Shown: positions 1-64,000 of the stretch, in pieces
Layout of the letters: each line of letters opens with the position of its first letter
How positions within the stretch are numbered: the stretch's first letter is position 1
NCBI RefSeq assembly: GCF_001293685.1
Contig: NZ_BCAG01000003.1
Coordinates: 1,612,001 to 1,676,000, forward strand
DNA: 64,000 nt
Direction of reading: 5' to 3'
DNA from: Desulfatitalea tepidiphila
GTDB taxonomy: Bacteria; Desulfobacterota; Desulfobacteria; Desulfobacterales; Desulfosarcinaceae
The notes under the pieces: generated by a model
The model's database searches: none
What the model was told of the DNA's origin: nothing
The model's input: the letters and a program-made list of their open reading frames with translations, nothing else
Program-made: the position numbers and the translations under genes

Positions 1-874
1 TACCATCAGCCTCCACCAGCTTTTCAACCCGGTTTTCAAGCCATTTTTTCCCCGAACGGGCATAAAGTTCGCTTTTCCGGGCAACAGCCTTATCACCCGA
101 AACCCGAGCAAGCCAGTTCCCACCGATAAATAAAGCCGCTGCCTCACTGGTGCCGTGATTATTATCCTGGGATACAGCATAGCGGATGTTGCCATGGATT
201 CTTTCAAGATGATGGAAAATGAATTCCATCAAGGCTGGGCTTGGTTGATCCCACTGTTGCAAGACCAGAGCAGCATTCACAAGGTTGAAAACCCGAATGG
301 ATGCTTCCTGGCCGCATTTCCAGTTGGGCCCGGCATTGACCGGGTTTTCATCCGTCCAGTTTTGAAGCCATTCATTTAGAATCTGCAAGTGGTGCGGTTC
401 GCCGGATACGGCATAAGCTCGGGCTAGGGCAAGTACCCATTCAAACCTGGAAGCCTCCCAGATATTTTTGATATCGCCGAGATCAACGTCAAATTCATTC
501 AGGGCGGTCCAGTGCCTGCCGGGAGTCGTATTGCGGGCACCGTTAAAAGGGTTTAAAAACCAGTCAGGCGGGCTGCCTGTAAACCACCAACGCCTGGAAT
601 AGTAACGCAGATGACCCCCGGCAATTTGTTCTGCATCAGCTATCAGAGCGTGATTCCATTCATCCGGGCGATCCAACCGATTTTGCAAAGGCCGGAAAAA
701 ATCTCCCCTATTGTTAAAACCCAGCAGCGGGAAAAACCAGCGCCTCATTCCTGTCTTCAGGCTGAAACGGTACCAGGAAACGTAGGCTACGTTTCGCAAG
801 TCAAGGCGATGGATAAGATCAGCATACAATATTGTTTTTTTCAGGATAGAGATTTCTGTGCAGTTCCTTATCAT
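1..874 (-). CDS. Heparinase II/III-like protein, C-terminus beyond window edge
   Basis: An open frame runs from an ATG at 874 off the left end, giving the first 291 residues. The visible part is the all-alpha N-terminal domain typical of heparinase II/III and alginate-lyase relatives: an early segment rich in Trp and Tyr (RWWFTGSPPDWFLNPF), then WKCGQEASIR, then the family hallmark NNHGTSEAAALFIGGNW. The catalytic beta-domain would lie outside the window. A GAGG sits 8 bases before the ATG; an in-frame GTG lies 30 bases further upstream. It is the last visible gene of the minus-strand polysaccharide locus. Such proteins are often found in exopolysaccharide loci, where they may cleave or modify uronic-acid polymers; that role is inferred. 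Confidence 0.8.
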   Translation of the reverse strand, partial: MIRNCTEISILKKTILYADLIHRLDLRNVAYVSWYRFSLKTGMRRWFFPLLGFNNRGDFFRPLQNRLDRPDEWNHALIADAEQIAGGHLRYYSRRWWFTGSPPDWFLNPFNGARNTTPGRHWTALNEFDVDLGDIKNIWEASRFEWVLALARAYAVSGEPHHLQILNEWLQNWTDENPVNAGPNWKCGQEASIRVFNLVNAALVLQQWDQPSPALMEFIFHHLERIHGNIRYAVSQDNNHGTSEAAALFIGGNWLARVSGDKAVARKSELYARSGKKWLENRVEKLVEADG

Positions 875-955
875 TTCTGCAGCCTCGATACTCGCTCTGG
901 CCACCTTAAAGTTTTACGTCTGGAATGGCAAATGGGATTTTATAAGTGGCTTTCT

Positions 956-2008
956 TCATAACGCTGAAGCCTTCACTCGCTCAAAAACCCTGAAATGGGC
1001 CTCAGCCATGTATTCGATTGTGTATTTTTCTTTGGCCACATCCTGTAGCTGTCTACCCCAGTTCCGCAATTTCCAGCGATTATCCAAAACATCATCGATG
1101 AACCGTTCAACCTCCTGCTGATCACCAAAAGAAATAAAAGGCTGTCCAGCTTCCTTTGCCAGCCAGTATTCTGGACCATGGTAGCTATTATTGTCTATAA
1201 CTATACCTTTACCGTGCCTTGCAGCATTCATAACCAAAAGGCCTACGTTACCAGGACTCACTACTAAATCGGACCAGTCAAAATGGGGGTTCAAATCTTT
1301 TCCGTTTAACCTTCCAAACACTTTCAATCTTTCGTTGTTTTCCAAACCAGATGGAATCTCAAGTTTTTCCATACCAGGTCCGATTATCCTGATTCTAACA
1401 TCCGTTCTGGTTTGAGCAAGCCGAACCAAACGTTCAAGTTTTTTCCTCGGCTTAAAAGTGCCCACAAAAACAAAACGAAGCTCCTCATTTTCAGTGTTGA
1501 AGTAACCGGTCCGAAACTCATCCCTTCTAACTTCTGTATTATTAAAACTTATTGCCGAAGCACCATATTCTTTTTTTACCCGCCGGGCTACCTCTTCGCT
1601 ATAAACAAGACATCCTGCGGCCCGCTTAAATAGAAATCTTCGAATCATTACAAGAACGTTTAGTTTACTTTGTCCAAAGATTAACCCTCGCCACACCCAT
1701 CTATTCCAATATTGTTTGTTTTCTAAAAACAGAAAAAGCCTTGCCAGTTGCCGCAGGTTGATATCACAGCAAATCACGTCCCATGTTTCTTGGTTAAGCA
1801 GCTTTTTAAGGCCAAGTTGCCAGTAAAACCCGTTGCATCGCTTGGCAGGAACCTCAATGTATCTGTAACCGATCCTCATGTCCGGAGGCGCCAGCCCGGC
1901 AATTTGGCAAGGCTGAGCCGCAACAGTCAAATCGACTTTTCCGCTCAGTTCCCGGAAAAAGGATTCCCGATAATCTGGGGCGTGATCAATAATAAGTAAT
2001 ACCTTCAA
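956..2008 (-). CDS. Glycosyltransferase (GT-B fold, GT4-like)
   Basis: This 350-residue protein starts MKVLLIIDHAPDYRESFF, a Rossmann-type N-terminal half. The C-terminal half has the nucleotide-sugar-binding features of family-4-like enzymes: FVFVGTFKPRKKLERLVRLA at about 185-205, RIRIIGPG, and a late SPGNVGLLVMNAARHGKGIV stretch where the EX7E region normally sits (the first Glu is not conserved). It probably transfers a sugar from a nucleotide donor onto a lipid-linked intermediate at the inner face of the membrane. It lies 30 bases downstream of a sulfotransferase and upstream of the heparinase-like gene, all in one direction, so co-transcription is likely. Donor and acceptor cannot be read from the sequence. 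Confidence 0.8.
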   Translation of the reverse strand: MKVLLIIDHAPDYRESFFRELSGKVDLTVAAQPCQIAGLAPPDMRIGYRYIEVPAKRCNGFYWQLGLKKLLNQETWDVICCDINLRQLARLFLFLENKQYWNRWVWRGLIFGQSKLNVLVMIRRFLFKRAAGCLVYSEEVARRVKKEYGASAISFNNTEVRRDEFRTGYFNTENEELRFVFVGTFKPRKKLERLVRLAQTRTDVRIRIIGPGMEKLEIPSGLENNERLKVFGRLNGKDLNPHFDWSDLVVSPGNVGLLVMNAARHGKGIVIDNNSYHGPEYWLAKEAGQPFISFGDQQEVERFIDDVLDNRWKLRNWGRQLQDVAKEKYTIEYMAEAHFRVFERVKASAL

Positions 2009-2038
2009 AAATCATCCTAACAAAGTAGCTGAAATAAT

Positions 2039-2950
2039 TTATTCTCTGTAACCGTAAAACCTTAAAAGCGGCCAGCAAATAATTTTTGCCATCAGGCGGT
2101 ACCGCCGGGGAAGGCCGCTCCGACTAGATTTATTAGGATCAAAAACAAAGCTCCCGGCCATACGCATTTGATTGCCGCCAATATTGTGTCCCATGAAAAA
2201 AGGCTCTCTTCGCATTATCTTTTCTTTAACCCTACATAGATTGATCCCGGCAAACGCCTCAATTCGTCCCATCTCTTGGACCGGGGAAAAAATGATATCC
2301 TCGTAGCGTACCCGAAGAAATCGTTCCTTCCCGAATCTTCTTGTCACTTCCGCAAATAGGTTACCAATTATCCAACTCACACAGCTTAATAATAAAAATA
2401 ACCAGAAAAAGCGCTTTGGCTGAAATCGTCGCCGAAGAAACTTAAATCCGTGACCTATAGTTAGCCGGTGGTAGTTGCTTTCCAGTATTCGGGCCGGATG
2501 CCGAACGAGGTGGATAACCCTGCTCGATGGAACAAAACGTAGTAAAAACAGAGCACGAGTGATTTCCTTGGAGGAATCTACGATGACACATTTACCATCT
2601 AAGCATACCGCTTCAGCGATATATTCCGAAATTTCCGCCAGATTGTTTACCCATTTTTGACCGCGCTTTGCCATGATTGTCCAAAGCAGATTCCTGATAT
2701 GCGCTTGCTTGACCGAAGCCCGAACGGCATCATCCCATGCATTTCCGGAAATCATCTCATACCGTCGCCGAACTCCCGACCAGAAAGGACAATCACTAAA
2801 TGCTTCACCGCAACTGCATAAGGCCTCATAACGCCCCATGCCTGAGACCAGTTCTCCCAAACTTTCCACACTGTCAGCATTACCCAGCATCCCGTCGAGC
2901 ATGGTAGATCCGCTGTGCCCCCGGCCTGCTATGTAGATCCATGCTTTCAT
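2039..2950 (-). CDS. Sulfotransferase family protein
   Basis: A 303-residue PAPS-dependent sulfotransferase-like protein. The 5'-phosphosulfate-binding loop is visible at the start (IAGRGHSGSTMLDGML, about residues 7-22), and a 3'-phosphate-binding segment appears at about residue 145 (VIHLVRHPARILESNY), preceded by VIVDSSKE. A Cys-rich patch (ALCSCGEAFSDCPFW) after the first helix is common in bacterial members. Its start codon overlaps the stop of the upstream polymerase gene by 4 bases, so translation is probably coupled. Together with the second sulfotransferase at 4416-5333 it suggests sulfate groups on the exported glycan. The acceptor is unknown. Confidence 0.85.
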   Translation of the reverse strand: MKAWIYIAGRGHSGSTMLDGMLGNADSVESLGELVSGMGRYEALCSCGEAFSDCPFWSGVRRRYEMISGNAWDDAVRASVKQAHIRNLLWTIMAKRGQKWVNNLAEISEYIAEAVCLDGKCVIVDSSKEITRALFLLRFVPSSRVIHLVRHPARILESNYHRLTIGHGFKFLRRRFQPKRFFWLFLLLSCVSWIIGNLFAEVTRRFGKERFLRVRYEDIIFSPVQEMGRIEAFAGINLCRVKEKIMRREPFFMGHNIGGNQMRMAGSFVFDPNKSSRSGLPRRYRLMAKIICWPLLRFYGYRE

Positions 2951-4170
2951 TCTTTTCCATCACCTAACTGGAAAATTTTGACTTGTAGTTCTTTTGTCAT
3001 AGGTATCGCGCGATCCCTTTTCATTCTATACAATAAACTCAAATAACCAATCAGCAAAGAGGCAATAATGAATAAGGGCCGTGCCTTATAAAAATCTCCA
3101 GATTTAGAGCCTTCGAGCAATGCCCATAAGTATGCGGCTAAAAAAGCTGCAGGTAAAGGATCCCTTATGATAATGGATTGCGCCCAGGCCTTATAAAAAA
3201 TTGCCAACGGAATTGATACAACAATCATCAAAAGGATAATGCCAGTAATGCCCCCGTCTATACCTACTTGCAAAAAGAGGTTGTGAGGATAAATGTTTAC
3301 GACGCTTGCTTCTCCGAGCCCATGGCCAAGAACCGGAGCTTGTAAAATCTTATTGAGGGATTGAGCCCATATCTCTCCACGCCCTCCTGCTTGAATTTCA
3401 TCTCCTAAAAACAACCTTTGTAATCTGCTGAGAGTCCTTGCCGGAATTAGGGTAAAAACAAAGTAACCAGCTAAGGCCATGGCAATAAGCCTGGCGGCTA
3501 AGGAAGAAATAACTTTCTTAATTGTCTTCCTTTGGGGCCAATAGTAAATCATGTATAAAGTTCCTACAAGTCCGCTGAAAAGAAGAGCGCCTCTAGATAA
3601 TACAGTGATGAGCCCTAAACCATTTATAAATAATATCAAGAGCCAAAGTAACTTTTTTTTCCCGCTATCTGTGAAAACAAACGGCAAAGCTATACAAAAT
3701 GCAAGTGATATAAACGACCCTAAAGCCAAGTAGCCTAACGCATCTTCGTTAAATAACTTCCGATAATCCCCCTCGGTTTTCATAAATCCGTAAAGAACAA
3801 TTAGCGACAAGGCCGAACCTGAAAAAATGATAATCCAAGCAATTGTGTGGAAAAACTTTTCAGACCATGACAAACTGCAAAGGATTCCGATGCTTAAACT
3901 TGATATTAAAAAACAACCTGCGATTAAAACTTCTCTATAGTTCGTAAAAGGAAAGGAGGTTGCAAGCAAATATATGAACAAAAGAAACAGAAAAAACCAC
4001 CATGATAACTGCCAAGAATTAACTGACCAGTTTCGATTTGACAGAACAGCAAAATTAAAAAGAGCTATTGCTAAAAAAAAATAAAGGGATTCCGAAAAGC
4101 CTAGCAATCCGCGAAGGGCTGGAGCTACAATCAATAAGGCTCCTGCTATTGCTGCTAAGTAATGACCCAT
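2947..4170 (-). CDS. O-antigen ligase/polymerase family membrane protein (Wzy/WaaL type)
   Basis: A 407-residue polytopic membrane protein with roughly ten to twelve hydrophobic helices and a large loop in the second half. The Wzy_C-type signature is present: GRGEIWAQSLNKI, then LGHGLGEASV and the conserved PHNLFLQVGIDGG. Such proteins join lipid-linked repeat units at the periplasmic face, acting either as a polymerase or as a ligase. Here the neighbours (flippase upstream, glycosyltransferase and two sulfotransferases) favour polymerisation of an exopolysaccharide or O-antigen unit. The ATGA overlap with the downstream sulfotransferase indicates a shared transcript. The 245 bases upstream (4171-4415) are AT-rich and hold no convincing gene. 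Confidence 0.85.
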   Translation of the reverse strand: MGHYLAAIAGALLIVAPALRGLLGFSESLYFFLAIALFNFAVLSNRNWSVNSWQLSWWFFLFLLFIYLLATSFPFTNYREVLIAGCFLISSLSIGILCSLSWSEKFFHTIAWIIIFSGSALSLIVLYGFMKTEGDYRKLFNEDALGYLALGSFISLAFCIALPFVFTDSGKKKLLWLLILFINGLGLITVLSRGALLFSGLVGTLYMIYYWPQRKTIKKVISSLAARLIAMALAGYFVFTLIPARTLSRLQRLFLGDEIQAGGRGEIWAQSLNKILQAPVLGHGLGEASVVNIYPHNLFLQVGIDGGITGIILLMIVVSIPLAIFYKAWAQSIIIRDPLPAAFLAAYLWALLEGSKSGDFYKARPLFIIASLLIGYLSLLYRMKRDRAIPMTKELQVKIFQLGDGKE

Positions 4171-4415
4171 AACAGATGGTTTTCGTGATATACTTATGAC
4201 TTATTGTGCTTCAAAAGATGACATTTACGCCTAAGGCTCAGTGCCGGATAATTGTAATCATATTATTGCTCGGCACTCGAACCAGCTTGGCCAAGAATAG
4301 GCAGCGATTTTTTTATTCTGGTGGCTATAAGTGCCACTTTATCCATAACTTCCTGTTTATAATAAAATTCTGTTTATTCCCCAAGCTCAACTATTTTCAT
4401 TGCGTGACTCAGAGG

Positions 4416-5333
4416 TTAACACTTTTCCTGGTTTTCGGGACAACCTTGAAAGGGAAAATGTTTCCAGGCCACTAAGCTTCTACTAAAAATGCGTTCTAAT
4501 TTTTCGATCTGGGGCATAAATTTATCGTACATGTCTTTCAATACATCATTTTTAATTATCGGCTTTTCTAATTTTTGGGTGGAAACAGCACTAGCGACTC
4601 GCTTTGCAATGCCAAATGACTTGTATATACCAAAATTTCTTTTTTGTTTTCCCAGAAATTTAATTGCATCAGTTACAAATTTTAAACGTATTCGGCTGCT
4701 TACATTTAGAACGGGGAAACTACTTGCTTCAAAACATGGAACATCTAAAAAATCATAAATTTTCTCGTAAAATTTTACAGGATTCTCTTTTAAATCGTCA
4801 AAAAGCACTATACAAACTTTATCAGGAGAAACAAGCTGATACAATTTTTCAATCTGATCTCCTAAAGCACACCTATTTTCATACAATAACATTAAATGGC
4901 TTGGGCATCTTTTTGGAATATTGAGCCCCATCCTACGATTCTTTTGAAGCTTCCAAGCGATGTTAAAATTATTCTGATTTTCATATCCACCGCGGAGGGC
5001 TTGACCATGCAATGAAATAGCCATCTCATAGGGATTCCTGATTGAAACCAAAAATTTCGCATTTGTGGAATATTTTAGTATTTCAGGTACTGCCGTTTGA
5101 GAATAAAGGTAACCGGTTGATGCTTCTCCTACAATTATATGATGCTTTTTTGCTTTTGAGAAAAGGGATTCGTAAACTTTTAACGAATTAATTCCCCTTG
5201 GTATTTCTTTTTCAAAAAAATGTGGCTCCTTTGGATCTGAAATAAAAATATTAGGGTGCTGAGAAATTTGAAATGCGATAGATGTCGTGCCGCACTTGGG
5301 GGCACCTATAAAAAAGAAATTTGGTTTTATCAA
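4416..5333 (-). CDS. Sulfotransferase (heparan-sulfate-type fold)
   Basis: A 305-residue sulfotransferase of a different subfamily from the one at 2039-2950. It begins MIKPNFFFIGAPKCGTTSIA; GAPKCGTTS is the classical PAPS 5'-phosphosulfate loop. DPKEPHFFEKE follows at about residues 33-43, as in heparan-sulfate and NodH-like enzymes. The 3'-phosphate-binding region is KFLVSIRNPYEMAISLHGQ at about 95-113. The coding sequence is clearly AT-rich compared with genes after 8 kb. It lies 32 bases after the flippase and reads the same way. It likely sulfates a sugar of the polymer built by this locus, inferred from context. Confidence 0.85.
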   Translation of the reverse strand: MIKPNFFFIGAPKCGTTSIAFQISQHPNIFISDPKEPHFFEKEIPRGINSLKVYESLFSKAKKHHIIVGEASTGYLYSQTAVPEILKYSTNAKFLVSIRNPYEMAISLHGQALRGGYENQNNFNIAWKLQKNRRMGLNIPKRCPSHLMLLYENRCALGDQIEKLYQLVSPDKVCIVLFDDLKENPVKFYEKIYDFLDVPCFEASSFPVLNVSSRIRLKFVTDAIKFLGKQKRNFGIYKSFGIAKRVASAVSTQKLEKPIIKNDVLKDMYDKFMPQIEKLERIFSRSLVAWKHFPFQGCPENQEKC

Positions 5334-5365
5334 TCAATCCCTCCAGATAAAAGACCCTTTTCGAA

Positions 5366-6706
5366 TCAGGCTATTTTGGGAAAATACCCAGTAGTCTTGC
5401 CGAACTTCAATTTTATATAGCCCAGCGTAGCGATGTTCCAAGTCATAAGGCTGAACATTGCTGCCGTGGCTGCCCCATGAATTCCATAGGAGGGTATGAG
5501 CATAAAATTAAGGCCTACATTGGCAAAAGCAGTAGCGAAAACAATATTTCTGAAAACCCTCTGGTTGCCCGTCATGTTCATGAAAAGGCCGGTTGCGCCA
5601 GATATGGAATTAACGAACTGCCCTAGTACAACCAGCAAAAGGGCCGGGTAAGCAACAGTAAATTCGGGTCCAAAGGCTATATGCAATACCGGTTTCCCGA
5701 CAATAACAAGGGACAGCAGAATCGGTGTAGTCGTCCAGAAAATTAGTTTTGCTGATCTCTTAGCTACATAAAATAGCTCATCCGTCTTTCCAGAATGAAA
5801 AAGTTCGGAAAATTTTGGTCCAGCCATGGAATTTACTGCAGTTAAGACAAAGGATGTCAAGGTTGCAAGCTTTACAGCAATAGCATAATAGCCCACCTCA
5901 GCCTCGCTGCGAAACATGCCCAGCATGATTACTCCGGTCTGGCCGATGACAAATGTCATCGTCGCCGTCATGAGCATAGGAAAAGAGATGGAAAGAATAT
6001 CAAAGATTGACATGGTCTGAACGGGATCATCCGTATACATCCTTTTCCTGAATGAATAGTCCATAATGATCCAGCCAAGAATCCCGGTCATCGCAAACCC
6101 ACCAAGCAGAGCATAAACCGGCACATCCCGGGTAGGCAACAATAGGCCTATCGATATGAGTAGCAGGAGGTTAAATCCCTGTGGCAGAATCTGCATGATA
6201 GCAAAAGTCTTTATCAGCCGAAGCCCCCGAACGGCCTGGGTGTTTAGCTCTGTCAATGATTTAAAGACCACAAAAATCGCCGCCATGGAAAAATAAGAAG
6301 ACAGATGAGGCTTGGAAAAAATCCTATCCGAGATAAAGTCTGCGGCAAGTAAAAACAGAGTTGCAGTTAACACAGATGCAGTGATAACGATCCATTGGGT
6401 TTTGCGATAGACTTTAAATGCAGAAGTGGGGGAATATTTTACTAAGTGCTCCGGGATTAACCGAAGCAGAGATGTTTTGGTGCCCAAGACAGTAAAAATA
6501 CTTACAAGCATCAGAAAGGACTGCATAACTGCAACAATTCCCATAACTTCTGCGCCGTAAACTCGGGCAATGATAATGCTGGCAACAAGCCCCAAGGCAG
6601 TAGCTGCTACACGGGCTGACAGTGCCCAGACAGATCCGGTCAAGATTTCTGAGAAACGCTGATCAGTTGTGAGGTTATGGAGTGTTTGTTTGAGTATTCT
6701 GATCAT
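5366..6706 (-). CDS. Polysaccharide flippase, Wzx/MATE-like
   Basis: A multi-spanning protein of the polysaccharide transporter (PST/MVF) superfamily with about 12-14 hydrophobic segments. The start MIRILKQTLHNLTTDQRFSE at 6706 leads into the typical first helix (GSVWALSARVAATALGLVAS). The frame stays open 38 codons further to 6820, but that extension has no transporter character and runs antisense to the transposase remnant, so the internal ATG is preferred; neither start has a strong ribosome-binding site. The family moves undecaprenyl-linked repeat units from the inner to the outer leaflet. It is the first gene of the minus-strand polysaccharide locus, and its 5' end abuts the IS remnant. 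Confidence 0.85.
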   Translation of the reverse strand: MIRILKQTLHNLTTDQRFSEILTGSVWALSARVAATALGLVASIIIARVYGAEVMGIVAVMQSFLMLVSIFTVLGTKTSLLRLIPEHLVKYSPTSAFKVYRKTQWIVITASVLTATLFLLAADFISDRIFSKPHLSSYFSMAAIFVVFKSLTELNTQAVRGLRLIKTFAIMQILPQGFNLLLLISIGLLLPTRDVPVYALLGGFAMTGILGWIIMDYSFRKRMYTDDPVQTMSIFDILSISFPMLMTATMTFVIGQTGVIMLGMFRSEAEVGYYAIAVKLATLTSFVLTAVNSMAGPKFSELFHSGKTDELFYVAKRSAKLIFWTTTPILLSLVIVGKPVLHIAFGPEFTVAYPALLLVVLGQFVNSISGATGLFMNMTGNQRVFRNIVFATAFANVGLNFMLIPSYGIHGAATAAMFSLMTWNIATLGYIKLKFGKTTGYFPKIA

Positions 6707-6799
6707 GTAAAAATCCGATGATAATCTTGTCAAAAACGGCAACCCCAAAAAAAATCTCCCGCGATATTGAATCCGACTGAACCATAAAAAACGATGTCT

Positions 6800-7254
6800 C
6801 CCATTCCGGTAAAAAAACATGCCGCAGTCGAGGTGGAAAATAGACTAATTTTGCCAACCACCCTCACCTCAGGCTCTCACAGCGACTCGACCTATCTGCC
6901 CTATGCCACCATCTACAGCATGCACACCGATCAGAAAATCGATGCCGTCTATGCCGGCAAGGGCTATGCGGGCGCCCCGAATCGAAACTTTCCTGCCATG
7001 AACGAAATCGCTGACGGCATCATGCGAAAAAACAATATCAACGCTTGCCTTACCGAAACCGAAATTGCCAGAAACAAATCCATCTCCAAAAAACGATACA
7101 TTGTCGAACAGTACTTTGGCCTGGCTACCCTGTTTGATGATCGCAGTCGGGCACGGTTTACCACCATTTTTAAAAACGCATCGATGCCATGTTCAGACAA
7201 TTTGCCTTTAACTTGTGCAAAGGGGCCGGCATCCTAAGGCGCTTTCCCGCATAA
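6800..7254 (+). pseudogene. Decayed IS5-type transposase (C-terminal half, frameshifted)
   Basis: The frame contains motifs of the C-terminal DDE domain of IS5/IS1182-type transposases: a KKHAAVEVENRLIL-type segment, TYLPYATIYSMHTDQKIDAV, YAGKGYAGAPNRNF, and ISKKRYIVEQYFGLATLF followed by RARFTTIFKNA. The N-terminal half is missing. At about 7179 a one-base deletion shifts the frame; reading in the other frame restores AMFRQFAFNLCKGAGILRRF up to a stop at 7252-7254. Both defects mean it cannot encode an active transposase. No intact terminal inverted repeats were found. The remnant lies at the boundary between the AT-rich polysaccharide locus and the lipid-biosynthesis region. Confidence 0.8.
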
Positions 7255-7755
7255 GCGGTGGAAGAGGTGCGGCCTGGTGCCTTAAAACCAGGTAAATCGG
7301 CCCCAGACGGGGTCGATATGAGAGGAAAATGGGCCTCTTCTGATCCACAAAACCCCCTTCCCCGTTCGATGGGATGGGGCTGCAAATCGAAAAATTCTCT
7401 CCTGAAATCCAATATCGGCGATATGAGATTTCAATTCAAACCTCTCTTTTTATTATAGCTCCGCTTGGTGGCTTACAAAACCTGTACCCATTCAAAAGGC
7501 TGATAGCGTTTACTTACAGGGAAGATGCGGCGAGACAGTCCTAACCAGACAGGTTGATTTCTATGCCTTGCTATCGTTCGACTTTTCCGGCAGCCATTTA
7601 TCGTTTTTTGAATAGGTTCAATTGATTGCAGCCGATTCTAAATGACCGCTTATTCAACACTTTTTATGTGCGTCTGTCAATAATATGGTTTGGGGAATTG
7701 CGATTGTTCGCAGATAGGCTGGGATTCTAAGGAGTAATGGATTGATTTGAAGAGA
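7255..7755. other. Gene-poor stretch after the IS remnant
   Basis: About 500 bases with no convincing gene. A short hairpin (CCTGGT and ACCAGG around an 8-base loop) lies near 7271-7291, just after the transposase remnant, and may be part of the old element. Short open frames here lack ribosome-binding sites and recognisable motifs. Confidence 0.4.
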
Positions 7756-7782
7756 CCGGAAACCCGCCGAACGGGTTTCCGG
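7756..7782 (-). terminator. Stem-loop downstream of the ComEA-like gene
   Basis: An 11-bp perfect stem (CCGGAAACCCG pairing with CGGGTTTCCGG) around a 5-base loop lies 25 bases past the stop codon of the ComEA-like gene. The bases after it on the minus strand are U-rich but interrupted (TCTCTTCAAAT), so it is only a moderate candidate for intrinsic termination. Confidence 0.55.
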
Positions 7783-7806
7783 GGCCGCATGTTTGATCTT
7801 TTTCTG

Positions 7807-8094
7807 CTAAGTGTCTTTTACAACGATCCTGCCTTTGTTGAGTTCGAGTATTCGCTCTCCGATGCCTTTGATCTTCGTCAGGTCTTGGGGATTTTTAAAG
7901 GGACCGTTCTTGTCCCGAAATTCGACGATGCGTTGCGCATAGGCCTTGCCAATGCCTTCAAGCGTCATCAGTTTTTCCACATTAGCGGTGTTGATGTTCA
8001 CGATTCCCAACTCCTCGGAAATGGCTGGAACCGCCCATGACATTACCAAAGCCATCGTCAGCATCGTTGCAAAAATCATGGTCGCTCTTTTCAT
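7807..8094 (-). CDS. ComEA-like helix-hairpin-helix protein, secreted
   Basis: A 95-residue protein with an N-terminal signal peptide (charged MKRA, hydrophobic core ATMLTMALVMSWAV, likely cut after AIS). The mature part is one ComEA-type double helix-hairpin-helix unit: VNINTANVEKLMTLEGIGKA, then FRDKNGPFKNPQDLTKIKGI and GERILELNKGRIVV. This fold binds DNA without sequence specificity, as in the competence receptor ComEA, but stand-alone small versions are common in Deltaproteobacteria and their role is not established. A strong AAGGAGG-type site precedes the ATG. It is a single-gene unit with its own downstream hairpin. Confidence 0.85.
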   Translation of the reverse strand: MKRATMIFATMLTMALVMSWAVPAISEELGIVNINTANVEKLMTLEGIGKAYAQRIVEFRDKNGPFKNPQDLTKIKGIGERILELNKGRIVVKDT

Positions 8095-8638
8095 TCATCC
8101 TCCTTTTCTGGTTTTTTCTCTTTCTCGCAGTAATTTTCTTGCGCTTTCCGGACGCACCCTATTGCGCGGACTATTTGGCAATAAAAAATTTCATGGTCAA
8201 TACTAAAAAATTCGGTATTTTTTGTGGTACTAAATTACGTAGTTTAGTGATAATGATCGATTTTTGGTGGTTTTATAATCCACATTATCAGTATGATATG
8301 ATTTTTTGTGCGATTTGGTCAAAATATATAACTATATGACATAAGCCTATAATTAGAGGGAGGCCCACTGCGATTTTTTTTGAAAATCCGATGATTGTTT
8401 GGCCCCAATGGCACCAACAAGAGCCTTTCCCGCAAAAATTCATTTGCAGGTACCGCTAAAGAAATGATTCATGGCATTTTAAAAAGAGATCCAGGTGCCA
8501 TGCCGGCGGTCGTCGTCATTCTGACTTTTAAGCGATGCAGGGACTTTTTCGAGTTATCATGCGTTTGGGCTTGCCAAAATTTAGAACGTCGGTTATATGT
8601 CATATTTTTTAATCAAATCAATGTAATATGGTTGATTT
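8095..8638. other. AT-rich intergenic region before the PfaC-like gene
   Basis: About 540 bases separate the ComEA-like gene from the PfaC-like gene; they are transcribed in opposite directions, so both promoters should lie here. The 8160-8345 part is strongly AT-rich. I could not fix a convincing -35/-10 pair. A short open frame at 8395-8649 has no motif or ribosome-binding site and runs into the start of the synthase gene. Confidence 0.4.
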
Positions 8639-11600
8639 ATGAACGATAAACCCTTGATTGCCATTGTGGGCATGTCGGGCGTATTCCCAAAAGCGACCGG
8701 CCTTTCCATGTTTTGGCACAATATCGTGAATAAGGTCGATGCAACGGTCGAGATTCCGGACAACCGTTGGCCGGTTGCAGCGGATTGGACCCTTGATGAC
8801 ACCCCTATTCCGGACAAGGCCTATTCCCGGCGCGCCTGTTTGATCCAAAATTTCAGCTTTGACGCGGACCGTTTTTTCAAGGACGGATGCTCATATGGCG
8901 AGTTAGAACCGCTGCATCAGTGGGTGTTGCACGCGGTCGACGATGCCGTCCTCCAATGCAGCCTGGATGCCATCAACAAACAACGGATTGGCACCATCCT
9001 CGCGGCCATCGCTTTACCCACGGCAGCCTCATCAGCAATGACCGGACGGTTTTATGGCGATCGATTATTGAATTCGGCGGCACCTGAAATTGAGGATTGC
9101 CTAAAAACTCATAGCGGTGCCATGCCGGCGGATGCCTGCATCCAGAATAGATCGAAAGTTATGGATCCCAGCGTTCGCCGGGATGTCGGAGGAGGGTCGC
9201 GCATCGTCAGCGCACCGGCGGCCCTGGTCGCCCGTGTCTTTGGGTTCGGAGGTGGGACCTTCACCCTGGATGCGGCCTGCGCCTCATCGATTTTTGCCGT
9301 CAAACTGGCCTGCGACGAGTTGCAGGCCTTTCGGGCCGATGCCATGATCGCCGGCGGCGTCTCGGGGGCCGACACGGTATACACGCAGATCGGCTTCAGC
9401 CAACTGCGGGCCTTGTCGCGTTCCGGCCGTTGCGCGCCTTTCGATGCTTCGGCCGACGGCCTGCTGGTGGGCGAAGGGGCCGGCATCCTCGTGTTGAAAC
9501 GGCTGGACGACGCCCTGCGTGACGGCGATACGGTATATGGGGTCATCCACGGCATCGGACTGTCCAACGACATGCGCGGCAACTTACTGGCGCCCGATTC
9601 CGAGGGCCAGTTGCGGGCCATGCGCAGCGCCTATGCGGCAGCCGGCTGGCAGCCCTGGGAGGTGGATTACATCGAATGCCATGGCGCAGGCACGCCGGTG
9701 GGAGATGCCACGGAGCTCAAGAGCCTGTGCGAGCTATGGCGGGAAGCGCCGGCCGACCACGGTCCATGCGGCATCGGATCTGTGAAATCCATGATCGGAC
9801 ATCTGCTTACCGGGGCCGGCGCGGCCGGCATGATCAAGACCTTGCTGGCACTCCATCACGGCACCCTGCCCCCCTCCCTGAAGTTCGAAAAGCCGGGCGC
9901 AAACAGCCCCCTGATCGGTGCACCCTTCCACGTTCAAACCGAACCAGCCGACTGGCCGCTTAACCCTGCGGGTAGACCGCCCCGTGCGGCCGTGAGCGCC
10001 TTTGGTTTCGGCGGTATCAACGGGCACGTTCTCTTCGAAAAGTTGGACGCCAAAAGAGCCATCAAATCGTCGCCGAGCCCGGCAAACATTTCTGCCGCGC
10101 CATCCATCCGCCACGACATCGATGTGACGGGCGTGGCCCCTGCGCCATGCGATATCGCCATCGTGGGCATTGAGGTCGCTCTCGGCCCCCTCGCCTCGCG
10201 AACGGCATTCCAGCAGGCTGTTTTCAATGGCAAACAGGCGTTGATCGACCCTCCTCAAACGCGCTGGCGCATCTCCGAGACGTTTGCCCAACTCAATGGA
10301 AAACCGTTGCGGTCCGGCGGCTTTGTCGCTGAGGTCAGTGTGGAATTGGGAGAATTTCAGATTCCCCCGGGTGAAATTCCCGACATTCTACCCCAGCAGC
10401 TTTTGATGCTCAAAGTGGCGGCCGGGGCCATGGCAGACGCCGGGCTGCCCTTGCGCCAGCCGCGCGTCCGCATGGGAACGATCATCGGCATCGGATTCGA
10501 TTACGAGGCCACCAATTTCCACCTGCGCTGGGTCCTGCCCGAGTGGGTGCCTCGGTGGCGGGAAGCATTCGGATTGCGGATCGACGATCGCCTCGATGAT
10601 CAACGAATAGACGCATGGCTGATCGAGGCCAGGGACACGTGCGGACCGCCGTTGACGCCGACGCGGACCCTGGGGGCATTGGGCGGCATCGTGGCCAGCC
10701 GCATCGCACGTGAATTCCGCTTCGGCGGGCCTTCGTTCGTCGTCTCCGCCGAGGAGGCTTCGGGCCTGCGCGCCGTGGAGTTGGCCGTGCGGTTGCTGCA
10801 ATCCGGCCAAACGGACGCCATGCTGGTGGGCGCCGTGGACCTGAACTGTGACGAACGCAATCTGGCGTCACGGTTCTCTCCCCAATCGCTCAGTGCCGGC
10901 GGTCGAATTCATTCTTTTGACCGGAATGCCGACGGCACCCTGCCAGGTGAGGGGGCCGTGGCCCTGGTGCTCAAACGCCTGGCTGACGCCCAGGCCCACG
11001 GCGACCGGATCTATGCCGTAATCAAGGGCATTGCCGGCGCGCATGCCGGAGAAGGCGACACGACCGGTGGCCGGACCGCCGCCTACGTCCGCTCGATGTC
11101 TCAGGCGCTCTCCGAAGGTGGAGTCTCAGCCTCTCATCTCGGTCTGGTGGAGACCCATGGCAGCGCCATCCCCGAAGAAGATGACGTCGAATCTGCCGCG
11201 CTTCATAGTTTATTTGCCGGCCGTCTCAAGGAAAAAGGCTGCGCCATCGCGGTGGGCGCCCTCCAACCCATCGTGGGCCACACCGGGGCCGTGGCTGGTT
11301 TGGGCTCTTTGGTCAAAGCCGCTCTCTGCCTGCATCATTGTCTGCTGCCGGCCATGCCCCATTTCCAGGCGCCCCGCAGCGACCTATGGCGCGATGGCCC
11401 CTTTCACTTTCCACGGCAGACGGTTTTCTGGACCCGTAACCGCAAGGATGGTCCCCGACATGCCTGCGTCGCGAGCATGACCGCGGACGGCAACTGCATG
11501 CAGGTCGTCATGAGCGAAGCCGAAGCACTAGGTCAACCTGCAGAGATGGCAACCTCCCAGGTGAGCCGGCCCATGGGCGCCCTGCCCTATGGTCTCTTCG

Positions 11601-14600
11601 TGGTCAGGGGCATGGATGCGGCGGATGTACTGCAGCGTCTGGATCTTCTGCATACCCGCGTGGGAGAGTTACACCGACCGGAGAGTCAACCGATCGACGC
11701 CATCATGGAAACCTTGGCCCACCAGTGGCACCTCCATCAACCGGCCGCGCCGCATCCCGGGCACGCAGTCGCCATAGTGGCCTCTTCCCCGGACGACTTA
11801 ATCGACTCCATCCAGGAGGCGCGCTCCGCCCTGCACTCCGGCACACAACGCCAGATGGGCCCGCGCGGCGGTCTCTGCCACTTTCCGGAAGAGCGATTCG
11901 TCGGCGGGCGGTTGGCCTTCGTCTTTCCCGGTTCGGGCAACCACGAGGTCGGCATGGGCCGCACTCTTGGGGCCCATTGGCCGGAGGTACTGCAGGCCAT
12001 GGACGCCGGAACGGACCGGCTGCACGACCAGATGCTGCCCCACCTCTATGATCCCCGCCGCATCGATTGGCCCGATGGCTGGCAGGCTGAAAGCTACCGG
12101 GCCATCGCGTCCGATCCCCTGCACATGATCTTCGGCCAGGTGATCTTCGGGGTTCAAATGGCCCGTTTGCTGAAAAAATTTCTTCCCCGGCCCGAGGCCG
12201 CCATCGGCTATAGCCTGGGGGAGTCCGCTGCCCTTTTCGGACTGGGCGCCTGGCCCGATCACGGCCAGATGCTCGAACGGCTGGCCGCCTCGGACCTTTT
12301 TAAAACCGAACTCTCCGGCCCCTGCCGCGCCCTGCAGCAAGCCTGGGGGCTTACCGGTGATCAACCGGTGGACTGGCGCGTGGCGGTGGTCAACCGGCCG
12401 GTCGATCAGGTGGACCGCGCCATCGCCGACACCCCCCATGTGCGCCGCCTGATCATCAATACCCCCAACGAGTGCGTGATCGGAGGTCTGGCCGGCCAGA
12501 TCCAAAAGGTCGTCGCCACGCTCAAATGCGAGGCGCTCTACCTGGACGGCGTGGTCACCGTCCATTGCGATGCGGCCCGGCCCGTGGCCGACGCCTACCG
12601 GGCGCTGCACCATTTCCCCGAGACCAAACCGGTGGATGGGGTGCGATTTTACAGCTGCGCTGGAGCCCAGGCTTATACGGTTACGCCCGATGCGGCCGCC
12701 GACGCCATCCTGGCCCAGGCCCTTCACGGCTTCGATTATCCCCGCACCATCGAACAAGCCTATGCCGACGGGGTGCGCATCTTCGTGGAAGCCGGCCCTC
12801 AATCCTCCTGCACCCGAATGATCCGGCAGATCCTCGGCGACCGGCCCCACCTGGCCGTCGCCGCCCATGTGCGCGGCGAGCACGAATGCCTGACCCTGCT
12901 CAAATGTCTGGGCACCCTGGCGGCAGCCGGAGTGGCGGTCGATCTGGATGCCCTCTATTGCTACCCGGAAGATGATTTCAAGGCCGGGAAAAAGCCGAGC
13001 GACACGGCCATACGGGTGACGGTGGGCGGACCGCCCATCACCCTTCCGCCGCTGCCTCGGGTGGCCGACGCCGCCGAACCCCAATCCGTCGCGGTATCCG
13101 TTCCGGTGGCCGATCGGACAACGCCCAGGCCTGGTGTTTCCAAGCCTGACGCCCTGGAAGGGGACGCCGCAGATTCGAACGCTTCCATACCATTGCCAAA
13201 CAACGCCCAGACTCAGGAATTGTCCGGCATGCTCGCCGAGCTCAAAGCCAACGTGGCTGCCATGGCCCGCGCACACCAGGCGTATCTCGATCTCTCTCAA
13301 GAGATGACCCGCGAATTCGGCAAGGCCTTCGAGATGCAGAACACGCTCATGCAGGCCCTCGCCGGGCTTCAGGAGGGCGCCTCTGCCTCGACGCCTCCGC
13401 CGGAACCTGCAGCGCCCCCTGAGCGTACGCCGGCGCCGGCAGCCTCGCCCGTCGCCTTTGACCGGGATCAGTGCCTGGCCTTTGCCATCGGCTCGGTGGG
13501 CGCGGTCCTGGGACCGGAGTTCGACGTGGTGGACACCTACAAGGTGCGCGTGCGGCTGCCCGACGAACCGCTGATGCTGGTGGACCGCATTGTATCGGTC
13601 GAAGGGGAAAAATGCAGCCTCGGATCGGGCCGCGTGGTCACCGAGCACGACGTGCTTCCAGGTGCCTGGTACCTGGACGGCGGTCGGGCGCCGGTTTGCA
13701 TCTCGGTGGAAGCCGGCCAGGCCGACCTCTTCTTGTGCAGCTACCTGGGCATCGATCATCAGGTCAAGGGCGAACGCAGCTATCGCCTGCTCGACGCCAA
13801 AATTCGGTTTCACCGGGGCCTGCCGCAGCCAGGCGAAACCATTCGTTACGACATTCACATCGACCGCTTCGTCAAACAGGGGCCCACTTACCTCTTCTTC
13901 TTCCGCTATGAAGGTCACATCAGCGATCAGCACCTGATCACCATGACCGACGGGTGCGCCGGGTTTTTCACGGAGGAGGAGGTGCGCAATTCCGGCGGCA
14001 TCATTCTCACCGACGAGGACCGCAGTCCGGCAGTCCGCGTCGACGGCGAATCGTTCGCCCCGCTGGTGCCCGTGAGCCGAGAATCCTATGATGACCGGCA
14101 GGTGGAGGCCCTGCGCACCGGCCGAGCTGAAACCTGTTTCGGGGAGTCATTCAAAGGGATCGGCCTGCCGCCCGCCCTGCGCCTGCCCGGCGGCAGAATG
14201 CGCCTGATCGATAGGGTGGTGGCGCTGGATCCCAAAGGCGGCCCCTGGGGGTTGGGTACCATCCGGGCCGAAGCCGACATTCACCCCGACGACTGGTTTC
14301 TCACCTGCCATTTCGTGGACGACAAAGTGATGCCCGGCACCTTGATGTACGAATGCTGCGCCCACACCCTGCGCGTGCTGCTGCTCCGCCTGGGCTGGAT
14401 CACCGACCGCACCGATGCCTGCTACGAGCCGGTCCTCGGCATTCCATGCCGCCTCAAGTGCCGCGGACCGGTGACCCCAAGCACCCGGCAAGTGCACTAC
14501 GAGCTGGAAATCAAGGAGATCGGCTACAAGCCGGAACCCTATGTGATCGCCGATGCCCACATGTATGCCGACGGCCACAACATCGTCTTTTTCAAGGACA

Positions 14601-15838
14601 TGTCCATGCAGATGAGCGGCGTCTCGGCCCAAGAAATCCGCCGCTTTTGGCAAGCGCGCGCAAAGGGCGCTGCCGCTGGACCGGTCCAGGCCCCATCCAA
14701 ACCCGCCCTCTACACCCAGGCCCAGATCCTGGCCTTTGCCGTGGGCCGCCCCTCCGAGGCGTTCGGCGACAAGTACCGAATTTTCGACAGCGAACGGCGC
14801 ATCGCCCGCCTGCCCGGCCCGCCTTACTGCTTCATGGACCGGGTCATCGCGGTGGAGCCGGAACCCTGGATCGTGCGAGCCGGCGGCTGGGTCGAAGCGC
14901 AATACGACGTGCCGGCCGACGCCTGGTATTTCGCGGCAGACCGCAGTGGGGTCATGCCCTTTTGTGTGCTGCTCGAAATCGCCCTGCAGCCTTGCGGCTG
15001 GTTGGCCGCCTACGCCGGATCGGCCCTGAAGAGCCAAAGGGATCTGAAATTCCGCAACCTGGGCGGACAAGGCACCGTACATGCCAATCTCCTGCCAGGA
15101 AATCAGATCCTGACCATGCGCACGCGCATGACCAAGGTCTCCGAAGCGGCCGACATGATCATCGAGCATTTCGATTTCGAGGTATGGAGTGAGCGCGGCA
15201 AAGTTTACACGGGCAACACCTATTTCGGCTTTTTCACCGCGCAGGCGCTGGCCCAACAGGTTGGCCTGCGCGAGTCTGTGTTTACACCCGACGCCGCCGA
15301 TATTGCGACAGCCCAACGGCGACCGTTCCCCGATGAAGCGCCCTTCGTGCCCGACGAGGTGCCCGGAGGTGTGCGCTACCGTCCCGAGGGGTTGGCCCTG
15401 CCCGCCAAGAGCCTGCTCATGATCGATGCCATCGAGGTCTTCAATCACAACGGCGGGCCGCATGGCCTGGGGTTTGTGCGCGGGTCCAAGCTGGTCGATC
15501 CGTCCGAATGGTTCTTCAAGGCCCATTTTTACCAGGACCCGGTCTGTCCTGGCTCTCTGGGTGTGGAATCCTTCCTGCAACTGGTCAAGTTTGCGGCGAT
15601 GCGGCGCTGGCCCGAACTCAACGCTACCCACCGGTTCGAAACGCTTTGCGGGCGATCCCACGATTGGCAGTATCGTGGCCAGGTGATTCCCGCCAACAAG
15701 ATGGTGCAAGTGGACGCGGTCATCACCCGTATTGAGGAGGGGGACGAACCGGTCATCATGGCTGACGGCTGGTTGCATGTGGATGGGATTTGCATATATA
15801 AGATGAAGGATTTCGGGATTAGGTTGGCGAGATTGTAA
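8639..15838 (+). CDS. PfaC-like polyunsaturated-fatty-acid-type synthase: KS-CLF-AT-DH-DH
   Basis: A 2,399-residue iterative synthase subunit. Domain order: (1) ketosynthase, residues about 1-460, with active Cys214 in DAACASS, His348 in ECHGAGTPVGD and His388 in SMIGH; (2) chain-length-factor-like KS, about 500-930, with Glu706 where the Cys should be (SAEEASG), both His kept; (3) acyltransferase, about 1090-1410, with nucleophile Ser1192 in GYSLGES; (4) a Pro-rich linker with a helical MARAHQAYLDLSQEM patch at about 1540; (5) four hot-dog modules from about 1608, 1841, 2022 and 2251, forming two FabA-type dehydratases with His1891 (TCHFVDDKVMPG) and His2296 (KAHFYQDPVCPG). PfaC of marine bacteria is KS-CLF-DH-DH; here a PfaB-like AT is inserted. 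No ACP, KR or ER was found. The KS carries a repeat-derived insert at about residues 160-185. There is no clear Shine-Dalgarno. Likely role: making or modifying unsaturated acyl chains for OleA. Confidence 0.9.
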   Translation: MNDKPLIAIVGMSGVFPKATGLSMFWHNIVNKVDATVEIPDNRWPVAADWTLDDTPIPDKAYSRRACLIQNFSFDADRFFKDGCSYGELEPLHQWVLHAVDDAVLQCSLDAINKQRIGTILAAIALPTAASSAMTGRFYGDRLLNSAAPEIEDCLKTHSGAMPADACIQNRSKVMDPSVRRDVGGGSRIVSAPAALVARVFGFGGGTFTLDAACASSIFAVKLACDELQAFRADAMIAGGVSGADTVYTQIGFSQLRALSRSGRCAPFDASADGLLVGEGAGILVLKRLDDALRDGDTVYGVIHGIGLSNDMRGNLLAPDSEGQLRAMRSAYAAAGWQPWEVDYIECHGAGTPVGDATELKSLCELWREAPADHGPCGIGSVKSMIGHLLTGAGAAGMIKTLLALHHGTLPPSLKFEKPGANSPLIGAPFHVQTEPADWPLNPAGRPPRAAVSAFGFGGINGHVLFEKLDAKRAIKSSPSPANISAAPSIRHDIDVTGVAPAPCDIAIVGIEVALGPLASRTAFQQAVFNGKQALIDPPQTRWRISETFAQLNGKPLRSGGFVAEVSVELGEFQIPPGEIPDILPQQLLMLKVAAGAMADAGLPLRQPRVRMGTIIGIGFDYEATNFHLRWVLPEWVPRWREAFGLRIDDRLDDQRIDAWLIEARDTCGPPLTPTRTLGALGGIVASRIAREFRFGGPSFVVSAEEASGLRAVELAVRLLQSGQTDAMLVGAVDLNCDERNLASRFSPQSLSAGGRIHSFDRNADGTLPGEGAVALVLKRLADAQAHGDRIYAVIKGIAGAHAGEGDTTGGRTAAYVRSMSQALSEGGVSASHLGLVETHGSAIPEEDDVESAALHSLFAGRLKEKGCAIAVGALQPIVGHTGAVAGLGSLVKAALCLHHCLLPAMPHFQAPRSDLWRDGPFHFPRQTVFWTRNRKDGPRHACVASMTADGNCMQVVMSEAEALGQPAEMATSQVSRPMGALPYGLFVVRGMDAADVLQRLDLLHTRVGELHRPESQPIDAIMETLAHQWHLHQPAAPHPGHAVAIVASSPDDLIDSIQEARSALHSGTQRQMGPRGGLCHFPEERFVGGRLAFVFPGSGNHEVGMGRTLGAHWPEVLQAMDAGTDRLHDQMLPHLYDPRRIDWPDGWQAESYRAIASDPLHMIFGQVIFGVQMARLLKKFLPRPEAAIGYSLGESAALFGLGAWPDHGQMLERLAASDLFKTELSGPCRALQQAWGLTGDQPVDWRVAVVNRPVDQVDRAIADTPHVRRLIINTPNECVIGGLAGQIQKVVATLKCEALYLDGVVTVHCDAARPVADAYRALHHFPETKPVDGVRFYSCAGAQAYTVTPDAAADAILAQALHGFDYPRTIEQAYADGVRIFVEAGPQSSCTRMIRQILGDRPHLAVAAHVRGEHECLTLLKCLGTLAAAGVAVDLDALYCYPEDDFKAGKKPSDTAIRVTVGGPPITLPPLPRVADAAEPQSVAVSVPVADRTTPRPGVSKPDALEGDAADSNASIPLPNNAQTQELSGMLAELKANVAAMARAHQAYLDLSQEMTREFGKAFEMQNTLMQALAGLQEGASASTPPPEPAAPPERTPAPAASPVAFDRDQCLAFAIGSVGAVLGPEFDVVDTYKVRVRLPDEPLMLVDRIVSVEGEKCSLGSGRVVTEHDVLPGAWYLDGGRAPVCISVEAGQADLFLCSYLGIDHQVKGERSYRLLDAKIRFHRGLPQPGETIRYDIHIDRFVKQGPTYLFFFRYEGHISDQHLITMTDGCAGFFTEEEVRNSGGIILTDEDRSPAVRVDGESFAPLVPVSRESYDDRQVEALRTGRAETCFGESFKGIGLPPALRLPGGRMRLIDRVVALDPKGGPWGLGTIRAEADIHPDDWFLTCHFVDDKVMPGTLMYECCAHTLRVLLLRLGWITDRTDACYEPVLGIPCRLKCRGPVTPSTRQVHYELEIKEIGYKPEPYVIADAHMYADGHNIVFFKDMSMQMSGVSAQEIRRFWQARAKGAAAGPVQAPSKPALYTQAQILAFAVGRPSEAFGDKYRIFDSERRIARLPGPPYCFMDRVIAVEPEPWIVRAGGWVEAQYDVPADAWYFAADRSGVMPFCVLLEIALQPCGWLAAYAGSALKSQRDLKFRNLGGQGTVHANLLPGNQILTMRTRMTKVSEAADMIIEHFDFEVWSERGKVYTGNTYFGFFTAQALAQQVGLRESVFTPDAADIATAQRRPFPDEAPFVPDEVPGGVRYRPEGLALPAKSLLMIDAIEVFNHNGGPHGLGFVRGSKLVDPSEWFFKAHFYQDPVCPGSLGVESFLQLVKFAAMRRWPELNATHRFETLCGRSHDWQYRGQVIPANKMVQVDAVITRIEEGDEPVIMADGWLHVDGICIYKMKDFGIRLARL
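9121..9185. repeat. Palindromic dispersed repeat embedded in frame in the ketosynthase
   Basis: Two 24-base arms (9121-9144 and 9162-9185) form an imperfect inverted repeat, matching at about 17 of 24 positions, around a 17-base loop. The sequence resembles the widespread intergenic repeat of proteobacteria that reads like CCGGCGGATGCCTGCATCCA and TGGATCCCAGCGTTCGCCGG. It is translated as part of the synthase (MPADACIQNRSK, then VMDPSVRRD). Confidence 0.7.
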
Positions 15839-15863
15839 TTGGGGTTGGGGGTTTTGGCGGTGT

Positions 15864-15888
15864 GGGGGCGGGGTTTATCCCCGCCCGT
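15864..15888. repeat. GC-rich hairpin repeat (family H, single half-unit)
   Basis: A near-perfect palindrome (GGGGCGGGGTTTATCCCCGC core) in the 90-base gap between the PfaC-like gene and oleA. It matches the right half of the double-hairpin repeats at 42810, 53454 and 63761. As RNA it would form a very stable stem and could damp transcription or protect mRNA ends between the two genes. Confidence 0.7.
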
Positions 15889-15928
15889 CAATATGAATAT
15901 TAATTTATCAGGCTAGCGGTATTTATTC

Positions 15929-16969
15929 ATGTTTTACAATAAGGTCAGGATTGCCGGCTTCGGCTATGAACTGGCGCCCAATGTGGTGACCTCCGAGGAT
16001 TTGGAACACCGGTTGGCGCCTCTGTATGAAAAGCTGCATCTGCAGCCAGGACAGCTCGAAGCGCTCACCGGCATTGCGGAGCGACGCTTCTGGGATGTGG
16101 GCTTTCGACTTTCCGAAGGGGCCATCATCGCCGGGCGGAAGGCATTGGCCGCGGCGCAGGTCACCCCCCAACAGGTGGGCATGCTCATCTACGGCGGGGT
16201 CTGCCGCGAAAACCTGGAACCCGCCACGGCCTGTGCGGTGGCGGATGGATTGGGCGTCGCACCCGGCACCCAGATTTACGATGTCTCTAATGCTTGCCTG
16301 GGCGTGCTCAACGGGATGGTGCAGGTGGCCAACGCCATCGAACTGGGCCAAATCCGGGCCGGCCTGGTGGTCTCCTGCGAAGCGGCCCGCGAGATCGTGG
16401 AAAGCACGATACGACGCATGCTGGCGGCGCCGGACATGACGATGTTCAAAGACACCATCGCCACCCTTACCGGCGGATCGGGCGCCGTGGCGGTGGTGCT
16501 GAGCGACGCCGACCTGGCGCCGGAAGGCCATCGCCTGCTGGGCGGCGTGACCCGCAGCGCCACCCAGCACCATCGCCTATGCACCTGGGGCCCCACCGGC
16601 GGTTTTCCCAGCGGCGGGCCGCTGGTCATGAAGACCGATTCCGTTGGTGTGCTGCAAAACGGCGTCACCCTGGGCATCGAGACCTTTGAGGCCTTTCGGC
16701 GGGAACTCTCCCTGCCGCCGGACAAACCGGACAAAGTGGTCTGCCACCAGGTGGGGGCCGCACACCAGCGCACCATCCTGGAGGCCTTCGGCATCGACGA
16801 ATCCAGGGATTTCACCACCTTTCGCTTTCTGGGCAACATCGGCACCGTATCACTGCCCATCACGGCGGCCATCGCGGACGAGCGCCATTTCTTCGAACGC
16901 GGCGATCTGGTGGGGTTTTTGGGGATCGGCAGCGGGTTGAATTGCCTCATGCTGGCAATGGATTGGTAA
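15929..16969 (+). CDS. oleA: OleA-like beta-ketoacid synthase (head-to-head acyl condensation)
   Basis: A 346-residue thiolase-fold protein of the KAS III family. OleA condenses two acyl-CoA or acyl-ACP chains head to head into a 2-alkyl-3-ketoacid, the first step of long-chain olefin synthesis. Catalytic Cys123 lies in DVSNACLGVLNG; the Glu that marks OleA as distinct from FabH is plausible in CRENLEPATA just upstream. The second-half catalytic set is VVCHQVGAAHQ (His) and FLGNIGTVSLP (Asn). Identity is strongly supported by the unbroken order oleA-oleB-oleC-oleD with gaps of only 13-33 bases. Start at 15929 (MFYNKVRIAGFGYELAPNVV); no strong ribosome-binding site. Confidence 0.92.
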   Translation: MFYNKVRIAGFGYELAPNVVTSEDLEHRLAPLYEKLHLQPGQLEALTGIAERRFWDVGFRLSEGAIIAGRKALAAAQVTPQQVGMLIYGGVCRENLEPATACAVADGLGVAPGTQIYDVSNACLGVLNGMVQVANAIELGQIRAGLVVSCEAAREIVESTIRRMLAAPDMTMFKDTIATLTGGSGAVAVVLSDADLAPEGHRLLGGVTRSATQHHRLCTWGPTGGFPSGGPLVMKTDSVGVLQNGVTLGIETFEAFRRELSLPPDKPDKVVCHQVGAAHQRTILEAFGIDESRDFTTFRFLGNIGTVSLPITAAIADERHFFERGDLVGFLGIGSGLNCLMLAMDW

Positions 16970-16985
16970 CGGCAGGACACTCTCG

Positions 16986-17888
16986 ATGAATCGAAACGAT
17001 GTCGCGGATCTCTACCCTTTTGAATCCCATTTCGTGCGCATCGACGGGCTGCGCTACCACTACCTGGACGAAGGTCGAGGCGCGCCGTTGCTGATGCTGC
17101 ACGGCAATCCGACCTGGTCGTTTTATTTCCGGCGCCTGGTATCGGCCTTCCGGGAGCGCTATCGCGTCATCGTGCCCGACCACATGGGCTGCGGACTGTC
17201 CGACAAGCCGGACGAGACCCAATACGATTTCAGGCTGAAAAGCCGCATCAAGGATCTGGATGCGCTGATGACCCGCCTGGCCCCGGATCAAAAGCTCACG
17301 CTCGTGGTCCACGACTGGGGTGGTATGATCGGCCTGGGTTGGGCCATGGACCACCTGGAGCGCATCGACCGGCTGATCGTCATGAACACGGCCGGCTTCT
17401 TCCCGCCCAGAGGCAAGACGATCCCGCAACGCTTGCGGCTGCTTCGCACGCCCAACCCCATCATGGATCGGGCCGTGCTGCATCTGAACCTGTTCGCCCG
17501 CGCCGCGATCCACATGGCCCCCCGGCGTCGACTCGAACCCAAGGTGCGGACCGGTTTGCTGGCGCCTTACGACACGCCCCACAACCGCCTGGCCACGCTG
17601 AAATTCGTCCAGGATATCCCCCTGAGCCCCCGGGATCCCAGCGGCCCCATCGTAGAGCGGGTCGATGCCCGACTCGAACGGATTACCCAGCGGCCGGTGC
17701 TGCTCATCTGGGGGGCGCATGACTTTGTGTTCGACCGCGCCTACTTCGACGAGTGGCGGCGCCGGGTGCCCCACGCCGAAGCCCATTGGCTGACAGAGGC
17801 GGGTCACTACCTGCTCGAAGATGCACCGGATAACATCATCGGCCTAATGCAGAGGTTTTTGCGTCAACCCCCGCAAGGGCAAGCGTAA
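16986..17888 (+). CDS. oleB: OleB-like alpha/beta-hydrolase (beta-lactone decarboxylase)
   Basis: A 300-residue alpha/beta-hydrolase related to haloalkane dehalogenases. In the ole pathway it removes CO2 from a cis-beta-lactone to leave a cis-olefin. Visible motifs: oxyanion-hole HGNPTWSFYFRRL at about 38-50, nucleophile Asp110 in VVHDWGGMIGLG, and base His274 in EAGHYLLED; WGAHDFVFD precedes it as in dehalogenases. Asp instead of Ser as nucleophile fits OleB. It starts 16 bases after oleA and ends 33 bases before oleC. The gene keeps OleB separate; in some bacteria (Actinobacteria) OleB is fused to OleC. Confidence 0.92.
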   Translation: MNRNDVADLYPFESHFVRIDGLRYHYLDEGRGAPLLMLHGNPTWSFYFRRLVSAFRERYRVIVPDHMGCGLSDKPDETQYDFRLKSRIKDLDALMTRLAPDQKLTLVVHDWGGMIGLGWAMDHLERIDRLIVMNTAGFFPPRGKTIPQRLRLLRTPNPIMDRAVLHLNLFARAAIHMAPRRRLEPKVRTGLLAPYDTPHNRLATLKFVQDIPLSPRDPSGPIVERVDARLERITQRPVLLIWGAHDFVFDRAYFDEWRRRVPHAEAHWLTEAGHYLLEDAPDNIIGLMQRFLRQPPQGQA

Positions 17889-17921
17889 AGCCAGCCCGAC
17901 GAACTTTAGACGAACAGATAA

Positions 17922-19616
17922 ATGGACGACATCAAGGAAAATCCCGATCGCCAGCGATCTGAAGCCGATCCCCAAACCGTGAATGTGGCCCTGCATTTGA
18001 GAACCATGGCCCGCATTCAGCCCTACCGGCGGGCGGTGGTCTATCCGGCATCGCGCGATTACAACGGCCGGGTGGCCTACAGCCATCTCACCTTCCGGCA
18101 GCTCGACCGCGAGTCGGACTGTTTTGCCCATGGCCTGGAGGCGGCCGGCATCCGGCGGGGCACGCGCACCATCCTCATGGTTCGGCCGAGCCTGGAGCTG
18201 TTTGCGATCATTTACGCCATGCTAAAGGTGGGGGCCGTCTTCGTGATGGTCGATCCCGGCATGGGGGTGCAACGCATGCTGGCCTGCTTGAAGGAGAGCC
18301 GGGCCGAGGCCCTCATCGGCATACCACCGGCCCATGTCCTCAGAACCTTGCAACCCAAATATTTCAAGGGCATCCGAAAAGTGGTGACCATCGGCCGCCG
18401 CTGGTTCTGGGGTGGATTGACCTTGAAGGATATCCGCCGGTTGCCGTGGCAACCATACACCATCGCCGATACCCGACGGGACGAAACGGCCGCCATCCTC
18501 TTCACCACCGGCTCCACGGGCGCAGCCAAGGGCGCCATCTACACCCACGGCATTTTCGATGCCCAGGTACGGCTGATCAAGTCCCAGTTCGGCATCTCCC
18601 CGGACGAGATCGATTTGCCGACCTTTCCGCTCTTCTCTCTGTTCGACGCGGCCCTGGGCATGACCGCCGTCATTCCGGACATGGATCCCACCCGGCCGGC
18701 GCACGTGAACCCCGACAAAATCATCGAGGCCGTTCTCAACCATGGTGTCACCAACATGTTCGCATCTCCGGCCCTGCTCAACCGGGTCGGGCGTTACGGT
18801 CAGGAGAACAACATCAAGTTGCCTTCCCTGAAGCGCATCATCACCTCCGGGGCGCCAGTCTCGCCTGACAACCTGGCCCGTTTTACGACCCTGCTGGAGG
18901 AGGATGCCGAAATCCACACCGGGTACGGCGCCACCGAGGCCATGCCGGTTTCGTCGTTCGGCAGCAAGCAGATCCTCGGTGAAACCGCACAGTTGACCGA
19001 ACAGGGGTTCGGTATGTGCGTAGGCCCGCCGATCCAGTCCCTGGCCGTGCAGATCATCACAATTACGGATACGCCCATCGAATCCTGGTCCGACAACCTG
19101 CTGATGCCCGACGGCGAAATCGGTGAAATTGCGGTTTACGGCGATATCGTCACCCAGGGCTATTTCGATCGGCCGTTGGACGACAAGCATTCCAAAATCG
19201 AGGACGGCCAGCGTTTCTGGCATCGCATGGGCGATCTGGCCTGGAAGGACAAAAAGGGTCGCATCTGGTATTGCGGCCGCAAGACACACCGCGTGATCAC
19301 GCCTTACGGGACATTGTTCACCATTCCCTGCGAGGCGATTTTCAACAACCACCCTGCCGTGTTCCGCAGCGCACTGGTGGGCGTGGGACAGGCGCCTAGA
19401 CACCGCGCGGTCATCTGCATCGAACTCGAGCCCGAGCATCGGCATGCCGACCGGCAAACGATGATTAAAGAGCTGCAGGAAATGGCCGCGGCCAATCCCC
19501 AGACCGAAAAGATCGACACCTTCCTTTTTCACCCGGGTTTTCCCGTGGATATCCGGCACAATTCCAAGATATTCCGAGAGAAGCTGGCGGATTGGGCGCG
19601 CAACAAGTTGGGATGA
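17922..19616 (+). CDS. oleC: OleC-like AMP-dependent ligase (beta-lactone synthetase)
   Basis: A 564-residue member of the acyl-adenylate-forming family. OleC uses ATP to convert 2-alkyl-3-hydroxyacids to beta-lactones. The adenylation core is clear: phosphate loop ILFTTGSTGAAKGAIYTHG at about 191-209, GYGATEAMPVSSFG at about 332-345, and the hinge region HRMGDLAWKDKKGRIWYCGR at about 425-445. The usual C-terminal catalytic Lys region (HNSKIFREKLADWA) is present near the end. The preceding helical start (MDDIKENPDRQRSEADPQTV) is predicted cytosolic. The order and tight spacing with oleB and oleD make the assignment firm; on its own it could be mistaken for a fatty-acyl-CoA ligase. Confidence 0.92.
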   Translation: MDDIKENPDRQRSEADPQTVNVALHLRTMARIQPYRRAVVYPASRDYNGRVAYSHLTFRQLDRESDCFAHGLEAAGIRRGTRTILMVRPSLELFAIIYAMLKVGAVFVMVDPGMGVQRMLACLKESRAEALIGIPPAHVLRTLQPKYFKGIRKVVTIGRRWFWGGLTLKDIRRLPWQPYTIADTRRDETAAILFTTGSTGAAKGAIYTHGIFDAQVRLIKSQFGISPDEIDLPTFPLFSLFDAALGMTAVIPDMDPTRPAHVNPDKIIEAVLNHGVTNMFASPALLNRVGRYGQENNIKLPSLKRIITSGAPVSPDNLARFTTLLEEDAEIHTGYGATEAMPVSSFGSKQILGETAQLTEQGFGMCVGPPIQSLAVQIITITDTPIESWSDNLLMPDGEIGEIAVYGDIVTQGYFDRPLDDKHSKIEDGQRFWHRMGDLAWKDKKGRIWYCGRKTHRVITPYGTLFTIPCEAIFNNHPAVFRSALVGVGQAPRHRAVICIELEPEHRHADRQTMIKELQEMAAANPQTEKIDTFLFHPGFPVDIRHNSKIFREKLADWARNKLG

Positions 19617-19629
19617 TTGAGCTGAGTGG

Positions 19630-20670
19630 ATGGATATGGAATCGAATAAGACGGTTTTGGTTACCGGCGGGGGCGGATTCCTGGGTAATGCTATCGTGCG
19701 GATGCTCGTTGACCGTGGCGACCGTGTGTGCAGCTTCTCGCGGCAACGCTATCCGGAATTGGATCGGCTGGGCGTTTTCCAGCATACCGGGGATCTGGGC
19801 GATGCGGATGCGGTCCGGCGCGCCTGCCGGGGCGTGGCGGCGGTCTTTCATGTGGCGGCCAAACCCGGGGTCTGGGGCCCCTACGAGGCCTATTACCAGG
19901 CCAATGTCCAAGGGACGCTCAACGTCATCGCGGCATGCCGGGCGGAAGGGGTCCGGCGCCTGATCTATACCAGTTCACCCAGCGCGGTCTTCGACGGCCG
20001 GGACATGGAAGGGGTCGACGAATCGGTGCCCTATCCGGCCCGCTACGAGGCCCACTATCCCAGGACCAAGGCATTGGCCGAGCAGGCCGTGCTCGATGCG
20101 GCCCGGAACGGGTTGCCGGCCATCGTTCTGCGGCCCCACCTCATTTGGGGCCCCGGCGACAATCATCTCGCGCCCCGGCTCCTGGCGCGGGCCGCGAAGC
20201 TGAGGCGGGTCGGTACCGGCGACAACAAGGTTGACACCATTTACGTCGACAACGCGGCCAGGGCGCATGTGCTGGCCGAGCGGCGATTGGCTGAAAGCCC
20301 GGAGCTCTCCGGCCGCATCTATTTCATCAGTCAGGATGATCCCATCCCGTTGTGGGAGATGGTCGATCACATTCTGGCCGCCGGCGGACTGCCGCCAGTC
20401 CGGAAAAAAATCTCCCCGGCCCTGGCCCGATTCGCCGGCACGCTGTGCGAGGCCCTATTTCATCTGTTTCGGATCAAAAGCGAGCCGCCCATGACCCGCT
20501 TCGTGGCCAACGAATTGGCCACGGCCCACTGGTTCGACATTTCGGCGGCCAAACGGGATCTGGGGTATCGGGTCGAGGTGAGCACCGAGCAGGGGTTGCG
20601 GCGGCTGGCCGAATGGTTGAAAACGCACCAGACGCAAGCAGAGGTTCAGATAGTACCCATCCAAAAATAG
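19630..20670 (+). CDS. oleD: OleD-like NAD(P)H-dependent 2-alkyl-3-ketoacid reductase
   Basis: A 346-residue extended short-chain dehydrogenase of the 3-beta-HSD/epimerase type. OleD reduces the keto group of the OleA product. The cofactor motif is VTGGGGFLGN at residues 11-20; the catalytic pair is Tyr143 and Lys147 (AHYPRTKALAEQ), with YTSSPSAVF supplying the Ser. A late HLFRIKSEPPMTRFVANEL segment is typical of the family. The last six codons and the stop lie within the terminal inverted repeat of a MITE-like element (20652-20793), so the natural C-terminus may have been altered by its insertion. It is the last gene of the pfaC-oleABCD set. Confidence 0.92.
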   Translation: MDMESNKTVLVTGGGGFLGNAIVRMLVDRGDRVCSFSRQRYPELDRLGVFQHTGDLGDADAVRRACRGVAAVFHVAAKPGVWGPYEAYYQANVQGTLNVIAACRAEGVRRLIYTSSPSAVFDGRDMEGVDESVPYPARYEAHYPRTKALAEQAVLDAARNGLPAIVLRPHLIWGPGDNHLAPRLLARAAKLRRVGTGDNKVDTIYVDNAARAHVLAERRLAESPELSGRIYFISQDDPIPLWEMVDHILAAGGLPPVRKKISPALARFAGTLCEALFHLFRIKSEPPMTRFVANELATAHWFDISAAKRDLGYRVEVSTEQGLRRLAEWLKTHQTQAEVQIVPIQK

Positions 20671-20793
20671 GCAAATTGGGTCGAGATCAAGGCGCACGAA
20701 AAATTTAACCGCAGGCATATGACGAATATTCCGAAGGTTAAATTTTCGCGCAACGCCGATATCAGGCCAATTGGCCATTTGTGGATGGGTACT
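20652..20793. repeat. MITE-like element, family A, copy 1
   Basis: A 142-base element with about 27-base terminal inverted repeats (AGTACCCATCCA at both ends, on through a GGCCAATTGG-like box). Internal boxes include TCAAGGCGCACGAAA and GCGCAACGCCGATATC. It supplies the oleD stop codon and ends 6 bases before the stop of the convergent DHH/CBS gene, so it may serve as a two-way transcriptional barrier. Other copies: 42929-43071, 54088-54230; short form 24282-24327. Confidence 0.8.
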
Positions 20794-20798
20794 ATGTA

Positions 20799-22100
20799 TC
20801 AATCGGGCAGCAGGTCGTAGAAATAGCACATCACATCCGATCGGGTCACGATGCCGATCAGGCGGTCGTCCTCCACGATGGGCAGCCGGCCGATATCCTG
20901 GCGGATCATGATTCGGGCGGCCTGCAAGGGGCTCACGCCCGGGTGGATGGTCTCCACCGGATAACGCATGTAGGCCTTTACCGGAGACTTCATCCGGTTT
21001 TCTCCCCGCACCTTCTGAAAGTCGCGGCGTGAAATCATTCCCACCAATCGGTCCCCTTCGGTCACCGGCAAGCCGGTGCACCCCTTGGATCGCATGATTT
21101 TAGCGGCCTCCTCCATCGTGGCGGTGGGCTCCACCGTGACCACCGGAAAGGACATCAAATCGCTGATTTGCACCGACGCCTGCTGGTTGCCTTCCACCAG
21201 GCTGGAGATCATTTCGATGATGGTATCCGGGTTGACTTGCTTCAGCATGGCCGATCCGGCCCCGGGATGTCCGCCGCCGCCCATGCTTCGCATGATGTCG
21301 CCGATGTTGAGGCTTTCCACATCGCTGCGGCCGATCACCATGCAGCGTTCGTTGTCCGGCAGGCAAAAAATGCCGAATGCGGCATCCACGTTCATGATGT
21401 CACGGTACATGTTCACCACCAGCGCCAGACCGCTCACATGGCCTTCTATGGGCAGCTTGCTGATGCTGATTCTGTGACCGTTGATTTTCTGGCGCCGCGC
21501 CGACTGGAGCATCTCGAACAGGATATCTTTCTGTTTTTCGCCGTAGGCCGGGCGAAGAAACTTGCTCAAAATTTTCAGGTCCGCGCCTTGGGTGAGAAGG
21601 TCACCGGCCGCATGGGCATCCTCGGCCGTGGTGTTCGTAAATGTGAGGTGTCCGGTATCTTCGTATAATCCGGCCAGGAAAAGGGTGGCCTGGATCGGTG
21701 TCAATCCAATCCCCTTCTCGTTAAGATAGCGCATCATCAGAGTGATATTGGCGCCTACCGGTTCGATGCATTGCCAATCGGATCGAATCGGTTCGCTCGA
21801 TGCATGGTGATCCCAGACCCGGACCTCCAGGTCCTTCATTTTTTGAAGGGCCTTGGCGCTGGGGATCCGGTGCCATTCGGCCGTATCGACCACGATCAAT
21901 CGGCTGGCGTCCTCGACGGACGGCGCCGGTTTTTCGCTCCAGGGGAAAACGTCCTTGTGAAGCGACAGAAACGCCTTCACATTGGGGTTGAGAGGTTTGG
22001 GGATCAGCGGCGAGGCGTCGGGATAGAGCAGCAACGCGGCCGTTACCGAAGCCACGCCATCGAAATCGGTGTTTTTGTGGGTCGTGATCAGTGTGGCCAT
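20799..22100 (-). CDS. DHH-family phosphoesterase with paired CBS domains
   Basis: About 433 residues from the ATG at 22100 (MATLITTHKNTDFDGVASV). A DHH/DHHA1 phosphoesterase unit comes first: HKNTDFDG (metal ligands), VDTAEWHRI, and WDHHASSEPIR, the DHH motif; a DHHA1-like Gly-rich stretch (MGGGGHPGAGSAML) follows near 290. Two CBS repeats fill the C-terminus (ISDLMSFPVVTVEPTATMEE and VKAYMRYPVETIHPGVSP), likely binding adenine nucleotides. Relatives carry a further poly(A)-polymerase/CCA domain, absent here. The frame is open to a GTG at 22148, but the ATG gives the usual family start. The substrate is unknown; nanoRNA or cyclic-dinucleotide cleavage would be guesses. Confidence 0.8.
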   Translation of the reverse strand: MATLITTHKNTDFDGVASVTAALLLYPDASPLIPKPLNPNVKAFLSLHKDVFPWSEKPAPSVEDASRLIVVDTAEWHRIPSAKALQKMKDLEVRVWDHHASSEPIRSDWQCIEPVGANITLMMRYLNEKGIGLTPIQATLFLAGLYEDTGHLTFTNTTAEDAHAAGDLLTQGADLKILSKFLRPAYGEKQKDILFEMLQSARRQKINGHRISISKLPIEGHVSGLALVVNMYRDIMNVDAAFGIFCLPDNERCMVIGRSDVESLNIGDIMRSMGGGGHPGAGSAMLKQVNPDTIIEMISSLVEGNQQASVQISDLMSFPVVTVEPTATMEEAAKIMRSKGCTGLPVTEGDRLVGMISRRDFQKVRGENRMKSPVKAYMRYPVETIHPGVSPLQAARIMIRQDIGRLPIVEDDRLIGIVTRSDVMCYFYDLLPD

Positions 22101-22336
22101 GAATCCCATGAAAGGAAAATCGGTTAACGGAAAAATACCTTCAACCACGTAAGACTTACATCGACCGTCAGCGGTCAGACTTTAAGAGACCATGAACGAT
22201 CCATGTGCGCATCGATCCTGCCACATGCCGATTGACAGGTGCCCGGATTTCCTCCATATAGACACTTTATGGCCGCGCCTGTCAACTGCAACCGGCGTCA
22301 TTGCCGCGTATATCAAGAGCACGGGGATGTCACCCG

Positions 22337-22891
22337 ATGAAAAAATTCATCATTTCGGTTTTGGGAAAGGACCGGCCGGGCATCATCGCCGCGGTCACCC
22401 GGGTCCTGTTTGAAAACGAGTTCAATATCGAGGACGTCAGCCAGACCATCCTTCAGTCCCAATTTTCCGGCATCTTCATCGTCACCGGGCCCGACGCCAC
22501 CGATCCTGGGAGGTTGTGCGGCGCGTTGCAGGAAGGCACCAGTGGCATGCAGATGCATTACCATGTCAGGGAAATGGACCCCGCGCCCTTCACCTGGACC
22601 GCGTGCGCCTGTGAATCTTTCGTGATCACCACGCGGGGGCCGGACCGCAAGGGCCTGGTGGCCCAGATCACGGCCGTGCTGGCCAGGCACAACGTCAATG
22701 TCACCCAGCTCGAGGCCGTGTTCAGGGGCGGCAGCGAACCCGGCAAAAACATGATGATTTATGAGGTGGATATTCCCCTGGACATCGACCTGCAACAACT
22801 TCGCGCCGACCTCAAAGACAAGGGTGCGGAATTGCAGCTCGAGGTCAACATTCAACACAAGAACATCTTCGAGGCCATGAACCGGATATAA
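22337..22891 (+). CDS. Tandem ACT-domain protein (GcvR-like)
   Basis: A 184-residue protein with two ACT regulatory domains: KKFIISVLGKDRPGIIAAVT at the start, and SFVITTRGPDRKGLVAQITA at about 98-117. The GKDRPGI and GPDRKGLV turns are the usual amino-acid-binding loops. Start at the ATG at 22337, with GGGGATG 9 bases upstream, is preferred over an upstream frame opening at 22301. It lies 18 bases ahead of a UPF0210 gene; small ACT proteins (UPF0237) next to UPF0210 proteins are a recurring pair in bacteria, so they probably act together. It may sense an amino acid; which one is not shown. Confidence 0.85.
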   Translation: MKKFIISVLGKDRPGIIAAVTRVLFENEFNIEDVSQTILQSQFSGIFIVTGPDATDPGRLCGALQEGTSGMQMHYHVREMDPAPFTWTACACESFVITTRGPDRKGLVAQITAVLARHNVNVTQLEAVFRGGSEPGKNMMIYEVDIPLDIDLQQLRADLKDKGAELQLEVNIQHKNIFEAMNRI

Positions 22892-22909
22892 ACAGAGGAT
22901 CTTTGTGCC

Positions 22910-24283
22910 ATGCTCAGCCATAGTGAAATTTTGTCGGTTCTGGAAATGTTGCGCGACGAACACCTCGATCTGCGCACCGTGACCCTGGGCGTCAGCCTGT
23001 TGAATTGCGCCAGCGATGACCTGAAGCGTTTCAATGACAAGATCTACGATCGTATCGTGCACAAGGCCGAACATCTGGTTCGCACGTGCGACCTGATCGG
23101 GGAAAAATACGGCATTCCGGTGGTCAACAAGCGGGTTTCCATCAGCCCGATCGCCGTTGCCGCAGCCCCCTTCTCCAGCGAGCAGATGGTGGCCGTGGCC
23201 CAGACCCTGGATCGCGCCGCACACACGGTGAATGTCGATTTCATCGGCGGGTTTTCTGCCTTGGTTGAAAAGGGCATCGCGGCCGGGGACCGGGCCCTGA
23301 TCGATGCCCTGCCCCAGGCCCTGACCCACACCGAGCGAGTGTGCGCATCGATCAACGTGGCCTCGACCCGGGCCGGCATCAACATGGATGCCATTCTGCT
23401 GATGGGCCGCCGGATCAAGGAAGCCGCCGAAATGAGTGCGGCAAAGGATGGCATCGCCTGCGCCAAGCTGTGCGTTTTCGCCAATATCCCCCAAGACATC
23501 CCCTTCATGGCCGGCGCTTATCTAGGCATCGGCGAGCCGGATGCGGTCATCAATGTGGGAGTCAGCGGACCGGGAGTGGTCAAAAAGGCCATCGACCGGG
23601 CGTTGGAAGGATCGCCGGCGCTGGATTTGCAGCAGCTTTCGGAACTGATCAAGCGCACGGCCTACAAGGTGACGCGGGCCGGCGAACTGATCGGGCGCGA
23701 GGTCGCCGAACGACTGGGCGTGCCTTTCGGCGTGGTTGACCTTTCCCTGGCCCCCACACCCAACGTGGGCGACAGCGTGGGAGAAATATTTCAAAGCCTG
23801 GGCATCGTCAATATCGGCATGCCCGGCAGCACGGCTGCCCTGGCCCTGCTCAACGACGCTGTCAAAAAGGGGGGCGCATTTGCCAGCTCCAACGTCGGGG
23901 GCCTGAGCGGCGCTTTCATTCCGGTGAGCGAGGACTTGAATATTTCCGAATCGGCCCGCGCCGGCCACCTGTGCCTTGAAAAGCTCGAAGCCATGACCAG
24001 TGTCTGCTCGGTGGGATTGGATATGGTCGCCCTGCCGGGAGATACTTCGGCCGAAACCCTGGCCGCGATCATCGCCGATGAGATGGCTATCGGGGTCATC
24101 AATCGCAAGACCACGGCCGCGCGTCTCATTCCCGTGCCAGGCAAACGGGCGGGCGACAACGCCTATTTCGGCGGATTGCTGGGTGAATCGGTCATCATGC
24201 CGGTCAATAATGCATCCGGCGCCAACCTGTTTGTGAAACGCGGGGGTTTGATTCCATCGCCGATTCAGAGCCTCACCAATTAG
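22910..24283 (+). CDS. UPF0210/DUF711 family protein
   Basis: A 457-residue protein of the UPF0210 family, structurally related to glycyl-radical/PFL-like barrels but without a proven enzyme activity. Recognisable stretches: EHLDLRTVTLGVSLLNCASD near the start, KRVSISPIAV, CAKLCVFANIPQDIPFMAGA at about 184-203, GVSGPGVVKKAI, and GLSGAFIPVSEDLNI near 325. A good AGAGGAT site lies 9 bases before the ATG. It is paired with the ACT-domain gene 18 bases upstream. The stop codon overlaps the first bases of a 46-base palindrome, and an intrinsic terminator follows. Confidence 0.85.
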   Translation: MLSHSEILSVLEMLRDEHLDLRTVTLGVSLLNCASDDLKRFNDKIYDRIVHKAEHLVRTCDLIGEKYGIPVVNKRVSISPIAVAAAPFSSEQMVAVAQTLDRAAHTVNVDFIGGFSALVEKGIAAGDRALIDALPQALTHTERVCASINVASTRAGINMDAILLMGRRIKEAAEMSAAKDGIACAKLCVFANIPQDIPFMAGAYLGIGEPDAVINVGVSGPGVVKKAIDRALEGSPALDLQQLSELIKRTAYKVTRAGELIGREVAERLGVPFGVVDLSLAPTPNVGDSVGEIFQSLGIVNIGMPGSTAALALLNDAVKKGGAFASSNVGGLSGAFIPVSEDLNISESARAGHLCLEKLEAMTSVCSVGLDMVALPGDTSAETLAAIIADEMAIGVINRKTTAARLIPVPGKRAGDNAYFGGLLGESVIMPVNNASGANLFVKRGGLIPSPIQSLTN

Positions 24284-24327
24284 CGTCCATCCACAAATGG
24301 CCAATTGGCAATTTGTGGATGGACGCT
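24282..24327. repeat. Family A short form: terminal inverted repeats only
   Basis: A 46-base near-perfect palindrome (AGCGTCCATCCACAAATGGC and its complement) that corresponds to the two ends of the 143-base family A element joined with the middle missing. It starts at the stop codon of the UPF0210 gene and lies 5 bases before an intrinsic terminator. Confidence 0.75.
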
Positions 24328-24331
24328 AAAT

Positions 24332-24368
24332 AAAAAAACCACCTGCAGTCCACAGGTGGTTTTTTTTG
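24332..24368. terminator. Bidirectional intrinsic terminator
   Basis: Stem ACCACCTG/CAGGTGGT with a 7-base loop, flanked by a run of A on the left and eight T on the right. It can end transcription of the UPF0210 gene (plus strand) and of the universal stress protein gene (minus strand), which converge here. Confidence 0.9.
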
Positions 24369-24386
24369 TATGTAACTCTATCGGTT

Positions 24387-24779
24387 TTATTTTACGGTGA
24401 TCACCGGGCAGTGGGCATTTAAAATCAGGTATTGGGCCGTGGAACCGAAAATCAGTTTGCCCACTTTGGAGCGTTTGCGAATGCCGATGGCGATCTCGTC
24501 GATCCCCTGCTCTTTGGCGTAGGCGACCAGATCTTCGTCGGGGGTCATGCCGCGCACCAGCAAGTGGGTTTCGCAGGCGATGCCCTCTTTTTCCAACTTC
24601 TCCTTGGCATTTTTCAATTCCAGTTCGAGCTGCTGGATCACCTTCTGCTCATCTTCGGTGCCCTTTTCCATGGAGGCCACCAGATAGACCTTTGCATCCA
24701 AGGCCTTGGCGTGTTTGATGGCCACCCGCAATGCGGATCGCGATGCGCCGGAACCGTCGTAACAAACCATGATCTTCAT
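24387..24779 (-). CDS. Universal stress protein (UspA family)
   Basis: A 130-residue single-domain Usp protein. It starts MKIMVCYDGSGASRSALRVA and ends with the ATP-binding signature: GIRKRSKVGKLIFGSTAQYL, that is G-x2-G-x(8-9)-G-S/T spacing, then HCPVITVK. The Asp and Gly at the start of strand 1 (CYDGS) are kept, so nucleotide binding is likely. A charged helix (KGTEDEQKVIQQLELELKNA) lies at about 43-62. AAGGAG precedes the ATG. It is a single-gene unit ending in the shared terminator. Confidence 0.9.
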   Translation of the reverse strand: MKIMVCYDGSGASRSALRVAIKHAKALDAKVYLVASMEKGTEDEQKVIQQLELELKNAKEKLEKEGIACETHLLVRGMTPDEDLVAYAKEQGIDEIAIGIRKRSKVGKLIFGSTAQYLILNAHCPVITVK

Positions 24780-24943
24780 GTTCGTTTCTCCTTTAACTTT
24801 ATTTGACTAACTGTTTTATATGATAGCAAAGATTTTATGAATCCTGGAACGATTCGTTATCGTAACCATCCGGCAGGGGAACGCGTTTGGCAATAGAGCT
24901 TTAATATCATATTCCCGGCCGCTTGCATAGCAGTGGATTGGCA

Positions 24944-25999
24944 CTACTTGTTCCATGAAAAAAGCAATGCACCCACCGACAGAAACAGAAGGGTAAAACC
25001 GGCGAGCACCATCAGTTCCAGTTGCACTTCCGCCAATCCTGCACCGTCGTTCATGATTTTGCGCACGCCGGTTAACAAATGGGTCAGGGGCAACGCTTCG
25101 GATGCCATTCTGAGCCATCGGGGAGCGCCTTCCAGAGAGAACCACACTTCGGATAAAAACATCATTGGCCAGGTCATGAAATTGAGCAAACCGTTGGCGA
25201 ACTCCTCGCTCGTACCCCGGGAGGCGATGATCAGACCCAGGGCGGTCAAGCTCAGGTTGCCCAGCATGAACACGATGGCCAGATCGAGGTAGGACCCCTC
25301 CACGTGAAAATCGAAGATGAGATCGCATCCGATCCACAGAATGGTGAGCGAGAAGGCGATGACGAAAATACGCGAGAGCATCTGGGCGCTCAGATACTCG
25401 AAGGCGGTCAGCGGGGTGGCTTTGAGCCGTTTGAGTACGCCGTTCTTACGATAGCGCACCACTACGAAGCCGACACCGTAAAGGGCCGAAAACATGATGT
25501 TCATGCCGATGACACCGGGAAAAAACCAGTCGATGTAGCGAATGGGTCGGTCCGCAACCGATGCCTGGCGGGCCAGAAGATCGGCGGTGACGGGGTTCAA
25601 GTGGCCGGCGATCATCTTCTCCACAATGTAGCCTTTGGGCGCGGTATCGCTGACCCAATAGCGCAGCGGATCGGATCCCCCCTGAATCAGCATATCGATC
25701 TTGTGGTATTTGAGCCGTTGCAGCCCCTCTTCCTGGTTTTGAAACCCGATGAATTGAATGGGTTTGATGCCTTGCAGGGCAGGCGGCACGCAGCTGTCGA
25801 TCTGGCCGGTTTCGCCCGGAGGGCAAGGAAAAATCCCAACCTTGAACTCCTTGCGGTCGTCGCCGCCGAAAATGACGGCAAAACCGGCGAGCAGCAGGAA
25901 AGGGAAGAGCAGGTTCCAGCCGAAGGCCGCTTTGTCTCGAAAAAACTCCCGGTTGCGCGATACGAAGATGGCCCACATGCGTTTGAAGTTCATGATCAA
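24944..25999 (-). CDS. ABC-2 type transporter permease
   Basis: A 351-residue membrane protein with one N-terminal helix (NLLFPFLLLAGFAVIFGG), a large external loop of about 130 residues, and a C-terminal bundle of five hydrophobic segments, the layout of ABC-2 permeases with an extended periplasmic domain (YhhJ/NatB-like). PGVIGMNIMFSALYGVGFVV and MTWPMMFLSEVWFSLEGAP match family positions. Its start overlaps the stop of the ATPase gene by 4 bases, so the two form one exporter. Substrate unknown; candidates are small hydrophobic compounds, ions or lipids. Confidence 0.88.
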   Translation of the reverse strand: MIMNFKRMWAIFVSRNREFFRDKAAFGWNLLFPFLLLAGFAVIFGGDDRKEFKVGIFPCPPGETGQIDSCVPPALQGIKPIQFIGFQNQEEGLQRLKYHKIDMLIQGGSDPLRYWVSDTAPKGYIVEKMIAGHLNPVTADLLARQASVADRPIRYIDWFFPGVIGMNIMFSALYGVGFVVVRYRKNGVLKRLKATPLTAFEYLSAQMLSRIFVIAFSLTILWIGCDLIFDFHVEGSYLDLAIVFMLGNLSLTALGLIIASRGTSEEFANGLLNFMTWPMMFLSEVWFSLEGAPRWLRMASEALPLTHLLTGVRKIMNDGAGLAEVQLELMVLAGFTLLFLSVGALLFSWNK

Positions 26000-26886
26000 T
26001 CTCTCAATTGCCGGCCGGTCAGATTTAAAAAGACGGTTTCCAGGGTCGGGTTCTGGACCTGCATGTCGGTGAGATCGATCCGTCGCTGCAGAAACGTCTC
26101 GATGGCCGTGTTCATGTTCTTGACTTGGATCGCCAGGCGCCCGTCCATGGGCTCTGTTTCAAGGGCAATACCGGCCAGCTTGTCCTGAACGGCTGCTTCC
26201 GGCAGGATCACGCGAACCCCCTGGGCATGATGCGTGATCAGTTCCTGGGGGGTGCCCTGGGCGATGATCTTGCCTTTGTCCACGACGGCCACGATGTCGC
26301 ACAACTGCTGGGCCTCTTCCATGTAATGGGTGGTCAGGATGATCGTCTTGCCATCCTGTTTGACCCGATCGACGATGTCCCACAGATTGCGTCGCGCCTG
26401 GGGGTCCAGACCGGTGCTCGGTTCATCCAGGAAAAGCAGTTGCGGCTGATTGATCAATGCCAGAGCCAGCAACAATCGTTGACGCTGGCCGCCGGAAATT
26501 CTATCGTTAAGCTGTTTGCGGATGTCATCCAGGTGGCACAGGTCGATCAGCGCTTCGATGTCATGGGCGTAGTGGTAAAGCGCGTGGAAGGTCTTCAGCG
26601 TCTCCTGCACGGTCATGAACCCCATCAGGGCCGTCTGCTGAAACATGATGCCGATCTCTTCACGGAACGAGGCGGCGCGGGGTTTGCCCCGATAGCGCAC
26701 CTCGCCGGAGCTGGGAGGGATGATATCCTCGATGATCTCGATGAGCGTGGTTTTGCCTGCACCGTTGGGGCCGAGCAGTCCGAAACAGACGCCGGCCGGG
26801 ACCGACATGTCGAGGTGGTCCACGGCGGTTAAAGATCCGTAATGTTTCGAAACGTCGATCGCTTCAATGATAGGGGGACCGCTCAT
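25996..26886 (-). CDS. ABC transporter ATP-binding protein
   Basis: About 296 residues with all nucleotide-binding motifs: Walker A GPNGAGKTTLIEI, Q-loop MFQQTALMG, signature ISGGQRQRLLLALAL, Walker B LLFLDEPSTGLD, and switch His in ILTTHYMEEAQQL. The C-terminal 60 residues match the extension seen in ABC-2 partners. Translation from the ATG at 26886 (MSGPPIIEAIDVSKHYGSL) fits homologues; another in-frame ATG lies 15 bases upstream, and neither has a good ribosome-binding site. It pairs with the downstream permease through a 4-base overlap. The upstream flank is a repeat element at 26961-27083. Confidence 0.9.
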   Translation of the reverse strand: MSGPPIIEAIDVSKHYGSLTAVDHLDMSVPAGVCFGLLGPNGAGKTTLIEIIEDIIPPSSGEVRYRGKPRAASFREEIGIMFQQTALMGFMTVQETLKTFHALYHYAHDIEALIDLCHLDDIRKQLNDRISGGQRQRLLLALALINQPQLLFLDEPSTGLDPQARRNLWDIVDRVKQDGKTIILTTHYMEEAQQLCDIVAVVDKGKIIAQGTPQELITHHAQGVRVILPEAAVQDKLAGIALETEPMDGRLAIQVKNMNTAIETFLQRRIDLTDMQVQNPTLETVFLNLTGRQLRD

Positions 26887-26960
26887 AAGACGCCAGTGCA
26901 TTTTAGGGTTGCAATACGTTCACATCGATCTTGATGGATTCGTCAAAAAACTTTTGCCGA

Positions 26961-27083
26961 ACGGCGCCGTAAGAAGTTTAAGGTCAAGGCGTGCGAAATT
27001 CCGTGTCCTGAGTCGAACTTGTCGTACGCCGCAAGGACCGCGGGATGAGCGCAACGCAGATATTGGGCTTCTTACGGTGCCGT
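26961..27083. repeat. MITE-like element with different ends (family A relative)
   Basis: A 123-base element with 16-base terminal inverted repeats (ACGGCGCCGTAAGAAG and CTTCTTACGGTGCCGT, 15 of 16 complementary). Its internal boxes (GTCAAGGCGTGCGAAA and GCGCAACGCAGATATT) match those of family A, though the ends do not. It lies between the divergent ABC ATPase and YhdH-type genes, just upstream of the ribosome-binding site of the latter. Confidence 0.65.
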
Positions 27084-27109
27084 AAATCCTGTCACAGGAG
27101 GTAAGCCAC

Positions 27110-28111
27110 ATGAGCCAAACCTTGTTCCGCGCCATGGTCGTGGAAGAAACCGCCGACCATCGTTATACCAGCAGCATCCAGTCCCGAGCGGTGTCTGATT
27201 TACCCAAAGGAGAGGTATTAATCAAGGTGCATTATTCATCGCTGAACTACAAAGATGCCCTCTCCGCCAACGGCAACAAGGGCGTCACGCGGCGATATCC
27301 GCACACCCCGGGAATCGATGCGGCCGGCGAGGTGGCCGACAGCACGAGTGACGACTTTGCCATCGGCGAACCGGTCTTAGTCACCGGGTACGACTTGGGC
27401 ATGAACACCTCCGGCGGGTTGGCGGAGTATATCCGCGTGCCGGCCAGTTGGGTGGTCCGCTTGCCCGAGGGCATGACCCTGAAACAGAGCATGATATATG
27501 GAACGGCGGGGTTTACGGCCGCCCTGAGCCTGCTCAAACTCGAAGAGAGCGGCATTACCCCCCAAAGCGGCGACATCCTGGTCACCGGTGCCAGCGGCGG
27601 GGTGGGCAGCCTGGCCGTGGGCATTTTGGCCACAGCCGGCTATTCGGTGGTGGCCGCTTCGGGTAAGGCGGCGGCCGCCGATTTGCTCACCCGCATGGGC
27701 GCCAAGGAGATCCTGGGACGCAGCTCGGTCATCGACACTTCGGGCAAGCCGTTGTTGCGCACGCGATTTGCCGGGGCCATCGATACGGTGGGCGGTGATA
27801 TCCTTTCGTTCGCCCTGCGATCGGTCCAATACGGCGGCGCTGTCACCTGCTGCGGCAACGTGGCTTCTCCCGAACTGCACCTCACGGTCTACCCGTTCAT
27901 CCTGAGAAGCATCAGCCTGTTTGGCATCGATTCGGCCGAATGTCCCATGCCCCTGCGCAAAGCCGTTTGGGAACGCCTGGCCGGCGACTGGCATTTGAGC
28001 GCCTTGGACAACCTGACGACGGAGATCACCCTGGAGGCGGTCCCCGAGCATTTCGATGCCATGCTCAAGGGGCAACACATGGGGCGTTGCGTCGTGAAAT
28101 TTCAACCGTGA
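27110..28111 (+). CDS. YhdH/AcuI-type zinc-free alcohol dehydrogenase family oxidoreductase
   Basis: A 333-residue medium-chain dehydrogenase/reductase of the YhdH group. It has the GroES-like fold first (VLIKVHYSSLNYKDALSANG, then PHTPGIDAAGEV) and a Rossmann domain with VTGASGGVGSLAVGILATAG at about 160-179. The zinc ligands of true alcohol dehydrogenases are missing. YhdH/AcuI members reduce acryloyl-CoA or quinones with NADPH; acryloyl-CoA reductase is the best-supported activity of the group. A strong AGGAGG lies 9 bases ahead of the ATG. It is a single gene with structured repeats downstream. Confidence 0.88.
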   Translation: MSQTLFRAMVVEETADHRYTSSIQSRAVSDLPKGEVLIKVHYSSLNYKDALSANGNKGVTRRYPHTPGIDAAGEVADSTSDDFAIGEPVLVTGYDLGMNTSGGLAEYIRVPASWVVRLPEGMTLKQSMIYGTAGFTAALSLLKLEESGITPQSGDILVTGASGGVGSLAVGILATAGYSVVAASGKAAAADLLTRMGAKEILGRSSVIDTSGKPLLRTRFAGAIDTVGGDILSFALRSVQYGGAVTCCGNVASPELHLTVYPFILRSISLFGIDSAECPMPLRKAVWERLAGDWHLSALDNLTTEITLEAVPEHFDAMLKGQHMGRCVVKFQP

Positions 28112-28493
28112 TGAACGCTAAAGGCGGTGCCAGGTCACGCACGCCCACGTGTCTGAAAGGAGCTTTGCGACTCATGCGTTGGAGTTTTTCTATCCGGTGG
28201 GACTGGTGGGCGCTCCGGACGGCCCGGAAACTCGCATGCGCTCAAACAGTCCGGGCCGCTTTTCCTCCGCTGCACCCGACCGGCACCAACACGACATGCG
28301 AACGAGGGAGCAGATCGCCCACCAGTCCCACCTCCTCCTTTGAAGGATTCGACATCAGGCCGTTATGCCGTGATAGTGATCATTTTGTTGCATAGAAATT
28401 CACGCGGGACCATGACGATGGCAAACGTCGGGAGCAAAAACTAATTTTAAATACTTGATTCCGCGTGAAGTTCACATCGGGGTATCAGTTCTA
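28112..28493. other. Intergenic region with a truncated structured element
   Basis: No gene is seen. The stretch contains the inverted-orientation copy of the structured repeat at 28150-28345. The remainder (28346-28493) is AT-richer. The sequence ATAGTGATCATTT at about 28373 recurs at about 28766, at the right end of the next copy. Confidence 0.5.
28150..28345 (-). repeat. Structured hairpin element, family S, copy 1 (inverted, shortened)
   Basis: A perfect 17-base outer stem (28196-28212 with 28316-28332, GGTGGGACTGGTGGGCG) encloses the family's core hairpin at 28220-28258 (CGGCCCGG...CCGGGCCG with loop sequence AAACTCGCATGCGCTCAAAC). The core loop reads in the opposite sense to the copies at 28496 and 29990. 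One strand of the middle stem seems to be missing. Confidence 0.65.
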
Positions 28494-28495
28494 TT

Positions 28496-28770
28496 TGAAT
28501 GTGACTCACCCAGAAGGGCATGCTTTCCAGAGGTTGATTGATGAAAAAATTCGCTTGGCAATGTTTATGGCAGGCCTGGGTGGGGCAGGTGGCCAGGGCC
28601 ACGTGAGCCATGCGGTTTAGTGCCGCTTGAATGCAAACGGCGGACAAGTGGCCCAGACTGTTTGAGCGCAGCGAGTTTCTGGGCCGCCCGCCGTGCATTT
28701 TACCGGCACTTGACCGCTTGGCGGGTGGCATCGGTCACCTGCCCCACCCAGGCCGGATTTAATGAATAGT
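28496..28770 (+). repeat. Structured hairpin element, family S, copy 2
   Basis: About 275 bases. Three nested stems can be drawn: an outer 22-bp stem (28573-28594 with 28733-28754, one G-U), a middle stem (AGTGCCG 28619-28625 with CGGCACT 28704-28710, then AATGCA and ACGGCGG with their partners), and a core hairpin GGCCCAG/CTGGGCC (28650-28656, 28679-28685) with loop ACTGTTTGAGCGCAGCGAGT. It lies just upstream of the MalY/PatB-type gene. Closely similar to copy 3 at 29990. Confidence 0.8.
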
Positions 28771-28816
28771 GATCATTTAAACATTTAAACTAGATATATT
28801 AATTTATCATACTGAT

Positions 28817-29992
28817 ATGTTTGACTTTGAAACCGTCATCGACAGGTCGAACTCGGACAGCCACAAGTGGCAAAAGTACAGTGGCCGGGACGTCATCCCC
28901 ATGTGGGTGGCCGATATGGATTTTCCATCGCCACCGGCCATCGTCGATGCACTCCGCCGCAGAATCGATCACGCCATATTCGGATATGGCAGCCCTTCAC
29001 CGCAACTCAAGGAGGCCGTCATTGCCTATCTCCATGAGAGCTATTCCTGGGATGTCTCCGGGGATTGGATCGTGTGGCTTCCCGGCTTGGTGACGGGCCT
29101 GAATGTGGCCTGTCGCAGCTGGGGCCGGCCGGGCGCCGGCATAATGACCGCCCTGCCCGTCTACCCGCCTTTTTTGACGGCACCAGGACTTGCAGGCAAG
29201 CGACTGCGGACAACCCGGCTTTCTTTCGAAGACCAACACTGGCAATTCGATTGGGATGCGCTGCAAAATACCATCGACGCCCGGACCGCCATGTTTCTCC
29301 TCTGTTCGCCGCACAATCCCACGGGCAGGGTGTGGACCCGCGCCGAGCTTGAAACCCTGTCCGCCATGTGCCTGAAATCGGGAATGGTGATCTGCTCGGA
29401 TGAGATCCACTGCGACCTGGTGCTGGAACCGGGATGCCGCCACATTCCCACCGCCACCATCGATCCTGAGGTGGCCGATCGTACGATTACATTGATGGCA
29501 CCGAGCAAGACCTATAACATTCCAGGACTCGGATGCGCCTTTGCCATCGTCTCCAACCCTAAACTGCGCATGCGGTTCAAGCGGGCCATGGCCGGCATCG
29601 TGCCCCACGTCAATGTATTGGGCTTCGTGGCTGCCCAGGCCGCTTATCAGCACGGCAAACCTTGGCTGGCGGCCGTCATCGACTATTTGCGGCGGAATCG
29701 GGACCAGGTCGTCGATCGGGTACGCCAATGGCCGGGCGTCACAATGGGGCCGGTCGAGGCGACTTACCTGGCCTGGATGGACATGCGGGCCCTGGGTGGA
29801 AAAAATGTCGCTGAGCGATTCGAAGAAGCGGGAGTCGGGCTGTCCGATGGCGCGGCATTCGGCGCGCCGGGCTTCGTTCGGCTGAACTTCGGCTGTTCCC
29901 GCAACTTGCTGGTCGAGGCCCTGGCCCGTATGACCCGTGCCATCGAGAAGTGGGATATCCCATGTTCCGCCATCGACAGCAATTTTGACTGA
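28817..29992 (+). CDS. MalY/PatB family PLP-dependent aminotransferase / cystathionine beta-lyase
   Basis: A 391-residue fold-type I PLP enzyme. MFDFETVIDRSNSDSHKW and IPMWVADMDFPSPPAIVDAL at the start are diagnostic for the MalY/PatB C-S lyase group. PLP contacts: SPHNPTGRVW at about 166-175, CSDEIHCDL at about 194-202, and the Schiff-base Lys231 in APSKTYNIPGLGCAF. FVRLNFGCSRNLL near the C-terminus holds the carboxylate-binding Arg. The expected reaction is beta-elimination of cystathionine or related thioethers to pyruvate, ammonia and a thiol. The gene is flanked by two direct copies of the family S structured element; its TGA stop is the first three bases of the right copy. Confidence 0.9.
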   Translation: MFDFETVIDRSNSDSHKWQKYSGRDVIPMWVADMDFPSPPAIVDALRRRIDHAIFGYGSPSPQLKEAVIAYLHESYSWDVSGDWIVWLPGLVTGLNVACRSWGRPGAGIMTALPVYPPFLTAPGLAGKRLRTTRLSFEDQHWQFDWDALQNTIDARTAMFLLCSPHNPTGRVWTRAELETLSAMCLKSGMVICSDEIHCDLVLEPGCRHIPTATIDPEVADRTITLMAPSKTYNIPGLGCAFAIVSNPKLRMRFKRAMAGIVPHVNVLGFVAAQAAYQHGKPWLAAVIDYLRRNRDQVVDRVRQWPGVTMGPVEATYLAWMDMRALGGKNVAERFEEAGVGLSDGAAFGAPGFVRLNFGCSRNLLVEALARMTRAIEKWDIPCSAIDSNFD

Positions 29993-30268
29993 ATGTGATT
30001 CGCCTTGAAGGGCATGGATGACAGAAGTTGTTTGATAAAAAATTCGCATCGAAACGGCCATGGCAGGCGTGTGTGGGGCAGGTGGCCAGGGCCACGTGAG
30101 CCAGAGGTCGTAGAGCCAGTTGAATGCAGACGGCGGACAAGCGGCCCAGACTGTTTGAGCGCAGCGAGTTTCTGGGCCGCCCGCCGTGCATTTTACTGGC
30201 TCTTGACCGCTTGGCGTGTGGCATCGGCCACCTGTTCCACACACGCCGGGTTTAATGAATTGCATTCA
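29990..30268 (+). repeat. Structured hairpin element, family S, copy 3
   Basis: A second direct copy of the 28496-28770 element. Outer stem 30066-30087 with 30226-30247 (22 pairs with two G-U), middle stem AGAGCCA (30112-30118) with TGGCTCT (30197-30203), core hairpin 30143-30178 with the same loop as copy 2. Bases that differ between copies 2 and 3 change on both sides of the stems. It begins at the stop codon of the MalY/PatB-type gene. Confidence 0.8.
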
Positions 30269-30417
30269 GATAGAATAGCTGGCCCATCGACAAGGTTGTT
30301 GACAACTGACTTGAAATAATCGAAAAAATAATTCCGTAAGCAGGTAACGGGGTCCCGCGTCCTTGCCGGCGCAGGTCAATAGGACTTAGGATAAATTGCG
30401 ACGAGAGAGGCAGTGTC
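30269..30417. other. Leader region of the 30418 gene
   Basis: Non-coding. A TTGACA at 30299-30304 precedes an A/T-rich stretch but has no well-placed -10 box. A GAGAGG lies 9 bases before the next ATG. Confidence 0.3.
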
Positions 30418-30816
30418 ATGTATTTCATAGGCAATTTTCAGTACTTGTCCAATCAGCAGAGCGAGTCCGAAACCGAACGGCGACACGGCGTTTTTTCGAT
30501 GATGGTCCAGGCCGGCACCTCGCGGGAGGCGCTTGAAAAGTTCCGCGATCGATTGACCGCCTTTCGTCAATCCTCTTCTTTTTTCGAAGGCAGCTGCAAT
30601 ATTTTCATCAGCCAGCTCCTGGAATTCGACCAGGTGCCGAGAGATCATGCGACCATGTTGAACTTCCGATCCTATGCCGGTGACCCGATGATGCCGTTTA
30701 TCGGTTGTATCGTGCCCACAGAGGCAAACAACTCGTGCACAATTCACGAATGGAAAGAGGATCACCCCACCACGGAGGGGCGTGCGGACAATCTCTTCCT
30801 GACTTTCGAGGCATAA
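30418..30816 (+). CDS. Conserved-looking hypothetical protein, 132 residues
   Basis: I do not recognise the family. The protein starts MYFIGNFQYLSNQQSESETE, is soluble, and has mixed alpha/beta character. A helix at about 33-50 (TSREALEKFRDRLTAFRQSS) is followed by FFEGSCNIFISQLLEFDQVP and a late Trp/His-bearing strand (SCTIHEWKEDH). A GAGAGG site precedes the ATG, and codon use resembles neighbouring real genes, whereas the long antisense frame over the same bases lacks any start signal. It ends 38 bases before the radical SAM gene and could be co-transcribed with it. Confidence 0.65.
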   Translation: MYFIGNFQYLSNQQSESETERRHGVFSMMVQAGTSREALEKFRDRLTAFRQSSSFFEGSCNIFISQLLEFDQVPRDHATMLNFRSYAGDPMMPFIGCIVPTEANNSCTIHEWKEDHPTTEGRADNLFLTFEA

Positions 30817-30854
30817 CCCGAAGGGAAGTCCCGCTCTTCGATGGCAAAGACAAG

Positions 30855-31781
30855 ATGAGCCAACCCGCATACATTCAACTCGGCGACGACAATCTGCGAG
30901 CCAAAGCGCAGAAGGCGGCACAGGCCATGTCGTGCTGCACCCTGTGCCCCCGCGAGTGTCGGGTCAATCGCAATGAGGGCGAGACTGGTTTCTGCCGGAC
31001 CGGAAAACTGGCCCTGGTTTCCAGCTATAACGCCCATTTCGGTGAAGAGGCCCCCCTGGTCGGCCAGAACGGATCGGGCACCATCTTCTTCACGCACTGC
31101 AACCTGCGCTGCAATTTCTGTCAGAACTTCGAAATCAGTCACCTGGGACAAGGGGTGGAGGTGACCGGTCGGCAGCTGGCCGACATCATGCTCCATCTCC
31201 AGGAGGAGGGGTGCCACAACATCAATTTCGTCACCCCGAGCCATGTGGTTCCCCAGATTTTGGCCGCCACCCTGCTCGCAGCCAGAAACGGCCTTTCGAT
31301 TCCCCTGGTTTACAACACGGGCGGTTACGACAAGGTGGAAACATTGGCGCTGCTCGACGGGGTGATCGATATCTACATGCCGGATTTCAAATTCTGGGAC
31401 AATGCCGTCGCTGAAAAGACTTGCCAGGCGCCCGACTATCGTGAGGTGGCCTGCGCTGCGCTTCGGGAGATGTATCGCCAGGTCGGGGATCTCGAGATGG
31501 ACGAAAACAACCTCGCGCGCCGGGGCCTTCTGGTGCGCCATCTCGTGCTGCCCGGCGGCCTGGCCGGCACCCGTGAAGTGATGCGCTTTATCGCCCAAGA
31601 AATCTCCAAGCGCACCTATGTCAACATCATGCCCCAATACAGACCATGCGGCCTTGCCGGCCAGGTGGCGGAGTTGGCCAGGTCGCTGTCTCCCAACACA
31701 TTCCGGGCGGCGGTACAGGCCGCCATCGAGGAGGGCGTCACCCGCCTGGACAACCGCAGGCCCATATTTTTTAAAAAATGA
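30855..31781 (+). CDS. Radical SAM protein, PflX/PflA-like
   Basis: A 308-residue radical SAM enzyme from the ATG at 30855 (MSQPAYIQLGDDNLRAKAQK). It has a Cys-rich N-terminal cluster typical of PflX-type proteins (CTLCPRECRVNRNEGETGFC), then the radical-SAM motif CNLRCNFC (C-x3-C-x2-C) inside THCNLRCNFCQNFEISHLGQ at about residues 84-103. Later stretches (IDIYMPDFKFWDNAVAEKTC, VNIMPQYRPCG) match the family. Such proteins resemble pyruvate formate-lyase activases, but the substrate of this group is unknown. No glycyl-radical enzyme gene is adjacent. It lies 16 bases upstream of the cyclophilin gene. Confidence 0.85.
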   Translation: MSQPAYIQLGDDNLRAKAQKAAQAMSCCTLCPRECRVNRNEGETGFCRTGKLALVSSYNAHFGEEAPLVGQNGSGTIFFTHCNLRCNFCQNFEISHLGQGVEVTGRQLADIMLHLQEEGCHNINFVTPSHVVPQILAATLLAARNGLSIPLVYNTGGYDKVETLALLDGVIDIYMPDFKFWDNAVAEKTCQAPDYREVACAALREMYRQVGDLEMDENNLARRGLLVRHLVLPGGLAGTREVMRFIAQEISKRTYVNIMPQYRPCGLAGQVAELARSLSPNTFRAAVQAAIEEGVTRLDNRRPIFFKK

Positions 31782-31797
31782 AAATAAGGAGCGTATC

Positions 31798-32418
31798 ATG
31801 ACCGCGATCATCAAGTGGCTTATGGCCATCGTCCTGTTGACGATCACCACTGCCGATGCTCAAACCGAAACACCACGGGTGCGTATGGAAACTTCCAAGG
31901 GCGCTATTGTCATTGCCCTGGATCCCCAAGCGGCTCCGAAGACCGTTGCCAATTTTCTTGCCTATGTGGAGAGCGGGTTTTACGACAACACCATTTTTCA
32001 TCGGGTCATCAAAGGCTTCATGATCCAGGGCGGCGGATTTGAGGCGGATATGCGCCAGAAGCGCACCCAGGCGGCCATCGTGAATGAAGCCGACAACCGC
32101 CTGAAGAACTTGGCCGGCACCATCGCCATGGCCCGCACGTCGGCACCCCACTCCGCCACCTCCCAATTTTTCATCAACACCGTGGACAACGCCTTTCTCG
32201 ACTTCAAAAGAAAAACCAACAGAGAGTATGGCTATTGCGTGTTCGGCCGAGTCGTAGAAGGCATGGAGGTCGTAAAAGCCATCGAAAATGTGGCCACCGC
32301 CATGAGGGGCGGCCACCGGGACGTGCCCGTCGAACCGGTCATCATCCAGAAAACGGCATTGGTTACCCAGCAACTTCAACCCAGTCAGCCGGAAGAACCG
32401 ACACAGAAAAAAGAATAA
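31798..32418 (+). CDS. Peptidyl-prolyl cis-trans isomerase, cyclophilin type, exported
   Basis: A 206-residue cyclophilin. The ATG at 31798 has an AAGGAG site 6 bases away and starts a signal peptide (MTAIIKWLMAIVLLTITTAD, cut near AQT), so the enzyme is probably periplasmic. The domain contains the catalytic FHRVIKGFMIQGG segment (Arg) and SQFFINTVDNAFLDF, with MARTSAPHSATSQFF before it, matching bacterial PpiA/PpiB. A short Pro/Gln/Glu-rich tail (QPSQPEEPTQKKE) ends the protein. It catalyses proline isomerisation in folding exported proteins. It follows the radical SAM gene closely, though a functional link is not apparent. Confidence 0.92.
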   Translation: MTAIIKWLMAIVLLTITTADAQTETPRVRMETSKGAIVIALDPQAAPKTVANFLAYVESGFYDNTIFHRVIKGFMIQGGGFEADMRQKRTQAAIVNEADNRLKNLAGTIAMARTSAPHSATSQFFINTVDNAFLDFKRKTNREYGYCVFGRVVEGMEVVKAIENVATAMRGGHRDVPVEPVIIQKTALVTQQLQPSQPEEPTQKKE

Positions 32419-32698
32419 CCGCCCAAAACCATAAAGCCCATGCACACATTAAAAGCTTGACACGGCGTGCATCCGGAGATTAGTTTTGTCATATATAAAC
32501 ACCATCGATTCCCACAGTGATATAGCTGCTGAGCGCACCTCTAAACTACGCCACAAACGCGTCATCCGAAACCGAGCATCGGTTGATGCGTATCCTGTTT
32601 GAGCTAAAAATTTCCTTTGAGTTCTGCTCAGAACAGAGAACCGCCTGCACGGGCACGGAAATCAACACAGGTCCCACCGGGACCAGACGGTCAACGCC

Positions 32699-33187
32699 AT
32701 GGAAAAAGACCGACGCCGACATAAACGCTATTCGCTCAACCATCGCGTATTCGCGATCGTCCGATCCGATGCGCACGCACTTGAGCGCATCGACGACATG
32801 AGCAAAGGCAAGCTCGGTATGGCGATCATCAAATCGAACCCGATGCGTATGGGCGAGATCCTGGATATCAGCCGCAGCGGGCTCTCTTTTCGCTACATCG
32901 CCACGAGTCGCATCCTGACCAGCCCCTGTGAAATGGACATTCTCTGCAGCGACGGCCATTACCACCTGAGCCGGCTTCCGATCCAGACCGTGAAAGACAC
33001 CTTCATCGCACCGGAGTCGCCTTTCGAAGTTTTGAAAATGAAACGCCTGACCGTCAAATTCGGCGGGCTGACGAATCGACAAAAAAACAAGCTGAATCAA
33101 CTCCTCGAGAACATTTCAACAGGGAGACGGGGAAAAATTGGGGCAAACAAGCGCGGGGTAGCAGGACCGATCAGCACCAACATGTAG
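32699..33187 (+). CDS. PilZ-domain protein (c-di-GMP receptor candidate)
   Basis: A 162-residue protein with a PilZ domain. The two binding motifs are RRRHKR at residues 5-10 (RxxxR) and DISRSG at about 59-64 (D/NxSxxG). About 50 residues separate them, more than in minimal PilZ domains. The start at 32699 lacks a clear ribosome-binding site. The 280-base gap upstream (32419-32698) shows no gene. PilZ proteins bind cyclic di-GMP and adjust motility, pili or polysaccharide export; two further candidate c-di-GMP readers are in this window (45042-45395 and the MshE-like ATPase). The target is unknown. Confidence 0.8.
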   Translation: MEKDRRRHKRYSLNHRVFAIVRSDAHALERIDDMSKGKLGMAIIKSNPMRMGEILDISRSGLSFRYIATSRILTSPCEMDILCSDGHYHLSRLPIQTVKDTFIAPESPFEVLKMKRLTVKFGGLTNRQKNKLNQLLENISTGRRGKIGANKRGVAGPISTNM

Positions 33188-33224
33188 CTTCCACTATCCC
33201 ATGGCCTTCTGGCGATCGCCATAT

Positions 33225-33268
33225 CCACCGAAACCATCCGGTGGTCACGGCCGGAGGGAAAGGCCGTG
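33225..33268. terminator. Two short hairpins between convergent genes
   Basis: CCACCG/CGGTGG (33225-33244) and CACGGCC/GGCCGTG (33246-33268) lie back to back between the PilZ gene and the convergent helicase gene. No T-run follows, so intrinsic termination is uncertain. Confidence 0.35.
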
Positions 33269-33334
33269 AATCTTTCATGTTGTTGGCTCAAAATGGCTGC
33301 TACCCCACGCTTGTTCCTATTTCGTGTCCGTCCA

Positions 33335-34741
33335 CTACCCAGCATCAATTTCCCAATCGATCTTGCCGCTGCGTTGCATCTTCGAATAAATCTTCTGGCG
33401 GGCCAGGGCCGCAGCCTTCAACGGCGCCACCTGCCCGTCCACATAATCGTAGACCTTGGCGCGTTCAACCCCTTCCGATGGCCTCAACACGCGACCCAGA
33501 TACTGAATGATACGGCCGCTGAAACGCACCGGAGTGGCCAGAAAGAGGGTCGACAGCCGGGGGCAGTCGAACCCTTCCCCAATCAGCTGGCCTGTGGCAA
33601 CGAGCACCTGGATATCACCGGCATTCAGCCTCTGGAGGACGGCATCACGCTGCTCGGTGGACAGGTCCCCGGTCAACGCCTCGACGCGGATATGATATTT
33701 GTGCTGCAGGAGGGCTTTAAGCACCTGGCAATGGTGTTTGCGGTCCGACAATACGAGGCTGACGCCCGGTCGGTTTTCCACTTGCACCGCTCGATGCACG
33801 TCGGCAACGATCAACCGGTTGCGCTCGTCATGCTGGGTCAGTTCCGACAGCATTTTACTGTATTCACTGACCGGGTCGGCGTACGATGCGAAGGGGGTGG
33901 TTCTGAACACCACATCGATATCGAGCAGATGCCCCGCTGCCACCAGGTCCCCGGCCTTGACCTCATGGTGAACGTCGCCCAGGTGGCAGAAGATCAATTT
34001 AGAAAGACCGTCGCGGCGCCAGGGCGTAGCTGACAATCCCAGCATATAGTGGGCATCAAAGGCAGTGACCGCTTCGGTAAAGGTCCGGCTCGGGGCGCGG
34101 TGACACTCATCCACCACGAGATGACCGATGGCGGGCGCCACATGCTCGGCGCACTTGTAGAGCGACTGAACCATCGCCACGGTGACGGATGCCCCCAACC
34201 GCTGTTTTCCCCCACCGATAAACCCGATGTGCTCCGGCGGGATACCCAGATGCATCTCGATTCTCTCGATCCACTGCTTGGCGAGTTCATTGGAATGAAC
34301 GACGATCAGTGTCGTTTGCCTGCGCCGGGCGATCATCCACAAGGCCATGATGGTCTTGCCACTACCCGTGGGGGCACTCAGGGTACCAAAATCCCTGGCC
34401 AGCATGCGGGTAACGGCGAGCTTTTGAAACGGCCGCAACGCACCCTTGAAATCGAAGGCCACCTCATCCACTTTCCGCCTGCGATCATCGATATCCACGG
34501 GCTCGTCGTGTTCCCTGGCCAAAAGAATCAACTGCCGCATCAGGCCCCGCGGAACGACCAGACCATTGGGACCCCTGCGCCTGAAAAACTGGAGTGTCTT
34601 GGGCACCCCCCTGTTCCAACGGCCCATGCGTTCGTTTTCGACCCACTTGGGATTGAGAAATTGCAGCCTGGAGACCAACTCGGCACGAATCGCCTCCGGC
34701 ACCGCGGTGAGGTGCAACTGATTGGTGATACGAATGTTCAT
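33335..34741 (-). CDS. Superfamily 2 helicase, XPB/Rad25-like
   Basis: A 468-residue SF2 ATPase from the ATG at 34741 (MNIRITNQLHLTAVPEAIRA); the frame is open 14 codons further up. An N-terminal damage-recognition-like region of about 100 residues precedes the helicase core: motif I SAPTGSGKTIMAL, motif Ia VVHSNELAKQWIER, motif II VVDECHRAPS (DECH box), motif III LGLSATPWRRDG, motif V GEGFDCPRLSTLFLATP, and motif VI QYLGRVLRPSEG. The late DYVDGQVAPLKAAALARQKI stretch and overall plan match bacterial XPB-like proteins (COG1061), thought to act in DNA repair or restriction-like processes. No nuclease gene adjoins it. Confidence 0.88.
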   Translation of the reverse strand: MNIRITNQLHLTAVPEAIRAELVSRLQFLNPKWVENERMGRWNRGVPKTLQFFRRRGPNGLVVPRGLMRQLILLAREHDEPVDIDDRRRKVDEVAFDFKGALRPFQKLAVTRMLARDFGTLSAPTGSGKTIMALWMIARRRQTTLIVVHSNELAKQWIERIEMHLGIPPEHIGFIGGGKQRLGASVTVAMVQSLYKCAEHVAPAIGHLVVDECHRAPSRTFTEAVTAFDAHYMLGLSATPWRRDGLSKLIFCHLGDVHHEVKAGDLVAAGHLLDIDVVFRTTPFASYADPVSEYSKMLSELTQHDERNRLIVADVHRAVQVENRPGVSLVLSDRKHHCQVLKALLQHKYHIRVEALTGDLSTEQRDAVLQRLNAGDIQVLVATGQLIGEGFDCPRLSTLFLATPVRFSGRIIQYLGRVLRPSEGVERAKVYDYVDGQVAPLKAAALARQKIYSKMQRSGKIDWEIDAG

Positions 34742-34841
34742 CCAGAATATTCCGAGGAAAGAAATGAGGACACCTTTTATCACATTTTTCGTGATTCCAA
34801 TACCCGGTGAACTCGCAAATAGTCGATTTCGGACGGCGCCG

Positions 34842-37019
34842 TTAATACTTCAGGCGGGCATAGAGGCTTTTCTGAGAGGCCTGACTGGCTTCCTGGAAGG
34901 TGTGGATGCCTTGGGCCGCCAGCAGTGGAATCAGGCGCAGGAAAATTTCACCGGTCGCAATGGCGTCTCCGAGGGCGGTATGTCTTCCCATGATACGGAT
35001 TCCCAATCGTTCGGCAACCGCCTGGAGACTGTGTTTGGGGTGGGCGGGATGGACCACATCAGAAAGCAGCATGGTGTCGAGAATCGGGTTGGTAAAACAG
35101 ATGTGGGTCTGATTCTCTTTCATCTGCAGCATGCGCATGTCGAAGGCCACGTTATGGCCTACCAGCACGGTGTCCCGGACAAAGGCGTGAAAACGCGGCA
35201 GGACCTTGTCGATGGTGGGTTGATTGACCAGCATTTCCGGCCGGATGCCGTGAAATTTAACCGAGGCCCAAGGCAGCGAGCGCCCGGGGTTGACCAGTTG
35301 CTCGAATTTCTCGCCTTGCAGCAATCGGCCGTTGACGATGCGAACGGCACCGATGGATATGATTTCATCGCCGCCCTGGGGATCGAGACCGGTCGTTTCC
35401 GTATCGAACACTGTGAAGGTCAATTCGGTCAACAGGCGATCGTTAAAATCGGTGAATTGCAGATTGCCCTTGAATAAATCGAAATCATAAAATTCGGGAC
35501 GCGAATCGGGCAGCACGGTCGTCAATCCATCCACCATGACGATATCCGCACTGTCGAGCATGGGGATCAAAAAGCGCAAACCGGATTTGCCCGGAGCCTG
35601 ATCCTCGGAAAGAACCCAGAGTTTGGCGCCGTGGACCACCAGCATTTCCGTCAGCGGTATGGTGGTTTCACTCCCCTGAATTTTCGAAACCCCCTGCTTC
35701 CATCGCGCGAGGAGGTCCGGATCGATAGCGGTCCCTTCCCAACCCAGGTCGAGGTAGATCCAACTTCCTTTGGCATACAGGACACCATCGATGCAGGTCA
35801 CATTCACCGTTTGCTGGACATTGGCCAGCACATAGAGCAAGGCACACGTCAAGTGGTGCATGTCCACGCTCACCTGGCCGACCTGATCCACACCCCCGAC
35901 CGTTTCGAGACGCACTTTCAACTGCAGCACATGCTCGGCACGAAACGCGAGAAATCGCGCCCATTCCATGGCATCGACCGGGGTCAGAGGCAACGGCTGA
36001 TCCGGCGACCACCGATTGGTGATGTCCTGTCGCGACAACAGGGCCGCGGCCAGGTTGGCTTGTTTGTCCACCAGCTGAATCAGCATTCGGATTTGATCCG
36101 ACACGCCCTCCGATTCGTCCACGAGCAATTCCGCCGTCGATTTGATCACCGATACGGCCTGGGTCAGCTCATGTTGCCATGAGAGCAATAGGGTGGAAAG
36201 CTCCCTCTCCTTTTTCAGTTGCTCCACCTGGTCTTCGATATAGAGAATAAATCCGGATAAATGGTGCTGGCTGTCGAGCACGGGAAGAATCTGGGCCGGT
36301 AGCAACGCCTTGGACTGGGTCTCCAGTAAAAATCTTTCGCTGACCGCTGAGTGGCCGAGGGACAGCTTTTCGGCGATGCGGTCGAGGGCCGGGAGAACCA
36401 ATCCCTTGTCCAGGAAGGTGTACACCGAACGACCGAGTCCGATCAGGCCGATTTCACCCGGTAAAGATTGCGATTCGGCCAACTGGTGCTGTCGGAAGAG
36501 GACACTGATTTTTCGATTATAAAAAACAATATGCCCTTCCATATTACAGACCAGAATGCCTTGGGGCAGGTCCTCCAGCATGGCGGCCAGAACGTTTCGT
36601 TCGGCTTCGCTGCCGGCTCGCGCCTTTCTCAGTTGTTCCTGGACATTATTACGAAATTCAACCTGTGCGATGGCGTTTTCGTTGATGATGGCCGCCAGAC
36701 GCATCACATCGTAGCTGCCGTCCACATCGATTTTATGGGAGGGATTGACCGTATAGAGCAATCGGGTCTCATCGGCCAGTTGGTTGACCGGGATAATGTA
36801 GAATCGAAATATCCAGTCGAGGAGAAAACCCAGGAATGTAAAAAAAAGAAACAGGATGGTGAACAGGTAAGCAAAATATCTTTTGAAAATTTTGAGGATG
36901 AGCGTCTTCTCTTCAGGCGACAATTGCTGCCAGAACAGAACGCTGATGGTCAACAGAACCATGGCCGTCGCCGTCAACGCCACGACAACGAACCACCAGA
37001 ATTTATTTTGCGTCTTCAA
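34842..37019 (-). CDS. Membrane sensor-kinase-like protein fused to a DEDDh (DnaQ-type) exonuclease
   Basis: 725 residues, starting at a TTG with an AGGAGG 8 bases upstream. Two membrane helices (about 8-30 and 48-70), a HAMP-like linker, a PAS domain near 140-270 (LEDLPQGILVCNMEGHIVFYN), then a degenerate histidine-kinase core: WQHELTQAVSVIKST keeps an H-box His, but the ATP-binding G-boxes are not recognisable. The last 190 residues are a complete 3'-5' exonuclease: FDTETTGLDPQGGDEIISIG (motif I), VGHNVAFDMRMLQ (II), GRHTALGDAIATGEIF (III with His). It is the last gene of the acs-actP set. DnaQ-like proteins beside acs and actP recur in bacteria and may tune acetate metabolism; no mechanism is shown here. 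Confidence 0.85.
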   Translation of the reverse strand: MKTQNKFWWFVVVALTATAMVLLTISVLFWQQLSPEEKTLILKIFKRYFAYLFTILFLFFTFLGFLLDWIFRFYIIPVNQLADETRLLYTVNPSHKIDVDGSYDVMRLAAIINENAIAQVEFRNNVQEQLRKARAGSEAERNVLAAMLEDLPQGILVCNMEGHIVFYNRKISVLFRQHQLAESQSLPGEIGLIGLGRSVYTFLDKGLVLPALDRIAEKLSLGHSAVSERFLLETQSKALLPAQILPVLDSQHHLSGFILYIEDQVEQLKKERELSTLLLSWQHELTQAVSVIKSTAELLVDESEGVSDQIRMLIQLVDKQANLAAALLSRQDITNRWSPDQPLPLTPVDAMEWARFLAFRAEHVLQLKVRLETVGGVDQVGQVSVDMHHLTCALLYVLANVQQTVNVTCIDGVLYAKGSWIYLDLGWEGTAIDPDLLARWKQGVSKIQGSETTIPLTEMLVVHGAKLWVLSEDQAPGKSGLRFLIPMLDSADIVMVDGLTTVLPDSRPEFYDFDLFKGNLQFTDFNDRLLTELTFTVFDTETTGLDPQGGDEIISIGAVRIVNGRLLQGEKFEQLVNPGRSLPWASVKFHGIRPEMLVNQPTIDKVLPRFHAFVRDTVLVGHNVAFDMRMLQMKENQTHICFTNPILDTMLLSDVVHPAHPKHSLQAVAERLGIRIMGRHTALGDAIATGEIFLRLIPLLAAQGIHTFQEASQASQKSLYARLKY

Positions 37020-37120
37020 GCCTCTGCCCTCCTCGCCGTTCCCTGGCGCACAAGGTTTCGACGGCCTGAGTGATGCGGTGCAAAGGCAGGACCGGCACGT
37101 GCTGTCGGCGCATCGACGCG

Positions 37121-37357
37121 CTACTGCATGGAAAGAAGCGGCGAGGCGATCATTTCGACGAAAAGATAGGCGATGAACATCAGGACCATGGCCATCACGC
37201 CGATCATATAAATGTTGTTGATCTTGTAACGCCGCTGATCGCTGTCATGATAGAAAACGGGTCGGCAGCACTTCTCACACCATGACTTGGCCCGGCTGGA
37301 CTCGAAGGTGTGGCCGCATTGACAGGTCACCATTTTGGGTACAAGCACAGCCTTCAT
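37121..37357 (-). CDS. Small zinc-ribbon membrane protein
   Basis: A 78-residue protein from the ATG at 37357 (MKAVLVPKMVTCQCGHTFES), which has AAGGAG 8 bases upstream; the frame is open further but without translation signals. Two Cys pairs, TCQCGHTF and WCEKCCRP, look like a rubredoxin-type zinc ribbon. A single C-terminal membrane helix follows (MIGVMAMVLMFIAYLFVEMI). It lies between the 28-residue peptide gene and the exonuclease-fusion gene in the acetate set. Function unknown; an accessory role for the symporter or sensor is inferred from position. Confidence 0.75.
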   Translation of the reverse strand: MKAVLVPKMVTCQCGHTFESSRAKSWCEKCCRPVFYHDSDQRRYKINNIYMIGVMAMVLMFIAYLFVEMIASPLLSMQ

Positions 37358-37442
37358 TTCATTTCTCCTTTGAGTGCCGCCGGCGGCAAAGGGCAGGACA
37401 CGCTTTGCCACCGGCGGCGTTAGTGGATTCCACCAGGGGTTC

Positions 37443-37529
37443 TTATCCGAAGAGCCCCCATCCAAACGATGCCGTCCAAAGCACGCAGAAGGCAACGATA
37501 CCGATCATCCAATAATCTTCCTGTTTCAT
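37443..37529 (-). CDS. 28-residue single-helix membrane peptide
   Basis: A short gene directly behind the symporter. An AAGGAGG lies 8 bases before the ATG at 37529. The peptide begins MKQEDYWMIGIVAFCVLWTA and ends SFGWGLFG, i.e. one membrane helix with charged residues only at the N-terminus. The start site is as good as those of its neighbours, and the gaps (24 bases to the symporter stop, 85 to the next gene) fit the operon. Small subunits of this kind accompany some solute:sodium symporters; this role is inferred. Confidence 0.7.
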   Translation of the reverse strand: MKQEDYWMIGIVAFCVLWTASFGWGLFG

Positions 37530-37553
37530 GGCATGATCCTCCTTGGTAAAAGG

Positions 37554-39347
37554 TTAGGCTTCTTTGACCACGATCATGGTCTCTTTTTCCGCCCGGTCGA
37601 TCTGGGTGGCCGTGGTGGTGGCCATCTCGGCCTTGAAGCAAAGCCCCCACATCATGATGATACCCAGGATCCACCAGGCGATCTGCCAGGACCACAGCGG
37701 CGGGAAGCCGGCGAACGAGAAGGCGTTGTTGCCGAGAATACAGGCCGGGCCGATGGCGAAGAAGTACCACAGGGGAACGATGATCTTCATGGCGTTGCGC
37801 CACTTCTGGCCGGTTTCCGAGGGTGCGTCGATGTCGTCGAGGAAGGCGCGCACCTCCGCCTGGCGCTTGATCGTCTCCTCTTTGTCTTTGATGCCCAGTC
37901 CGCGGCACAGGTAGGCCACGACCAGACCGATGAAAGTTCCCCAGAAGGCGCTATGCATGGAGAGCGGGTTGGGCCAGACATAATAGGTCAGGAAGACCGA
38001 TGCCATGCCGGCCAGCACACCCAGCACCGCGCCGACGCTGGGGAAACGGAACCCCCAGATCACGCCCATGAGGAGCACGTACATGACGAAGCCGAAGGCT
38101 GTGGCCAGGGCTCCCAGAATAACCAGCGCGGCCTTGGAGTTGAGCCCCACGACCAGAGCTGCAACGGTCACCAGGGTGGCCAGCAGCCGGTTCATCCAGA
38201 TCTGCTCGGCATGTCCGGCCTTCTCGTGGCGGATGTACTTATAGTAGATGTCGCGCAGCAGAATGGACCCGCCAGTGCCGATGTAAGGCGCGGCCGTGGA
38301 GTGAATGGCGGCGATGGCGCCCATAAAGACCAACCCCAACGCAAGCCCAGGCAGGTACTTGGTCATCAGGAGCGGCACCACATCCGAATCCTTGGCGAAT
38401 TGCATGATCCCCTTAACTTCCATGATCTTGGCACCCATGCCCTGGAAAGCGGTGAAGAAGAACAGGGCGAAGCCGACCACGAAGGTGGACATGAAGGCCT
38501 GCTGCCAGGCCAAGGGTTTGGGCGACTTGATGCCGAAGGTCCACATGGTGAAGGCCGGCGACGACTGGATGCCCATCAGGGCGAACATGTAGGTCAGCAC
38601 CATAACACCAGTCCAGGCGACCTCACCCTTGGCACCGCCCAGCCCGAAGTTGATGACGCGCGGCACTTCGAGTTGTCTGGCCGGCAATTCGGCGACACGT
38701 GCCGAAAATTCGGTCCAGCCGGTCCAGGCATCGGGGGGCGCGATCATGTAGGCGCCCAGGAGAATGATGCCGCCGACCAGCAGGATGAACTGGATGACGC
38801 CGACCCAGGTACTGGCCTTGAGGCCGCCGGTACACACGTAGAACCAGACGATGAAGGCCATGAAGATGGCGCCGAAGGTGACCGGCACGCCGGCGACGTA
38901 GTGAAACAGTGCCGCCGAGGCCATCAGTTGCACCGCGGAGTAGAACATGGAATAGAGAAATGCGGTGAAGACTACCAGAAAACGGATGGCTTCCGAGTTG
39001 AAGTAGTAGGCGTACATGTCGCCCGGTGTGATGAAGCCGTAACGTTTGCCCAGCAACCACGTTCTCTTGGAGAAGAAGGTGCCGGTGATCGGAATGGTCA
39101 ATACGTAGAACGAGGCAAATGCATACGACAAACCGTCGCGCCAGATCAGTCCCGGATGGCCGATGAAGGTCCACCCGCTGAACGACGCGGCCGTAGCAGC
39201 CATTAGGAAGGCGAAAAATGGAATCGAACGCCCGGCGATGGCATAGCCCGAAGATGTTTTTTCAGTAAAATAACCTTTTAACCCCCAATAAAAGCAATAG
39301 ATGATGTAAACTCCCAAAAAGATATAGACCCATGTGGTGTTATGCAT
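37554..39347 (-). CDS. Sodium:solute symporter (SSS family), ActP-like
   Basis: A 597-residue membrane protein with about 13 helices and the LeuT-type core of the SSS family. Visible family stretches: SGYAIAGRSIPFFAFLMAAT near the start, SGWTFIGHPGLIWRDGLSY, FITPGDMYAYYFNSE, and FMGAIAAIHSTAAPYIGTGG at about 335-354, near the sodium site. Its place immediately after acs suggests acetate or another short carboxylate as substrate; it is longer than E. coli ActP and its ligand is unproven. A charged C-terminal tail of about 25 residues ends the protein. The 229-base gap to acs holds a stem-loop. Confidence 0.85.
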   Translation of the reverse strand: MHNTTWVYIFLGVYIIYCFYWGLKGYFTEKTSSGYAIAGRSIPFFAFLMAATAASFSGWTFIGHPGLIWRDGLSYAFASFYVLTIPITGTFFSKRTWLLGKRYGFITPGDMYAYYFNSEAIRFLVVFTAFLYSMFYSAVQLMASAALFHYVAGVPVTFGAIFMAFIVWFYVCTGGLKASTWVGVIQFILLVGGIILLGAYMIAPPDAWTGWTEFSARVAELPARQLEVPRVINFGLGGAKGEVAWTGVMVLTYMFALMGIQSSPAFTMWTFGIKSPKPLAWQQAFMSTFVVGFALFFFTAFQGMGAKIMEVKGIMQFAKDSDVVPLLMTKYLPGLALGLVFMGAIAAIHSTAAPYIGTGGSILLRDIYYKYIRHEKAGHAEQIWMNRLLATLVTVAALVVGLNSKAALVILGALATAFGFVMYVLLMGVIWGFRFPSVGAVLGVLAGMASVFLTYYVWPNPLSMHSAFWGTFIGLVVAYLCRGLGIKDKEETIKRQAEVRAFLDDIDAPSETGQKWRNAMKIIVPLWYFFAIGPACILGNNAFSFAGFPPLWSWQIAWWILGIIMMWGLCFKAEMATTTATQIDRAEKETMIVVKEA

Positions 39348-39521
39348 GGTCCTTTCCTCCTGTGCCCGGAATCAAGAGTCCGACCGACCGTCCAAGGCGG
39401 TCAGCCACCATTGTTCGGCCCCTCCCCCATCGATCACCCCCCTTCACTCGCTTGCAATGTGTTTTTGAAAACATCGTTCCCTGCCTTTCCATGAGCTTCA
39501 GCAAGGTTGCCCCTCGGTTCC

Positions 39522-39553
39522 GGCTGCCGCCCGACTTGCTGCAGGCGGCAGCC
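39522..39553 (-). other. Intercistronic stem-loop between acs and the symporter gene
   Basis: A perfect 10-bp stem (GGCTGCCGCC with GGCGGCAGCC) around a 12-base loop lies 24 bases past the acs stop. No T-run follows in the direction of transcription, so partial termination or mRNA-end protection is more likely than full termination. Confidence 0.5.
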
Positions 39554-39576
39554 CCTCAAACGCACCCTGTTCGCTT

Positions 39577-41607
39577 TTACTTCACCATTTGCTGGATCTC
39601 TTCGACCACGTCCGGATTGGCCAGGGTGGTCACGTCGCCCACATCTTTCCGGTTGGAGATGGCCCCGAGCACACGCCGCATGATCTTACCCGATCGGGTC
39701 TTGGGCATGTCGCGCACGATCCAGACCTTGCGAGGCTTGGCGATCTTTCCGATTTCGTTGCATATCGCATCGGAAATCTTCTTGGCCAGAGCGTCGGATG
39801 CACTAAAGCCCGGTTTCAATGCAATATAGAGGTCGGGTTCGCGCCCCTTGATCTCGTGAGCCACCGGCACCACGGCCGCCTCCGCGACTTCCGGCACCAC
39901 CAATGCCGCCGATTCGATCTCCTTGGTACCGAGACGGTGGCCGGAAACATTGATGACGTCGTCGATGCGGCCCAGGATGCGGTAGTAGCCGTCCTTGGCC
40001 TCGACCGCCGCGTCACCGGTCAGATAGGGCCAGTCGCGCCAATCCTTGCTGTCCGGGTTCTTGCAGTAACGGGCATAGTAATTGGTCACAAAACGATTGC
40101 GATCGCCCCAGATGGTCTGAAAGGCACCCGGCCAGGGGTTCTGAATGCAGATATTGCCCGCCTTACCGGCGCCCTGGGGAAGGATATTCCCGTCTTCATC
40201 GAAGATAATTGGATGGATGCCCGGCATGCCTGGGCCGGCGCTGCCCGGTTTCATCGGGGTGAGGGCGGGCAGCGTGCTGCAGAGGAATCCTCCGGTTTCG
40301 GTCTGCCACCAGGTATCCACGATGATCGCTTCGCCTTTGCCGACCTCCTTGTGGTACCATTTCCATACCTCGGGTTCGATGGGCTCGCCGACTGTGGTCA
40401 TGTGTTTGAAATGATAATTGTATTTGGCTGGTTCGTCCGGTCCGATTTTCCGCAGGGCACGAATGGCGGTGGGAGCGGTGTGGAAGATATTCACGTCCAG
40501 ATCCTGAGCGATGCGCCACGGCCGTCCCGCATCCGGGAACGTGGGCACGCCTTCGTAAATCACGCTCGAGGCGCAAATGGCCAACGGTCCGTAAACGATG
40601 TAGGAGTGTCCGGTGATCCAGCCGATGTCTGCCATGCACCAGTAGACATCTTCGGGATGGATATCCTGCACATACTTTGAAGTGCCGGCCACATAGGCGA
40701 GGTAACCTCCGGTGCTGTGCTGGCACCCCTTGGGTTTGCCGGTGGTCCCACTGGTGTACATCAGGAACAATGGCGCTTCAGCCGGCATCGGGACCGGTTC
40801 CACGCGCGCGCCGTAGAAATCCTTGAGTACCCCGTTGACGAAATAATCACGCCCTTCCACCATCGTAGTCGGAGAGGAGTTTTTGCCGGGATAGCGTTGC
40901 CACACCAGAACCTTATCCACCTTTTGCCCGGCCTTGGCGGCATGTTCGACGGCCACATCCGCGTTCTTTTTATGATCGATCAGGCTGCCGCTACGATAGT
41001 AGGCATCCATGGTGATCAGGACATGGCTGCCCGAATCGATGATACGGTCGGCGCACGCCGTTCCGCTGAATCCGCCGAAAACCTGGGAATGGATTACGCC
41101 GAGACGCGCACAGGCCAGCATGGTGATGGGCAACTCCGGAACCATGGGCATATGCAAAGTGACCCGGTCGCCTGCCTTCAGGCCGCAAAAATCCCTGAGC
41201 AGGGCAGCGAACTCATTCACCCGCACAAACAGATCCTGGTAGGTAATATGCTCGTATTTTTCCTCGATGGGTTCCGGCACGAAATGGATAGCGGTCTTGT
41301 TTTTGTTTTTCGCCAGATGTCGATCGATACAGTTGTAGCTGGCGTTGATCTTGCCACCCACAAACCACTTCCAACACGGCGCATCGCTGGTGTCGAGCAT
41401 GGTGTGCCAATACTCGTACCAGTCCAGCATATCGGCGTACTCCTTGAAGCAGTTTGGAAAATTATCCAGGCTGAAACGTTGGTAAATCGATGGATCGGTC
41501 ATGTTGGCTTGGGCAATGAACTGCGGGGAAGGATGGTAATAGTCTTCCTCCTGCCAATGTACGGCAATTTCGGCCTCCGAAGTTTCGACGATTTCCTTTT
41601 CTGTCAT
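39577..41607 (-). CDS. acs: Acetyl-CoA synthetase (AMP-forming)
   Basis: About 676 residues from the ATG at 41607 (MTEKEIVETSEAEIAVHWQE), with AAGGGGTG upstream; an in-frame TTG lies 21 bases further. Landmarks: VFGGFSGTACADRI at about 190, ATP loop FLMYTSGTTGKPKGCQHSTG, VDTWWQTETGGFL around the acyl site, YLTGDAAVEAKDGYYRILGR hinge, GRIDDVINVSGHRLGTKEIE, and the C-terminal TRSGKIMRR with the Lys that is acetylated in other Acs enzymes. It activates acetate with ATP and CoA in the cytoplasm. The downstream symporter and the divergent-looking regulatory gap point to a dedicated acetate-use operon. Confidence 0.93.
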   Translation of the reverse strand: MTEKEIVETSEAEIAVHWQEEDYYHPSPQFIAQANMTDPSIYQRFSLDNFPNCFKEYADMLDWYEYWHTMLDTSDAPCWKWFVGGKINASYNCIDRHLAKNKNKTAIHFVPEPIEEKYEHITYQDLFVRVNEFAALLRDFCGLKAGDRVTLHMPMVPELPITMLACARLGVIHSQVFGGFSGTACADRIIDSGSHVLITMDAYYRSGSLIDHKKNADVAVEHAAKAGQKVDKVLVWQRYPGKNSSPTTMVEGRDYFVNGVLKDFYGARVEPVPMPAEAPLFLMYTSGTTGKPKGCQHSTGGYLAYVAGTSKYVQDIHPEDVYWCMADIGWITGHSYIVYGPLAICASSVIYEGVPTFPDAGRPWRIAQDLDVNIFHTAPTAIRALRKIGPDEPAKYNYHFKHMTTVGEPIEPEVWKWYHKEVGKGEAIIVDTWWQTETGGFLCSTLPALTPMKPGSAGPGMPGIHPIIFDEDGNILPQGAGKAGNICIQNPWPGAFQTIWGDRNRFVTNYYARYCKNPDSKDWRDWPYLTGDAAVEAKDGYYRILGRIDDVINVSGHRLGTKEIESAALVVPEVAEAAVVPVAHEIKGREPDLYIALKPGFSASDALAKKISDAICNEIGKIAKPRKVWIVRDMPKTRSGKIMRRVLGAISNRKDVGDVTTLANPDVVEEIQQMVK

Positions 41608-41922
41608 GTTGCACACCCCTTGATTCAAATTATTGATTTAAAATTGGGCCACTGCCATCCACGGGTGAAAAAACAGTGCGTTGATTGCATCACCAGGCAT
41701 GACCACCGCCCCTGACAGCACCGAATTGAATGAAGTCTTATCGCCTCCTTTCCCAATTGCGCCATTGGCTGAATTATTGCTGTTCTAATCTACATAAGGA
41801 TCGTATGGACGTGGAACGGAAGTGCAGTTGTAGATCTGTTATCGAGGAAGAGAGCTGCCAGGCCTGTGAGAAGAGAGCTTACTGCCGGCCTTTGATGTGT
41901 TCGGCACAAAAGCCTTCCTCGT
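41608..41922. other. Control region upstream of acs
   Basis: 315 bases between the acs start and the end of the TetR gene, both on the minus strand, so an acs promoter probably lies here. I could not fix its boxes. A plus-strand frame from an ATG at 41806, with AAGGAT before it, encodes a Cys-rich start (MDVERKCSCRSVIEEESCQA) but then runs antisense through the TetR gene and is left unannotated. Confidence 0.4.
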
Positions 41923-42552
41923 TCATCTACGAATACCTCGTTCAAAAACCTGAAAGGCACGATCGACCAAGGGACCGAGCTGGACGACATCCGGCTCGCT
42001 TCCGGTCGTACCCTTTTCCCAAAGCACGATGCCATAAAACGTCGACCAGATCGTTTTGGCCAAACCTTCCGGAGACCAGTCCATGCAGGTTCCCTCTTCG
42101 ATGGCCTTTTCGAATATCGATGAAATTTTGCCCAAGGCCGTACCACTCAATTTGTCTATCTCAGCCTTGAGTTCCGGACTCAGCGCGTTAATCGTGTCAT
42201 TGGATTGCAAATAAAACAAATTGGTAAGAATCGATGGATCAAATTCGTACACATCTAACAGGGCTTTTTTCAGTTGCACAATTTTTTCGAATGGTGTCAA
42301 TTGCTTGTCGTCGTTCAAATGTTCCATTCGGATCAACAGGTATTCGAGCACGCGCAACGAGAGCGAAACGCACAGTTCATCCTTGCTTCTGAAATAGAGA
42401 TACAGGGTGCCAGGGCTGAGCTCGGCCTCGTTGGCAATATCTTCCATGGTGGCGCGTCCGAACCCCTTGTTTGCAAAAATCCGCTTGGCCGCCACCATGA
42501 TCTGTTGCCTGCGGCGCTCTTTTTCGCGCTCTTTTCGCTCTTGAATGCCCAT
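41923..42552 (-). CDS. TetR family transcriptional regulator
   Basis: About 209 residues from the ATG at 42552 (MGIQERKEREKERRRQQIMV). The N-terminal helix-turn-helix is typical: AAKRIFANKGFGRATMEDIA, then ELSPGTLYLYFRSKDEL. The C-terminal ligand domain is all-helical (FDPSILTNLFYLQSND, WSTFYGIVLWEKGTT). The basic run before the HTH is unusually long. It lies upstream of acs on the same strand and may control acs-actP, or fatty-acid genes as many TetR proteins of this FadR/AcrR-like type do; its operator was not identified. Confidence 0.85.
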   Translation of the reverse strand: MGIQERKEREKERRRQQIMVAAKRIFANKGFGRATMEDIANEAELSPGTLYLYFRSKDELCVSLSLRVLEYLLIRMEHLNDDKQLTPFEKIVQLKKALLDVYEFDPSILTNLFYLQSNDTINALSPELKAEIDKLSGTALGKISSIFEKAIEEGTCMDWSPEGLAKTIWSTFYGIVLWEKGTTGSEPDVVQLGPLVDRAFQVFERGIRR

Positions 42553-42809
42553 TTTATGAATCTCATTTATTTCATATTTTTGTTTTATTTTCTTTATCAT
42601 TATTTTGTCAACATCTTTTTCTTCATTTTTTTATTTCCAACCATTTTATGTTGTTATGAACATCCCATCCTTCTGCAACGGCTTTGTTAGCCTGTCCGTC
42701 CATTGAAAATGCTGGTTTTCGGACCACTCGAAGTTCTGGGTCAATCGCAGCCAGGATCCTGTATTTTGTGAAATTTTGGTTTCAATTTCTTTAACTTGCT
42801 CAGGGATTA

Positions 42810-42914
42810 CGGGCGGGCATAAAGCCCACCCCTACGAAGTTGGGCTGTAATGCAGGCATTTTTCATAGACGGGCGTCGTAGGGGCGGAATTTAACCCCGC
42901 CCATATGGAAACCT
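42810..42914. repeat. GC-rich double-hairpin repeat (family H)
   Basis: Left hairpin GGGCGGGCATAAAGCCCACC and right hairpin GGGGCGGAATTTAACCCCGC are separated by about 50 bases; a GTAGGGGC/CCCCTACG pairing links the two halves. It ends in ATATGGAAACCTG as in the copy at 53454. Confidence 0.75.
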
Positions 42915-42928
42915 GATCGCCATAGGCT

Positions 42929-43071
42929 AGTGCCCATCCACAAATGACCAATTGGCCCGATATCGGCGTTGCGCGAAAAATTCAATCCTCGGAATATCGA
43001 CCATATGCCTGCGGTTAAATTTCCCGCGCGCCTTGATCTCGACCCAATTTGCCTATTTGTGGACGGACACT
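42929..43071. repeat. MITE-like element, family A, copy 2
   Basis: 143 bases with terminal inverted repeats starting AGTGCCCATCCACAAATGAC and ending in the complement of AGTGTCCGTCCACAAATAGG. Internal boxes match copy 1 but in the opposite orientation (GCGTTGCGCGAAAAATTC near the left, GCGCGCCTTGATCTCGACCC near the right). Confidence 0.8.
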
Positions 43072-43114
43072 ATGCTAACGGATTGAATTTTATATACCAA
43101 CAAACAGAGGCGGA

Positions 43115-44116
43115 TCAGTCTTGTTTGATAATTGGTTCCAGAAGTGACGCCATGGTGTTAGATTCAGCCAGTCTATGGGCACTCTTGAGTCTTTCCTTTA
43201 AATCGTCGAGCGTCGTGAAATTGATGTGTAAGCTATAGGATGGATGTTCGAAGTGTGGTGACGGATGGAGTTGGATGCCGTTGGGGACCTTCAGGGCTTT
43301 GATGGATTGGGCATAACGTTGCTCATAAGCGCTGATTGCCGGATAACGCCGCCGCCTTAAGAATTGACGGATCTGATTGGACACCTTGGGGCGGTCGCAT
43401 TCGATATCGTCCATTCGATGCCCGGCAAGCACATCCGTCAGCAGCTGGGATATGTCGGTTCTTTCTCGATGAACAATGGCCTGAACCCACTCCAGCACCT
43501 CGCGCTGACGGCTCAGGCTCAGCTGCATTTTCAAAAAAAATTCAGCCAGCGCTTGAGCACCGTCGTTATCCCCCATTTCGTGAAGTTCGATGGCCGTAGG
43601 GAGTGCGATGGTTCCTTCGATCAGCCCGCGCTGCAATCTCTCATTCATGCAACCCACTCTGTTAAGTTTGCCTACAAGGTCATCATTGAGTTTGAAGCCG
43701 ATCGACGCCAGCAGATCAAAGGTCTCCGTGCGGCCGGCATCCGTTCGTTCAACCAAGGCAGCAGCGCGGGCCATTTCGACCACGTTCAGGGGGCGGTGGA
43801 GATTGTCGGCTATGGCCATCACGGTACAGCGATGGACCGGCGCATCGGGTGGCAGGCAATGTGCCTGGATCACATCCCAACCCAGTTCCTGGCAGGCCTC
43901 GACACGCGCAAAACCGCTCACAATGACGAATCGGGGCGTATTTGATGCCAAGACGGGTGAAGCATCGGTTTTTGAAAGTAACAGAGGCGGGTGCAACAGG
44001 CCTATCTGCCGGATGGAGGCCTTTAACCGATCGGTCAGGCTGTCCGTGCTGATTCGAAACGTCGAATCAGCACGGTCGATTTGAGCCAGTTCGATGCACC
44101 TGCATTCAAATCCCAT
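43115..44116 (-). CDS. ParB-like N-terminal-domain protein
   Basis: About 333 residues from the ATG at 44116, which overlaps the purC stop (ATGGGATTTGA). ParB/Srx-type N-domain: [37 protein letters not shown], then [18 protein letters not shown] (equivalent of the GxRRxxA loop) and [20 protein letters not shown] (equivalent of the ENxxRxDL motif). A helical middle part with an HTH-like [20 protein letters not shown] follows. No parA gene is nearby, so it is not an ordinary chromosome-partition locus. It may be a CTP-binding DNA-binding regulator, inferred from the fold only. The 5' overlap suggests translational coupling to purC. Confidence 0.75.
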
Positions 44117-44993
44117 AGGTCGTGCCGGTGATGGCCTGCAATGCTTCCAAATACTTTTTGCGGGTATTGGCAATCACATCCTCGGGAAGATGCGGCGCTG
44201 GCGGTTGTTTGTTCCATTTTATGGAATCGAGGTAGTCCCGCAAATACTGCTTGTCGAAGCTGGGCTGAGGACCACCGGGGGCATACTGGTTGCTCGGCCA
44301 GAAACGGCTCGAATCGGGTGTCAGCACTTCGTCGATCAAGATGAGGTTCCCGTCGACGATGCCGAATTCAAATTTCGTGTCGGCAATGATGATGCCTTTT
44401 TCAAGAGCCAATCGGGCCCCCTTTTTATAGATGGCGAGCGATACGTCGCGGACCTTTTCGGCCATTGATCTGCCCACCCGCCGGGCGGCCTCTTCGAAAT
44501 CGATGTTGATATCGTGAACCCCTACCTCCTCCTTGGTGGAGGGCGTAAAAATAGGTTCGGGCAGTCGGTCGGACTCCTTGAGGCCGGCAGGCAGTCCTAT
44601 CCCACAAACGCTCTGCTCTTTCTGGTATGATTTCCAGCCAGAACCGGAAATATATCCCCGTACCACGCACTCGATGGGCAATGGTTCACACTTTTTCACC
44701 AACATGGATCGCCCGGCCAAAAGGTCGGCATAGGGACGGCAACTCTCTGGGAATGCTTTAACATCGCCCGTTATCACATGGTTGGGCACCAGGTCGGACA
44801 TGATATCGAACCAATAAAGGGAGATCAGGTTCAAAATTTTGCCCTTGTCCGGAACGATTTCCGGCATGACCACATCGAATGCCGAAATGCGGTCCGAGGC
44901 GACCATCAACAGGGCGTCGCCCAGGTCGAAAATATCTCTCACTTTTCCCCGCTTGACCAGATTCAGCGTCTTTATTTCCGTTTCCATGACCAT
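44106..44993 (-). CDS. purC: Phosphoribosylaminoimidazole-succinocarboxamide synthase
   Basis: A 295-residue SAICAR synthetase, which joins CAIR and aspartate with ATP in purine synthesis. It shows the full family pattern: [80 protein letters not shown], and [20 protein letters not shown] with [11 protein letters not shown]. Its length matches the longer PurC form of many Proteobacteria and yeast. An AAGGAAA lies upstream of the ATG at 44993; a second in-frame ATG is two codons later. Its stop lies inside the start of the ParB-like gene. Confidence 0.95.
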
Positions 44994-45041
44994 TGGATAA
45001 ACATTTCCTTTTTTCTCAATAGATGGCCCGATACTTAAGGA

Positions 45042-45395
45042 TCAGGGCTGAGAATTCTCGTTGAATGCCTCGATATATTTCTTCAAGACAATGTTGGCCG
45101 ACTGGTCTATATCGAAGAACTCGATGCCGGATTCGAACATGTTGTTTTCCATTTTTCTCATGTAAACCACCTTGCCCTTGATATCGACCACGTCCTCCTT
45201 GAAACCGATGGTCAGAGAAACCGTTCGCCGGGCATCCATAGGGCTATGCGTTTCCAGCAGAATTCCGGACTCCGAGACATTGAGCGTTCGCCCCATGCCC
45301 TGGTTTTCCTCTTCCTCGTTTTCGTCGAAATAGACATAGTTGAGCAGATTGACGGAATCGATACGAGAATGCTTCCTCTTTTCTTCGTTTGTCAT
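45042..45395 (-). CDS. PilZ-domain protein
   Basis: A 117-residue single-domain PilZ protein. Motifs: RKHSR at residues 7-11 (RxxxR) and NVSESG at about 39-44 (D/NxSxxG), with strands ILLETHSPMDARRTVSLTIG and FESGIEFFDIDQSANIVLKK after them. An acidic insert (FDENEEEENQG) lies between the motifs. It is the last gene of the MglA-linked set, 40 bases after the cNMP-binding gene. It probably binds c-di-GMP; its output partner may be one of the upstream proteins, an inference from position. Confidence 0.85.
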   Translation of the reverse strand: MTNEEKRKHSRIDSVNLLNYVYFDENEEEENQGMGRTLNVSESGILLETHSPMDARRTVSLTIGFKEDVVDIKGKVVYMRKMENNMFESGIEFFDIDQSANIVLKKYIEAFNENSQP

Positions 45396-45435
45396 AATGT
45401 ATTCACCTGATTGAGTTATCCATTCGATTCAATAG

Positions 45436-46611
45436 CTATTTCTTCAGGCCATATTTTTGATAGTAGTTGCAGACAACCCTCGTACTGACGGATATGCAGG
45501 ACGATACATTGTCGATGAAATTTTTGAAGGTCGTGGATAGATTGTTGTACTCCTTCTGGAGCTGCGATAGTTCGGCCTTGCGGACTTTCAGATCTTTGTT
45601 GGCCAGAACCGATGCAAACTCGGGTTCGTGCCCGAGATCCAGAAACGGGATGCTTCCGAAATAGTCTCCCTTGAAGAGCTGGACGAGTGGAATCTGGCCG
45701 ATATCGTCATTGCGCACGATGGAGCCGCTGCCTTCACGAATGACGTACAGATCTTCTTCGGTTGTGCCCTGCTTCATCACCGGCTTTTTATTGTCCACGT
45801 AAGCTTCGGGGCTCAACTTCTTTTGGCGCAACTCGATGACGCGCTCATTGAGCTGCTTCAACCGCTTGTCCAGGCTGATGAGCAACCCCCTGAATTCCGG
45901 GGTCAACTTCGCGAACTCCTGAGCCAGCCTCTGGGAATCGAGCACGCCCAGTTGGACGTTACCGACCGCCACGGCCGTCGCGGTGCGGATGTGTCCCTGA
46001 ATCAAAAAAGAAGCCAGACTGCCGATGAATGAGCCATCCCCCAACCGCACAATCGGCAGCTGCCCCTCGGGTGTCTCCCTGACGATCTCCACGACCCCCT
46101 CGAGAATGACCCAAATCCAGCTCCCGTGCTTGCCCTCTTCGACGATATACTCTCCGTCGAAGAAATCTTCTTCATCGGCAACATACATGTAATCGACCAT
46201 TGGCCCCTTGACGATGGGAATCGCATCCGCTGAACCTCCGGCCGACTGTTTGCGAACTGCCGCGCCTGGCCCCACTCTTTTAATTTGACCGTCATCGACC
46301 ATTTTTAAGCCCTCTAAAATGATACCCATGCGGCTTTTGGTAATCACCCGTTGGGTCAGTACATTTTCTTTGTTGAATTCGAATTCTCCATCGGTCCAGC
46401 CGAATAATTCGAACACGGCTTCCAACCCGGTCGTCGAGCCACAGGCGGCGTTGATTGGATTCCCGTTTTCAAAATAGATGAATCCGGGTTCGGCGGCATA
46501 CCTGCTGATCAAGCGCAATACCCCTGTGCTGCCGTTGGCTCCCAGCAACTGCATGATGTCGCCCAAGGCGAGAAAACTGAGGCTTCCTGCCAGTACAACG
46601 CTATCCCGCAT
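45436..46611 (-). CDS. DUF4388-like domain protein with two cyclic-nucleotide-binding-like domains
   Basis: 391 residues. An N-terminal DUF4388/PATAN-like module (GSLSFLALGDIMQLLGANGS, TGVLRLISR, IYFENGNPINAACGSTTG, WTDGEFEFNKE) is common in Myxococcota and Desulfobacterota signalling proteins. Two CNB-type barrels follow: about 138-235 (EEGKHGSWIWVILEGVVEIV, then LGDGSFIGSLASFLI) and about 275-345 (GTTEEDLYVIREGSGSIVRN, FKGDYFGSIPFLDLG). Key cNMP phosphate-binding residues are not clear, so ligand binding is uncertain. It lies 9 bases after the MglA-like gene. Likely role: adaptor in the GTPase pathway. Confidence 0.8.
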   Translation of the reverse strand: MRDSVVLAGSLSFLALGDIMQLLGANGSTGVLRLISRYAAEPGFIYFENGNPINAACGSTTGLEAVFELFGWTDGEFEFNKENVLTQRVITKSRMGIILEGLKMVDDGQIKRVGPGAAVRKQSAGGSADAIPIVKGPMVDYMYVADEEDFFDGEYIVEEGKHGSWIWVILEGVVEIVRETPEGQLPIVRLGDGSFIGSLASFLIQGHIRTATAVAVGNVQLGVLDSQRLAQEFAKLTPEFRGLLISLDKRLKQLNERVIELRQKKLSPEAYVDNKKPVMKQGTTEEDLYVIREGSGSIVRNDDIGQIPLVQLFKGDYFGSIPFLDLGHEPEFASVLANKDLKVRKAELSQLQKEYNNLSTTFKNFIDNVSSCISVSTRVVCNYYQKYGLKK

Positions 46612-46620
46612 GGTTCTATC

Positions 46621-47235
46621 TTACTGCGCCCATTTAAATTCCCTTTGGAGCGATTGAAGGGTCAACTTTAAACACTCCTTCAGCGTTACCCCCACACCAT
46701 CACCTTTAACGGCACTCCCCTCAAAGGCAGGCACTTGCAGCTGGCGGTTGAGATCTTTTTGCATCTGTTCGACCGACATCAGCGGGATGCCTTGCTCCGC
46801 CAAGTCTCTCTTGTTGAACTGCATGACAAGCGGCACTTTGAAAATGCTCTTGCCATATTCTTTCAAATTACTCTGAAGGTCCTTCAACGACAGCATGTTT
46901 TTTTCACGCCGCACTTCAAGAGAATCGGCGACAAAGACGATACCGTCCACTCCTCGTAACACGAGCTTTCGGGTGGAACTGTACTTTACCTGCCCGGGGA
47001 CCGTGTATAATTGAACGCGCACATCGCACCCCCTGATCTGGCCGAGGCCAATGGGCAGAAAATCGAAAAACAGGGTCCGATCCCCCTCTGTGTTGATGGA
47101 AACCATCTCCCCCTTGACCTGCTTTTTATAGGCTCCGAATATATATTCCAGATTCGTCGTCTTGCCGCACCGACCCGGTCCGTAGTACACAACCTTGCAC
47201 TCAATTTCTCGCTTCTTCAAATTAAAAATCGCCAT
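46621..47235 (-). CDS. MglA-like small Ras-type GTPase
   Basis: A 204-residue GTPase close to MglA of Myxococcus, which sets cell polarity and drives motility. G-boxes: G1 YYGPGRCGKTTNLEYIF (residues about 17-33), G2/switch I EGDRTLFFDFLPIGLG, G3 TVPGQVKYSSTRKLVLRG (note TVPGQ rather than DxxG, as in MglA), G4 QFNKRDL, and G5 near EGSAVKGDGV. No MglB (GAP) or RomR gene is seen in the window. It sits between a helical-repeat protein gene and the DUF4388/cNMP gene, suggesting a signalling operon that could govern the type IV/MSHA-like pili; that link is inference. Confidence 0.9.
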   Translation of the reverse strand: MAIFNLKKREIECKVVYYGPGRCGKTTNLEYIFGAYKKQVKGEMVSINTEGDRTLFFDFLPIGLGQIRGCDVRVQLYTVPGQVKYSSTRKLVLRGVDGIVFVADSLEVRREKNMLSLKDLQSNLKEYGKSIFKVPLVMQFNKRDLAEQGIPLMSVEQMQKDLNRQLQVPAFEGSAVKGDGVGVTLKECLKLTLQSLQREFKWAQ

Positions 47236-47284
47236 AACTCAAGGCCCCCAGGAAAAACTCGGATAAAATTTCGTGACGCCGCAT

Positions 47285-48220
47285 TTATGTGCTCACGATA
47301 CGAATATCGACGCAGTAATCACCCTGTTTCGGTCCAGTCTTAATTTTGGTTTTCGACGCAACCATGCCGGCACCGTTAAAGATGGCGATGGGCGAAAAAA
47401 ACTGAACATCTTTCAGCTCCATGCGCTCTTCTAGTGTTTCGATCAATTCACTCTCTTGTTTGGAAATGATCAGGCTCAACATGTTTCCAGACTGGAAATT
47501 TACATCGAACTCGACCATCTTCCCTTTTCGTGGGCCCGCATCGAAAGTAATCCCGATGGAGGTAATATCCAGAAACTCCTCTTCAACTTCGGCTTGAGGT
47601 TGTACTTCCACCACCGATTCTTCGAGCTGCGGGTCGATGGTCTCCAGCAGGGAAGGCAGGTTAGCTTCGACGCCTTTTTTGGCCAGAACCTCTTCGAGAA
47701 AGGTCCTCACGGCCTCAAGCTGGTTGGCGTGAAAAATATCGCCGGTGTACCACTGTTGGTATTGGTTGATCGCCTCATCGGCGCCGGCCGACGCCAGATG
47801 GCATTGGAGGATGTTCTTGGCGGCTTCGACGCGAACCTTTTCCTTTTTCAGCAACCCATTGAGTTCGGTGAGCGCACGATCGAACTGTCCGAACTTGGCC
47901 AATGCCACGGCGCCTTCCAATGCGGCGCTATCCTGGTCCGTGCTTTCCGAAAACGCGAACAGGTTCTTGATCAGATCCTGGGCCTTCTGGGAAAGCTCAG
48001 GGGTCGTGGGCCCCTTTTCAACCTTTTCTTTGGTCGTCCTCAAGGCGTTGATTTTTTCTGAAATCGCCTTGATGAGACTCTCCTTGTTTTTCAGCTTTTC
48101 GATGGAATTGACGATATTTACCGCATCCTTGTATTTGCTCTGCGCTTCGGAGATCAATCCTTGGGAACGATAAATTTCAGCTTCTTGCAGCACCGCCTTA
48201 AGTCGCTGTTTAATGTCCAT
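47285..48220 (-). CDS. Helical-repeat (TPR-like) protein of unknown function
   Basis: About 311 residues from the ATG at 48220 (MDIKQRLKAVLQEAEIYRSQ); the frame continues 41 codons upstream without translation signals. The N-terminal two thirds are helical with TPR-like periodicity (GLISEAQSKYKDAVNIVNSI, AKFGQFDRALTELNGLLKKE, AGADEAINQYQQWYTG). The C-terminal 90 residues are beta-rich (DITSIGITFDAGPRKGKMVE, FQSGNMLSLIISKQESELIE) and do not match a family I can name; a PilZ-like barrel is possible but no RxxxR is seen. It is the first gene of the MglA-linked set and probably an adaptor. Confidence 0.7.
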   Translation of the reverse strand: MDIKQRLKAVLQEAEIYRSQGLISEAQSKYKDAVNIVNSIEKLKNKESLIKAISEKINALRTTKEKVEKGPTTPELSQKAQDLIKNLFAFSESTDQDSAALEGAVALAKFGQFDRALTELNGLLKKEKVRVEAAKNILQCHLASAGADEAINQYQQWYTGDIFHANQLEAVRTFLEEVLAKKGVEANLPSLLETIDPQLEESVVEVQPQAEVEEEFLDITSIGITFDAGPRKGKMVEFDVNFQSGNMLSLIISKQESELIETLEERMELKDVQFFSPIAIFNGAGMVASKTKIKTGPKQGDYCVDIRIVST

Positions 48221-48566
48221 TAAAGCCCCCATCCGAGTCAAACCGTATCGCCATTGCCGGCCACCATCTTCCGCGTCTGATTGTATGTTGCCTATCCCTG
48301 TACAAAGGCCCGACTCTCGTGCATGAGTGACGCACGTGGCCATTCGTTGGGTGCGTACAGAAATATACTTTTATCGCGCTTGCCGCTTAAAAGTCAATAT
48401 TTAATAGTTATTTAAATAAGCTATAACCACACGGGATTAAGTTCGGCCAAATCGCGAATGGGTTTAGTACATTTTTTAGAATGCACCAAACCCATTCTTT
48501 TCATGGCCGTGCTGCCCGACCTGCCACACGAGCCGTCCCAACCAGATGAAAAACGGCTATCGCCCT
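48221..48566. other. Intergenic region between mdh and the MglA set
   Basis: About 345 bases that should hold the promoter of the MglA set. A frame continuing upstream of 48220 lacks a credible start. A stem-loop at 48456-48497 follows mdh. Nothing else is seen. Confidence 0.4.
48456..48497. terminator. Stem-loop downstream of mdh
   Basis: A 10-bp stem (GAATGGGTTT with AAACCCATTC) with a 22-base loop that is itself partly self-complementary, 70 bases past the mdh stop. No clean U-run follows on the minus strand; it could be a weak terminator. Confidence 0.4.
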
Positions 48567-49544
48567 CTAAAACAAAGCGGAAACAGCGGCTCTCTCGTCC
48601 AAAAGTTCCTTTTCGGTGAGCTTCATACGTTCACGGCTGAAATCACCGACCTTCAGTCCGGGGACCTCTTGCCATTTGCCGTTCTCGCAGACGATGGGAA
48701 ACGAATAGATGATGTCGCCATCAATGCCGTAGGAATTACCGGAACTGTAAACGCCCATGCTGACCCATTTGCCGTTGGTGCCCAACGCCCAATCGTGCAT
48801 GTGGTCGATGGCCGCCGATGCGGCCGATGCCGCGCTGGAAGCGCCACGGGCTTTGATAACGGCAGCGCCGCGCTGTTGGATGGTCGGGATGAATTCCTTT
48901 ACGTACCACTCCTGGTCGACTTTCCCAGCGATGGCCTGGCCATCGACCATGGCATAACTGATGTCCGGATACTGGGTGGCCGAATGGTTGCCCCAGACCA
49001 CCATTTTTTCGATGTTTGTCGTGTGACTTCCGAGTTTGTCGGCCAACTGGGAAAGCGAACGGTTGTGGTCCAGACGCATCATGGCCGTAATGTTGCGTGG
49101 ATTTAAACTAGGGGCGTTTTTCAATGTAATCAGAGCATTGGTATTGGCCGGGTTTCCCACTACCAGCACCTTGACGTCGCGATTGGCATGTTTGTCGAGG
49201 GCCTTGCCCTGCACCGAAAAAATCTCGGCATTCACTTTGAGCAGGTCCGATCGTTCCATGCCCGCACTTCGTGGACGAGCGCCGACCAAAAACGCATAAT
49301 CCGCATCCTTGAAGGCCACGTTGGGGTCGTCGGTGGGGACCATGTCGGACAACAGCGGAAAGGCGCAATCCTGCAGTTCCATCACGACACCCTTCAGGGC
49401 ATTCATCGCCGGTGGGATTTCCAGCAATTGCAGAATGACAGGCTGGTCCGGGCCCAGCAAATCGCCGTGGGCGATACGGAAAATGAGTGAATAGCTGATT
49501 TGTCCAGCTGCTCCAGTGATGGTGACGCGTACAGGGCTTTTCAT
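48567..49544 (-). CDS. mdh: Malate dehydrogenase
   Basis: A 325-residue NAD-dependent malate dehydrogenase of the cytosolic-like group. Features: [20 protein letters not shown] (cofactor loop), [20 protein letters not shown], the substrate-binding [53 protein letters not shown] (Asp of the catalytic pair) and [15 protein letters not shown] (catalytic His). It interconverts malate and oxaloacetate. It starts 13 bases after the uvrC stop, so it is probably read from the uvrBC transcript, an uncommon pairing of a central-metabolism gene with DNA repair genes. Confidence 0.93.
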
Positions 49545-49557
49545 GTTTGCTCTCCAT

Positions 49558-51435
49558 TCAGGGTTTTAAGGTTGTCACTTGGTTGAGGTTTTTTTTGATA
49601 CTTTCAGCTACTTTCATTGAAATACCCTCGACCGATTGCAGCTCCTCCAAGCTTGCGGCCCGTATCTGCTCTATGCCTCCAAATCGCTTCAGGAGCAACG
49701 CTTTTCGCTTCGAGCCGACTCCTTGAATACCATCCAGCATCGATTGCATCGCACTTGTCTGTCTGCGTCGACGCTGAAAGGTCACCGCGCAGCGATGCGC
49801 CTCGTCCCGGACGTGCTGCAATAATAAGAGTGCCTCTTGGTCCCGACCGAACTGGACGGCGTTGGTGCGTCCCGGCAGGTAGATCTTATCCTGTGTCTGG
49901 CCGGCGGCCGGGTCCTTTTTGGCGATGCCCGCCAGATCGAAGGCATCGGCCAGTCCCAGCTGCATCAAAACGGCCTGGGCCGCGCCGATTTGCCCCTTGC
50001 CGCCATCGACCAGCAACAGGTCCGGCCATGGTCGGCTCGCCTCGCCTTTTTCGAATCGCCGCCGGATCACTTCGGCCATATGGGCATAGTCGTCCGGTTT
50101 GTCTCCGGATCGGATCTTATAGCGACGATAGGCCGACGGCAAGGGCTTTCCATTCTCAAAAACCACCATGGCGGCCACCGGGTCCGAGCCGAAGAGGTTC
50201 GAGTTGTCGAAACACTCGATGCGCCGCGGCAGTCGCTTGAGATGCATGCATCGACCCAGCGCCTCGAGCAATTCAAAACGCGTATCCTTGAGCTGGCGAT
50301 GCTCGATCAACGCCTGTCTGGCGTTCTGGAACGCCATCTGGACCAGCTTTTCCTTGTCACCGCGCTGTGGCGCGCTGACGATCACCCTGCCCCCCCGGCT
50401 GTGGCTCAGCCGCTTTTCGACCCCATCTTTTTCCATCGGCAGGTGGCTGACCAGGATTTCCCTGGGAACCGATGTCGCGGTTTGATAGTACTGACCCAGG
50501 AAGCTGCCCATTTGTTCTTCGGGCGTCCCGATGGCCTCTTCGAATGCAAAGTTACGGCCACCCAGCAGAAATCCACCCCGGACGCGCAGCAAGGCGATGG
50601 CGGAAAGTTGCTGCTCCTCGACCAGGGCGAACACATCGCGGTCCTTATGATCGGCCGTCACGGAAACCTGCTTTTCGAGGGTCTTTTCCAGGGCGAATAT
50701 TTTGTCCCGCAATGCGGCCGCTTTTTCGAACGCCTGGTTGGCCGCGGCGGCCAGCATCTGCTTTTTGAGCCTGCGGATCAGGGCCGGCGTTCGCCCTCTT
50801 AAAAATGCGACCACCTCCTTGACCGCTTCCTGGTAGGCCTCGGGTGCCACCTCCAACACGCAAGGCCCCATGCATAAACCCATTTGATAATTCAGGCAAG
50901 GGCGTGTTCTTTTTTTTTGCTGTTCACATCGACATTTGCATAATTTAAAGGTCTTGTTGATGAACTTCAAAGCCTGGCGCACCGCCCCGGCCGATCCGTA
51001 AGGGCCGAAATAGATCGCGCCGTCATCTTTTATTTTGCGAACGATACTCAAATTGGGATATTTTTCGGTGATGTCCAGCCGCAATGAGGGATAGCGTTTG
51101 TCATCCTTCAATACCACGTTATACCGGGGCCGGTGGCGTTTGATCAGGTTGGATTCGAGTATCAGCGCCTCATTTTCCGTATGGGTGATGATCGTCTCGA
51201 AATCCATTACCTTGCCCAGCAGCAGCCGGGTCTTGGGGTCATGGGGGCGATGCCTCTGAAAATAGGACTGCAGCCGTTTTTTCAAGTTGCGCGCCTTGCC
51301 GACATAGAGCACCTTGCCCTGGGGATCGCGCATGATATACACCCCGGGATCGGTCGAGACGTGCGTCACCTGTTCGGTCAATCGATCGAAGGCTTCCGAA
51401 GCTGATTGGCTGTTTTCCGTATGAAAATCCACCAT
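49558..51435 (-). CDS. uvrC: Excinuclease ABC subunit C
   Basis: 625 residues with the full UvrC plan. The GIY-YIG nuclease is at the start ([20 protein letters not shown], then [20 protein letters not shown]), a Cys-rich loop [20 protein letters not shown], a UvrB-binding UVR motif ([20 protein letters not shown]) near 215, the RNase H-like C-terminal nuclease ([35 protein letters not shown]), and a final helix-hairpin-helix pair ([34 protein letters not shown]). It makes both incisions in nucleotide excision repair. It starts 4 bases after uvrB and leads into mdh. Confidence 0.95.
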
Positions 51436-51439
51436 ATCA

Positions 51440-53431
51440 TCAAGACTCGAACATCATCTTGGTTTTCAACAATTTGATTCTGTCCCGCAGTTCCGCGGCC
51501 CGTTCGAATTCGAGCTCGCCGGCCGCCGCATGCATCCGCTTTTCGAGATCTTCGATGGTCTCGGTCAGCTGCTCGACACTCTGATAGCCTGCCATAGCCT
51601 CCCGGACCTCTCTGGCGCCGGTGTCGGCGCCTTCGCAGGCCACATCAAAACCGGCACCGATCCCTTTCCGAATGCTCTGGGGCACAATGCCGTGTCGGAC
51701 ATTGTATTGGGACTGAATGGTTCGCCGGCGGTTCGTCTCCCCGATAGCCTGACGCATGGCGTCGGTTTCCTTGTCTGCGTATAAAATAACGGTACCATTC
51801 ACGTTGCGGGCGGCGCGTCCGAAGGTCTGGATCAACGAGCGGGCCGACCGCAGGAAACCCTCCTTGTCCGCATCCAATATGGCCACCAGGCTGACTTCCG
51901 GTATGTCGAGTCCCTCGCGCAGCAGGTTGATGCCCACCAGCACATCGAACTTGCCCATGCGTAATTCCCGTATAATCTCCATGCGTTCCAGGGTGGTGAT
52001 GTCCGAGTGCAGGTAGCGTACGGCAATCCCCAGGTCCGCATAATATTCGGACAGGTCCTCGGCCATGCGCTTGGTCAAGGTGGTGATCAGCACCCGCTCG
52101 TTGCGCTCTTTGCACTGCACGATCTCACCGAAGAGGTCATCCACCTGGTGTTGCGCGGGCCGGATCACGATTTGCGGATCCACCAGTCCGGTGGGGCGCA
52201 CGATCTGCTCGACCACCGCCCCCCGGGCCATTTCGTTTTCATATTCGGCCGGTGTGGCCGACACATAGATCACCTGGCCCACCCTTTGGCGCCACTCTTC
52301 GAAGGTCAACGGCCGGTTGTCCAGGGCCGACGGCAGCCGGAAGCCGTAGTTGACAAGGGTCTCCTTGCGCGAGCGGTCCCCCCGATACATGGCCCGCAAT
52401 TGGGGAATGGCGATATGACTCTCGTCGATGAACATCAAATAGTCGTCCGGGAAATAGTCAAGCAGGGTCGGCGGCGGTTCGCCGGCCCGGCGGCCGGTCA
52501 GATGACGGGAATAGTTTTCGATGCCGTTGCAATAGCCCAACTCCTGGATCATCTCCAGGTCGAACCGGGTGCGCTCCTCCACGCGCTGGGATTCGATGAA
52601 TTTTTTTTCTTCGCGGAAATATTCGACCCGGAGTTTAAGCTCTGCCATTATAGTTTCGACGGCACGTTTGAGGGTCTGCCGGGAGGTCACATAGTGGCTG
52701 GCCGGGAAAATGGTGGCCTTGTCCAGCTTTCGCAGGGTGACACCGCGTAGGGGATCGACTTGGGCGATGCTCTCGATGGTGTCTCCGAAGAAATCGATGC
52801 GCAGGGACTGGCTCTCCTCGTAAGCCGGGAAAATCTCGACGCGATCTCCCCGCACCCGAAACGTGCCGCGATGAAAATCGATATCGTTGCGTTCATAATG
52901 CATGGCCACCAGATCGCGCAGGAGTTTGTCCCTGGGAAAATCAAGGTCGCTCGCCACATCCACGCGCATACCCAGATAGTCCTCGGGTGCGCCCAGGCCG
53001 AATATGCACGAAACGCTGGCTACCACGACGACATCGCGCCGGGAGAGCACCGATCGGGTGGCCGAATGGCGCATCTTGTCGATCATGTCATTGATCGAAG
53101 AGTCTTTCTGGATATAGGTATCCGAGCTCGGGATGTAGGCTTCGGGTTGGTAGTAATCGTAATAACTGACGAAATATTCGACTGCGTTTTCCGGAAAAAG
53201 CTGCTTGAATTCCTGATACAACTGGGCAGCCAGGGTCTTGTTGGGAGCGATGACGATGGTCGGACGGTTAACTGCCGCGATCACATTGGCCATCGTGAAG
53301 GTTTTTCCGGAACCGGTCACGCCCAGCAACACCTGGTCGGTCAACTGTCGGTCGAGCCCTGCACGGAGCTGCTCGATGGCCGCAGGTTGATCCCCCTTGG
53401 GGCTCATGTCTGAAATCAGATTAAAATCCAT
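51440..53431 (-). CDS. uvrB: Excinuclease ABC subunit B
   Basis: 663 residues, the normal UvrB length. Helicase motifs: Walker [16 protein letters not shown], the beta-hairpin region [75 protein letters not shown] and [12 protein letters not shown]. The C-terminal UVR motif that contacts UvrC is present ([20 protein letters not shown]). It verifies DNA damage handed over by UvrA and loads UvrC. It is the first gene of the uvrB-uvrC-mdh set; the upstream gap carries a family H repeat. Confidence 0.96.
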
Positions 53432-53453
53432 GTCGTTAACTCACGAGGATGTT

Positions 53454-53559
53454 CCGGGCGGGCATAAAGCCCGCCCCTACGAGATTCGGGTGGTAATACG
53501 GGACGTTGCCATAATCCGGCGATGTAGGGGCGGGGTTTATCCCCGCCCGTATGGAAACC
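53454..53559. repeat. GC-rich double-hairpin repeat (family H)
   Basis: The most regular copy: GGGCGGGCATAAAGCCCGCC hairpin, then CCTACGAGATTCGGG, then GTAGGGGCGGGGTTTATCCC with its complement, ending ATGGAAACCTTAA. It lies between ispF and uvrB, close to the uvrB start. Confidence 0.8.
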
Positions 53560-53608
53560 TTAAAATTTTAATTTAACGACAATACGTTTAAAGTCCATGA
53601 AACCAATC

Positions 53609-54076
53609 CTATTCAATCAGGACGATGCACATGGCGGCAATACCCTCGCCCGCTCCGATGTAACCCAGCCGCTCGGTGGTCGTGGCCTTGACGCTGATTT
53701 GGGTGATGTTGCATTCGAGTGCCGCGGCCAGGGTCTGACGCATGCGCTCTTTGTAGGGCGATAACTTCGGCGCCTGGGCCATCACGGTGGCATCGAGATT
53801 GACCAAAATGTATCCCTCGGCCCTGACCAGCCTCAAACAATGCTTCAACAATTCGATGCTATCTATACCTTTATATTTAGTATCCGTATCAGGAAAGTGT
53901 TGTCCGATATCCCCCAACGCGGCCGCCCCCAGCAGGGCATCGCATATCGCGTGAGTAAGTGCGTCCGCATCGGAATGCCCCAGCAACCCCTTTTCAAAAG
54001 GTATATCGACGCCTCCCAGAATCAGCCGCCGCCCGTCGACCAGGCGGTGCACGTCATATCCCATACCGATACGCAT
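53609..54076 (-). CDS. ispF: 2-C-methyl-D-erythritol 2,4-cyclodiphosphate synthase
   Basis: A 155-residue IspF of the non-mevalonate isoprenoid pathway. Metal ligands: [20 protein letters not shown] (Asp8 and His10) and the later His in [40 protein letters not shown] and the C-terminal [20 protein letters not shown] close the fold. It converts CDP-ME 2-phosphate to the cyclic diphosphate with loss of CMP. No ispD gene adjoins it. A family A element lies 11 bases upstream of its start. Confidence 0.95.
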
Positions 54077-54087
54077 TCCTCCTCCTG

Positions 54088-54230
54088 AGTGTCCATCCAG
54101 AAATGGCCAATTGGCCCGATATCTGCGTTATGCTCAAAATTTTATCCTCGTAATATTCACCATATGCCTGCAGTAAAATTTTTCGCAGGCCTTGATCTCG
54201 ACCCAATTAGCCTATTTCTGGATCGACACT
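54088..54230. repeat. MITE-like element, family A, copy 3
   Basis: 143 bases with ends AGTGTCCATCCAGAAATGGC and the complement AGTGTCGATCCAGAAATAGG. Same orientation as copy 2. It lies between the nucleotidyl cyclase gene and ispF, immediately before the ispF start, so it may carry or disrupt the ispF promoter. Confidence 0.8.
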
Positions 54231-54269
54231 AAATATTGCGCGCATTTTACGAAAAGGAAGGGCTTCAGG

Positions 54270-55346
54270 TCAAACTGGTTGTTGGCTGGCGTCCTGTTGA
54301 GCTTCCGAAGCGCTCTTTTTCAATCCCAATACGGAATAAGCCTTGATCGGCAGATCTTTGCCCTTTGCGATCACGGCCTTTCGGGGTCTGACCTGAAAAA
54401 GATGCTGAACGAGATGTTGGGTATATTCCGACAAGACGATTTCGCCCGGCATGGCCGCGGCACAAAGCCGGGAGGCGATATTGACCGTGTCGCCGACGAC
54501 CGAGTAACTCATGGTGCGGCTCGATCCCAGATAGCCGGCCACCACTTCTCCGGTGTTGATGCCGATGCCCACCTTGATCGGCGGCTTGTCAAGAGAAGCA
54601 CGGTCGAAGTTGAACGCCTCCAACGCTCTTTGGATATCCAATGCCGCACGGACCGCGCGTGCGGGGTCATCCTCGTGGGTAACCGGCGCGCCCCACAGAA
54701 CCATCATGCCGTCGCCGATGAACTTGTCCACCGTTCCCACGTGACGGAACACGATTTCGACCAAAATTTCGTAATAGTCATTGAGCATCTGCAATATTTC
54801 AGGTGCCTCCGCCTCGCTGCTCAATTGCGTGAAGCCCCGGATATCCGCGAACATGACCGTGACCAAGCGGACCTCGCCCCCCTGCTTCACCGCCAGTTGC
54901 CCATTGACCACCATTTCCGCCACATCGGGAGAGAGCAACCGCCTGAATCTTTCGCGCGTGGCCGCGTCCCGTTCCATTTTCTCGGCGGCCTTCTTGCGCT
55001 CGTTCATCGTGAACTGGGCGTGAGAGCCGAATACGGCGAACAGGCACAATACGATAATCCGGCCCCACACATTGTCCAACTCGACACCGGTCATTTTTTC
55101 CAAGAAATTGTCGTAAGCTAAAAACAGGGAGAGAAACGAGTCGAGCAGCCAATAGATCACGGCCAGGGCAAAACCGATCAACACCATGTGATCGGTCACG
55201 ATGGATCGTCGGCTGTCGTTTTCCGAGGTTGTTTTATTCGAAGCCATTTCAGGGACTGGAAAGCAGACCACAACATTGCAAACAAATGTCGTCCACGCGT
55301 CCGGCGGGTTCATTTTTTGAACAGCCGTCTGCGGTAACGTTGACAA
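54270..55346 (-). CDS. Class III adenylate/guanylate cyclase with two membrane helices
   Basis: Up to 358 residues; starts at MNPPDAW (55313) or MASNKTTSE (55247) are also possible. Two membrane helices (MVLIGFALAVIYWLLDSFLS and WGRIIVLCLFAVFGSHAQFT) are followed by a coiled linker and a cyclase domain. Metal-binding Asp residues lie in MFADIRGFTQLSSEAE and FIGDGMMVLWGAP; substrate and transition-state positions appear in GTVDKFIGDG and VVGDTVNIASRLCA. The domain is complete, so it probably makes cAMP; the Lys/Asp pattern favours ATP over GTP. Possible readers are the CNB-like domains at 45436-46611. It is divergent from the pilus operon. Confidence 0.88.
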   Translation of the reverse strand: MSTLPQTAVQKMNPPDAWTTFVCNVVVCFPVPEMASNKTTSENDSRRSIVTDHMVLIGFALAVIYWLLDSFLSLFLAYDNFLEKMTGVELDNVWGRIIVLCLFAVFGSHAQFTMNERKKAAEKMERDAATRERFRRLLSPDVAEMVVNGQLAVKQGGEVRLVTVMFADIRGFTQLSSEAEAPEILQMLNDYYEILVEIVFRHVGTVDKFIGDGMMVLWGAPVTHEDDPARAVRAALDIQRALEAFNFDRASLDKPPIKVGIGINTGEVVAGYLGSSRTMSYSVVGDTVNIASRLCAAAMPGEIVLSEYTQHLVQHLFQVRPRKAVIAKGKDLPIKAYSVLGLKKSASEAQQDASQQPV

Positions 55347-55575
55347 TCTTTTAAGTACACTGCAAAGCGCCTTTTTTCAAGCCGGTAGTTTCTTGGCCGG
55401 TGAATCTGATCGAAGGGAATTTCCCGGTGCTTTTGATAGTGTAATATAGCTTGACAAAACAGGTACTTTGTGGACAAAAAACAATTACACCCAACTTATC
55501 GCCCATCCGGAAATGGACCGGGGGTTGCCGACGTTGAGCTGCATTGACCTGTACGTCGCCAGGAGGAGATTTAAT
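55347..55575. promoter_or_regulatory. Divergent control region: cyclase and pilus operon
   Basis: About 230 bases between the cyclase gene (minus) and the first pilus gene (plus), which should carry both promoters. TTGACA occurs at about 55453 on the plus strand without an obvious -10 partner at standard spacing. No operator could be identified. Confidence 0.35.
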
Positions 55576-57450
55576 TTGACCAAGCCCAACGACATCCATT
55601 CCACCGAAAAACTCCTCGAATTGATTCGCAGTCCAAACCCGGACGCGCCGCCGGATGTAAGCCCCAACGAAACCGAAAAGCCTTCCAACACTCTTACATC
55701 GGTTCTCAAACCGTCGCTCCCCCTGAAGAGAAAACATATTGTCGGGGTGGACATCGGGCACACTTATATCAAAATCGCAAAAACGGTCTGTTTGAAAGAC
55801 AAGAGCTACGAGTTGCTGGATTACCTCAACATCCCCTTCAATGCGCAGATATCCTTCAACGATCCGTCGTTCAGCGAACGCCTGAAGGAGGGACTCGATC
55901 GAATTTGCTCGGAACGCACCAATTGCGATATCTGGAGCACGATTCCCTCGGCCAAGGTCGAAACCCGCCGGTTGCGAATTCCCAAACTGCCTCGCAAACA
56001 AATCGCCAACGCCGTGTACTGGACCTTCACCAACAAGGTCGAGTTCAATGAAAGCGATGAGATTCTGGATTACGAAGTGTTGGGGGACATTACCGAAGGC
56101 GGTATCAAAAAAACCGATGTCATGGCCTTCAAAACCCCAAAAGCGGAAGTCGTTCAGCTCAAACAGGTGTTCAACCAAATCGGTTATCCGCTCAAAGGCA
56201 TTTCCATCGTACCGTTTGCCATCCAGAATCTATTCCGATCCCGGATCATCAGCCAACCGGAACAGGACGTGTGCGCCCTCTTCATAGGACGTGACTGGTC
56301 ACGTATCGCCATATACAGCGACGGGGACCTGGTGCTCTCCAGGGGGATCAAAGCCGGCATGCGCAGTATGGTCGAGGCGATCCATCTCTCCATGAAGGAC
56401 CAGCAGGAATCCTTTGACAATGGCGCACAACGGGATCAGGAGGCCGCTACTCAGGGCAGCGAGCCATCCGATACGATCCCACCCGAAGCCCAAAAACTCT
56501 TTTTTGATTTTCTGCACCAGAAACTGAGGCCCTCCCAATCATCGAACGGCAATGGAGGGCCGGTTGCCCGCGACGTTTTTCAAATGATCCTGCCGGCCAT
56601 GGAGCGACTGATCCGTCAAGTCGAACGCACCTTCGAGCACTATCTGCTCAACTTTCAAGGCAATGGGGTCAAGCGCATCTATCTTTCCGGCCAGGTTACG
56701 GCCAATCCGATGATCGTCGACCATATCGGTCATCAGCTGGACATGGCCATCGAGGTGATGAATCCCTTTCCCAAAGGGTCTGCATTCATTCGCCAGGTCA
56801 ATGTGCCCGAGACCCAGGCCGAGCGGGAGAGCTACCTGCCGGCCATCGGCCTGGCGCTTTCCAACAATCGCACGACGCCCAATGTGCTCTTTACCCACAA
56901 AGATAAAGACCGGCTGGAAAGCATTCGCGCCTTCAATCAACGCGTGCTGATCGGCACCATGATCGGCCTGCTGTTCATGATCGGCCTCTTTTCATGGCAG
57001 GAGCGTCAACTGGACGACAGACGGGAGCAAATCAACAAGCTCAACCACAAATTACTCTCTTTCAATCCGGTCGCAGAAAAGCAGACCCTGCTGACCCTCT
57101 TTTCTCAGACCAAGCAAAAACGCCAGGGATTCGAAAGAATCGTTCACCGTTACGCGCCGGTCGCGGTGATCAACGAACTGTCCCAGATCACGCCTGCAAA
57201 CATTCGTCTGCTCGAGATCGATGGCATGTTCACGGAGGGTTCGGCCGGAAAGACGCCCGCCCAGAAAGCGATCATCGTAAGCGGCATCGTCTTTGCCGAT
57301 CCGGCCAGCGCCGAGGCCCTGCTGACAGGGTACCTGCTCACTTTGAAAAATTCGCCGCTGTTTAACAAGCCGGCGCTTCAGAACAAGGGAAAAGCTTTTT
57401 ACAACAACCAGGAGGTGTTGCGTTTCACGGCCAGACTGGAAGTCCTCTAG
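55576..57450 (+). CDS. MshI-like pilus assembly protein (PilM-PilN fusion)
   Basis: About 624 residues from a TTG at 55576, chosen because AGGAGGAG lies 7 bases upstream; the frame is open to an ATG at 55468 without such a site. The N-terminal 400 residues form an actin-like PilM unit (HIVGVDIGHTYIKIAKTV, then IYLSGQVTANPMIVDHIG). A single membrane helix at about 455-475 (VLIGTMIGLLFMIGLFSWQE) and a PilN-like periplasmic part follow. In standard type IV pili these are separate proteins; a fused form is seen in MSHA-type systems. It forms the inner-membrane platform with the PilO- and PilP-like products downstream. Confidence 0.82.
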   Translation: MTKPNDIHSTEKLLELIRSPNPDAPPDVSPNETEKPSNTLTSVLKPSLPLKRKHIVGVDIGHTYIKIAKTVCLKDKSYELLDYLNIPFNAQISFNDPSFSERLKEGLDRICSERTNCDIWSTIPSAKVETRRLRIPKLPRKQIANAVYWTFTNKVEFNESDEILDYEVLGDITEGGIKKTDVMAFKTPKAEVVQLKQVFNQIGYPLKGISIVPFAIQNLFRSRIISQPEQDVCALFIGRDWSRIAIYSDGDLVLSRGIKAGMRSMVEAIHLSMKDQQESFDNGAQRDQEAATQGSEPSDTIPPEAQKLFFDFLHQKLRPSQSSNGNGGPVARDVFQMILPAMERLIRQVERTFEHYLLNFQGNGVKRIYLSGQVTANPMIVDHIGHQLDMAIEVMNPFPKGSAFIRQVNVPETQAERESYLPAIGLALSNNRTTPNVLFTHKDKDRLESIRAFNQRVLIGTMIGLLFMIGLFSWQERQLDDRREQINKLNHKLLSFNPVAEKQTLLTLFSQTKQKRQGFERIVHRYAPVAVINELSQITPANIRLLEIDGMFTEGSAGKTPAQKAIIVSGIVFADPASAEALLTGYLLTLKNSPLFNKPALQNKGKAFYNNQEVLRFTARLEVL

Positions 57451-57480
57451 TCCGGTCATCGGGGCGCGCCTCTTTAACGA

Positions 57481-58017
57481 ATGCGAGCACTGCACATGTC
57501 CAAGCTTCATCCCCAAAACCTGGTCTATCTGATCATCTGTGGCGCAGCCATCCTCGTCTTCGGCCTGTTGTTCATCCTGCCCAATGCGACCGCTATGTCC
57601 GAAATGGACGCCGAGATAGAGGAGCTTCAGACCAAGATCCAGGAACAGGAACTTCTCAATCCGATTTACCGCGAACTGATCCGGCAGGCGCAGAAAAAGA
57701 TGCCCGGCGATTTGCCGCTGCCCCAAACCGGCAAAATCGAACAGCGAACGCTGGCCGAGATCAACGATGTGTTCAATGAAATGGCCCGTAAAAGCGGCGT
57801 GTTATTCGAAAGTGCGGTACCCGATGCGAGCAGCTATATGGATGAGTCCGGGCAGCTGACCATGAGCGTCACCTTCAGCGGGGACTTCTTCCAGTTCAGG
57901 GAGCTGTTGCTGGACGTCTGCAAATTACCCTATCTCAAGTCCATGGACGAATTCAAACTGGTAACGGAAAAAGCCGTCAAACGTTTGCAGCTCAAGTTGC
58001 GACTCAACCAGGGATAG
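57481..58017 (+). CDS. MshJ/PilO-like pilus assembly protein
   Basis: A 178-residue PilO-type protein: short cytosolic start, one membrane helix (LVYLIICGAAILVFGLLFIL), a coiled-coil (MDAEIEELQTKIQEQELLNP) and a ferredoxin-like periplasmic domain (QLTMSVTFSGDFFQFRELLL). A second ATG at 57496 could be the start. PilO pairs with PilN to align the inner-membrane platform with the secretin. It lies 30 bases after the PilM-N fusion gene and 6 bases before the PilP-like gene. Confidence 0.82.
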   Translation: MRALHMSKLHPQNLVYLIICGAAILVFGLLFILPNATAMSEMDAEIEELQTKIQEQELLNPIYRELIRQAQKKMPGDLPLPQTGKIEQRTLAEINDVFNEMARKSGVLFESAVPDASSYMDESGQLTMSVTFSGDFFQFRELLLDVCKLPYLKSMDEFKLVTEKAVKRLQLKLRLNQG

Positions 58018-58023
58018 CGAAAA

Positions 58024-58541
58024 ATGACGACACGTGAAAAAATCATCGTCGGGGTGATGTGCCTGACCATTGCTTACGGCGCCTACGAGCTCATCGGCCA
58101 GAACAACGGCAAAAAGCGCGTGGTCAGCTCCCCCAAAGCCAGTCCGATGGAAGAGCTGCGCGGCTTCGTGGCCGAAGTGACCCAGAAAATGGTGAGGAAA
58201 AGATGGCCGACGAGTACCAGCACATGGTCGAACGCGCCGGAACGGCTTGGGTCAAGGACCCGTTCATCCCCTCCAGTGCGCCGCTCAACGAGCAGCCGGC
58301 GCCACCGGCCGGCAGGGAACCGTCCGCCGAAGCCCCCTCACAGGGCCCCGAGCTGGCCTACACGGGTTATCTGCAACTGGGCGACCGGCGGCTGGCGGTG
58401 ATCAACGGGTTGGAGTATATGACCGGAGAGTCCATTGGAACACGCGGGTATTACATCAAAAGCATTCGTCCCGACATGGTGGTAATCGGCCATGTCAGGG
58501 AACCGGAGACGATCCAGCTGACCATTGAGGAAATGGAATAA
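58024..58541 (+). pseudogene. MshK/PilP-like pilus protein with an apparent frameshift
   Basis: Two frames together make a roughly 172-residue PilP-like protein. Frame 1 gives a membrane anchor (MTTREKIIVGVMCLTIAYGA) and linker to about 58195 (EVTQKM). The rest, including the beta-domain (ELAYTGYLQLGDRRLAVING, then MVVIGHVREPETIQLTIEE), is in a frame one base back. The switch region AAAATGGTGAGGAAAAG has no classical slippery heptamer. Explanations: a one-base loss by mutation, a sequencing error, or two genes, since a GAGG precedes an ATG at 58204 in the second frame. PilP/MshK normally bridges the platform and the secretin. Confidence 0.7.
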
Positions 58542-58542
58542 C

Positions 58543-60160
58543 ATGATGCGCCGGTTTTTTCACGACAAACCCTGTAAAATGGAAATGGACATGATACCTA
58601 CCCATCGAAAATTGACTGCCGTGTTGGCCATCGGGCTGGTTATGGGAATTTTTTGGGGATGCGCCAACAGCCGGGAAAAACAGCCGTCGGCCATCGAGCA
58701 ATGGAAGCAACTGGTCGAACAGAGCAAGGGCTACTCACCCACCGCGCGCGACAGATCATTGGAAGCCATGCCCAAAAAAATCGAAACCATGGGACCGGAT
58801 GTGCCGGCGGCGACCTCCGGACGAACCCTGCCGAGTCGTAAAATCACCATGAAAATGCACATGACCGACGTGCCGGTCCTGCTGCGCGCGCTGGCGCGCT
58901 CCGTGGATCTGAACATCATGATCAACGAAAGCGTGAAGGGCAAGATCAGCATCAACGTCAAGGATGCCCGCTGGGACCAGGTGTTCACCGGCATCTTGAA
59001 TTCCCAGGGGCTGGCCTACGAGTGGGAAGGCAACATCGTGCGAATCGTCACCATCGAGGACCGCGACCGCAACCTGAAAAACCTCGAAGCCCAGGAAAAA
59101 ATACTGGTCAAGCAGCGGGAACTCGAGACCCGCGCCCCAATGGTCACCAAAATCATCCCAATCGACTTTGCCAGTGCGGAAAAGCTGAAAGACAACGTTC
59201 AAAAGGTGCTGGACGCCAAGAAACAGGATGAATTCACCGGTTCGGTGCTGGTGGACACCCATACCAATTCGCTCATCGTCCAGGCCACCCCCACCGACAT
59301 CGAACGGATCATTCCCATGATCATGGAGCTGGACCGGCCCACGCCCCAGGTGCTCATCGAGGCGCACATCGTGGAAACCACCACCAGCACGGCGCGTGAA
59401 CTGGGTGTGCAGTGGGGCGGCGTCTATAACAAGCGCGCTTTCGGTGTCTCGCCTAACGCCATCAGCGATATCAGCGGCGTCGCCTCGGGCGCCTCGGTCG
59501 ATCCCAAGGCCGGCACCGCCATCAATTTCCCATCCGGTTTCCAGGCCAACACGGACAACGCCGCCCAAACCGCAGGCATGGTCCTCGGATTTCTCACCCA
59601 AGGCACCGACGGCATCCTGGCCCTGCAGCTTTCGGCCCTGGAGGAGGAGGGCAAACTCAACATCCTCTCCAGTCCCTCAATCACCACCCTGGACAATGCC
59701 AAGGCGGTCATCGAGAGCGGCGACGAAGTGCCCATTCCCGTGTTTCTGAGCGACACCTCTAACGTCATCTACAAGGAGGCCCTGCTGAGCCTGGAAGTGA
59801 CGCCACACGTGATCCAGAACGACGCCCTCAAACTGGAGATCATCACCACCAAAAACGAAGTCGATTTTTCGCGCACAGTGCAGACCTATCCCACCATCGT
59901 TGCCAAAAAAAGCCGAAACCAACGTCATATTGTTCGACGGCGAAACCACGGTCATCGGTGGGCTGAAAAAGAACACGAACCAGGACACCGAGGCCGGCGT
60001 GCCCTGGCTACGGAAAATTCCCGTACTCGGTTACTTTTTCAAGAGCGAGGGCCGAAGCGAGGAGATGCAGGAGTTGCTCATATTCATCACGCCGCACATT
60101 CTCGGGGCCAAGCCCGCGGCGGCGGCCCAGCCTGCCGCGCCGGCCGCCGGCACCCCTTAA
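58543..60160 (+). pseudogene. MshL/PilQ-like secretin with an apparent frameshift at a poly-A run
   Basis: A secretin of about 538 residues if the shift is corrected. It starts MMRRFFHDKPCKMEMDMI with GAGGAAA upstream and carries a lipoprotein signal (VLAIGLVMGIFWGC). N-domains follow (MTDVPVLLRALARSVDLNIM, then IIPIDFASAEKLKDNVQKVL), then the secretin core (PQVLIEAHIVETTTSTAREL, LSSPSITTLDNAKAVIESGD). At 59906-59912 seven A residues replace the six expected; after them the correct protein continues in the next frame (AETNVILFDGETTVIGGLKK, VPWLRKIPVLGYFFKSEGRS, ELLIFITPHIL) to a stop at 60158-60160. Without correction the barrel lacks its last strands. Confidence 0.8.
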
Positions 60161-60248
60161 ACGGCATCGCTCCGTCTCTTCAGAGATGGCGCCATCACCA
60201 GGTCGGCGCTCTCGATGGACCCTTTAATAACAGACGTTCCGGCACACC

Positions 60249-61943
60249 ATGGATTATTTCAAGCTACTGCAGCTAAAGAAGGAACCCTTTTCCAACTCAC
60301 CGGACCCGGATTTCTTCTACCATTCCAAACAACACGAAGCGTGTGCGCAAAAGCTGGAATTGGCCATACGGCTGCGCCGGGGGCTCAATGTGATCATCGG
60401 CGATATCGGCACCGGCAAGACCACGCTTTGCCGTGAGCTGATCCGCCGCTTCGATGACGATGCGGACATCCGCACCCACCTCATCCTCGATCCATCGTTT
60501 GGCAGTGCCACCGAATGTCTGAGGCAGCTCTTTTCGATCTTTTGCAGGGAGACGGTGGAGATCCTGGCCACCGACATGGCCCTCAAGGAAGCCATCAAGC
60601 AGCACCTCTTTTCCGAAGGCATCGATCACCAGCGCACCACGGTGTTGGTCATCGACGAAGGCCAGAAAATCACCCCCGAGGGCATCGAAATCCTGCGCGA
60701 ATTGCTCAACTACGAAACCAACAGCTTCAAGCTGCTCCAGATTGTCATCTTCGCCCAACCTGAAATCGAGGACATCCTTAGGGAGCATGCCAACTTCGCC
60801 GATCGCATCAACCTGTTGCACTATCTGGCGCCCATGAATTTCGGCGACACGCGCCGGATGATCCATCACCGCCTGAAGCTCTCGAGCCAAACGCCCAAAC
60901 CGCGCACCATTTTCACGCTGCCGGCGCTATGGGCAATCTACCGTTTCAGCAAGGGCTATCCGCGAAAAATCGTTCATCTGTGCCACCAGAGCGTGCTGAC
61001 CATGATCATCCAGAATCGGTCCAAAGCCGGCTGGGCCATGATCCGTTCGTGCAAGAACCGCTTGCGGCCCCAACGCCAGTGGCTGCGCAGGAGCCTGCTC
61101 TACGGCGGCGCGGCGCTCCTGATCGCCGTGGCGGCGGCTGCGACCGTGGGTCCCTATCGCGGGATCTTACCGTTTAAAAAAGCGCCGGATTTGGTTTTCA
61201 AAGTCCCGGCCGAAACGTTCCGTGTCGATGCCGTAACGAAACCAGGACCTTCGCCGACGGCGACGGCAGCCATCCTTTCATCCCCGCCCGTGCCGCCTGT
61301 GCAAACGGATGCCCAGCAAGCGGACGCGGGTTTCGCGAAGGCATCGGAGCCGGCGCCGCCGGAGCCGGCTGCGGAATCCACCATCGCCGAATCTGCCCGC
61401 CAGGCGGCCATAGCGGTACTGAGCGAACCGGCCGTGGCCGCCCTGCCGGTGGCACCTGCCGAGCCGCCGGAACTGCTTGGCCAAATCAAGGTCAAACCCG
61501 GCGACACCCTTTTTAAAATGGTCAGCCACATCTACGGCATCGCCAGCAACCGCAATATGCGCGCCGTGATCGAAGCCAATCCGCACATACGGGACCCCAA
61601 TGCCATCGACCTGGGCGATGTGATCGCGTTTCCGGTCGTGCGGCACCGCCTGGACCCGTCCAAAGGCACCTGTTACTGGATCGTGGCAGACGAACAATCG
61701 CATCTGGAGGCGGCGTTTCAAAGGCTTTATGCAAGCAACACATCGAGGCCGCGCCACATGCGCTTGATTGCTTACTGGCACCCCGATCAGGGGCTGCGTT
61801 TCTGGCTGGCTGCCAGAGAATATTTTCAAACAGCGGAAGCGGCCGCGGCCTATCTCGGGGCGCTGCCCAGCGAGATGGCGACCGGAAGTCGGATCGAGTC
61901 ACAACTACCGGAAGGCGCGACCCTCTTATCATACCCCTACTGA
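60249..61943 (+). CDS. MshM/ExeA-like AAA ATPase with membrane helix and LysM domain
   Basis: 564 residues. The N-terminal 270 residues are an ExeA-type ATPase (FSNSPDPDFFYHSKQHEACA; Walker A GDIGTGKTTLCREL at about 51-64; Walker B TTVLVIDEGQKI at about 132-143). A membrane helix (LLYGGAALLIAVAAAATVGP) at about 285-304 is followed by a Pro/Ala-rich linker and a LysM-like peptidoglycan-binding domain (IKVKPGDTLFKMVSHIYGI, then NAIDLGDVIAFPVV) at about 415-465. ExeA homologues open peptidoglycan for secretin assembly, which suits the place between the secretin and the MshE-like gene. The periplasmic LysM is in keeping with that role. Confidence 0.88.
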   Translation: MDYFKLLQLKKEPFSNSPDPDFFYHSKQHEACAQKLELAIRLRRGLNVIIGDIGTGKTTLCRELIRRFDDDADIRTHLILDPSFGSATECLRQLFSIFCRETVEILATDMALKEAIKQHLFSEGIDHQRTTVLVIDEGQKITPEGIEILRELLNYETNSFKLLQIVIFAQPEIEDILREHANFADRINLLHYLAPMNFGDTRRMIHHRLKLSSQTPKPRTIFTLPALWAIYRFSKGYPRKIVHLCHQSVLTMIIQNRSKAGWAMIRSCKNRLRPQRQWLRRSLLYGGAALLIAVAAAATVGPYRGILPFKKAPDLVFKVPAETFRVDAVTKPGPSPTATAAILSSPPVPPVQTDAQQADAGFAKASEPAPPEPAAESTIAESARQAAIAVLSEPAVAALPVAPAEPPELLGQIKVKPGDTLFKMVSHIYGIASNRNMRAVIEANPHIRDPNAIDLGDVIAFPVVRHRLDPSKGTCYWIVADEQSHLEAAFQRLYASNTSRPRHMRLIAYWHPDQGLRFWLAAREYFQTAEAAAAYLGALPSEMATGSRIESQLPEGATLLSYPY

Positions 61944-61987
61944 CAAGAGATGCAACGGGCCAGACGACGAATCTGCGAGGCAAGAAA

Positions 61988-63697
61988 GTGAAACACAAAA
62001 AACGACTGGGTGAGATGCTGGTGGAAGCCGGCCTGATGACCGAAGATCAGCTCAAACAGGCCATCCTCGACCACAAACGCAACAATATGAAACTGGGCCA
62101 GTTCCTGGTGCGCGAAGGCATCGTGGCCGGCGCCCAGATCGCGGACCTGATCTCACGCCAATTGAAAATCCAGAAATACCATCCGGACAATTTTCCCATC
62201 GACATGACGCTGACCGAACTGATTCCCGTGGAACTGGCCCAACGGCTGCAGGCCATCCCATTGTCCAAAACCAACTACCTGCTCACCCTGGCCATGACCG
62301 ATCCCACGGACATCAATGCCCTGGACGCCATCGAGGTTCACACCAACATGGAGGTCGAACCGGTCATCTGCACCTACCAGGAGTGGAACCATCTGCTCGG
62401 CAGCCTCTACGGCACTTACTCGAGCATGGGCGGCGTGCTCGAACACATGGAAGAGATGGAGGTCGAGCGGGTCCAGAACGGCGACCGGGAACGCAGCAGC
62501 GAGGACCTGGAGGTCAAATCCCTGCACGATATGGCCGAAGAGGCCCCGGTGATCCGGCTGGTCAACTCCATTCTTTCGCAGGCGGTCCGCGACGGGGCCA
62601 GCGACGTGCATATCAGCCCGGAAAAGGACCGCGTCCAGGTGCGCTTCCGGGTGGACGGCAAGCTTCACGACGTGCCGGCACCGCCCAAATCCATGCACAT
62701 GCTGATCGTGTCACGCTTCAAAATCCTGGCCAACATGGACATTTCGCTATCCCGCGTGCCCCAGGACGGCCGATTTACCATCCGCATGGACAACAAGGAA
62801 ATCAATATCCGCGCCTCGACCATTCCCACGATCCACGGGGAAAACCTGGTGCTGCGCCTGCTCGACACCAGCAGCGGCGTCTTTTCCCTCGAAGAGCTAG
62901 GCATGAGCGATACCGACATCCAGAAGCTCGAATCCATGATATACAAGCCTTACGGCATGATCCTGAGCACCGGACCGACCGGCAGTGGAAAAAGCACCAC
63001 GCTCTATTCGATTCTCAAACGAATCAACCAGCCCGACATCAACATCATCACCCTTGAAGACCCGGTGGAATACCGGGTGAACAAGATCCGGCAGATCCAA
63101 CTCAACCGCAGGGCAGGCATGACCTTTGCCAGCGGCCTGCGTGCCATCATGCGTCAGGACCCGGATGTCATCATGGTCGGCGAGACGCGCGATGCCGAAA
63201 CGGCCGGCATTTCCGTCCAGGCGGCCCTTACCGGCCACCGGGTGCTCAGCACGGTGCATACCAACGACGCCGCCGGGGCCATCACACGTTTGATGGACAT
63301 GGGGGTGGAACCCTTCCTGGTTTCGTCGGTCATGCTCGTCTCCATCGCCCAGCGCCTGGTGCGCAAGGTGTGCCCCTATTGCAGCAAACCCCAGAAACCG
63401 CCCAAGGAAGCACTGAAATTCTGGGGGATCGACCGCATCCCGGACGCCCACCTGGTCAAGGGCAGCGGCTGCTTCAACTGCATGGACAAGGGCTATAAAG
63501 GACGCACCGGTATCTTTGAAGTCCTGATCATCGATGATATGGTGCAGGACATGATCCTCAAACGTCATTCGGCCCAGGAGATCACCCGCGCCGCCCACCA
63601 GGCCGGACGCCTCAGGACCCTGAAGGAGGACGCCGCCGACAAGGTGGCCCGGGGCATCACGACCCTGGACGAGGCCGCTTCGGCGGTCATGATGTAA
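61988..63697 (+). CDS. MshE/PilB-like assembly ATPase with MshEN domain
   Basis: 569 residues of the GspE/PilB secretion ATPase family. Walker A STGPTGSGKSTTLYSIL, Asp box NIITLEDPVEYRVN, Walker B QDPDVIMVGETRDAETA, His box LTGHRVLSTVHTNDAAGA, and a zinc tetracysteine (CPYC near 460 and CFNC near 495). The N-terminus has two adjacent 24-residue repeats starting RLGEMLVEAG and KLGQFLVREG, matching the MshEN motif that binds c-di-GMP in Vibrio MshE, so pilus extension is probably c-di-GMP-controlled. It is followed by a repeat cluster and the start of an mshG-like gene. Confidence 0.92.
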   Translation: MKHKKRLGEMLVEAGLMTEDQLKQAILDHKRNNMKLGQFLVREGIVAGAQIADLISRQLKIQKYHPDNFPIDMTLTELIPVELAQRLQAIPLSKTNYLLTLAMTDPTDINALDAIEVHTNMEVEPVICTYQEWNHLLGSLYGTYSSMGGVLEHMEEMEVERVQNGDRERSSEDLEVKSLHDMAEEAPVIRLVNSILSQAVRDGASDVHISPEKDRVQVRFRVDGKLHDVPAPPKSMHMLIVSRFKILANMDISLSRVPQDGRFTIRMDNKEINIRASTIPTIHGENLVLRLLDTSSGVFSLEELGMSDTDIQKLESMIYKPYGMILSTGPTGSGKSTTLYSILKRINQPDINIITLEDPVEYRVNKIRQIQLNRRAGMTFASGLRAIMRQDPDVIMVGETRDAETAGISVQAALTGHRVLSTVHTNDAAGAITRLMDMGVEPFLVSSVMLVSIAQRLVRKVCPYCSKPQKPPKEALKFWGIDRIPDAHLVKGSGCFNCMDKGYKGRTGIFEVLIIDDMVQDMILKRHSAQEITRAAHQAGRLRTLKEDAADKVARGITTLDEAASAVMM

Positions 63698-63703
63698 GAA
63701 TAG

Positions 63704-63984
63704 AAGTTTAAAGTGTTAAGTTTAAAGTTTAAAGCTAATGCCATTAATTTAAGGTATATTCCGGGCGGGCGTAAAGCCCGCCCCTACGAGATTCGGGTTG
63801 CACAATTCAGGCCGTTGCCATAACCCGGCGGCGTACGGGCGGGGTTTATCCCCGCCCGTGTGGAAACCAAAACGCCTGTATTACATTCCAAACATTGTAG
63901 GGGCGGGGTTCATCCCCGCCCGTATAAAAACCTGAACGCCCTGAGTGAACGGCACTGAGTTTAAAGTGTTAAGTGGAAATAGCC
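63704..63984. repeat. GC-rich hairpin cluster (family H, one and a half units) with flanking direct repeats
   Basis: A complete double-hairpin unit (63761-63866) plus a further right-half hairpin (about 63895-63932, GGGGCGGGGTTCATCCCCGC core). The block is flanked by short direct repeats, AGTTTAAAGTGTTAAGT at about 63707 and 63958. It sits in the 287-base gap inside the pilus operon, before the mshG-like start. Confidence 0.75.
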
Positions 63985-64000
63985 ATGCCGACCTTTTCCT
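63985..64000 (+). CDS. Start of a probable MshG/PilC/GspF-like gene (cut by window end)
   Basis: Only five codons are visible (MPTFS). Many GspF/PilC proteins begin MPxFxY, and mshG follows mshE in MSHA loci, so this is the expected inner-membrane platform protein. GTGGAAA lies about 6 bases upstream of the ATG. Nothing more can be said from 16 bases. Confidence 0.4.

Follow-up and report, generated by a model that had tools for sequence, protein, structure and literature searches.

A MITE-like hairpin element of Desulfatitalea and its spacing to promoter-like sequences

In a 64,000-nucleotide stretch of the Desulfatitalea tepidiphila genome (hereafter the window), an aminotransferase gene lies between two direct copies of a repeat that folds into a long hairpin, raising the question of whether gene and repeat form a movable unit, whether the structure is itself under selection, and how the repeat came to lie where it does.

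Copies in the window and in the host genome

Two direct copies with nested arms are present in the window, as the original prediction described: their matching segments (28496-28548 and 28544-28767 against 29990-30042 and 30037-30260) align gap-free at 79-87% identity, and complementarity between arms is 87% in one copy and 83% in the other (inverted repeats I3 and I4). The limits that had been assigned to them, 28496-28770 and 29990-30268, fall short of the true ends. Copy 2 is a complete element of 305 bp (29977..30281, + strand, in core-loop orientation), with its ends placed from the consensus of copies. The left terminal inverted repeat (29977..29995, +) provides the TGA stop (29990-29992) of the upstream gene, which reads into it, so the stop codon noted earlier at the boundary of this copy is indeed there; the right terminal inverted repeat (30263..30281, +) is G000:C3:1642263-1642281 in the host genome. 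The interior hairpin (30066..30247, +), delimited by inverted repeat I4, by folding and by pair counts on 105 copies, carries a conserved apical loop, TGTTTGAGCGCAGCGAGTTT (30152..30171, +), that recurs at the 107 core sites of the host genome and as an identical 21-mer in other phyla. The element is flanked by a left target-site duplication, CGCCATCGA (29968..29976, +), identical at seven of nine positions to the right one, GCCCATCGA (30282..30290, +), and a -35-like hexamer, TTGACA (30299..30304, +), begins 17 nt past the right end; at standard spacing from it, this site has only a poor -10 (GAAAAA). The gene 3' of copy 2 (30418..30816, +) has no Pfam match at E <= 1e-5.

Copy 1 (+) extends from about 28486 to approximately 28775; its left end is recognisable, its right terminal repeat is not recognisable in the window sequence, and its apical loop lies at 28659..28678 (+). 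A third hairpin is inverted (28196..28332, - strand; inverted repeat I9, with arms at 28196-28215 and 28313-28332 and the loop at 28227-28248). This hairpin had been taken for an inverted, shortened copy at 28150-28345, but although the core loop is common to all three, its stems differ from those of copies 1 and 2 and its loop holds a 1-nt insertion. Its motif GGAGGAAAAGCGGCC is similar to loci L156 and L180, and we read it as a putative relative from another subfamily with a common core rather than as a shortened copy.

The core, CTGTTTGAGCGCAGCGAGTTTCTGGGCCG, occurs at 107 sites with at most three mismatches in the 5.6-Mb host genome (reversed control, 0), among which 105 distinct copies were counted, and these are spread over several contigs in both orientations. 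The element also occurs on contigs titled Desulfatitalea sp. UBA4791. Alignment of the copies gives an element of about 300 bp whose interior is flanked by 19-bp terminal inverted repeats (CAGCAATTCTAACTGAATG...CATTCAGTTAGAATCGCTG; the ends are also written CAGCAATTCT), and CAGCAATTCTAACTGAATG itself is found at 105 places in the host genome with at most two mismatches (control, 0). Both ends were recognised in 75 of the 103 copies with enough flank. In these 75, positions -9 to -1 on the left equal positions 0 to 8 on the right at 75-92% per position, compared with 25-29% when left and right flanks were re-paired as a control, and the 9-bp duplication matches at seven or more positions in 56 copies. 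The elements are about 300 bp or shorter, and no long transposase-bearing span was seen between ends. With its terminal inverted repeats, its 9-bp duplications, the lack of an internal transposase gene and the evidence of movement presented below, the repeat is a non-autonomous, MITE-like transposable element of about 300 bp. It resembles prokaryotic MITEs in being small, gene-less and mostly intergenic, in having terminal inverted repeats and a target duplication, in numbering tens to hundreds of copies and, presumably, in being moved in trans.

Empty sites and promoter spacing

A sister genome (G007, 73% complete) matches the window locus at 92-94% identity in the aligned pieces. There, the site of copy 2 is uninterrupted and reads CGTCATCGA-CAAGCTTG-TTGACA, with CGTCATCGA as the single copy of the target and the hexamer at the same place as in the window. 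Window positions 28118-28813, which hold both copy 1 and the inverted element at 28196-28332, are replaced by about 10 bp. The aminotransferase gene (class I/II, PF00155; 28817..29992, +), which the original prediction had called MalY/PatB-like and supposed to move or recombine with the repeat as a unit, is present at the same place in the sister genome with neither flanking element, and it is therefore a neighbour, not cargo.

Sixteen sites, picked by stepping through the 56 copies with a good duplication, were joined across the element and compared with the sister genome: 11, that of copy 2 among them, were contiguous there (empty), three were split (filled), one matched by its right half only and one had no match; the alignments of two of the 11 empty sites (L098 and L106) contain small gaps. 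A different repeat of about 70 bp, in the left flank of locus L027 in the host genome (query about 887-966), occurs at no fewer than 26 places in the sister genome and is apparently unrelated to the element. In three instances the interior is inverted relative to ends or flanks: L300 has a flipped interior between normal ends, and L398/L045 and L400/L076 are pairs with opposite orientation in the host genome versus the sister genome, from which we infer in-place inversion via the long inverted arms. Elsewhere in the host genome, two co-oriented core copies about 970 bp apart (L371:2271-3545; contig C1, about 125.5-126.7 kb) form a pair resembling that of the window.

The hexamer beyond copy 2 matches a genome-wide peak. 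A -35-like hexamer (at least four of six letters of TTGACA) starts exactly 17 bp past the right end in 51 of 95 copies, compared with 0-11 of 95 right flanks at other offsets from 0 to 49; with at most one mismatch, TTGACA stands at offset 17 in 34 of 95 and at every other offset from 0 to 59 in 0-4. The best promoter call likewise fell at offset 17 in 34 right flanks and at offset 16 in three, as against a mean of 1.1 and a maximum of three for offsets 16-18 together in a shuffle control. This offset amounts to the 9-bp duplication plus 8 bp. Left flanks on the same strand have no peak at offset 17; read outward (n = 84), they yield four hexamers at that offset and five best promoter calls, which suggests a minority of reversed insertions. 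The gene 3' of the element is co-oriented with it in 77 of the 100 copies with a call, the calls coming from our own gene caller and codon-usage guesses.

At nine of the 11 empty sites, the -35-like hexamer already stands at the offset-17 place in the sister genome; L022 and L098 are the two without it, and L022 has TTGACA at offset 9 instead. Because the hexamer is present in the large majority of empty sites, insertion seems to be oriented and exact to the base pair, immediately 5' of the promoter core, and in this placement the element differs from MITEs in general, as it does in its long interior hairpin with a conserved loop common to elements with other ends. Half of 20 stretches fetched from the sister genome gave a pair of ends, and eight of these 10 pairs have TTG at offset 17, with the proviso that the flanks of five of the 10 match the locus of a host-genome copy and are thus not independent. 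Among relatives with the ends CAGCAATTCTCGGTGAAC, a count by eye placed a -35-like hexamer at 17 in L263 (from genome G009) and L180, and at 19 in L261; in the 12 copies of another family, from genome G039, no fixed -35 spacing was seen by eye, and the targets are AT-rich.

Hairpin structure and the level of selection

The stretch 29977-30283 folds into one hairpin, both as RNA (-171.3 kcal/mol, z -12.6) and as DNA (-90.1, z -10.8). Across the 105 copies, the 67 pairs defined on copy 2 are formed at 94.1%. Double-change cells numbered 202; shuffles gave 59.9, none of 500 reaching the observed count, and slid controls gave 20-30. The paired changes reported from the window copies are thus genuine on a genomic scale, with the reservation that a pairing model derived from one of the copies tested, and applied to related copies, favours the structure. 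Double changes occur in 12 of the pairs, however, which does not exceed the number in shuffles (10.6; 129 of 500).

Selection for structure, which the original prediction had drawn from those changes, finds support in the interior but not in the terminal repeats. Partner shuffles put interior A-C cells at 133.6, none of 500 falling to the 73 observed, and interior G-U cells at 526.8 versus 463 observed, A-C thus being avoided more than G-U, whereas in the terminal repeats neither falls (A-C 106 versus 99.6, G-U 121 versus 113.5): interior arms compensate and terminal arms do not. The stronger avoidance of A-C relative to shuffles mildly favours the core-loop strand as the one that is folded. 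An apparent excess of G-U over A-C in the interior (453:72, on 65 of the 67 pairs, with two poorly formed pairs left out) versus the terminal repeats (121:106, the A-C count being inflated by 51 cells from a single position fixed as A-C) did not persist under an equal filter, at which the raw ratios, 167:66 and 116:55, are close. Substitution spectra in the interior are symmetric (C>T 2.8%, G>A 2.9%), and the stems in other phyla gave no polarity signal (six G-U versus five A-C). The strand reading is weak, and it does not separate RNA from single-stranded DNA.

Transitions among copies are about two to four times rarer in the interior than in the spacer and terminal repeats. Selection at each resident locus was considered and rejected: in three insertions shared with the sister genome, differences were counted at 37 of 566 interior positions, compared with 31 of 344 in the spacer and terminal repeats and 61 of 1096 in the flanks. 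The three are L340/L070 (without the broken right flank of L340), L393/L036 and L401/L116; the others of the six shared copies (L396, L400 and L395) were dropped, their flank alignments being broken by inversion or rearrangement. Since the interior is no slower than the flanks in these three clean copies, we infer that the structure serves the spread of the element, not each host locus, and constraint seems to decide which elements spread rather than to weigh on resident copies.

The common loop, the mover and alternative explanations

Exact search found the 20-nt apical loop in Pseudomonadota, Bacteroidota, Bacillota, a Brachyspira and other Desulfobacterota, where its stems differ but still pair. 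The exact 21-mer is present in at least 119 stretches of the genome collection, and the 80 loci returned, many from metagenome-assembled genomes, include Burkholderiales, Gammaproteobacteria, Bacteroidota, Bacillota, a Brachyspira and Desulfobacterota. In 45 of 51 distinct flank pairs the loop is bordered by a stem of 6 bp or more, compared with a mean of 4.25 and at most nine when flanks were re-paired. Within the host phylum the loop, with one base free, is patchy (11 of 395 genomes), and within this order it is carried by elements with three or more different end sequences: those of the host genome, of G039 and of a second type in G009, the last judged by eye. Ten of the 12 G039 copies have duplications matching seven to nine of nine positions, at the best of small shifts. 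The G039 terminal repeat occurs at 357 places and the core at 21, and many members of that family seem to be without the core. One G039 stretch (L305; G039:C1:885286-895286) holds a run of four truncated cores spaced 380-584 bp apart, which share one left flank but differ in part on the right, reflecting either a local tandem rearrangement or an assembly fault.

The core was found in one stretch of the viral collection, and the 189-bp interior from the window had no match in the plasmid or phage collections. Among 102 proteins neighbouring the core in other phyla, no family occurs in more than three (25 of 156 families, most frequent first; proteins are longest-ORF guesses, loci were thinned to distinct cores, and four of 106 listed ORFs were left out, from L197 and L215, which are the window's own element type). 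No Rfam 15 family matched at gathering score, either in the window or in 19 loci from other taxa; matches to MIR1437 on both strands, at 42-59 bits (gathering score 168), were taken as artefacts of long hairpins. Our literature search found no promoter-spaced bacterial element by title or abstract start, and a search with the peptide SLFERSEF plus sequence terms returned nothing relevant, in keeping with the original prediction, which knew of no named family for the repeat.

The element's mover was sought around solo ends: in 35 such stretches there was no autonomous element or transposase with the same terminal repeats, and the stretches held internal-deletion derivatives, single ends, core copies, one core pair and one flipped interior. 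Y1 (RAYT-like) transposases were rejected as movers, no core lying in stretches of 5.5-6.5 kb around any of the four PF01797 matches. Three Y1-type transposase-like genes (L032, L033 and L034; open frames of 342-437 aa) have no neighbouring repeat copy.

The explanation that we consider probable, and hold only slightly less firmly since the strand-polarity contrast shrank on recount, is that of a MITE-like element mobilised in trans, whose right end lies, in one orientation, exactly 17 bp 5' of the -35 hexamer of a sigma70-type promoter in more than half of its copies because the transposase acts at the promoter edge, and whose interior works as a folded single strand serving spread. A transposase acting in trans would cut with a 9-bp stagger at a promoter's upstream edge; it may be of the DDE type, enzymes that make duplications of fixed length. 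With the hexamer starting near -36, the duplication would cover about -53 to -45, which on general grounds would be the upstream edge of the polymerase, and the transposase could be positioned by promoter-bound RNA polymerase or could itself read the -35 region. The long interior hairpin would function as RNA, or as single-stranded DNA during movement, and may present its conserved loop to a factor common to many phyla.

The transposase may instead recognise plain DNA sequence, be it the -35 hexamer or a longer consensus surrounding it, with RNA polymerase playing no part, a possibility to which we give appreciable but lesser credence. The strongest letters of the right flanks (n = 95) are indeed those of the hexamer (T17 in 71, T18 in 66, G19 in 61, A20 in 49, C21 in 50), yet T40 and A41, the letters of a -10 at normal spacing, are prominent as well (58 and 55), and among the 29 copies with at most two of six hexamer letters at offset 17, TA at position 40 still stands out (eight of 29, compared with 0-3 at other offsets from 34 to 47). 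Broad insertion, with only those insertions just 5' of promoters surviving selection, appears very unlikely: small mobile elements are usually intergenic, according to passages of PMC10969869, but under selection of that kind distances of 14, 19 or 25 bp should do as well as 17, and the peak is one base wide. A regulatory RNA or cis-element kept by the host at each locus, in a regulon of about 100 sites, might be argued from the fixed promoter spacing and from the rarity of interior transitions; the 11 of 16 sites empty in the sister genome, the shared-copy interiors diverging no more slowly than their flanks (37 of 566 versus 61 of 1096) and the lack of a recurrent gene family beside the core in other phyla (none in more than three of 102) make this highly improbable.

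Nor do the known hairpin systems account for the repeat. REPs are hairpin repeats that are patchy across phyla, and a REP/REPIN-type element moved by a Y1 transposase would agree with the hairpin, the patchy distribution, the four PF01797 matches in the genome and the interior's lack of matches among plasmids and phages, with its core in a single stretch of viral sequence. REP/RAYT elements, however, are not known to leave a target duplication, and the element has 9-bp duplications and terminal inverted repeats of 19 bp, while no Y1 gene was found flanked by its copies, so that we hold this origin, towards which the original prediction had pointed in proposing to look for such a transposase beside full-length copies, to be very unlikely. 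Recombination sites of the attC type, with the gene between them as a cassette, would explain why two direct copies flank a gene, but the gene is in place without them in the sister genome, copies lie in both orientations on several contigs and insertion leaves a 9-bp duplication; this reading, refuted for the present locus, has next to no probability overall. The Correia elements of Neisseria have other ends and another duplication than the element described here. They are repeated MITEs, situated mostly immediately 5' of genes, that can invert in place and carry their own promoters, as passages of PMC10969869 describe them; the promoter found here is instead the host's, outside the duplication and already standing in nine of 11 empty sites.

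On this locus, then, the observation that prompted the work is confirmed and its interpretation is partly supported; it had missed that there are roughly 100 copies, that insertion duplicates the target, that the distance to the -35 is exact and that the loop occurs in other phyla. A wider idea, to which we give only a minor chance, and marginally less since the polarity contrast shrank, is that of an unnamed superfamily of mobile hairpins across phyla, with one 20-nt loop, changing stems and different ends, in which a universal host component, RNA polymerase perhaps, is bound by the loop in the form of RNA or single-stranded DNA, and in which loop or transposase directs insertion to the 5' edge of polymerase-bound promoters in the Desulfatitalea lineage; binding of a universal factor by the loop is speculation. 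A loop common to Desulfobacterota, Burkholderiales, Bacteroidota, Bacillota and a Brachyspira, and without an Rfam family, calls for a binding partner. The yeast elements Ty1 and Ty3, eukaryotic retroelements using Pol III factors, insert at a fixed place 5' of transcription start sites as a safe haven, a similar way of working that implies no relation. If the explanation that we favour is confirmed, a bacterial transposable element would pick its target relative to a promoter, with one-base precision and in a fixed orientation, providing a parallel in bacteria to the promoter-linked safe havens of yeast retroelements and, possibly, a promoter-addressed insertion tool.
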